Source: Burkholderiales bacterium (GTDB lineage Bacteria; Pseudomonadota; Gammaproteobacteria; Burkholderiales; Ga0077523). From it: a DNA stretch of 32,700 nucleotides. The stretch is from contig JALHMS010000035.1 in the NCBI GenBank assembly GCA_022843925.1, positions 1 to 32,700 on the forward strand, written 5' to 3'. Of the stretch, positions 1 to 32,700 are shown in pieces. The notes beneath the pieces were generated by a model. It searched no databases. It was given only the letters and a program-made list of their open reading frames with translations, and had not been told where the DNA came from. A program made the translations under genes and the position numbers. Every line of letters starts with the position of its first letter. Position 1 is the first letter of the stretch.

Positions 1-300
1 CGGAAGGGCGACACGCCGATGATCGTTCTCATGACCGACGGACGCGCCAACATCGGCCGCGAAGGCACCACCGATCGCGCCCAGGCCGCGCGGGATGCCG
101 TTTCCGCAGCGCGTCGCGTCCGCCTTGCGGGCTACGCCGCCGTGCTCGTCGACACCTCGCCGCGGCCGGCCGCCGCGGCGGCCGAGGTCGCTGCCGAGAT
201 GGGGGCACGCTATCTGCCGCTGCCGTACGCCGATGCCGCGGTCGTCTCGCGCGCCATCCGCGCGGGCGGCACGCCTTCCGCGTCGAGAACGCGCCCATGA
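1..300 (+). CDS. bchD: Magnesium-chelatase subunit D, C-terminal end (partial)
   Basis: This is the 3' end of a gene that enters the window already open; the frame runs from base 1 to the TGA at 298-300. About 99 residues are visible. They match the end of a von Willebrand A (integrin-I) domain: the motif IVLMTDGRANIGREG, followed by an alternating helix/strand pattern (AGYAAVLVDTSPRP). In BchD this domain works with the AAA+ subunit BchI to drive Mg2+ insertion into protoporphyrin IX by BchH, the first committed step of bacteriochlorophyll synthesis. The stop overlaps the start of bchO (ATGA at 297-300), so the two are likely translationally coupled. The identity rests on the vWA motif plus the bchO and carotenoid neighbours. 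The N-terminal AAA-like and acidic linker parts lie outside the window. Confidence 0.9.
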   Translation, partial: RKGDTPMIVLMTDGRANIGREGTTDRAQAARDAVSAARRVRLAGYAAVLVDTSPRPAAAAAEVAAEMGARYLPLPYADAAVVSRAIRAGGTPSASRTRP

Positions 301-1262
301 CGCCGCCGCTCGAGCCCGGGCATCCCTGGCACGCACTGGCCTGTGCGCCGGCGCGCGATGCCGCGGCGGTGTCGTCGGGCAGCCTGCAGTGGGAGGTCGA
401 TGGTGCCCACTGGCCCCATCGCGAGACGAGCCGCTTCGTGAACGCCGGTGGGCGGCAATGGCACGTGCAGCGCATGGGCGCGGGCCCGGTTCTGCTCCTG
501 TTGCACGGCACCGGATCGTCGACGCATTCGTTCCGCGCACTGGCGCCGCTCCTCGCCGCGCACTTCACGGTCATCGCCCCCGATCTGCCGGGGCACGCAT
601 TCACCCAGGGCACGGATGACGCCGGTGCGGGTCTCCCCGGCATGGCGCGCGGGCTCGCGCAACTGCTGCGGGTCCTCGACGTCCGACCCGTCGTCGCGGT
701 GGGGCACTCCGCGGGTGCCGCGATCCTGGCCCGCATGTGTCTCGATGGCCGGATCGCGCCTGCGCTCGTCGTGTCGCTGAACGGCGCGTTGCTGCCCTGG
801 CGCGGCATCGCCGGCCATGTGTTCCGCCCGCTGGCGCAGATCCTCGCCGCGACGCCCTTCGCACACCGTCTCTTCGCGCGCCGCGCCGCCGACCGCGCGG
901 CCGTGGAGCGTCTGATTGCCGGCACCGGATCGCGGCTCGATCGCGAGGGTGTCGATCTCTACGCGCGGCTGACCCGCAATCCGGGTCACGTGGCCGGGGC
1001 GCTTCGCATGATGGCGGCCTGGGACCTCGTGCCGCTCGCGCGCGACCTGCCACGCCTGTCCCAGCCGCTCGTGCTGGTGGCCGGCAGCCGCGACGCCACG
1101 GTGCCGCCGGACCAGGCCCGTGACGTGGCCGCCCTGCTGCCGAGCGCCCGCATCGTCCCGCTGCCCGGCCTCGGCCATCTGGCCCACGAAGAGGCGCCGG
1201 ATACCGTTGCCGCGCTCCTGCTCGACCTCGCCTGCCACGCCACCGGGCGGGCCCACACATGA
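297..1262 (+). CDS. bchO: Alpha/beta hydrolase, magnesium-chelatase accessory protein BchO
   Basis: A 321-residue alpha/beta-hydrolase-fold protein. The sequence shows the oxyanion segment [15 protein letters not shown], the following APDLPGH strand-turn, the nucleophile elbow GHSAG (Ser138), and near the C terminus [14 protein letters not shown] and GLGHLAHEE, which carry the expected acid and histidine. BchO is found next to bchD in many photosynthesis gene clusters and is named as a putative Mg-chelatase accessory hydrolase. Its substrate is not settled, so the role here is by position and family. The start ATG overlaps the bchD stop by 4 bases. A 73-base gap with no visible promoter separates it from dxs. 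A frame extending dxs upstream into this gene exists but is a shadow. Confidence 0.9.
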
Positions 1263-1335
1263 AGACTTCGCCGCTTCGCACGCCCGATGCGCGGCGCAAC
1301 CATCAGGCCCTACGGCCCCTGGGGAGGTACCGTTC

Positions 1336-3216
1336 ATGACGTTCCAGCTGTTGTCCACCATCGACAGCCCTCAGGATCTGCGGGCGCTCCCCCGCGATGC
1401 GCTGCCGCGCCTCGCCACGGAGCTGCGCGATTTCCTGATCGAGTCGGTGGGCCGCACCGGCGGTCACCTCGCCTCGAATCTCGGTACGGTCGAGTTGACG
1501 GTCGCGCTGCATCGCGTGTTCGACACGCCTGCCGATCGCATCGTCTGGGACGTCGGGCATCAGTCGTATGCGCACAAGATCCTCACGGGTCGGCGCGAAG
1601 GCATGGGGCGGCTGCGCATGCTGGGCGGACTCTCGGGATTCCCCAAGCGCAGCGAGTCGCCCTTCGACGCCTTCGGGACCGCGCACTCGAGCACTTCGAT
1701 CAGCGCAGCGCTGGCGATGGCGGTGGCGGCGAAGCGCCGCGGCGACGGCCATCAGGCGATCGCGGTGATCGGTGACGGCGCGATGTCCGCAGGCCTCGCC
1801 TACGAGGCGCTGAACAATGCGGGCACGATGAACGCCGATCTGCTCGTGATCCTGAACGACAACGAGATGTCGATCTCGCCGGCGGTCGGTGCCATGCATC
1901 GCCTCCTCGGCCGGCTCACCAGCGGCGCGCCGATCGTGGCTGCGCGGAAGTCCGCCGAGCGCCTCATCGGCCGGTTCCCGCCGCTGCGTCGTCTCGCGGA
2001 TCGCGTGGATGTCGAGGCGAAGGGCATGGTGCTGCCCGCGACGATGTTCGAACAGCTCGGCTTCGAGTACACGGGGCCGGTGGACGGTCACGACCTCGGC
2101 GGCCTCCTGGCGACCCTCGAGACCCTCCGCGGTCAGTCCGGGCCCCGCCTGCTGCACATCGTCACGCGGAAAGGCTGCGGCTACGAGCGTGCCGAGGCGG
2201 ATCCGGTCCTGTACCACGGCGTTTCCAAGTTCGAGCCCGGCGCCGGGATCGGCCCCTCGCGGCCCGCGGCGGTTCCGACCTACACGCAGGTGTTCGGCGA
2301 GTGGTTGTGCGACGCGGCCGCCGCCGACGATCGCGTGATGGCGATCACGCCGGCGATGCGCGAAGGGTCAGGTCTCGTGGGCTTCTCGAAGCGGTTCCCC
2401 GATTGTCACTTCGACGTGGGCATCGCCGAGCAGCACGCGGTCACGTTCGCCGCCGGCCTTGCGTGCGAGGGCCTGAAGCCCGTCGTGGCGATCTACTCGA
2501 CGTTCCTGCAGCGCGCCTACGACCAGCTGATCCACGATGTGCAGATCCAGAATCTGCCGGTGCTGTTCGCGATCGATCGGGCCGGCCTCGCCGGGGCCGA
2601 CGGCGCGACCCACCACGGCGCGTTCGACCTCTCGTATCTGCGGTGCATCCCCAACCTCGTGGTGATGGTGCCGTCCGACGAGAATCTCTGTCGGCAGATG
2701 CTCGCCACCGGTCTTGCGCACGACGGCCCGGCCGCGGTGCGGTATCCGCGCGGTGCCGGCGTCGGTGTTCCGGTCGAACGCGATGTCCGCACGCTGCCGA
2801 TCGGGCGCGGCGACATCCGCCGCACGGGCCGGCGCGTCGCGATCCTCGCCTTCGGGCCGCTGCTCCACGCGGCGCTCGAAGCCGCGGAGACGCTCGACGC
2901 CAGCGTCGTCGACATGCGCTTCGTGAAACCGCTGGACGACGCGCTCGTGGCGCACATGGCGCGCTCGCACGACCTCATCGTGACCCTCGAGGACAACGCG
3001 ATCCAGGGCGGCGCAGGCAGTGCGGTGGCCGAGAGCCTCCACGCGCAGGGCATCGATGCGCGTCTGCTGCATCTCGGGTTGCCGGACGAATTCGTCGATC
3101 ACGGCGAGCAGTCGGTCCTGCTGTCGCGGCTCGGACTCGATGCGACAGGGATCGTCGCCTCGGTCCGCAGCCGCATCCCGTCGGCAGGGCGGGTCGTCCG
3201 GGTGCAGACAGCATGA
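1336..3216 (+). CDS. dxs: 1-deoxy-D-xylulose-5-phosphate synthase
   Basis: A 626-residue thiamine-diphosphate enzyme of normal family length. It condenses pyruvate and glyceraldehyde-3-phosphate to DXP, the entry step of the MEP isoprenoid pathway. Visible motifs are [10 protein letters not shown] (His75, His80), the ThDP/Mg motif GDGAMSAG (from residue 146) followed by NDNEMSIS, the catalytic-Glu motif [17 protein letters not shown] (Glu365), and [18 protein letters not shown] of the transketolase pyrimidine domain. The frame is open further upstream, but ATG 1336 is preferred. It has a GGGGAGG ribosome-binding site at 1321-1327, it begins the family-typical N terminus, and a longer version would overlap bchO. 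The stop overlaps crtI (ATGA). Placement inside the carotenoid operon couples precursor supply to pigment synthesis; a second housekeeping dxs elsewhere is possible but not visible. Confidence 0.96.
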
Positions 3217-4754
3217 TGAACGGCGCCCCCCCCGAAGTGATGGCAACGGAGACGGCCGCATTCCTGCGTGGTCGTCGGCACGCAGTGGTCATCGGCAGCG
3301 GCTTCGGCGGTCTCGCCGCCGCCGTGCGGCTCGGCGCACGCGGCTATGCCGTGACGGTGCTGGAACGGCTCGATCAGGCCGGCGGCCGCGCGAACGTCTT
3401 CCGTCAGGACGGCTTCACGTTCGACGCCGGTCCGACGATCGTCACCGCGCCGTTCCTGTTCGAGGAACTCTGGACGCTGTGCGGGAAACGTCTCGCCGAC
3501 GACGTCGACCTGCGATCGCTGTCCCCCTTCTATCGCCTGCGCTACGACGACGGCAGCCATCTCGACTGCTCGGGCGATGCCGCGGAGATGCGCGCCGAGG
3601 TGGCGCGGCTCTCCCCCGGTGACGTCGAGGGTTACGAGCGCTTCATGGAGGCTGCGGAGGCCATCTATCGCGTCGGCTTCGAGGAGCTGGGCGACGTGCC
3701 CTTCGACTCCTGGACCGACATGGCGCGCATCGTCCCCAAGATGCTCAAACTGGGCAGCCTGCACAGCCTCCACAGCCTGGTCTCGAAGTACGTGCGCGAT
3801 CCGCGGCTGCAGATCGCGTCGAGCTTCCATCCGCTGTTCGTCGGCGGCAACCCGTTCACGGTCACTTCGATCTACGGCCTCATCGCGTTTCTCGAGCGTC
3901 GCTGGGGCGTCCACTTCGCGATGGGTGGCACCGGGCGGCTCGTCGACGGTCTCGTCAAGCTGATGCAGGGGCAGGGCGGCCGATTGCGCCTGAACGCGGA
4001 GGTCGCCGAGATTCTCGTGGAAGGGCGGCGCGCCACCGGCGTCCGCCTCGCCTCGGGCGAGACCATTCCCGCCGATGTCGTGGTCTCGAACGCCGACGCC
4101 GCCTGGACGTACGGCAAGCTGCTGAAGACCGTGCCGAGACGCACCTGGACCGACCGCAAGCTGAAGCGTGCCCGCTACTCGATGTCGCTGTTCGTCTGGT
4201 ACTTCGGCACGAAGCGCCGCTACGAGGACGTCCCGCACCACACGATCGTGCTCGGGCCGCGGTACAAGGGCCTGCTGACCGACATCTTCGAGAATCGCAA
4301 GCTCGCCGACGACTTCAGCTTGTACCTGCATCGGCCCACGGCCACCGACCCGTCGCTGGCGCCGGACGGATGCGACGCGTTCTACGTGCTCTCACCGGTG
4401 CCTCATCTGGATGCCGACGTCGACTGGGCGACGCGTGCGGAGCCGTATCGTCGCGCCATCGCGCAACGGCTGGAGGAGACCATGCTCCCGGGTCTCGAGG
4501 CCGAGGTGATCTCGTCCCGCGTCATGACACCGCTCGACTTCCGCGACCGCCTGCTCTCGTACAAGGGCGCCGCCTTCGGCATGGAACCGGTGCTCACGCA
4601 GAGCGCGTGGTTCCGTCCGCACAACCGCAGCGAGGACGTCGACGGCCTGTATCTCGTGGGTGCGGGTACGCATCCCGGCGCAGGTCTCCCCGGCGTTCTC
4701 TCCTCCGCACGCATCCTCGACACGGTGGTTCCCCATGCCGACGCGCTCGTCTGA
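3213..4754 (+). CDS. crtI: Phytoene desaturase CrtI
   Basis: A 513-residue FAD-dependent desaturase that converts phytoene to neurosporene and/or lycopene. The number of desaturation steps cannot be read from the sequence. The N terminus carries the dinucleotide-binding fold ([12 protein letters not shown] at about residues 25-36, then [12 protein letters not shown]), followed by [20 protein letters not shown]. The C terminus has the CrtI-type signature [28 protein letters not shown] 3213 overlaps the dxs stop by 4 bases; ATGs at 3216 and 3240 are alternatives and would not affect the FAD fold. Its last 20 bases overlap crtB in another frame. Its product flows to CrtC, CrtD and CrtF encoded nearby. 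It is distinguished from CrtD by gene position and end motif. Confidence 0.96.
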
Positions 4755-5787
4755 CCGCGCCTTCGCCGACCCCGACGATCTCGCCGCGTGCGCGGCGCTG
4801 CTCCGGCAGGGTTCCCGGACGTTCCACGCCGCATCGCTCGTGCTTCCGCGCACGCTGCGGGACCCCGCGACGGCGCTCTATGCGTTCTGCCGCCTCGCCG
4901 ACGACGCGGTCGATCTCGGGGGTGAAGACGCCAATGCGGTGGCCGTGCTGCACGCGCGGCTCGACCGCGCCTACGCAGGTCACCCGTTGCAGATTCCCGC
5001 CGACCGCGCGTTCGCCGGCGCAGTCCGCCACTTCCGCATTCCGAGGGCCGTCCCGGAGGCGTTGCTGGAAGGGTTCGCGTGGGATGCCGAGGGGCGCCGC
5101 TACGAGACGTTCTCCGATCTGGTCGCCTATGCGGTGCGCGTGGCGGGCACGGTGGGCGCGATGATGGCTGCCCTGATGGGGGCACGGGCCGCGGACGTCG
5201 TCGCGCGTGCCTGCGATCTTGGCATCGCGATGCAGCTCACGAACATCTGCCGCGATGTCGGCGAGGACGCCCGCGCCGGCCGCATCTATCTCCCGCTCGC
5301 CTGGTTGCGCGAGGCCGGCATCGATCCGGAGGCCTGGCTCGCCCGGCCGACGCACAGTGCTCCCCTCGGTGACGTCGTGCGCCGGCTGCTCGCGGAGGCG
5401 GACGTGCTGTACGAACGCGCGGCCGGTGGGATCGGTGCGCTGCCAGCGGCATGCCGCCCCGGCATGCATGCCGCACGGATCCTGTACGCGGAGATCGGCC
5501 GTGAAGTCGAACGGCGCGATGCCGACTCGGTGTCGACGCGGGCGGTGGTCACCTCTGCGCGCAAGCTGCAGTGCCTCGCCGCGGCGGGCGTCGCTGCGGC
5601 CACCATGCCGCGGCGCACCGCAGGACCCTGTCGCCCGGAGGCCCGATTCCTCGTGGAGGCGCTGGCCGTCACGGCCCAGCCCGATCGGCAGTACGAGGGT
5701 CGTGTCGCCTGGATGGTCGATCTCTTCGAACGCCTTGAGCGCCGCGACCAGATGGAAGGCGCCACGTCGCGCACCGGTTCGGCCTGA
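4735..5787 (+). CDS. crtB: Phytoene synthase CrtB
   Basis: A 350-residue squalene/phytoene synthase that joins two geranylgeranyl diphosphates head to head into phytoene. Two aspartate-rich Mg2+/diphosphate motifs are visible: DDAVD at residues 56-60 within YAFCRLADDAVDL, and DVGED at 174-178 within NICRDVGEDARAGRIYLP. The latter is the family signature. Start ATG 4735 lies inside the end of crtI (20-base overlap); the frame is open further upstream, but family alignment favours a start near here, giving a normal length. It acts directly before CrtI and takes its substrate from CrtE, encoded about 3 kb away under another promoter. It is followed 29 bases later by a small membrane-protein gene in the same direction. 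Confidence 0.95.
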   Translation: MPTRSSDRAFADPDDLAACAALLRQGSRTFHAASLVLPRTLRDPATALYAFCRLADDAVDLGGEDANAVAVLHARLDRAYAGHPLQIPADRAFAGAVRHFRIPRAVPEALLEGFAWDAEGRRYETFSDLVAYAVRVAGTVGAMMAALMGARAADVVARACDLGIAMQLTNICRDVGEDARAGRIYLPLAWLREAGIDPEAWLARPTHSAPLGDVVRRLLAEADVLYERAAGGIGALPAACRPGMHAARILYAEIGREVERRDADSVSTRAVVTSARKLQCLAAAGVAAATMPRRTAGPCRPEARFLVEALAVTAQPDRQYEGRVAWMVDLFERLERRDQMEGATSRTGSA

Positions 5788-5816
5788 TTCCGCCTCTGAC
5801 CTGGCACCGACGGCCC

Positions 5817-5996
5817 ATGGCGTCCGAGGAGATCATCCTCTACGAGGGGCTCGTCGTGCTGGTGCTCGTGCTGGGCTTCGGTTTCTGGGAACTCTTCTCC
5901 TTGAAGCGCGCGAACCGCGAGGCGCGCGAGCGGGAGGCGAGGCAGAACCCGGCGTCACGCGAGGCGCAAGCGCCACCCGCCGATCCCCGCGAATGA
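5817..5996 (+). CDS. Small single-pass membrane protein of unknown function after crtB
   Basis: A 59-residue ORF from ATG 5817 to TGA 5994-5996. The first 11 residues are acidic (MASEEIILYEG). They are followed by a hydrophobic segment (about residues 11-28, LVVLVLVLGFGFWELFSL) long enough to span the membrane. A strongly charged helix rich in Arg and Glu (KRANREAREREARQ) and a Pro/Ala tail follow. By the positive-inside rule the C terminus should face the cytoplasm. It lies 29 bases after crtB on the same strand and meets crtC tail to tail. I do not recognise it. In Rhodobacter a tspO gene sits near this place, but this protein is far too short and has only one membrane segment. A role in carotenoid enzyme assembly or LH1/membrane organisation would be guesswork. 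Length, a clean hydrophobicity pattern and the packed position argue it is real. Confidence 0.65.
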   Translation: MASEEIILYEGLVVLVLVLGFGFWELFSLKRANREAREREARQNPASREAQAPPADPRE

Positions 5997-6023
5997 GTGT
6001 CGGCGTGGATCGCACCGCGGCGC

Positions 6024-6965
6024 TCAGGCTTCGGATCGGTGTTTCCGGATCCTGAACGGCAGCAGCCTCTGCACCCAGCCGCTGGCGAAGCGTTCCATCG
6101 ACAGGCTTTCATGCACGGCGACGGTGTCCGCGCCAAAGAGGCGTGTCCCGACCAGCGATCGGGCGTAGAACGGCGTGTCCTCCAGGGTCTTCACCACCGT
6201 GGCGCCTTGCGGGGACTCCGAGCGTGCGCGCCGTTGCACCCGCCAACCCGTCGTCGGCAGCCCGCCCAGGGCGGGCGGATCGAAGGTCGTGGTGTTGCCG
6301 TCGGCTGCGACGTGCAGTGCGACACCGTGCGTCGTTCCGTCGCGCTCGATCGTGTCGTACAGCAGGGCTGCTGCGCCGTCCGGCAGCGGCGCGCGGCACC
6401 AGTCCCAGCCGCGGAACGTGTTCTCCAGCGCGCAGTCTCCCGAGTTCGAATCGAGATAGGCCGTCCCCGACCACGCGAGCGACGGATGCGTGAACTGCAC
6501 GTCGACCCGGGAGGCGGGGGCGATCGGATGCCAGCGATGGTCGCCATTCGCGTCGAGCGGATACGTGCGGTCGCGCGGCGCGGTCGTGTCGATCGTCACG
6601 CGACCGCGCAACCGTCGGGGCAACGGCACGCCGATCTCGTCGATGTCGATGACGAGCTTCCGGCCATCCCAGTGGAGGGCACTCGGGCCGACGCGAAACC
6701 GGTTGGCCGTGCGCTCCACGGTGCCGCGTTCGCGCTCCGCCAGCGCCCACCGACCCCCGGGCCCGTAGATCGCCACGTTGAAGGCGCAGTGGTTCATGGG
6801 GTCGCCAGCGCCACGCCTTCGCGCTCGCGCGTACCAGGGCGAGAAGACACTGCCGATGAACGCGATGATCGTGAGCCCGTGGCGCCCGTCGTCCGAGAGG
6901 GCGTCGACATACCACCAGCGATAGCCGTTCCGCGGCACGGGTCGCAGGAAGCCGAGATCGTCCAT
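6024..6965 (-). CDS. crtC: Carotenoid 1,2-hydratase (hydroxyneurosporene synthase) CrtC
   Basis: A 313-residue protein that adds water across the terminal double bond of neurosporene or lycopene, the first step toward spheroidene or spirilloxanthin. Recognisable segments are the N terminus GYRWWYVDALSDDGRHGLTIIAFIGSVFSPWY, HCAFNVAIYG, and FRGWDWCRAPLPDG with YDTIERDG in the middle. All fit the CrtC (AttH-like lipocalin fold) family. The start at 6965 lies one base after the crtD stop, so the two form a crtD-crtC unit read toward the left. It converges on the small ORF ending at 5996 with only 27 bases between, and no clear hairpin terminator is seen there. Length is between the shorter Rhodobacter and longer Rubrivivax proteins. 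Confidence 0.93.
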   Translation of the reverse strand: MDDLGFLRPVPRNGYRWWYVDALSDDGRHGLTIIAFIGSVFSPWYARARRRGAGDPMNHCAFNVAIYGPGGRWALAERERGTVERTANRFRVGPSALHWDGRKLVIDIDEIGVPLPRRLRGRVTIDTTAPRDRTYPLDANGDHRWHPIAPASRVDVQFTHPSLAWSGTAYLDSNSGDCALENTFRGWDWCRAPLPDGAAALLYDTIERDGTTHGVALHVAADGNTTTFDPPALGGLPTTGWRVQRRARSESPQGATVVKTLEDTPFYARSLVGTRLFGADTVAVHESLSMERFASGWVQRLLPFRIRKHRSEA

Positions 6966-6966
6966 G

Positions 6967-8457
6967 TCAGCGCCCGGCCTTCAGCACCGCGGCAGCGGCG
7001 TGCCGGCCGGAGAGGGTCGCCATCGGGACGCCCGGTCCGGGATGCACGCTCCCGCCCGCCAGGAACAGGCCGGGCAGCCGGGTCGTCGCGCCGGAGCGGT
7101 CGAACGCCGACGTCCATCCGTGCGGCGCCGAGCCGTACAGCGCGCCACCCGAGGCGGGGAAGAGCCGCTCGAACCCGGCGGGCCCGGTCACCACGGGTGG
7201 GCCCGTCGGTGTCAGTTCCAGGCCGCAACGGGCGAGCAGCGCGAACATGCCGGCCTCGCACCGGGCGATGGCCGGTTCCCCCGGCGTCGATTCGTCGCCG
7301 GATGCCGGCGCGTTCACGAGCAGGAAGAGTCTCTCGGGCCCTGCCGGGCCGCCGCCGTTGCGGCCGTCGCGGTCCTGCGCGCACACGTACACGGTGGGGT
7401 CCACGGGCAGGCGCCGCTGGCGGAGGAGATCGTCGAACTCGGCGGCGTAGTCGCGCGAGAAGAACACGGTGTGGCGCGACAGCGGCAGCCCGGACGTGCG
7501 TGCCGTCATCGCCCACGTGAGCGCCGAGAGCGAGCGCTTCGCGCGGGGCCGTGGTGGCGGGACGGCCCGCCGGGCCGCCGGTCCGAGGCGCCCGGTGCCG
7601 AGCGCTGCGATGTCGCCGTTGAACACGACGGCGTCGGCATCGATGTGCTCGCCGTCGGCCAGGGTCACGCCGTTCACGCGCCCGCCGCCCGCCGTGATGT
7701 CCGCGACCTCCGCGCCGTAGCGGAACCGTGCCCCACGCTGCATGGCCAGCGCAGCGATCGCGTCGGCCAGTCGCTGCATCCCGCCACGCACCGCCCAGAC
7801 GCCTTCCTGCTCCACGTGCGCGATCAGCATCAGCGTCGCCGACGCGAGGAAGGGCGACCCGCCGCAATAGGTCGCGTAGCGCCCGAACAACTGTCGCAGT
7901 CGCGGATCCTGCAGATGGTCCGACAGCGCCTGCCAGAGCGTCGCGAAGGGGCGCATGCGGAGGAGATCCGGAACGCCGCGAAGTCCCGCATCCCGCACCA
8001 GCGTGAGCGGCGTGGGCTGCGCTGCGTGCAGGTAGGTGCGGTCGAGCGCCTGGAAGGTGCGCCGCGCCGCGGTCATGAACGCGAGGTAGCCGCGCGCCTC
8101 CGCGGGCCCGGCGAACTCGCCGATGGCCTCGGCGGACTGGCGGAGGTCGGCGTGGAGGTCGAGCGTCTCGCCCGCGCTCCACGCGTGCCGGGCGAGGATC
8201 GGCAGGGGATCGATCGCGATGTGTTCTTCGAGCGAGCTGCCGGCCGCGGCGAAGAGCCCGTCGAAGATCGACCGCATCGTGAAGACCGTCGGCCCCGCAT
8301 CGATCGCGACGCCGTCGACCGGTACCTCGCGCATCTTGCCGCCGTGGGTCGCGCCACGCTCCAGCACGAGCACGTCACAGCCCCGCGCCGCCAGTTCGAG
8401 CGCCGCCGCGAGCCCCCCCATGCCTGCGCCCACCACGATCACACGTCTATCCCGCAC
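6967..8457 (-). CDS. crtD: Hydroxy-/methoxyneurosporene desaturase CrtD
   Basis: A 496-residue FAD desaturase of the CrtI superfamily that introduces the C3,4 double bond in hydroxylated/methoxylated carotenoids. The N terminus has VIVVGAGMGGLAAALELAARG and VLERGATHGGKM, followed by AIDAGPTVFTM. The C terminus has LFLAGGSVHPGPGVPMATLSGRHAA, typical of CrtD. The frame continues upstream, but that extension crosses a promoter and operator block, so GTG at 8457 is chosen. It gives VRDRRVIVVGAG directly before the FAD fold and a normal family length, with a weak GGCGGA ribosome-binding site about 6-7 bases upstream. The predicted transcript begins near 8496 and has a leader of about 40 bases. It is translated just ahead of crtC. 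Confidence 0.93.
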   Translation of the reverse strand: MRDRRVIVVGAGMGGLAAALELAARGCDVLVLERGATHGGKMREVPVDGVAIDAGPTVFTMRSIFDGLFAAAGSSLEEHIAIDPLPILARHAWSAGETLDLHADLRQSAEAIGEFAGPAEARGYLAFMTAARRTFQALDRTYLHAAQPTPLTLVRDAGLRGVPDLLRMRPFATLWQALSDHLQDPRLRQLFGRYATYCGGSPFLASATLMLIAHVEQEGVWAVRGGMQRLADAIAALAMQRGARFRYGAEVADITAGGGRVNGVTLADGEHIDADAVVFNGDIAALGTGRLGPAARRAVPPPRPRAKRSLSALTWAMTARTSGLPLSRHTVFFSRDYAAEFDDLLRQRRLPVDPTVYVCAQDRDGRNGGGPAGPERLFLLVNAPASGDESTPGEPAIARCEAGMFALLARCGLELTPTGPPVVTGPAGFERLFPASGGALYGSAPHGWTSAFDRSGATTRLPGLFLAGGSVHPGPGVPMATLSGRHAAAAVLKAGR

Positions 8458-8481
8458 GCCGAGTCCGCCCTTTTTCCGTCG

Positions 8482-8510
8482 TTGACCGGCCAACGAACGG
8501 TGTCTATAGT
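8482..8510 (+). promoter_or_regulatory. Predicted sigma70-type promoter for crtE-crtF, overlapping the crtD promoter
   Basis: Reading rightward: -35 TTGACC (8482-8487), exactly 17 bases, then -10 TATAGT (8505-8510). It uses the same palindromic CTATAG core (8504-8509) as the leftward crtD promoter, so RNA polymerase should not occupy both at once. The transcript would carry a leader of roughly 230 bases before crtE, holding a hairpin and a tandem repeat. Confidence 0.62.
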
Positions 8511-8543
8511 ACCTGACACATGCACTGACAACAGAACGTGACA
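8501..8543. promoter_or_regulatory. Paired PpsR/CrtJ-type operator between crtD and crtE
   Basis: A perfect TGT-N12-ACA palindrome spans 8501-8518. A near match, TGA-N12-ACA, spans 8526-8543, 7 bases further on. PpsR/CrtJ, the aerobic repressor of photosynthesis genes, recognises TGT-N12-ACA and typically binds paired sites about one turn apart. The first site covers the -10 shared by both divergent promoters; the second covers the crtD -35. Site match is seen; binding is inferred. Confidence 0.78.
8503..8531 (-). promoter_or_regulatory. Predicted sigma70-type promoter for crtD-crtC
   Basis: Reading leftward: -35 TTGTCA (complement of 8526-8531), exactly 17 bases, then -10 TATAGA (complement of 8503-8508). 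Both hexamers are close to consensus and the spacing is ideal. Transcription would start near 8496, about 40 bases before the crtD GTG. The -10 sits inside one TGT-N12-ACA site and the -35 inside a near-match second site, so PpsR/CrtJ-type repression is expected. Confidence 0.72.
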
Positions 8544-8583
8544 CTTCGACGTGACCCTCCCGGCGCCAGGCTGGGATGTCAGC

Positions 8584-8604
8584 CCCGCGGGACCACTCCG
8601 CGGG
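8584..8604 (+). other. Hairpin in the crtE leader
   Basis: A 7-bp GC-only stem (8584-8590 with 8598-8604; CCCGCGG/CCGCGGG) closes a 7-base loop. It lies in the predicted 5' leader of crtE, about 140 bases before the start codon. It could affect transcript stability or attenuation, but it has no U-tract and such stems arise easily in GC-rich DNA. The rest of the 8458-8744 interval holds the promoters and operator upstream and a tandem repeat downstream. Confidence 0.35.
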
Positions 8605-8632
8605 ACGGGGTGATCCAGCGCGGTGCCCAGGG

Positions 8633-8675
8633 TTGAACGCAGTCGGCGACAGTTTTGAACGAAGTCGGCGACAGT
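8633..8675. repeat. Tandem direct repeat (2 x 21 bp) upstream of crtE
   Basis: Two copies of a 21-base unit (TTGAACGCAGTCGGCGACAGT, and the same with A for the second C) occupy 8633-8653 and 8655-8675, a 22-bp period with one mismatch. They lie in the crtE leader, 70 bases before its start. Multiple short subterminal repeats of this size are seen at ends of IS21-family elements, so this may be a relic end. No transposase gene is nearby. An iteron-like protein site is the alternative. Confidence 0.6.
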
Positions 8676-8744
8676 AGTCCGCAACAGAACTTCCGGCGAA
8701 GCTGGCACGCATTTCCCGAACAGAACCCCGCAAAGGAGAACTCC

Positions 8745-9614
8745 ATGGACGGCACGAGGCGCATCGAATCGGTCCTGGAAGCCGCAGTCGCCAGCGTGCA
8801 GGGACGGAGGTGTCCTCCCGGACTCGCCGCCGCCGTGCAGCACGCCGTCTTTCCCGGCGGCGCGCGGATCCGCCCGCGCCTTTGCATGGCCGTGGCCGGT
8901 GCCTGCGGCAATCCCGATTCGCCGGTGGCCGACGCCGCAGGGGCGTCCATCGAGCTGCTGCACTGCGCCTCGCTCGTCCACGACGATCTGCCGTGCTTCG
9001 ACGATGCCGCGACCCGGCGCGGACGCCCTTCCGTGCACCGTGCCTTCGGTGAGCGTCTCGCCGTGCTGGCGGGCGACGCGCTGATCGTGCTCGCGTTCCA
9101 GACCCTCGCGCGCGGCGCAGCTTCGGCGCCCCAACACCTCGTTCCCCTGCTGGAGACCGTCGCCGCCGCGACGGGGATGCCCGGCGGGATCGTCGCCGGA
9201 CAGGCCTGGGAGTGCGAGCCCGAGGTGGCCCTCGACGTCTATCAACAGGAGAAGACCGGCTCCCTGTTCACCGCGGCGGCCGTCGCCGGCGCGCAGGCCG
9301 TGGGTGCCGACGGCACGCCATGGCGGCTGTTCGGCGACCGCCTCGGCGAGGCCTACCAGGTGGCCGACGACATCCGCGACGTGCTCGCCGAACCCGAGGA
9401 TCTCGGCAAACCGTGCGGTCGCGATGCCGCGCTGCATCGCCCGAGCGCTGCCCAGACCTTCGGGGTCACGGGCGCCATCGACCACTTCCGGCGTCTCGTG
9501 AACGATTCCATCGAGGCGATTCCGGCGTGTCGCGGCTCAGCGCAGTTGCGTGCGCTCATCCTGCTCGAGGCGCAGCGATTGCTGCCGGAGCAGCTCACGC
9601 GGCGCGCGGCGTAA
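8745..9614 (+). CDS. crtE: Geranylgeranyl diphosphate synthase CrtE
   Basis: A 289-residue trans-prenyltransferase that extends farnesyl diphosphate or smaller allylic diphosphates with IPP to GGPP. GGPP is the substrate of phytoene synthase and the precursor for the bacteriochlorophyll tail. The first aspartate-rich motif is HDDLPCFDDAATRRGRP (Asp80/81 and 86/87), the second is DDIRD at residues 208-212, and QEKTGSLF lies between them as expected. ATG 8745 is chosen because AAAGGAG at 8732-8738 lies 6 bases upstream; a longer frame begins inside the repeat region and is unlikely. It is the first gene of the rightward crtEF-bch-puf superoperon, and crtF starts 7 bases after its stop. Confidence 0.95.
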   Translation: MDGTRRIESVLEAAVASVQGRRCPPGLAAAVQHAVFPGGARIRPRLCMAVAGACGNPDSPVADAAGASIELLHCASLVHDDLPCFDDAATRRGRPSVHRAFGERLAVLAGDALIVLAFQTLARGAASAPQHLVPLLETVAAATGMPGGIVAGQAWECEPEVALDVYQQEKTGSLFTAAAVAGAQAVGADGTPWRLFGDRLGEAYQVADDIRDVLAEPEDLGKPCGRDAALHRPSAAQTFGVTGAIDHFRRLVNDSIEAIPACRGSAQLRALILLEAQRLLPEQLTRRAA

Positions 9615-9621
9615 CGCGGTC

Positions 9622-10785
9622 ATGGCAAGGATCGAGGCCCCGGCGGTATCGATGCCCCGCGGACCTGCGTCTGCGACCTGGGGAGACGGGTTCCTTCGAC
9701 TGCGCAACCGCCTCCTGGCGAACCCCGCATTCCAGCGGGCCGCGGCGCGCTTCCTCCCGACGCGATTCATCGCTCGTCGAAGGGCCCGCGAACTGTTCGA
9801 TCTCGTGGCGGGCTTCGTCTATTCGCAGGTGCTGCTCGCCTGTGTGCAACTCCGACTCCTCGAAGCGCTGGCCGACGGTCCGCGCACAGTGGCGGATCTC
9901 GCCGAGACCCTCGCTTTGCCGCACGAGGGCATGCAGCGACTGCTCTGGGCGGCCGCGTCGCTCCGCCTCGTCGAACGCCGCGGCGACGACCGCTTCGGCC
10001 TTGGGGTCCATGGCGCGGCGATGCTCGGCAATCCGGGCATCGCCGCGATGGTCGAGCACCACGGTCTTCTGTATGCGGATCTCGCCGACCCCGTGGCGCT
10101 GCTGCGAGGGCGGCGCGACCGGACGGCCCTGGGCGCGCATTGGCCCTATGCCATGGGCGGCGACCCCCGCAACCTTTCGTCGGAGCAGGTCTCGGCCTAC
10201 ACGACGCTCATGGCGGCTTCGCAGCCGCTCGTGGCGGCCGAGATCCTCGACGCCTACCCGTTCCATCGTCATCGCTGCGTCCTCGACGCGGGCGGGGGCG
10301 ATGGCAGTTTTCTCCTCTCGGTTGCCAGCCGGATACCGACCCTGCGCCTGATGCTCATCGATCTCCCCCCGGTGGCGGATCGGGCCAGGGTCCGGCTGCG
10401 GACTGCCGGACTCTCCGAACGGATGTCCGTGACCGCAGGGGACTTTCTCTCCGATGCATGGCCCGATGGGGCCGATCTCGTCACCCTCGTGCGCGTCGTG
10501 CACGACCACGACGATCCCGCAGTGCTCGAGCTGTTCCGGCGCGCCCATCGGGCGCTGCCACCCGGCGGAACCCTGCTCATCGCCGAACCCATGGCCGACA
10601 CGCCAGGGGCCGAACCGATGGGCGACGCCTACTTCGGCTTCTATCTGCTCGCCATGGGCAGCGGCCGTGCCCGCACCCCCGACGAACTGGGGGCGTTGCT
10701 GGACCGGGCCGGGTTCGATGTACCCCGCCTGCTGCCCACGCGCATGCCCCTGCAGACCCGCGTCCTGGTTGCGCGGCGGCTGTAA
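9622..10785 (+). CDS. crtF: Hydroxyneurosporene O-methyltransferase CrtF
   Basis: A 387-residue SAM-dependent O-methyltransferase that methylates the C1 hydroxyl introduced by CrtC, giving methoxy carotenoids of the spheroidene/spirilloxanthin series. The N-terminal part has an all-helical dimerisation/winged-helix pattern (ELFDLVAGFVYSQVLLAC, then VADLAETLALPHEGMQRLLWAAASL). The SAM-binding GxGxG motif is VLDAGGGDGSFLL, and VHDHDD plus LLIAEPMADTPG mark later catalytic-fold strands. ATG 9622 follows the crtE stop by 7 bases with no strong ribosome-binding site, so coupling to crtE is likely; ATG 9652 is a possible alternative. The stop is followed at once by the bchC promoter region. Confidence 0.93.
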   Translation: MARIEAPAVSMPRGPASATWGDGFLRLRNRLLANPAFQRAAARFLPTRFIARRRARELFDLVAGFVYSQVLLACVQLRLLEALADGPRTVADLAETLALPHEGMQRLLWAAASLRLVERRGDDRFGLGVHGAAMLGNPGIAAMVEHHGLLYADLADPVALLRGRRDRTALGAHWPYAMGGDPRNLSSEQVSAYTTLMAASQPLVAAEILDAYPFHRHRCVLDAGGGDGSFLLSVASRIPTLRLMLIDLPPVADRARVRLRTAGLSERMSVTAGDFLSDAWPDGADLVTLVRVVHDHDDPAVLELFRRAHRALPPGGTLLIAEPMADTPGAEPMGDAYFGFYLLAMGSGRARTPDELGALLDRAGFDVPRLLPTRMPLQTRVLVARRL

Positions 10786-10805
10786 AAGTGTCGGATCGGA
10801 CAGAG

Positions 10806-10849
10806 TGTAAATGTACGTTGACATTTATTTGCGTAAGAATAGACTGACA
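10806..10849. promoter_or_regulatory. Paired PpsR/CrtJ-type operator upstream of bchC
   Basis: A perfect TGT-N12-ACA site lies at 10806-10823. A degenerate partner (CGT-N12-ACA) lies at 10832-10849, 8 bases further, the spacing described for the paired CrtJ sites at Rhodobacter capsulatus bchC. The first overlaps the predicted -35 and the second the -10. The arrangement implies aerobic repression of the bchC-puf part of the superoperon independent of crtEF read-through. Confidence 0.78.
10818..10845 (+). promoter_or_regulatory. Predicted sigma70-type promoter for bchCXYZ-pufBALMC
   Basis: A consensus -35 TTGACA (10818-10823) is followed after 16 bases by TAGACT (10840-10845) as a -10. The stretch is markedly AT-richer than its surroundings. 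The transcript would start near 10852 and include the 22-codon upstream ORF. It lies between crtF (ends 10785) and bchC (starts 10966), so the superoperon has an internal promoter. Confidence 0.65.
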
Positions 10850-10900
10850 CTCGTCGATGGCAGTCCCGTCGATCGGCAGGAAAGCGAACGGAGCAAGACC

Positions 10901-10969
10901 ATGTCCCCCCTCGAAACGCCCCCCACGATGTCCTCCGCGGTGAACTCCGCGGCGCGAGCCGGAAGATGA
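10901..10969 (+). CDS. Possible 22-codon upstream ORF coupled to bchC
   Basis: ATG 10901 opens a 22-codon frame that ends with TGA at 10967-10969, overlapping the bchC ATG (ATGA at 10966-10969). GGAG lies about 7-8 bases upstream of this ATG, whereas bchC itself has only a close, weak GGAAG. The peptide is rich in Ser, Pro and Ala and shows no hydrophobic segment or codon run suggesting a classical attenuator. It most plausibly serves translational coupling of bchC to the leader, but chance cannot be excluded at this length. Confidence 0.35.
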
Positions 10970-11907
10970 AAACGGTCGCCGTCGTGCTCGCGTCACCGGA
11001 GCATCTGGCGCTCGACCAGCTCGATCTCACGCCGCCCGGCGACGGAGATGTGGTGGTGGACATCGAGTGGAGCGGCATCAGCACGGGCACCGAACGGCTT
11101 CTCTGGTCCGGCCGCATGCCGCCCTTCCCTGGCATGGGCTATCCACTGGTGCCCGGGTACGAATCGGTGGGGCGCATCGCCGAGGCAGGGCCCCTCGCGG
11201 GACGAAAAGCCGGTGAGCGCGTGTTCGTGCCCGGTGCGAAATGCTTCGGCGACGTGCGCGGCCTGTTCGGTGGCGCAGCGCGTCGGCTCGTCGTCCCGGG
11301 TGCCCGGGTGACACCGGTCGGCGAATCGCTCGGCGCGGAAGCGGTGCTGCTCGCCCTCACGGCGACCGCGCAGCACGCGATCAATGCCGAAGGGGCCCGT
11401 CCGCCCGATCTCATCATCGGCCATGGCGTGCTGGGCAGACTGCTCGCGCGACTCACGCTGCTCGCGGGCGACCCCGCGCCGACCGTCTGGGAAACGAATC
11501 CCGTGCGCGTCGAAGGCGCGGCGGGCTACCAGGTGATCGACCCCGCGAACGATCCGCGCCGCGACTACCACTCGATCTACGACGTCAGTGGCGATTCGGC
11601 GATCCTCGACACGCTCATCGGTCGGCTCGCGCCCGGCGGCGAGGTCGTGCTCGCCGGCTTCTACACAGAACCGCTGTCGTTCATGTTCGCCCCTGCCTTC
11701 ATGCGCGAGGCCCGCATACGCGTCGCCGCGGAATGGCGCCCGGCCGATCTCGCGGCCGTGCGTGCCCTCGCCGAGTCCGGCGCCCTCTCGCTGGACGGCC
11801 TCATCACGCACTGCCTCGCCGCGGAGGAGGCCTCGGCCGCCTACCGCACGGCGTTCACCGATCCCAGCTGTCTCAAGATGATTCTCGACTGGAGAAACTG
11901 CTCATGA
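10966..11907 (+). CDS. bchC: Bacteriochlorophyllide dehydrogenase BchC
   Basis: A 313-residue NAD-dependent dehydrogenase that oxidises the 3-hydroxyethyl group to the 3-acetyl group of bacteriochlorophyllide a. It has the medium-chain dehydrogenase plan: the N-terminal GroES-like part includes [15 protein letters not shown] and [14 protein letters not shown], followed by [14 protein letters not shown]. The nucleotide-binding part includes [14 protein letters not shown] and [29 protein letters not shown]. These are characteristic of BchC rather than general alcohol dehydrogenases. The start overlaps the end of a small upstream ORF, and the stop overlaps bchX (ATGA at 11904-11907), so bchC, bchX, bchY and bchZ are effectively one unit. 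The promoter with PpsR-type sites lies about 120 bases upstream. Confidence 0.95.
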
Positions 11908-12908
11908 CCACTCCCCAAGCCGGTCCTGCCGATGCTTTCCTGCAGGGCGTGAAGCAGCAGATGATGGGCGAAGCGGCCGAGGCCATCGCCGAGATCGCAC
12001 CGAAGGAGACGCAGATCATCGCGATCTACGGGAAGGGCGGCATCGGCAAGAGCTTCACGCTCTCGAACCTCTCGTACATGATGGCGCAGCAGGGCAAGCG
12101 CGTCCTGCTGATCGGCTGCGATCCCAAGAGCGACACGACCTCGCTCCTGTTCGGCGGTCGCGCGTGCCCGACCATCATCGAGACCTCGTCGCGCAAGAAA
12201 CTGGCGGGCGAGCAGGTCGAGATCGGTGACGTCTGCTTCAAGCGCGACGGCGTCTTCGCGATGGAACTCGGCGGGCCCGAGGTGGGCCGCGGATGCGGTG
12301 GCCGAGGGATCATCCACGGCTTCGAACTGCTCGAGAAGCTCGGCTTCCACGAGTGGGGCTTCGACTACGTCCTGCTCGACTTCCTCGGCGACGTCGTGTG
12401 CGGCGGCTTCGGCCTGCCCATCGCCCGCGACATGTGCCAGAAGGTGATCGTGGTCGGCTCCAACGATCTCCAGTCGCTCTACGTCGCGAACAACGTCTGT
12501 TCCGCGGTCGAGTACTTCCGCAAGCTCGGCGGCAACGTCGGGGTCGCGGGACTCGTGATCAACAAGGACGACGGCACGGGCGAGGCGCAGGCCTTCGCGG
12601 AGGCGGTCGGCATCCCGGTGCTCGCGGCCATCCCCGCCCACGAGGACATCCGCCGCAAGAGCGCCAACTACGAGATCGTCGGTATTCCCGGCGGCGAGTG
12701 GGCACCGCTCTTCGAGGAGCTCGCGACCAACGTCGCCGAGGCGCCTCCGGTGCGACCGTCACCGCTCACGCAGGACGGTCTGCTGGGCCTCTTCAAGGGT
12801 GAGACGGTCGGGCGTGGCGTCGTTCTGCAGCCGGCCTCCGCGGCCGACATGATGGGCGGCATCCTGATCGAGAAGCCGTCCCTCGAAGTCGTGTACGACG
12901 CCATCTAG
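11904..12908 (+). CDS. bchX: Chlorophyllide a reductase iron protein BchX
   Basis: A 334-residue NifH-like ATPase that donates electrons to the BchY-BchZ component of chlorophyllide oxidoreductase, which reduces ring B to the bacteriochlorin level. The P-loop is YGKGGIGKS (residues 42-50), with the switch motif GCDPKSDTT. Cys131 in GRGCGGRG and Cys166 in [10 protein letters not shown] are 35 residues apart, the same spacing as the two [4Fe-4S] ligands of NifH. The N-terminal extension before the P-loop and the C-terminal tail are typical of BchX and longer than in BchL. ATG 11904 overlaps the bchC stop; a longer open frame upstream lies inside bchC and is rejected. bchY follows after 10 bases. 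Confidence 0.97.
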
Positions 12909-12918
12909 GTCCGCGACC

Positions 12919-14541
12919 ATGGCCAACTTCAACGATCCGAAGCACGTCGACCCCCAGGACCTCGGGGCACCGACACTCGGCACGCCGCGGCGCATGCCCT
13001 CCAGCGTGCCGTCCCGCGTCATCCCGATCTTGAACGCGACCGCGGCGCCCCCGGCGCCGGCCGGCGACGGCGTGGGCTGTCACGGCGGCAAGGAAACGAT
13101 GCAGCAGGCCGCGGCCGCCGCCGGCATGAGCGATACGATCGAGCGCTACAAGGCGGACTACCCGGCAGGTCCGCACGACCAGCCGCAGAGCATGTGCCCC
13201 GCCTTCGGCTCCCTGCGCGTCGGCCTGCGCATGCGTCGCACCGCGACGATCCTCTCGGGCTCCGCGTGCTGCGTCTACGGCCTCACCTTCACCTCGCACT
13301 TCTACGGCGCCCGCCGCACGGTGGGCTACGTGCCGTTCAACTCCGAGACGCTCGTGACGGGCAAGCTGTTCGAGGACATCCGTGAAGCGGTGTTCGAGAC
13401 TGCCAAGCCTGCCGACTACGACGCCGTCGTCATCATCAATCTGTGCGTACCCACGGCGTCCGGTGTGCCGTTGCGTCTGCTGCCGAAGGAGATCGACGGC
13501 GTGCGGATCATCGGCATCGACGTGCCGGGGTTCGGGGTGCCGACGCACGCCGAGGCGAAGGACGTCCTGGCCGGCGCGATGCTCGCCTACGCCCGCACCG
13601 AGGCCGAGCAAGGGCCGGTGGCGGCGCCGCGCAACGGCGTCTCCGATCGTCCCACGGTCACGCTGCTCGGCGAGATGTTCCCCGCAGACCCCGTGGGCAT
13701 CGGACGGATGCTGGAACCGATGGGCCTCGCGGCCGGACCGGTCGTGCCGACGCGCGAATGGCGTGAGCTGTATGCGGCGCTCGACTGCGCCGTCGTCGGC
13801 GCGATCCATCCGTTCTACACGGCCTCCGTGCGCGAATTCGAGGCGGCCGGTCGCACCGTGGTGGGCTCCGCCCCGGTGGGCTACGACGGCACCGCCGCGT
13901 GGCTCGAGAAGATCGGCGAATCCTGCGGCATCCCGAAGGCTCGGATCGAGGCCGCCAAGCAGGCCGTGCTGCCGGCGATCCGTGCCGCGCTCGCCGCTGC
14001 CCCGATCAAGGGCCGTGTGACGTTGTCGGGTTACGAGGGTTCCGAGTTGCTGGTCGGCCGCCTGCTGGTGGAGAGCGGCGCGGATGTCCGCTACGTCGGT
14101 ACCGCCTGCCCGCGGACGCGCTGGTCCGACGCCGATCGCGAGTGGCTGGAAGCGAAGGGCGTACGCGTGCAGTTCCGCGCCTCGCTCGAACAGGACCTCG
14201 CGGCCATGGCTGAATTCGAGCCCGATCTCGCGGTCGGCACGACACCCGTGGTGCAGAAGGCCAAGGAACTCGCGATCCCCGCGCTCTACTTCACGAACCT
14301 CATCTCCGCGCGCCCGCTCATGGGGCCGGCCGGAGCGGGCTCCCTGTCGCAGGTGGTCAATGCCGCCATGCGCAGCAAGCCGCGGTTCGACACCATGAAG
14401 GCGTTCTTCGCCGGTGTCGGCGAGGGCCACACGAGCGGCGTCTGGGAAGGCACGCCCGTGGACCGACCCGCCTTCCGTGAGCAGTACGCACGGACCCTCG
14501 CGCGCCAGGCGAAGGCGCGCAAGGCAGAGGAGACCCACTGA
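12919..14541 (+). CDS. bchY: Chlorophyllide a reductase subunit BchY
   Basis: A 540-residue NifD-like subunit of the chlorophyllide oxidoreductase catalytic component. Candidate cluster-ligand cysteines are Cys54 (GVGCHGG), Cys93 (SMCPAFG), Cys117/118 (SGSACCVYG) and Cys176 ([10 protein letters not shown]). The first, second and fourth fit the three BchY ligands expected for the [4Fe-4S] cluster shared with one Cys of BchZ. The C-terminal part shows the substrate-binding-like [18 protein letters not shown] and [19 protein letters not shown]. The first 50 residues form a low-complexity Pro/Ala-rich lead-in. The stop and the bchZ start share one base (TGATG at 14539-14543). Confidence 0.96.
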
Positions 14542-15989
14542 TGCTCGTCCTCGATCACGATCGCGCCGGCGGCTACTGGGGCGCCGTCTACGTCTTCACC
14601 GCCGTGAAGGGTCTGCAGGTCATCATCGACGGGCCGGTGGGTTGCGAGAATCTCCCGGTGACCTCGGTGCTGCACTACACCGACGGCCTGCCGCCGCACG
14701 AGCTGCCCATCGTCGTCACCGGTCTCGCCGAAGAGGAACTCGGCCAGACCGGCACCGAACAGGCGATGAAGCGCGCCCACGCGACGCTCGACCCGACGAT
14801 GCCGTCGGTGGTGGTGACAGGCTCCATCGCCGAGATGATCGGTGGCGGCGTCACCCCCGAAGGCACGGGGATCATGCGGTTCCTGCCACGGACGATCGAC
14901 GAGGATCAGTGGCAGAGCGCCAACCGCGCGATGAACTGGCTCTGGACCGAGTACGGCACCAAGAAGATCGCGCCGCGTCCCGCGCGGAAGGAGGGCGTGA
15001 AGCCCCGCGTGAATCTGGTCGGACCCATCTACGGTTGCTTCAACACGGCGTCCGATCTCGCGGAGATCCGCCGGCTCGTCGAGGGTATCGGCGCCGAGAT
15101 CAACATGGTGTTCCCGCTCGGCAGTCATCTGGCCGACGTGCCGAAGCTGGCCGATGCAGACGTGAACGTCTGCATGTACCGCGAGTACGGCCGCCTGTTG
15201 TGCGAGACCCTCGAGCGGCCGTACCTGCAGGCGCCCATCGGTCTGGAGAGCACGACGCTCTTCCTGCGGAAGCTCGGCGAGTTGCTGGGCCTGGACCCCG
15301 AGCCCTTCATCGAGCGCGAGAAGCACACGACGCTGAAGCCCATGTGGGATCTCTGGCGCTCGGTCACGCAGGACTTCTTCGGCACCGCTAGCTTCGCGAT
15401 CGTCGCCACCGAGACCTACGAACGCGGTGTGCGCCACTTCCTCGAAGACGAACTCGGCCTGCCCTGCACGTTCTCGTTCGCGCGGCGTGCCGGGGCGAAG
15501 ACGGACAACGCGGCCGTGCGTGCAGCCGTCAAGTCGAAGACGCCGCTCATCCTCTTCGGCAGCTACAACGAACGCATGTACCTGGCCGAGGCCGCCGGAC
15601 GCGCGATGTTCATTCCCGCGTCGTTCCCCGGCGCAATCATCCGCCGGCACACCGGTACGCCCTTCATGGGCTACTCGGGCTGCACGTACCTCGTGCAGGA
15701 GATCTGCAACGCGCTCTTCGATGCGCTGTTCCACATCCTGCCGTTGGGTCCGGACATGGACCGCGTCGAGGCGACGCCGGTTCGCAACAACGCAGCCGCC
15801 ACACAGATGCCATGGGACGACGAGGCACACCGCCTCCTCGAGCGCATGGTGGAGAACGAACCATTCCTCGTCCGCATCTCCGCTGCGAAGGGACTGCGCG
15901 ATCGCGCGGAACGCGCCGCGCGTGAGGCCGGGGAAACCAGGGTGACCGAAGCCCGCGTCGCGAAAGCGCGCGTGGGCGCGCCCGCCTGA
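14541..15989 (+). CDS. bchZ: Chlorophyllide a reductase subunit BchZ
   Basis: A 482-residue NifK-like subunit that pairs with BchY. Cys35 in [10 protein letters not shown] is the expected single BchZ ligand to the inter-subunit [4Fe-4S] cluster. The segments [30 protein letters not shown] are split between conserved strands and match the family, as do [27 protein letters not shown] and the C-terminal [35 protein letters not shown], the latter being the light-independent reductase B C-terminal domain. The start overlaps the bchY stop by one base. A GC-rich hairpin straddles its stop codon, and pufB begins 135 bases later, so a longer bch-puf transcript is possible. Confidence 0.97.
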
Positions 15990-15999
15990 GAGGGCGGGC
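15980..15999 (+). other. GC hairpin at the bchZ stop and bchZ-pufB gap
   Basis: A 7-bp stem (15980-15986 GCCCGCC with 15993-15999 GGCGGGC) with a 6-base loop contains the bchZ TGA. A second small stem (16018-16022 with 16027-16031) lies downstream. There is no U-tract, so processing or decay control of the bch-puf mRNA is more likely than full termination. The 135-base gap up to pufB has no pufQ-like ORF, no TGT-N12-ACA site and only a weak promoter-like pair (TTGCCG at 16069, TAACGG at 16091). Confidence 0.4.
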
Positions 16000-16124
16000 A
16001 CAGGAGCAGGAGATCCGCCCGGGGCACCGGGTGGTGGTCCGTCAGGGCTTCACGGCTCGGGCGATCCCTTGCCGCGCGGGAGGTGCGCGGTAACGGCCGG
16101 CAGGCCTATTTGGAGGTAGCACCA

Positions 16125-16355
16125 ATGGCTGAGGAGAAGAAGGGCTCCTTGTCGGGGCTGACGGAGAACGAGGCGCGCGAGTTCCACGGGATCTTCGTTT
16201 CGAGCTTCATCATCTTTCTGGTAATCGCGATCGTCGCCCACATCCTGGCGTGGCAGTGGCGTCCCTGGCTTCCGGGCTCGGGCGGCTACACCTCGATGAT
16301 CGATGGGGTGAAAGCTGCAGTGAACTCGTTCATGCCTTACGTTTTCATGGCCTAG
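16125..16355 (+). CDS. pufB: Light-harvesting LH1 beta subunit
   Basis: A 76-residue antenna polypeptide. The canonical core is [17 protein letters not shown] at the cytoplasmic end, one membrane helix, and [15 protein letters not shown] containing the bacteriochlorophyll-ligating His39 and the WRPWL end. GGAGGT at 16112-16117 lies 7 bases before ATG 16125 and is a very strong ribosome-binding site, as expected for an abundant antenna protein; an upstream in-frame GTG at 16083 is ignored. Unlike many LH1 beta chains that end soon after WRPWL, this one continues for about 27 residues with a second mildly hydrophobic stretch ([15 protein letters not shown]). pufA follows 12 bases after the stop. 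Confidence 0.95.
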
Positions 16356-16367
16356 GAGGATAGAAGC

Positions 16368-16595
16368 ATGTGGCGAATCTGGTTGTTGTTCGATCCGCGC
16401 AGAACGCTCATTGCGCTGTTCACGTTTCTCTTTGCGCTGGCCCTGTTGATCCATTTCGTGCTCCTCAGCACGGACCGCTTCAACTGGATCGAAGGTCCGC
16501 GCGCCGGCCACGGTGCCGCGAAGACTGCGCAGATGTCCCCGATGCCGCCGGTGGTGGCAGCGGTCCGGACGGACGCGCAGGGTCTGGCGAAGTAG
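16368..16595 (+). CDS. pufA: Light-harvesting LH1 alpha subunit
   Basis: A 75-residue antenna polypeptide beginning [12 protein letters not shown], the hallmark of LH1 alpha chains. One membrane helix follows with the bacteriochlorophyll ligand His29 (ALLIHFVLL) and the STDRFNW segment that lies near the pigment ring. The C-terminal 35 residues form a soluble Ala/Pro-rich tail. AGGAGG at 16355-16360 precedes ATG 16368. It pairs with PufB in the LH1 ring around the reaction centre. The 115 bases to pufL carry small hairpins, in keeping with the segmental mRNA stability of puf operons. Confidence 0.96.
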
Positions 16596-16624
16596 CGTCG
16601 CTTGCCGATGGCGGCGGGGGAGGT

Positions 16625-16665
16625 CCGGGGAAGTTCCCGGCCTGCCCCGCGATCGGGAAAGCGGG
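16625..16665 (+). other. Intercistronic hairpins between pufA and pufL
   Basis: Two short stems lie in the 115-base pufA-pufL gap: 16625-16629 with 16636-16640 (5 bp, 6-base loop) and 16646-16650 with 16661-16665 (5 bp, 10-base loop). In Rhodobacter capsulatus a hairpin here protects the pufBA segment from 3'-5' decay and raises the antenna to reaction-centre ratio. The stems here are short, so the role is inferred from position. Confidence 0.45.
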
Positions 16666-16710
16666 TAAGACACGGGGCCGCGACCACGACGGCCAACGGG
16701 AGGTCCAGCA

Positions 16711-17535
16711 ATGGCCATGCTCAGTTTTGAAAAAAAGTATCGCGTCCGCGGCGGCACCCTGCTCGGCGGGGACCTGTTCGACTTCTGGGTGGGGCCCTTC
16801 TATGTGGGCTTCTTCGGGATCACGACCTTCTTCTTCTCGTTCATCGGCACTGCGCTGATCTTCTACGGGGCGGCCACCGGGCCGACGTGGAACCCTTGGC
16901 AGATCAGCATCGCGCCGCCGGACCTTTCGTACGGCCTGGCGCTCGCGCCACTCCAGGAAGGAGGACTCTGGCAGATCATCACGTTCTGCGCGATCGGCGC
17001 CTTCGGTTCGTGGGCGCTGCGCGAGGTGGAGATCTGCCGCAAGCTCGGCATCGGGCTGCACGTGCCGTTCGCCTTCTCGGTGGCCATCTTCGCGTACGTC
17101 ACCCTGGTGGTCTTCCGGCCGCTGCTGCTCGGCGCCTGGGGCCACGGATTCCCGTACGGCATCCTGAGTCACCTCGACTGGGTGTCGAACACGGGCTACC
17201 AGTACCTGCACTTCCACTACAACCCGGCGCACATGCTGGCGGTGACGTTCTTCTTCACGACCACCCTCGCACTGGCCCTGCACGGCGCGCTCATCCTCTC
17301 GTCGACCAACCCGCCCAAGGGCGAGGTCGTGAAGACGCCGGAGCACGAAAACACTTTCTTCCGGGACACCATCGGATACTCGATCGGCACGCTCGGCGTA
17401 CATCGGCTGGGACTCTTCCTCGCGCTGTCCGCCGGCTTCTGGAGTGCGGTTTGCATCGTGATCAGCGGCCCGTTCTGGACTCGCGGCTGGCCCGAGTGGT
17501 GGGGCTGGTGGCTCAACCTGCCGATCTGGCGCTAG
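16711..17535 (+). CDS. pufL: Photosynthetic reaction centre L subunit
   Basis: A 274-residue, five-helix membrane protein of the type II reaction centre. Counting the initiator Met, the ligands appear one position after the Rhodobacter sphaeroides numbering: His154 (accessory BChl side), His169, His174 (special pair, FHYNPAHML), His191 and His231 (non-heme Fe; His191 also lies near QB). The start [21 protein letters not shown] is typical but splits at the usual site. GGGAGG at 16698-16703 supports ATG 16711. The operon order B-A-L-M-C and the 15-base gap to pufM are standard. It binds bacteriochlorophylls, bacteriopheophytin and the QB quinone together with PufM. Confidence 0.98.
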
Positions 17536-17550
17536 TGCGGAGACCCGACC

Positions 17551-18531
17551 ATGCCTGAATACCAGAACATCTTCACGCGGGTGCAGGTGAGGGCACCCGC
17601 CCACCCGGGCGTGCCCCTGGGCCGCAGCACCTGGGTGCGCCAGGGCGATCCCTTCTTCGTCCACCTCTTCGGCCGCTTCGGCGATGCGCAGGTGGGGCCC
17701 TTCTACCTCGGCTGGCTGGGACTCGCGTCCCTCCTGTGCGGCTTCATCGCCATCGAGATCATCGGCCTCAACATGTGGGCTTCGGTCAACTGGGATCCCG
17801 TCCAGTTCGTCCGCCAGCTCCCGTGGCTCGCCCTCGAACCGCCACCCCCCGCGTACGGCCTCCGGCTGCCACCGCTGAACGAGGGCGGCTGGTGGCTGAT
17901 GGCCGGCTTCTTCCTGACCTGCTCGATCCTGCTGTGGTGGCTGCGCATGTATCGCCGCGCCCGCGTGCTCGGCATGGGGACGCACGTCGCCTGGGCCTTC
18001 GCGGCCGCGATCTGGCTGTATCTCGTTCTCGGATTCTTCCGCCCGGTCCTGATGGGCAGCTGGGGTGAGGCGGTGCCCTTCGGCATCTTCCCGCACCTCG
18101 ACTGGACGGCAGCGTTCTCGCTGCGCTACGGCAACCTCTTCTACAACCCGTTCCACATGCTGTCGATCGTGTTCCTGTACGGCTCCACGCTGCTCTTCGC
18201 GATGCACGGTGCCACGATCCTGGCGGTGACGCGGCTGGGCGGTGAGCGGGAGATCGAGCAGATCACCGATCGCGGCACGGCATCGGAGCGCGCGGCGCTC
18301 TTCTGGCGCTGGACGATGGGCTTCAATGCCACGATGGAGTCGATCCACCGTTGGGCCTGGTGGTTTGCGGTGCTCTGCCCCCTCACCGGCGGCATCGGCA
18401 TCCTGCTCACCGGCACCGCCGTCGACAACTGGTTCCTGTGGGCCGTGAAGCACGGCGTTGCGCCGCCGCTGCCGCAGGTGTTCCCGCCCGTGCCGGATCC
18501 GGCGCAGCTGACGATGGGGGTCACGCAATGA
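17551..18531 (+). CDS. pufM: Photosynthetic reaction centre M subunit
   Basis: A 326-residue partner of PufL. Residues match Rhodobacter sphaeroides numbering without offset: His182 (accessory BChl), His202 (special pair), Tyr210 (near the special pair and important for fast electron transfer), His219, Glu234 and His266 (iron ligands). The start [14 protein letters not shown] is the common M-subunit N terminus. The C-terminal tail ([18 protein letters not shown]) is Pro-rich and extends beyond the shortest M proteins, as is common where a PufC cytochrome is bound. The stop overlaps the pufC start (ATGA at 18528-18531), supporting co-translation with the cytochrome subunit. Confidence 0.98.
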
Positions 18532-19556
18532 AAGCCTTCCGATCCCTCGCAATCGCTGCCGTCGCGCTGACCACGTTGCTCGCCGGTTGCGAGCGCCCCC
18601 CGGTCGACATGGTCCAGCGCGGTTTCCGCGGCACGGGCATGGCGCAGGTCTACAACCCGCGCACGGTCGACGCGCAGCTCGCGCTGCACCAGGCACCGGA
18701 GGCGATCCCGCCTGCGGCGCCGGGCGGTCCCGCGGGCTCCACGATCTACCAGAACGTGCAGGTGCTCGGCGATCTCTCCGTGGCCGAGTTCACGCGGACG
18801 ATGGTCGCCATGACGGCCTGGGTGGCGCCCAACGAGGGCTGCGCCTACTGCCACGCGGGCGCCAACTTCGCGAGCGACGAGAAGTACGCCAAGGTCGTCG
18901 CCCGGCGCATGCTGCAGATGACCAAGCACCTGAACACGGACTGGAAGGATCACGTCGCGGAAACCGGTGTGACCTGCTACACGTGTCACCGCGGTCAGCC
19001 GGTGCCGGCCAAGATCTGGTTCAAGGATCCGGGTCCGAAGACCGCTGCAGGCCCGGCGGGCACGCGCGCCGGCCAGAACGCGCCCGCGGACTCCGTGGCG
19101 CTGTCGTCGTTGCCGTTCGATCCCTTCACGCCTTTCCTGAAGGAGGAGAGCAGCATCCGCGTTGCCGGCACCACGGCCCTCCCCGAGGGCAACCGTCAGT
19201 CGATCAAGCAGACGGAGTGGACCTACGGCCTGATGATGCACTTCTCGGATTCGCTGGGTGTGAACTGCACGTACTGCCACAACAGCCGCGCGTTCTCTGA
19301 CTGGAACCAGAGCCCTCCGCAGCGGGCCACTGCCTGGTACGGGATCCGGATGGTGCGCGACCTCAACAACGCCTATCTGGAACCGCTGGGACCGACGTAT
19401 CCGAAGGAGCGCCTCGGCATGACGGGCGATGCCCCGAAGGCGAACTGCAGCACGTGTCACCAGGGCGCCTACAAGCCTCTGTATGGTGCGGCGATGGCGA
19501 AGGACTATCCGGCGTTGCACGGGGCGGCACCCGCGAAGGTCGCAGAGAAGAAGTGA
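18528..19556 (+). CDS. pufC: Tetraheme reaction-centre cytochrome c subunit
   Basis: A 342-residue periplasmic lipoprotein that re-reduces the special pair. The signal peptide ends with a lipobox, LLAGC (Cys21), so the mature N terminus should be lipid-anchored. Four c-type heme sites are seen: CAYCH (Cys105-His109), CYTCH (150-154), CTYCH (247-251) and CSTCH (307-311), spaced in two pairs like other PufC proteins. Start ATG 18528 overlaps the pufM stop; the frame opens earlier but that part lies within pufM. The C terminus ends in a short Lys/Ala tail. It is the last gene of the superoperon, followed by a strong hairpin. No pufX or crtA follows. Confidence 0.97.
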
Positions 19557-19594
19557 TCGCGCTCCCCGGCGTGCGGTTCGACGCCGGCGGATCG

Positions 19595-19640
19595 AAAGAC
19601 ATCGGGGCCATGCGCGTTGGCGCATGGCCTCGATGTCTTT
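19595..19640. terminator. Strong bidirectional hairpin terminator after pufC
   Basis: Arms 19595-19615 and 19620-19640 pair over 21 bp, with a single G-T (G-U) position, around a GTTG loop. The outer end is AAAGAC.../...GTCTTT, giving a short run of U after the stem in either direction. It lies 38 bases after the pufC stop and 16 bases before the end of the convergent RidA-family gene, so it probably ends transcripts from both sides. Confidence 0.85.
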
Positions 19641-19656
19641 ACGCGACCGACGCGCT

Positions 19657-20130
19657 TCACGAAGGCATCGCGATCTCGAACACGGCATCGACCTCGACCG
19701 CGGCCCGCCGGGGCAGCGACGCGACGCCGACCGCCGTGCGGGCGTGACGACCGGCGTCGCCGAGGAGTGCCACGAACAGGTCCGATGCGCCGTTCACCAC
19801 CGCCGGCACGAACTCGAACTCCGGATCGCAGTTGACGAAGCCCCGCACCTGGATGCACTGCGCGACGCGATCGAGATCGCCCTCGCATGCGAGCTTCAGG
19901 CAGGCGATGAGGTTGAGGGCGCAGAGTCGCGCGGCGGCGAGACCGGCGTCGAGATCCAGCTCGCGGCCCACCTTGCCCACGAACGGGACCGTCCCGTTCC
20001 ACTCGTTGACCTGCCCCGCGAGGAAGACGAGTCGGCCGCTGCGGCGCCACGGCAGGAAGTTCGCGATGGGTTTCGGCGGATCCGGCAGCCCGAGGCCCAT
20101 GGCACCGAGGGTTGTCTCCAACGCGCTCAT
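19657..20130 (-). CDS. RidA (YjgF/YER057c/UK114) family protein
   Basis: A 157-residue protein. It contains PPKPIANFLPWRRSGRLVFLAGQV, FVGKVGRELDLDAGLAAARLCALN and GDAGRHARTAVGVASLP followed by AVEVDAVFE. The Arg in HARTAVG occupies the place of the active Arg of RidA enamine/imine deaminases. Family members hydrolyse reactive enamines or take part in nucleobase and amide breakdown (for example RutC). It is the last gene of the leftward operon. Its ATG overlaps the stop of the cysteine-hydrolase gene (20127-20130), so the two are probably made together. A longer open frame upstream is a shadow of that gene. The exact substrate is unknown; the RutB-like neighbour suggests action on a related intermediate. 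Confidence 0.85.
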   Translation of the reverse strand: MSALETTLGAMGLGLPDPPKPIANFLPWRRSGRLVFLAGQVNEWNGTVPFVGKVGRELDLDAGLAAARLCALNLIACLKLACEGDLDRVAQCIQVRGFVNCDPEFEFVPAVVNGASDLFVALLGDAGRHARTAVGVASLPRRAAVEVDAVFEIAMPS

Positions 20131-20906
20131 GGCGCTGCATCCAGGCCGGCCGCGAGCGCGGTCGAGTCGGTCATGAAGCCGAAGAGCAGCTTCACGTTGT
20201 AGCGCGTTGCCTCCATGCAGTACGCGGGCGATGTCGTGGCGACGCAGTCGTCCAGCATCAGCACGTCGTAGCCGAGATACGAAGCGTCCTGCAGCGTCGT
20301 CAGCACGCACTGGTCGGCGTTGACGCCGGCGAAGAACAACGTGTTCACACCGAGATTGCGGAGGATGCTGTCGAGCGGCGTGTTCCAGAACCCGCTGAAG
20401 CGGCACTTCGTCACGTGGATGTCCGAAGCCAGTGGATCGAGACCATCGACGACCGCGGCGCCCCAGCTTCCCTGCCGCAGGATCGGTGCGCCGCCAGGGA
20501 TCGTCTCCCCGAGACCGGCGCCGGTGCCGTCGTGCGTGTGGGCGTGCAGCAGGGACGGGTAGATGTCGAGCAGGTCCGCGCGTACGCCCCAGTTGAGCCA
20601 CACCACCGGGATGCCTTCGGCGCGCATGCGCGGCACCAGCTTCGCCAGCGGTGCGATGGGGGCACGGTCCGGCGTGTAGTCGACGCCGCGGTAGTCGAGA
20701 TAGCCGCCTGCGGCACAGAAGTCGTTCTGCATGTCGACGATCACGAGCGCGGATTTCTTCGCGTCGAAGACCACGCGTTGCGGTTCGGCGGCGATGGTGA
20801 CGGCGCGCACGACGTGCGGCGCGGCCCGCGAGAGGTCGGCGGTGTCGGCGTTCACCAGCCAGCGGTGGGCGGCGGTGGCGCCCATGGGGATCGGGGTGTC
20901 GGGCAT
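20127..20906 (-). CDS. Isochorismatase-family cysteine hydrolase, RutB-like
   Basis: A 259-residue cysteine hydrolase. The catalytic triad is visible: Asp58 in IVDMQNDF, Lys167 in VTKCRFSGF, and Cys200 in GVNADQCVLTT. The cis-peptide region before Cys200 and the segment SGFWNTPLDSILRNLG strongly resemble the RutB (ureidoacrylate amidohydrolase) branch, as does a Gly-rich GGYLDYRGVD after the first motif. Biuret and N-carbamoyl-sarcosine hydrolases belong to the same superfamily and cannot be excluded. AGGAG at 20913-20917, 6 bases upstream, supports the start. It sits between a BMP-type uptake system and a RidA-family gene, which points to hydrolysis of an imported ureide, carbamoyl or ring-opened nucleobase compound. 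No rutA homologue is in the window. Confidence 0.82.
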   Translation of the reverse strand: MPDTPIPMGATAAHRWLVNADTADLSRAAPHVVRAVTIAAEPQRVVFDAKKSALVIVDMQNDFCAAGGYLDYRGVDYTPDRAPIAPLAKLVPRMRAEGIPVVWLNWGVRADLLDIYPSLLHAHTHDGTGAGLGETIPGGAPILRQGSWGAAVVDGLDPLASDIHVTKCRFSGFWNTPLDSILRNLGVNTLFFAGVNADQCVLTTLQDASYLGYDVLMLDDCVATTSPAYCMEATRYNVKLLFGFMTDSTALAAGLDAAP

Positions 20907-20965
20907 CGGAGGCTCCTGGGGGATTGGGTGATGGATGGCGTCCCGAAGCGGACCTTCGGAAAGGG

Positions 20966-21065
20966 GGTTGCGCGGGTCGGACTGCAGTCCGGCGCGGCGT
21001 GGGTCAGGGTGACGAAGCGGTCACCTTCACCAAGGGCGTCGGGCCATGGCCCGACCCACGCAACC
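20966..21065. repeat. Nested palindromes between the binding-protein and hydrolase genes
   Basis: This 174-base gap holds a 14-bp perfect palindrome (20978-20991, CGGACTGCAGTCCG) and an 18-bp perfect palindrome (21038-21055, GTCGGGCCATGGCCCGAC). Outer 15-base arms (20966-20980 and 21051-21065) pair with one mismatch, and a small GGTGAC/GTCACC stem lies between. The whole can fold into a large cruciform or mRNA structure. It resembles extragenic palindromic elements and lies just after the binding-protein stop, where such structures often protect the upstream transcript. Confidence 0.7.
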
Positions 21066-21080
21066 AGCCTGGGAACCGAT

Positions 21081-22145
21081 CTACTTGATCGTCCCGATCA
21101 CGCCCTTCACGAAGAAGCCCATGCTCTCCAGCATGTCCATGGGCATCGCCTTGCCCGCCGGCAGCAGTTCCTTGCCGTCCTGCGCCGTCATCGGACCGGA
21201 CCACACCTCGAACTTGTCGGCGAGGATGTCGGCCTTCTTCGCGAGGATGGTCTTGCGCACGGGCTCGGTGACCGCGGGGCCGAAGGGATCCAGCACGACG
21301 GTGCCGTCCTTCAGATCGCCGCGGATGTGCGACGGCTTCCACGTGCCGGCCTTGATCTCGTTCACCACCTTCACCATCGTCGGGCCCCAGTTCCACGAGG
21401 CGCCGGTCAGCACCGACTTCGGTGCGAACTTCGAGACGTCGACGTCCTTGCCCACCACGAAGATGCCGCGCTTCTCGGCCGTCTGCGCGATGGTGATCGG
21501 GCTGTCCACCTGCTCGCCGATCACGTCGATGCCGGCGTCGACGAGCGAGTTGGTGGCCTCGGCCTCCTTGGCCGGTTCGAGCCATCCACCCGTCCAGACG
21601 ACCGTGGTCGTCACCTTCGGATTCATGGCCTGGGCGCCGAGCGTGAACGCGTTGATCGAGCGCACGACCTGCGGGATGGGGAACGCGGCGATGAAGCCCA
21701 GCTTGCCGCTCTTCGTCACGGATCCGGCCGCCATGCCGGCGAGGTAGATCGCGTCGTCGGAGTTCGCCCAGTAGGTGCCGACGTTGTCGCCGGTCTTCAG
21801 GCCGCCCGCGTGCATGAACGCGACCTTCGGGTACTTCTTGCCGAGTTCGATCGCGTAGTCGAGATAGCCGTAGCTCGTCGCGAAGACGATCGACGCGCCG
21901 GACTTGATCATGCGTTCCATCACGCGCGACACCTCGGCCGTCTCGGGGATGTTCTCCACGTGCAGGGTCTTGGTGCCGGACACCGTCTTCTCGACGTACT
22001 GCCGGCCGAGGTCGTGCGACGTGTTGTAGCCGTAGTCCTTCTCCGGGCCCACGTAGATGTAGCCGATCGTCTGGCTGTGGGCGGCGTGGGCGCCGAGCGC
22101 GAGGGCGGCGGCGAGCAGCGGGCGGACGAGTCGATGCAGTTTCAT
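21081..22145 (-). CDS. BMP-family ABC transporter substrate-binding protein
   Basis: A 354-residue periplasmic binding protein of the basic-membrane-protein (PnrA/Med-like) type. A signal peptide (MKLHRLVRPLLAAALALG, then AHAAHS) is followed by QTIGYIYVGPEKDYGYN. There is no lipobox cysteine, so it should be soluble in the periplasm. Other segments are ASIVFATSYGYLDYAIELGKKYP, TYWANSDDAIYLAGMAAG and VIGEQVDSPITIAQTAEKRG, all typical of the family. Known members bind purine nucleosides or related bases, so a nucleoside-like ligand is the default guess. AAGGAG at 22154-22159 lies 8 bases before the start. The long open frame upstream of ATG 22145 is a shadow of the permease gene. It follows the second permease by 23 bases. 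Confidence 0.92.
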   Translation of the reverse strand: MKLHRLVRPLLAAALALGAHAAHSQTIGYIYVGPEKDYGYNTSHDLGRQYVEKTVSGTKTLHVENIPETAEVSRVMERMIKSGASIVFATSYGYLDYAIELGKKYPKVAFMHAGGLKTGDNVGTYWANSDDAIYLAGMAAGSVTKSGKLGFIAAFPIPQVVRSINAFTLGAQAMNPKVTTTVVWTGGWLEPAKEAEATNSLVDAGIDVIGEQVDSPITIAQTAEKRGIFVVGKDVDVSKFAPKSVLTGASWNWGPTMVKVVNEIKAGTWKPSHIRGDLKDGTVVLDPFGPAVTEPVRKTILAKKADILADKFEVWSGPMTAQDGKELLPAGKAMPMDMLESMGFFVKGVIGTIK

Positions 22146-22168
22146 GGCGGGTACTCCTTCTGGGTGGG

Positions 22169-23089
22169 TCAGCGATCCATCACCGCGCGCAGTCCTGCGG
22201 GCGCCGCCTGTCCGCGGTCGCGGAGGCAGGTGAGCGTCAGCACGGCCAGGCTCGTGATGTAGGGAAGGGTGAGCAGCAGATGGGCAGACACGCCGGCGTC
22301 CGCGGTCTGCAGGCGCAGCGCGAGGGCCTCGGCGCCGCCGAACAGCAGGGCGGTGGGCAGCACCCACCAAGGGTTCCAGCGCGCGACGATGACGAGGCCG
22401 ACCGCGACGAGGCCGCGTCCGGCGGTCATGCCCTCGGCCCAGGTGCGCGTGTGGTCCACCGACAGCGCGGCGCCGCCGAGCCCCGACAGCAGGCCGCCGA
22501 GCAGGATGGCCTGCAGACGCACCCGGATCGGGCGCAGCCCCGCGGCGCGCGCGGCCTCGGGCGATTCCCCCACGGCCCGCCAGACGAGGCCGGTGCGCGT
22601 ACGCCAGAACCACCACGCGACCGCGGGCGCGACGACGAGGGCGAGCAGCACGGTCGGCGTCATGCCGGCGACGATCGGTCCGAGCACGGGCACGCTGTCG
22701 GGCCCTGCGCCGCGCCAGGTGCCGAACCCTTCGATCTTCCGGCCCACGAGCCCCGCGCCGTAGTACGCCGACAGGCCGAAGCCCAGCATCCAGACGGCGA
22801 GTCCCGAAGCGAACTGGTTGGCGCGGGCCGCGAGCGTCAGCAGTCCGTGCACCGACGAGAGCAGCATCCCCGCGACCGCGCCCGCGACGAGCCCCAGCCA
22901 CGGATCGCCCCAGAGCGCCGCCGCGCCGTAGCCGGCCATCGCCCCGACGAGCATCTGCCCCTCGACACCGAGATTGATGGAGCCGGTGCGCTGCACGAGG
23001 GTCTCGCCCACCAGCACGAACACGAGCGGCGTCGCGCTGCGCAGCGCGGACACGAGGAAGCTGCCGAGGACGATGTCGAACGTCGTCAT
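22169..23089 (-). CDS. ABC transporter permease (BMP-type system), second subunit
   Basis: A 306-residue integral membrane protein of the BPD_transp_2 type (as in YufQ and RnsD-like proteins). It shows many hydrophobic helices and the family motif GSINLGVEGQMLVGAMAGYGAA near residues 35-55. A loop GLRPIRVRLQAILLGGLLSGLGGA contacts the ATPase. The start at 23089 overlaps the stop of the other permease by 4 bases (ATGA on the minus strand), so the two permeases are translationally coupled. With the ATPase and BMP binding protein it forms a complete importer. This half is the one followed by the binding-protein gene. Confidence 0.9.
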   Translation of the reverse strand: MTTFDIVLGSFLVSALRSATPLVFVLVGETLVQRTGSINLGVEGQMLVGAMAGYGAAALWGDPWLGLVAGAVAGMLLSSVHGLLTLAARANQFASGLAVWMLGFGLSAYYGAGLVGRKIEGFGTWRGAGPDSVPVLGPIVAGMTPTVLLALVVAPAVAWWFWRTRTGLVWRAVGESPEAARAAGLRPIRVRLQAILLGGLLSGLGGAALSVDHTRTWAEGMTAGRGLVAVGLVIVARWNPWWVLPTALLFGGAEALALRLQTADAGVSAHLLLTLPYITSLAVLTLTCLRDRGQAAPAGLRAVMDR

Positions 23090-24132
23090 CCCGGCCGCTT
23101 CCGGTCGAGCCAGCCGTTCACCAGCAGCACGGCGACGAACAGCAGGCCCTGGATGACGAGCGTCACCGACGACGGCACCTGCGCGAACATCTGCAGGCCG
23201 TCGCCCGATGCGAGCAGGGCGCCGACGAGCAGCGACAGCGGGATGATCCGCAGGCAGTGGTTCCGGGCGAGCCACGCGACCAGGAACCCGCTGAAGCCCG
23301 CGCCGCCCGCGATGTCCGATTGCAGTCGCCCCTGGATCGAGGCCGTCTCGGCGATCCCGGCGAGACCGGCGAGCGCGCCGCCGAGCGCCATCACGATGAG
23401 CGCATTGCGCCGAAAGTCGAGCCCCGCCACGAGCCCCGCCCGCGGATTGCTCCGCAGCACGTCCAGCACGAGGCCCCAGCGCGAGCGGGTCAGGACGAGA
23501 TGCAGCACGACCGCGAGCGCGATGCCGATCAGCAGCCCCGCGTGCACACGGCTGTCGAACAGCGCCGGGAGTTTCGCCGCAGCGGGAAACTCCACTGTCG
23601 CCGGCCATCCCTGGCTCGCGGGACTCTTCCAGGGCCCGTACACCAGCCACGTCACCAGCAACGCCGCGACATAGTTGGTGAGCAGCGTACTGATGGTCTC
23701 GTTCACCTGCAGCCCGGTGCGCAGCAGGCCGGCCAACAGCGACAACGCCATGCCGCCCAGCGCCCCGGTGACGAGCATGAGCGGCAGCATCGTCCAACCC
23801 GGCGTCGGGAGCATCGACAGCACCGTGCCCGTCCCGGCAATGGCGCCCGCGTAGAACTGCCCCTCCGCGCCCACCGAGATGAGGCCCACGCGGGCCGGCA
23901 GCGCGGTGGCCAGCGCGCAGAGCAGGATCGGTGTGGCGCGCACCAGCGATTCGCCGATGGCGTAGCTGTCCCCGGCGGCAGCCTCCAGCACCACGCCGAT
24001 CATGGACAGGGGATTGCGCCCGATCACGGCGAAGAACGCGGCGGCGAGCACCACGAACGCCGCTGCTGCCAGCGCGGGGCGGCCGAGTGGAGCGGCCATC
24101 GCGCGGGCTCGATCCACCGTGCCGCCGCTCAT
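23086..24132 (-). CDS. ABC transporter permease (BMP-type system), first subunit
   Basis: A 348-residue multi-spanning membrane protein of the YufP/RnsC type. Family segments include VVLEAAAGDSYAIGESLVRATPILLCALATALPARVGL split over the first helices, and ISVGAEGQFYAGAIAGT. Further on are NETISTLLTNYVAALLVTWLVYGPWKSP and GLDFRRNALIVMALGGALAGLAG, the last being the likely ATPase-coupling loop. The start at 24132 overlaps the ATPase stop (ATGA), and its own stop overlaps the next permease. The N-terminal 15 residues are polar. Longer open frames upstream belong to the ATPase gene read out of frame. Confidence 0.9.
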   Translation of the reverse strand: MSGGTVDRARAMAAPLGRPALAAAAFVVLAAAFFAVIGRNPLSMIGVVLEAAAGDSYAIGESLVRATPILLCALATALPARVGLISVGAEGQFYAGAIAGTGTVLSMLPTPGWTMLPLMLVTGALGGMALSLLAGLLRTGLQVNETISTLLTNYVAALLVTWLVYGPWKSPASQGWPATVEFPAAAKLPALFDSRVHAGLLIGIALAVVLHLVLTRSRWGLVLDVLRSNPRAGLVAGLDFRRNALIVMALGGALAGLAGIAETASIQGRLQSDIAGGAGFSGFLVAWLARNHCLRIIPLSLLVGALLASGDGLQMFAQVPSSVTLVIQGLLFVAVLLVNGWLDRKRPG

Positions 24133-25628
24133 GCGGCCTCCGCATCGGCATGGCCGGTCATCCACGCGCCTATCGTCTGGCGGTGTCGCTGGTCCGCGGG
24201 CACCACACCGGCGATGCGCCCTCGATGGAGCACGGCGATGCGGTGGGCGTGATGCAGCAGGTCGTCGAGATCCTCGGAGATCCACAGCACCGCGCTGCCG
24301 GCCTGCGCCAGCGCGAAGAGCTGGTGGTAGAGAAACGCGCTCGCGGCGAGATCCAGGCCCATCGTCGGGTGGCTCGCCACCACGAGGGCCGGTGCACCGC
24401 AGAGTTCCCGCGCCGCGACCAGCTTCTGCAGGTTGCCGCCCGACAGGCGACCGGCGGCCATGGTCGGATCCGCCGGCCGGACGTCGAAGCGCGTGAGCAG
24501 CGCGCGCGCATCGGCCTCCATGCGGCGGCGATCGGGGATGGCGGGCAGCGTGTGCAGGCGATCCAGATGCAGATTGAGCGCGAGTGGAAGGTCGGGCGCC
24601 ACCGCGTTGCGGATCGGCTGCTCGGGGATGTACGCCACGCGGCCGGCGCGAGGCGCGCGCTGCCGCGGCGCGAAGAGCGTCTCGCCGTCGACGATGACCT
24701 CGCCCGCGTCGGGCGACAGCACCCCCGCGCACGCGTCCGCCAGAACGTCCTGCCCGTGCCCCGACACGCCCGCGATGCCGAGCACCTCGCCGCGGGCGAT
24801 CCGCAGATCCACGCCGTCGATGCGGCTGCCGGGTCCGCGGGCGGACAGACCGCGGATCCAAACGCGGGTGGGCGCGTCGGCAGGGAGCGGCGCCGTCGAT
24901 GGTGCGGCGAGATCGCGCTCGCCGACCATGGTGCGCAGCAGTCTGGTGGCATCGAAATCCCGGGCGGCACCCGACGCGACGACGCGACCTCGCCGCATCA
25001 CCGCCACGCGATCGGCGCACGCCGCCACGTCGGCGAGCTTGTGCGTGATGAGGACGACCGCGAGACCGCGCGTCGCGAACCCGCGGATCAGGGACCACAG
25101 CCGGCGCACCTCGTCGTCGCCGAGAACGGCCGTGGGCTCGTCGAGAATCAGCAGACGAGGATCCTGCTGCAGCGCCTTCGCCAGTTCGACGAGCTGCATC
25201 TGACCCACGCTCAGGGACGACACCCGTGCATCCATGGGCACGTCGGGGGCGATGGCCGCGAGCGGTGCCAGACCCGCCGTCGCCCGACGCGCGCCCCGCC
25301 CGGTGAACCACGGCGTCGATGCGTGGGCGAGCGCGAGGTTCTCGCGGACGGTGAGTGCGGGGATCACGCTGAACTGCTGGAAGACCATGCCGATGCCGCT
25401 CGCCATGGCGTCTCGCGGGGAATCGATGCGGGTCGCCCTGCCGTCGATGGTGACCTGTCCGGCATCCGGTCGGTGGACACCGTAGAGCAGCTTCATCAGC
25501 GTGCTCTTGCCCGCGCCGTTCTCCCCGAGGAGCGCGAGGACCTCACCGCCGTCGACGTCGAGATCCACGCCATCCACGGCGAGGATGGCGCCGAAGCGCT
25601 TGGCGATGCTGCGGAGCTGGAGGTGCAT
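24129..25628 (-). CDS. ABC transporter ATP-binding protein with two nucleotide-binding domains
   Basis: A 499-residue tandem ATPase of the RbsA/YufO plan. The first domain has a full Walker A (GENGAGKST, about residues 36-44), signature LSVGQMQ, Walker B LLILDEPTAVL and switch THK. The second domain has the altered Walker A GVSGHGQD and signature LSGGNLQK, and lacks an intact Walker B Glu (VVASHPTMGLD). This asymmetry, with one catalytic and one degenerate site, is usual for the family. It energises the two permeases encoded next, whose genes overlap it. The 321 bases upstream separate it from the LysR gene. It is the first gene of the importer-hydrolase unit. Confidence 0.93.
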   Translation of the reverse strand: MHLQLRSIAKRFGAILAVDGVDLDVDGGEVLALLGENGAGKSTLMKLLYGVHRPDAGQVTIDGRATRIDSPRDAMASGIGMVFQQFSVIPALTVRENLALAHASTPWFTGRGARRATAGLAPLAAIAPDVPMDARVSSLSVGQMQLVELAKALQQDPRLLILDEPTAVLGDDEVRRLWSLIRGFATRGLAVVLITHKLADVAACADRVAVMRRGRVVASGAARDFDATRLLRTMVGERDLAAPSTAPLPADAPTRVWIRGLSARGPGSRIDGVDLRIARGEVLGIAGVSGHGQDVLADACAGVLSPDAGEVIVDGETLFAPRQRAPRAGRVAYIPEQPIRNAVAPDLPLALNLHLDRLHTLPAIPDRRRMEADARALLTRFDVRPADPTMAAGRLSGGNLQKLVAARELCGAPALVVASHPTMGLDLAASAFLYHQLFALAQAGSAVLWISEDLDDLLHHAHRIAVLHRGRIAGVVPADQRHRQTIGAWMTGHADAEAA

Positions 25629-25949
25629 GGCGTCGAGGGGCAGGTCTCGACATCGACGCTAGTGTCCCGACACGGAACCGGGTGTCCGATCGGGCTGCGG
25701 TTCGCGCGTCCCCCGGCGCCCGGTGTCGTGCGCCGACGCCGGACCAGCGCAGTGCTTGCTCATGGTCGAATCCTCTCCGCTCACCGATGCCGCGATTGCG
25801 ATCAATGCCTGCGAGCTTCCGTGTGGAGACACTAGAGGCGGCCGGCTGCGCCGGGTATCGCGCCATCCGTGGATCGTCGGTCACGTCATCCGCGGGGGCG
25901 GGGTGGTGGAATCCGTGAGGGTCGCAGCGCGTCCCGCTGCGCTGGCGGG
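25629..25949 (-). other. Gap between the LysR gene and the transport operon
   Basis: These 321 bases are noncoding as far as I can support. On the minus strand a 34-codon frame (25763 down to 25659) starts with ATGAGCAAGCAC behind GAGAGGA, about 8 bases away. It is rich in Arg, Pro and Gly and shows no recognisable domain, so it is left as a doubtful leader ORF. No convincing -35/-10 pair or known riboswitch fold was found, although a promoter and LysR site are expected here. Confidence 0.4.
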
Positions 25950-26837
25950 TCAGGCGCGCGGTTGAAGGGGCTGGAGAAGATCGCGCACGAGTGGGTTCGG
26001 GAATCGACGACTCGTCGTGACCGCATGGAAGCTCTCGCGGATCTCCGGGATCCGGCAGCGTTCCACCAGCACCTTGGTGCGAAGTTCGTCCTGCACGACC
26101 ACCGGTGGTACGAGAGTCACGCCGGGGGTCTCGCGCGCGAGCAGACGCAGCATCGCCATGTCGTCGACCTCCGCCAGGATCTGCGGACGGATGCCCGACC
26201 GTTCGAGTGCGAGATCGAAGGCCACGCGGATGCTGCTCTGCACGCTGGGCAGCACGACGGGTGTCGTCGCGAGATCCTCGGGAAACCGGAAGCGCTTCCG
26301 CCCGCGCACCGGCCGGCCGACGAGGCTGACGGGCTGCTCCGCGATGCGCTGGCTGTGCCATCCGGTCTCGGCGTCGCGCGGCACCGCGAGATTGGTGAGC
26401 ACGACATCGATGGTGTGCGCCGAGAGCTGGGCGAGCATCTCCCGCAGGCTGCCCGAATGGATCACCAGCTCGACGTCCTCGCGGCCCAGCAGCGGGCGCA
26501 GCAGTTCGAGCTGGAAGTTCCGCGACAGCGTCGCCACGGCGCCCACGCGCAACACCTGGCGCGCCGGGCCGCGACGACCCTGCAGGGTGCTGAGCAGCTC
26601 GTCCCCGGCGTCGAAGATGGTCTGCGCGTACCCGAGCGCGATATGGCCGGCTTCCGTGAGGACTAAGCCCCGGTGACCGCGTTCGAAGAGTGGGTGGCCC
26701 AGGCGGTCCTCGAGCTGACGGAGCTGGATGGACAGCGCGGATTGCGACACGTGGAGCGTCTCCGCCGCGCGCACGAGGCTGCCCTCCTGCGCGATCGCGC
26801 GGAAGTAGCGCAGATGGTGATAGTTGAGCTGGGGCAT
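25950..26837 (-). CDS. LysR-family transcriptional regulator
   Basis: A 295-residue regulator. The N terminus LNYHHLRYFRAIAQEGSLVRAAETLHVSQSALS, read as strand, helix-turn-helix (about residues 19-38) and recognition helix, is a clear LysR winged helix, followed by QLEDRLGHPLFERGHRGLVLTEAG. The effector domain starts near residue 92 and includes VVLTNLAVPRDAE. The YHHLRYF start resembles the NhaR-like subgroup, but the ligand is unknown. GGGAG at 26846-26850 lies 7-8 bases upstream of the start. It is encoded in the same direction just before the BMP importer operon, unlike the usual divergent layout. It is the likely regulator of that operon, responding perhaps to the imported compound. Confidence 0.92.
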   Translation of the reverse strand: MPQLNYHHLRYFRAIAQEGSLVRAAETLHVSQSALSIQLRQLEDRLGHPLFERGHRGLVLTEAGHIALGYAQTIFDAGDELLSTLQGRRGPARQVLRVGAVATLSRNFQLELLRPLLGREDVELVIHSGSLREMLAQLSAHTIDVVLTNLAVPRDAETGWHSQRIAEQPVSLVGRPVRGRKRFRFPEDLATTPVVLPSVQSSIRVAFDLALERSGIRPQILAEVDDMAMLRLLARETPGVTLVPPVVVQDELRTKVLVERCRIPEIRESFHAVTTSRRFPNPLVRDLLQPLQPRA

Positions 26838-27031
26838 GGGCGATCTCCCGGGACTGAGTGACTACAAAATAGAACGAAACGGGACGATCGTTCCACCGGG
26901 AAGAAGCATGTGGTGCGCGTATGGAGCGCATTCGGCAGGCTCCTACCCCCGCTGGATCGCTGCCGCGGTGGTTCCCGGTTCCGACGAAACCGGACGACGG
27001 TCCGCTCGGGGAAAGCGGCCGCCGAGCCCGG

Positions 27032-27688
27032 TCAGGCGTCCCCTTCGAACGCCTGGAAGGCAAGCCGCGCCAGCTCGGCCCCGGTGGAGATGGCGAACTT
27101 GCGCTTGATCGCGGCGCGATGGGCCTCGACGGTGTTGACGCTGCGATGCAGCTCGCGGGCGATCTCGCCGGTCTTCAGGCCCCGGCCGATGAGCCGGAAG
27201 ACCTCCAGCTCGCGGTCGGTGAGCAGCGTGAGGTCCGTGCCCGGACGCGGGGGGACGGCCGGGGCATCGGCGATACGGGACAGCAGGCGCTGGCGCATGC
27301 GCTCGGAGAGCCATATCTCGCCGTCGCGGATGTGGCGCAGCGCGGTGAGGATCTGCCGCGTGGCCTCCTGCTTCATCACGTAACCTCGGGCGCCGGCCCG
27401 CAGCGCGCGTTCGGCGTAGAGGGTCTCGTCGTGCATCGACATCACGAGGGTCCGCACCGCCGGATGCTTCGTGCGGAGCGTCTTCAGCAGGTCGATGCCC
27501 GACAGGCCGGCGAGCGAGAGGTCCACGATCGCGAGGTCGATCGGATGGCGGGCGAGCTGCTCCAGCGCCTCGGTGGCATTGCCGGCCTCGGCGCACACCT
27601 CGAAGCCGGGTTCGTGTTGCACCAGCTCCGCGATGCCGTGGCGGAGGATGGGGTGGTCGTCGACGACCAGGACGCGGCTGTCAGGCAT
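27032..27688 (-). CDS. NarL/FixJ-type response regulator
   Basis: A 218-residue regulator with an N-terminal receiver domain: acidic pair Asp10/Asp11 in VVDDHP, phospho-acceptor Asp56 in LAIVDLSLAG, conserved Ser84 region, and Lys106 in GYVMKQE. A C-terminal LuxR-type helix-turn-helix follows (LTDRELEVFRLIGRGLKTGEIA, then HRSVNTVEAHRAAIKRKF, about residues 155-200). ATG 27688 is preferred over an ATG seven codons earlier because PDSRVLVVDDH begins the usual receiver start. It overlaps the last 8 bases of the kinase gene, so the pair is co-translated. Target genes are unknown; the nearest downstream gene is the LysR regulator, 194 bases away. Confidence 0.93.
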   Translation of the reverse strand: MPDSRVLVVDDHPILRHGIAELVQHEPGFEVCAEAGNATEALEQLARHPIDLAIVDLSLAGLSGIDLLKTLRTKHPAVRTLVMSMHDETLYAERALRAGARGYVMKQEATRQILTALRHIRDGEIWLSERMRQRLLSRIADAPAVPPRPGTDLTLLTDRELEVFRLIGRGLKTGEIARELHRSVNTVEAHRAAIKRKFAISTGAELARLAFQAFEGDA

Positions 27689-29771
27689 CGGCGGTCTCGG
27701 GCATCGCATGCGGCGCCGTGGCCGCGAGCGGGAGTGTGACGCGCACCGAGACGCCGGATCCCGGCGTGCTGTCGATGACGAGCCCCGCGCCGATCACATG
27801 GGCGCGGTGGCGCATGATCCGCAGGCCCATGCCGTCTCCTGCGGCGCGCGCGACGTCGAGGCCGCGACCGTCGTCCGTCACCGTGAGCGCGAGGTGTCCT
27901 TCGCGATGGGCGAGCTCGATGAGCAGATGGCGCGCGGCCGCGTGCTTCGCGGCGTTGGTCACGGCCTCCTGGGCGATGCGATAGAGGTTGATGGCCAGCG
28001 CGCTGTCGTGCACCGGCACCCGCGCGGCGCAGTGGAAGTGGCAGTCGATGCCGAACACGTCGCGCACGGTGGTGGCGAGATCATCGAGGGCCGCCATCAG
28101 ACCTTCCGCGTCGAGGTCCACCGGGGCGAGGCCGCGCGCGAGCTGCCTCGTCTGCGACACCGCCGCGCTCACCAGTTGCTCGATCCGCGCGGCGTCGGCC
28201 GTCTCGGGGATGGCGAGCGCGGAGAGCTTGCGGGCCAGCACCTCGGCGATGAACGCGACGGCGGTCAGCTGCTGGCCGAGGCCGTCGTGCAGTTCCTGGC
28301 CGATCCGCATCTGCTCGTGCTCCGCGACCTCGATGATGGCCTGCTCCAGTCGGCGGCGCTCGCCGATCTCGGCTTCCAGCTCGGCGTTGGTCGCTGCCAG
28401 TTCGCGCGTGCGCTCGCGGACCCGCCGCTCCAGGTCGTGACGCGCGGCACGCAGGGCTGCGGTGGCCTGGGTCCGCTCGGTGATGTCGATGCCGGTGAGG
28501 ATCACGTGCGAGAGTTGGCGGCGTCCGGCGCGCAGTGCCGTGTTCGACCACGATACGAGCAGAGGGTCGCCCTGGCGACGCGGCAGGCCGGCGTCGTAGC
28601 GCACGCGCTGCGACAACCCGAGCCGCAGCATTTCGAGATGGCCCTCCACCTTGTCGCGCTCGTGCGGGGCGACGAACAGCTCGCAGAACCGGCGTCCGCG
28701 GATCTCTTCGGCGGTGAATCCGGTGAGCCCCTCGAACGCCCGGTTGGCGCGGAGCACCGATCCGTCGCCGTCGAGCACCGCCACGAGTGCGCCCTGCACG
28801 TCGAGGATGGCGGAGACGAAATCCCGCTGCGCGGCCAGATCCGCCTCGGCCCGGTGACGTTCCGCGCGCGACGCCGCGAGCAGCAGGCTGGTGACTGTGA
28901 TCACGTTCGCGAAGACCCACCACCGCACGAGGCTGTCGAATCCCGTGGCCTCGACGAAAGGGCCGCGCCCGTCGACCGTGCCCCAGACCGCAGCGATCGA
29001 CACGACGAGCGTGACAGCCGTGGCGCCGCGCAGCCCGAACCGCAGGGCCGCCCACACGGCGAGCGGAAAGAGCGCGAGCGCGGCAGGGTAGTAGCCCGAG
29101 CGGATGAGCCCGAGCCCGCCGAAAACGGCCTCGCACACGACGAGCAGCGTGATCAGGAGCACCGCCGCTTCCGCAGCCACGGCGGGCGCGGGCCGGGTCG
29201 GCCGCCATCCGGTCCAGGCGAGCAGGAGCGGGCAGAACACGATCACCCCGGTGGCGTCGCCCATCACCCACTGCAGGAAGACGGTGCCGAAGAGTCCCGG
29301 ATCGAATGCCCCCGCCAGCGCGAGGCAGGTGGGCCCGAAGATGGCGCTCAGCAGTGCGCCGCCGCTACCGACGACGAGCAGCGCCAGCACGTCGCGGGCA
29401 CGGTCCAGCCCCGGATGAAAGCCGCAGAACCGCACGAGGAGCATCGCCACCGCAAGCGTCTCGACGATGTTGCCGACGGAGATGCCGAGCACCGCTGCGA
29501 GCGGCGCGCCCGTGCCGGCGTTGCCGAGGAGATCGCCCAGCACGATGCCGGGCCAGAGTCGCCATCCGAACCGCAGCACGACGAAGAGCGCGAGCCCGGA
29601 CGGTGGCCATATCAGCGTGACGTTGCTCGCGGTGCTCGAGTAGTGGAGTCCGATCTGCGCGGTGAGGCCGTAGACGAGCGCGAAGAGCGCGATCTGCCAG
29701 GAGAGCCGTCGGAACTCGTGGCTCGGAGCGCGGGCGGACGCCGGTGGCAGGGGCATTGCGGAAGGGATCAC
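27681..29771 (-). CDS. MASE1-PAS sensor histidine kinase (NarX-like, HisKA_3)
   Basis: A membrane sensor of about 696 residues. It has a MASE1 domain with about eight hydrophobic helices (residues about 28-300; WPPSGLALFVVLRFGWRLWPGI, read in two parts, is typical). A PAS domain follows (about 318-433; ILDVQGALVAVLDGDGSVLRAN and FTAEEIRGRRF), then a coiled coil rich in Arg/Glu, and a HisKA_3 domain with the phospho-acceptor His495 in RIGQELHDGLGQQL. An HATPase domain ends the protein (NAAKHA and TDDGRGLD, then GMGLRIMRHRA). GTG 29771 is chosen because AGGAG lies 5 bases upstream; ATG 29756 is the alternative with no ribosome-binding site. Its signal is not known. It forms a pair with the adjacent response regulator. 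Confidence 0.9.
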   Translation of the reverse strand: MIPSAMPLPPASARAPSHEFRRLSWQIALFALVYGLTAQIGLHYSSTASNVTLIWPPSGLALFVVLRFGWRLWPGIVLGDLLGNAGTGAPLAAVLGISVGNIVETLAVAMLLVRFCGFHPGLDRARDVLALLVVGSGGALLSAIFGPTCLALAGAFDPGLFGTVFLQWVMGDATGVIVFCPLLLAWTGWRPTRPAPAVAAEAAVLLITLLVVCEAVFGGLGLIRSGYYPAALALFPLAVWAALRFGLRGATAVTLVVSIAAVWGTVDGRGPFVEATGFDSLVRWWVFANVITVTSLLLAASRAERHRAEADLAAQRDFVSAILDVQGALVAVLDGDGSVLRANRAFEGLTGFTAEEIRGRRFCELFVAPHERDKVEGHLEMLRLGLSQRVRYDAGLPRRQGDPLLVSWSNTALRAGRRQLSHVILTGIDITERTQATAALRAARHDLERRVRERTRELAATNAELEAEIGERRRLEQAIIEVAEHEQMRIGQELHDGLGQQLTAVAFIAEVLARKLSALAIPETADAARIEQLVSAAVSQTRQLARGLAPVDLDAEGLMAALDDLATTVRDVFGIDCHFHCAARVPVHDSALAINLYRIAQEAVTNAAKHAAARHLLIELAHREGHLALTVTDDGRGLDVARAAGDGMGLRIMRHRAHVIGAGLVIDSTPGSGVSVRVTLPLAATAPHAMPETADA

Positions 29772-29994
29772 GGACTCTCCTCGCCGCGGGTGTGGCCCCG
29801 CGTTGGCGTGGGGTGTACGGTGCACGGGACGTTCCAGGGAGGGACGTCCATTGGCCTCAGATGGCGCAGGAGCGAGAGCGAGGCCCTGCCTGGCGAATGT
29901 CCGCACGATCGCGGGCAGCGAATGCGTTGGGCGCACCGGGATGGCGCGCCATCGCGCGAGTGGCATGCCGTGGGTGGGCCGCATCCACCGAGCA

Positions 29995-30105
29995 TGACCG
30001 CAGCGACGGTGCCTGTAGGTGGGGCCCATGGCCCCGAAAGCGATCGATGCACGGAAACGCTTCAACCGGAACCAACGCTCTCGCGGCCATGGGCCGCTCC
30101 TACAG
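29995..30105. repeat. REP/BIME-like palindromic repeat, copy 1
   Basis: A 111-bp unit. Its left arm (CTGTAGGTGGGGCCCATGG...) and right arm (...CCATGGGCCGCTCCTACAG) are inverted over about 29 bases with a few mismatches, around a spacer of about 40 bases. Each arm begins with GTAG outward of a small GGCCCATGGCC hairpin, the layout of REP sequences moved by RAYT (REP-associated tyrosine) transposases. Copy 2 begins 133 bases further on. Confidence 0.8.
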
Positions 30106-30127
30106 TGCGTGGCGCATCGACCGGACG

Positions 30128-30238
30128 TGACCGCAGCGACGGTTCCTGTAGGAGGGGCCCATGGCCCCGAAAGCGGTCGATGCACGGAAACGCTTCAACC
30201 GGAACCATCGCTCTCGCGGCCATGGGCCGCTCCTACAG
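30128..30238. repeat. REP/BIME-like palindromic repeat, copy 2
   Basis: A 111-bp near-identical copy of the element at 29995, with only a few base differences, including within the spacer (CGGAAACGCTTCAACCGGAA is shared). The same orientation and a 22-bp gap between copies suggest local duplication of the whole two-arm element rather than independent insertion. Confidence 0.8.
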
Positions 30239-30392
30239 AAAGCGTTGCCAGAACGCGATCGGAGATGGTGTCAAAGCAGAAGGCGACGGCCCTTCTCGGC
30301 AGGACCGGCGAGCGTCATCGGAGTGCTGCGTAGCTTCGAATCTTCAGCGCGATATCGTTGGCGGTCGGCGTGGCGCCGTGTGGCGTGGCGGC

Positions 30393-31046
30393 TCAACGCG
30401 CGTTACCCGCCGCTGCCGGCATGGCGTCGAGCATGGGCAGCGCCATGGCGGCCACCGAGGCCTTGAGCGCAGCCCAGCCGGCATCGCTCTGCAGGTCGAT
30501 GCCGCCGAAGATGCGGATCTTGCGCGAACGTACCAGCAGATACTGCACACCGGCGACGAGCAGAAGCGTGATGCCGCGAAGCTGCGGCATGCGCTCGAAG
30601 TCGGCGCCGCCGAACAGCGCCTCGGCCTGAACGCCCCATTGCTCGCGTTCGGTCTCGAGGATGGCCGTCAACTCGTTGCGTTCGACGACCTCGGCCGCCA
30701 GGATCTCCACCGTGAGAGGCCGGGCGCGCAGCGCGTCGATGAAGCGGTCGAAGAACAGCGCATAGCGCTGCGGCAGTGGCAGGGCGCGCACGGCTTCGTC
30801 ATCGTCGCCCAGCAGCTCCTGCACACTGGGCCAGAACTGGCCGCTCGATCCCCAGCGCTGCAGCAGTTCGGGCAGGCCACCGAAGTATCGGTAGATCAGC
30901 ACCTTGTCGACCCCGGCCTCGCGTGCGATCGCGTTGATGCCCAGCGCGCCGAAACCGTTGCGCGCCAGCACCACGCCCACCGCGGCCACGATGCGTTCTT
31001 CGGTGGCCGCGCGGTCGCGCTGCCGTGCCGTCGGGGTCGCCTTCAT
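30393..31046 (-). CDS. TetR-family transcriptional regulator
   Basis: A 217-residue regulator. The N-terminal helix-turn-helix is clear: ERIVAAVGVVLARNGFGALG, followed by INAIAREAGVDKVLIYRYFGG (about residues 15-60). The C-terminal part is helical and variable, as usual for the ligand-binding domain. The start ATG at 31046 overlaps the stop of the nitroreductase-like gene by 4 bases, and it has no ribosome-binding site of its own, so it is translated by coupling as the second gene of the pair. Two TCAC-N6-GTGA sites in the pair's promoter are its probable operators, implying autorepression relieved by a small molecule. The longer frame upstream is rejected because it overlaps the partner gene fully. 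Confidence 0.92.
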   Translation of the reverse strand: MKATPTARQRDRAATEERIVAAVGVVLARNGFGALGINAIAREAGVDKVLIYRYFGGLPELLQRWGSSGQFWPSVQELLGDDDEAVRALPLPQRYALFFDRFIDALRARPLTVEILAAEVVERNELTAILETEREQWGVQAEALFGGADFERMPQLRGITLLLVAGVQYLLVRSRKIRIFGGIDLQSDAGWAALKASVAAMALPMLDAMPAAAGNAR

Positions 31047-32203
31047 GTGCGCACGATGTGCGCGTCGATGCCGCGCCGGGGTGCCGGCGGAGCGGGCGGT
31101 GCGTGGCCCACGCGCGCCCACATCTGCACCGTCTGCCCGGGTGCATCGGCACCGAGCAGGCGTCGGATCTCTCCATGCGGCACCGCCTGCTCGGGGTATT
31201 CCTGCAGTGCCTGCTGCAGCGGCTGCATGACCACCCCCTTGGCGGTGGCCGCCAACTGCACCCGCACAAAGGCACGCCCGGCGTTCACCTGGGTGATACG
31301 GTCATTGTCGTCGGTCACCATCCAGAGGAAACCCGGGGTGGTGGCGAGCTTCTCGCTGAAGTCCTTGATCTGGCTGGTGGTGGCGTAGTCGTCCGGGCCT
31401 GGCGCCTGGCTGCGGTCGAACAGGCCCAGACGTGCCATCCACACCACGGTCGGGTCGAGCAGCGTCAACCCGTCACGATGCTGCGCCACTTCCTTCGAGC
31501 CGACGCGCAGCACCTTGTAGGACTCCAGGATCGTGCGCGGCGTCACCATCTCGATGCGCCAGGCCTCGGCGGCCACGGCCCGATGCTGCGCGAGCAGCTC
31601 GGGCTGGTCCGCATCGGTAAAGCCGAAGCGCAGCGGGTAGGGCTTCGCCGCATCGGCCATGGCCGCCCAGGCGTCGGCGCCCACCGGCCGTGCCGGGTCG
31701 TAGGCGGCGCGATTGGTGTGGCGCTCGAGGATCTGCGCGAACAGCGGATCCTTCACCACGCCGGCGTCGGGCACCAGGCGGATCAGCGCCACCGGTCGCT
31801 GGTCCAGCCGGTCCGGCGCGAAGGCACCTTCCGGGAACAGCGTGATCTCGGCGCGCTGGCCACGTTCGCGAGCCGCCATGTCCAGCAGCTCGATGAAGGT
31901 GCCATGGCTCATCATGATCTGGCGCGAGTACGGGTCGGTCTCGGGCAGCAGGCGCTGCAGGTCGCAGCGCAGCAGGATCTGCCCCGGTACGCCCAGGTCC
32001 ACCACCCAGGACTGCAGGTTGTGCGAATGTGGCGCGAGGATGGCATAGCTCAGGATCCAGCGGCGCAGGTCGGGCTCGCTGCCGGGGCCCTGCCATGGCG
32101 CCACCGCCTCGGGCGGCATGGTCGCGGTGCAGCCGGCTGTCCCGGCCGCCGCAGCGAGGATCACCCCGCCGCCAGCGATACGGATGAATCGACGACGGTC
32201 CAT
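31043..32203 (-). CDS. Tat-targeted nitroreductase-like (Acg-type) flavoprotein
   Basis: A 386-residue protein. The N terminus MDRRRFIRIAGGG is a twin-arginine signal, followed by a hydrophobic stretch and TAGC, which may be a lipobox (about Cys25), so export to the periplasm and possible lipid anchoring are expected. The body contains WILSYAILAPHSHNLQSWVVDL, a nitroreductase/FMN-binding-like segment, RQIMMSHGTFIELLDMAAR and RHTNRAAYDPARPV, typical of the Acg-type FMN oxidoreductase family. Substrate is unknown. AAGGAG precedes the start by a few bases; a 26-codon upstream extension would run through the promoter and operator and is rejected. It is the first gene of a pair with the tetR-like gene, a common resistance or detoxification layout. 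Confidence 0.82.
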   Translation of the reverse strand: MDRRRFIRIAGGGVILAAAAGTAGCTATMPPEAVAPWQGPGSEPDLRRWILSYAILAPHSHNLQSWVVDLGVPGQILLRCDLQRLLPETDPYSRQIMMSHGTFIELLDMAARERGQRAEITLFPEGAFAPDRLDQRPVALIRLVPDAGVVKDPLFAQILERHTNRAAYDPARPVGADAWAAMADAAKPYPLRFGFTDADQPELLAQHRAVAAEAWRIEMVTPRTILESYKVLRVGSKEVAQHRDGLTLLDPTVVWMARLGLFDRSQAPGPDDYATTSQIKDFSEKLATTPGFLWMVTDDNDRITQVNAGRAFVRVQLAATAKGVVMQPLQQALQEYPEQAVPHGEIRRLLGADAPGQTVQMWARVGHAPPAPPAPRRGIDAHIVRT

Positions 32204-32216
32204 GGGGCGCTCCTTG

Positions 32217-32255
32217 TCACTGGAAGGTGACTTCATTCTAGTCACCGCACGGTGA
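32217..32255. promoter_or_regulatory. Double TCAC-N6-GTGA operator of the TetR-nitroreductase unit
   Basis: Two sites of the same form lie 25 bases apart: TCAC-N6-GTGA at 32217-32230 and at 32242-32255. The second is a perfect 14-bp palindrome (TCACCGCACGGTGA). The second fills the spacer between the predicted -35 and -10, and the first overlaps the start of transcription. This is a typical repressor layout, and the TetR protein made by the same unit is the obvious candidate. Confidence 0.78.
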
Positions 32256-32262
32256 TATGCAA
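32235..32262 (-). promoter_or_regulatory. Predicted promoter of the nitroreductase-tetR unit
   Basis: On the minus strand TTGCAT (complement of 32257-32262) is followed after 16 bases by TAGAAT (complement of 32235-32240), a fair sigma70 -35/-10 pair. Transcription would begin near 32228, about 25 bases before the start codon at 32203, so the leader is short. AAGGAG serves as the ribosome-binding site. Confidence 0.7.
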
Positions 32263-32397
32263 GGGGTGAAGTGGAAAGCATCTGCTTTCAGCATCAATAC
32301 AACGCCTGCAGCACTCGGCTTCGCAACGCCTTTGCCGGCGCGGTGCGGCGAAGTCAGCGGCCATGGACAAGATCGGCGTCAGCACCGGGGTGGGACG

Positions 32398-32509
32398 TGA
32401 TCGACGCGACGGTTCCTGTAGGAGAGGCCCATGGCCCCGAAAGCGGCGAGTGTTGTGGGAGCGCATCGACCGGAACGAACGCTCTCGCGGCCATGGGCCG
32501 CTCCTACAG
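32398..32509. repeat. REP/BIME-like palindromic repeat, copy 3
   Basis: A 112-bp relative of the two copies upstream of the kinase gene. Both outer arms are well kept (CGACGGTTCCTGTAGGAG on the left, CCATGGGCCGCTCCTACAG on the right), while the spacer differs (AGTGTTGTGGGAGCGCATCG). The nitroreductase-tetR unit is thus flanked on both sides by the same repeat family. Bases 32282-32397 before it show nothing recognisable. Confidence 0.78.
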
Positions 32510-32700
32510 AATCGGCACCCATAGCCAAGACTGGTGGCACATCAACGGGGGATATACGAGGGGCCCACCCCTTGTTGGTACGCCCTGCGGCCAAGCCGCC
32601 GCGGGCCGTCAGGCCCGAGAGGCGGCCATGATCCGCTCCTACAGAATCGGCACCCATAGCCAGGACTGGTGGCACATCAACGGGGGATATACGAGGGGCC
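32498..32700. repeat. 68-bp direct repeat (two copies) at the window end
   Basis: Bases 32498-32565 and 32633-32700 match over 68 bases with one difference (A/G). The period is 135 bases, and the second copy is cut by the window edge, so the array may continue. Each copy begins with a REP right-arm end (CCGCTCCTACAG) followed by ATCGGCACCCATAGCCA and a shared tail. The intervening 67 bases carry a further degenerate arm (AGAGGCGGCCATGATCCGCTCCTACAG is split across it). The spacers differ from a CRISPR pattern. Confidence 0.75.

Follow-up and report, generated by a model that had tools for sequence, protein, structure and literature searches.

The closest described systems are the crtEF–crtDC regions of Rhodobacter sphaeroides and R. 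capsulatus, in which the same divergent pair of units is separated by one region bound by PpsR/CrtJ (PMC4344238, PMC5362033). In R. sphaeroides a single PpsR ChIP peak is assigned to both crtEF and crtCD, and the fold changes listed between the ppsR mutant and its parent are −8.98 for crtEF and −2.65 for crtCD (PMC4344238). In R. capsulatus, CrtJ peaks are present upstream of crtED in both aerobic and phototrophic cells (PMC5362033). The available portions of these two papers do not describe a shared −10 for this region (PMC4344238, PMC5362033). A related arrangement is that of the R. capsulatus bchC promoter, where two CrtJ palindromes whose starts are 26 bp apart lie over the −10 and the −35, at −4 to −21 and −30 to −47 (PMC5362033). 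Shared −10 elements are known from the bidirectional promoters of Escherichia coli and Salmonella (e.g. PacrA/acrR and bioA/bioB), in which the −10 is symmetric and −11A and −7T are paired (PMC12825309, PMC10268837). Among those described by Grainger's group, promoters with reciprocal −11A/−7T and an 18-bp distance between starts are the commonest (PMC10268837, PMC12825309), and the two RNAs arising from the shared −10 at acrA/acrR are repressed by one repressor, AcrR (PMC12825309). Such promoters are a recent finding, and their control has been investigated for a few E. coli examples; at the five E. coli promoters examined, basal activity did not suffice for competition (PMC12825309). Our literature search, largely confined to articles readable without subscription and to their main texts, found no mapped crtD or crtE starts and no description of a −10 shared by these two genes, which does not prove that there is none.

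The window analysed here is a 32,700-nucleotide stretch of a Burkholderiales genome containing part of a photosynthesis gene cluster. The leftward unit begins with crtD (6967–8457, minus strand), coding for 1-hydroxycarotenoid 3,4-desaturase (NF045637, 685 bits against a cut-off of 580), with GTG at 8457 as its probable start codon. It is followed by a crtC-like gene for a carotenoid 1,2-hydratase (6024–6965, minus strand; start codon not settled), the product of which is 38% identical over 290 aligned positions to an annotated Roseobacter litoralis protein and has a Pfam match, Lipocalin_9, that falls below its cut-off. The rightward unit begins with a crtE-type polyprenyl diphosphate synthase gene (8745–9614, plus strand), for which the NCBIfam synthase-family matches are all below their cut-offs and the name is based on similarity, position and annotated equivalents in plasmid records. 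The next gene encodes a crtF-like methyltransferase (open frame 9550–10785, plus strand, with the true start further in; Pfam Methyltransf_2) that is 45% identical to the R. litoralis methyltransferase occupying the same position. Further to the right are bchC, bchX, bchY, bchZ, pufL and pufM, and 1120–4754, leftward of crtC, contains dxs and a phytoene desaturase gene of the crtI family.

Sequence and conservation support a good sigma-70 promoter, TTGACC-N17-TATAGT, that is predicted to drive crtE. Its −35 (8482–8487) and −10 (8505–8510), both on the plus strand, are near-consensus hexamers separated by 17 bp (within the 16–18 bp range), −11A and −7T are both present, and the predicted start is near 8517. 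Direct reading and a consensus scanner both report it in the window, and the pattern TTGACN-N17-TATANT occurs once in the 5.57 Mb genome, at this position, and not at all in the control. Among 3000 dinucleotide-shuffled versions of the intergenic region, five contained a rightward promoter (at least 5/6 matches in each hexamer, N16–18) and one contained a divergent pair with overlapping −10s. Similar promoters are found upstream of crtE in alpha-, beta- and gammaproteobacteria.

The crtE −10 is inside PpsR-type site 1 (TGTC-N10-GACA, TGTCTATAGTACCTGACA, 8501–8518), which fits the TGT-N12-ACA (TGTc-N10-gACA) palindrome of PpsR/CrtJ operators and is conserved with crtE. The original prediction was right to place a perfect TGT-N12-ACA site over the −10 core, and right about divergent crtD–crtC and crtE–crtF units separated by PpsR-type sites; the crtE promoter is conserved with the site. 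It invoked a single repressor dimer on one site, where two neighbouring sites are the more probable reading; it overlooked the imperfect PpsR-like site 2 (TGAC-N10-GACA, TGACAACAGAACGTGACA, 8526–8543). Site 2 has one mismatch (TGAC for TGTC) and begins 25 bp after site 1; in relatives the equivalent is usually at 26 bp. TGT-N12-ACA alone occurs at the chance level in the genome (495 copies vs 475 for the reversed control), and TGTC-N10-GACA is commoner than its control (64 vs 26). We consider it very likely that the crtE promoter and site 1 are functional. PpsR is encoded in the genome by two paralogues on another contig, about 5 kb apart (G000:C31:18545–19873 and 24806–26086), with TIGR02040 scores of 542.5 and 309.2 bits (cut-off 275.4), and these might act differently on the two directions. 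A further PpsR-like sequence (TGTAAATGTACGTTGACA, 10806–10823) is present upstream of bchC, as other photosynthesis gene clusters would predict.

For crtD, the original prediction proposed a leftward promoter on the same −10, with TTGTCA at 8531–8526 and TATAGA at 8508–8503 on the minus strand and the core CTATAG common to both directions. Direct reading of the window bears out the coordinates and both 17-bp spacings, and it follows from the geometry, as proposed, that RNA polymerase can sit on only one of the two promoters at a time. TATAGA lacks −7T, and by the features applied to sigma-70 promoters (−11A and −7T, 16–18 bp spacing) TTGTCA-N17-TATAGA falls short; the consensus scanner did not report it because it demands T at the last −10 position. 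CarD was considered as a helper for a promoter lacking −7T and rejected, as the sole CarD-domain match is in a 1262-aa frame that is Mfd-like in length. A second leftward register is provided by the symmetric −10 TATAGTA (TA-N3-TA, 8505–8511), which reads TATAGT rightwards and TACTAT leftwards. The segment A-N3-T is its own mirror, so the same two base pairs (A8506 and T8510) supply −11A and −7T on either strand, giving the window the reciprocal pairing that characterises bidirectional promoters. TACTAT thus carries both bases but stands 14 bp from TTGTCA. Its predicted start is near 8499, 18 bp from that of crtE; in the TATAGA register the leftward start would be near 8496 and the two starts 21 bp apart. 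Both leftward readings of the −10 fall within site 1.

We favour, with moderate confidence, a PpsR-covered bidirectional promoter between crtDC and crtEF that is strong toward crtE and weak toward crtD, both starts being predicted. Transcription of crtE would proceed from TTGACC-N17-TATAGT, with its −10 inside site 1, and crtD transcription probably starts at this −10 too, in one register or the other. The likeliest register is the opposite-strand reading of that −10 (TACTAT, 8511–8506), where leftward firing would be the weaker because TTGTCA is at a poor 14-bp spacing. As polymerase could adopt one orientation at a time, initiation events would be mutually exclusive, and PpsR on sites 1 and 2 would be expected to block it in both directions, to judge from the orthologous Rhodobacter regions. 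The unequal response of the two R. sphaeroides units is consistent with strong firing toward crtE and weak firing toward crtD, but other causes may explain it. The crtD direction has nearly the layout of bchC, with 25 bp between palindrome starts; the crtE direction is unlike bchC in that only site 1 overlaps the core promoter and the −35 is outside both palindromes.

The promoter block is well conserved within the genus. Relative to the nearest relative (L002), there are no substitutions in the 62-bp block (0/62) and 13 in the remaining 203 positions of the intergenic region (p = 0.043). All six same-genus relatives with divergent crtD and crtE have the rightward TTGAC and TATA(G/T)T, with a spacer of 17 or 18, and five of the six have the leftward TTGTCA, the exception being TAGTCA in L004. 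The expectation that relatives would keep both −35 boxes is therefore mostly borne out. TCTATA is present in 6/6 and CTATAG in 2/6. A seventh same-genus crtD (L008/L181), beside which no crtE was found, is outside this set. The nearest named relative found is the betaproteobacterial MAG Ga0077532 (L009), whose CrtD is 94% identical. One of the six (L007; L193, G007) has a crtA-like frame between crtD and the shared promoter, and the leftward transcript there would therefore begin with crtA; the CrtA assignment depends on a 150-aa stretch that matches the family weakly (46.5 bits, cut-off 300).

For a broader comparison we collected 190 crtD loci, counting the window, the genome it comes from and repeats of a single place. 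In 131 of these crtE is divergent within 1.2 kb, three have crtF there, two have crtE elsewhere on the locus, and 54 have none of these arrangements, several of the latter being short contigs. In many Burkholderiales crtD directly follows another gene, and the Sphingomonadales-type crtD/crtF pairs were set aside, being few and without a constant pattern. The 131 divergent loci comprise 117 unique regions, which form 97 clusters under 75% identity; 92 of the clusters were kept after anchoring on site 1 and five were dropped for low score. In a larger set, 220 crtE upstream regions were anchored and 199 passed the score, giving 146 clusters: 111 with crtD divergent, nine with bchO divergent, nine with bchO co-directional and 17 unassigned. 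Among the 21 loci dropped for score or the merged ones are all four with divergent crtC. The clusters, defined at 75% identity over 76 bp, do not represent independent lineages, and the conserved fractions lean upward because the anchoring matrix was trained on the same crtD–crtE sequences and low scores were dropped.

With these limits, A-N3-T is at the same place in 92 of the 111 crtD-divergent clusters, and the complete TA-N3-TA in 33. TCTATA, the plus-strand reading of the leftward −10 first proposed, is in 19/111, and CTATAG in one, the window's own, so CTATAG is not supported as a conserved core, the letters themselves being present in the window. Of the 92 crtD–crtE clusters, 90 have A at position 5 of site 1, 72 have T at position 9 and 56 have A at position 10. 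T occupies the place that mirrors position 5 in only 45/92 (p = 2.5e-15), so this A belongs to the promoter rather than to the PpsR motif. The rightward −35 (at least 5/6 matches, N16–18) is present in 48/92 clusters, and in 69/111 of the larger set. Using promoter scores with approximate sigma-70 frequencies and spacer weights, the best score exceeds the 95th percentile of shuffles in 46/92 clusters rightwards and 25/92 leftwards. The best-scoring leftward −10 is in the A-N3-T register in 33/92, the commonest place, and in the TATAGA register in 4/92, window included. A leftward TTGTCA-like element (TGACAA) is 15 bp from the A-N3-T register in 36/92 clusters and 14 bp from it in 15/92, again including the window; both spacings are short.

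There are departures from this pattern. In Rhodobacterales plasmid loci and similar genomes (L124–L127, L129, L149–L157) the site-1 −10 is mostly CAGTnT, and the plasmid loci (L149–L157) differ in this from the TATAnT type of the window; the CAGTnT elements retain −11A and −7T. In L036, L042, L051, L053, L067 and L085 (Bradyrhizobium and kin) site 1 starts two bases past a TTGACA, which is too near to be the −35 of a site-1 −10, and the best rightward promoter may be shifted there. In several Burkholderiales bchO replaces crtD as the gene divergent from crtE (L203, L204, L205, L214, L215, L218 and L221), with a similar PpsR-type site between. BchO identity was checked against the family for control loci L196 and L203 and by tblastn for the others; L215, L217 and probably L222 are anchored on their second site.

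The main alternative is that the promoter works in the crtE direction only: the leftward elements would arise incidentally from the crtE −10 and PpsR-like site 2, and the crtD promoter would be elsewhere (e.g. in the crtE leader or the first part of the coding region) or activator-dependent. The rightward −10 alone already implies A-N3-T, a point against the bidirectional reading. TTGTCA (8526–8531, minus strand) overlaps the left half of site 2 and is also found upstream of crtE where no gene diverges (3/9 bchO co-directional clusters), so it is no proof of a crtD promoter. With the crtE promoter and both sets of PpsR half-sites kept unchanged, 1024 of 20000 randomisations produced a leftward promoter of that quality (at least 5/6 and at least 4/6 matches) on the same −10, which makes the leftward half no more than mildly surprising. 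Several bchO co-directional controls (e.g. L196 and L264) have the same architecture, TTGTCA-like element included, and others (L202, L278) differ. Position-10 A is present in 63/111 crtD-divergent and 3/9 co-directional clusters (p = 0.30), the leftward −35-like element in 55/111 and 3/9 (p = 0.49), and the bchO-divergent clusters have 6/9 and 4/9, respectively. Specificity of the leftward signature for crtD-divergent loci was thus not significant in this comparison of 111 clusters with a small control of nine; the fractions lean toward the leftward elements being kept for the divergent gene but do not prove it. The crtE leader, 228 nt if transcription starts at the predicted 8517, has room for another promoter, but there is little room in most crtD–crtE loci, where the start codons are often 100–130 bp apart. 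Two further observations speak against a purely directional promoter: the best leftward promoter is in site 1 more often than in any other place, and in L193 the start of the crtA-like frame is immediately leftward of the shared promoter, as though the frame were transcribed from it. We regard the directional explanation as unlikely, but it is the one to be taken most seriously among the alternatives.

The exact scheme of the original prediction, TTGTCA-N17-TATAGA for crtD and TTGACC-N17-TATAGT for crtE with CTATAG in common, is the top-scoring leftward promoter in the window (8.0 vs 11.2 rightward), and TCTATA is present in all six same-genus relatives. Its letters and spacing stand, but its −10 has no −7T and is rarely the best register outside the window, TCTATA and CTATAG are uncommon across the clusters, and starts 21 bp apart are not at the preferred 10, 18 or 23, although small variations are allowed (PMC12825309); we consider it improbable. 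A bchC-type crtE promoter with its −35 in the right half of site 1 and its −10 in site 2 would match the R. capsulatus bchC palindromes and the 21/92 clusters with their best rightward −10 at site positions 33–35, but it is very improbable here, where that −10 place reads AACGTG (8535–8540) and the best rightward promoter has its −10 in site 1.

Returning to the bidirectional promoter that we favour, the layout is real and old, and two-way promoters with a shared −10 under one repressor are already known (acrA/acrR). The compactness that was thought unusual is a feature of published bidirectional promoters (PMC12825309, PMC10268837). The E. coli and Salmonella cases differ in that both RNAs were measured, where those of crtD and crtE are predicted, and unlike them the crtD/crtE −10 is embedded in an operator palindrome and flanked by a second. 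A stronger proposal is that a bidirectional core nested in a repressor palindrome has been kept through the alpha-, beta- and gammaproteobacteria and that a choice of polymerase orientation at each initiation, released by one repressor, sets the ratio of the late enzymes CrtD/C to the early enzyme CrtE. This is tentative and on the unlikely side, being weakened by the complete TA-N3-TA in only 33/111 clusters. If true, this would make it a bidirectional promoter of great age whose output is a metabolic ratio. A core recognisable in 92/111 clusters, in three proteobacterial classes and under a known repressor, would allow a test of selection on two-way promoters, and would also let polymerase exclusion be probed as a setter of enzyme ratio. 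If the leftward half is a by-product, the locus still shows a base-by-base fusion of the crtE promoter and the PpsR operator.

The crtE leader contains a 22-nt unit in two tandem copies that are 86% alike (8628–8671). The nearest relative, L002, has one copy, and the leader therefore varies while the promoter block does not.
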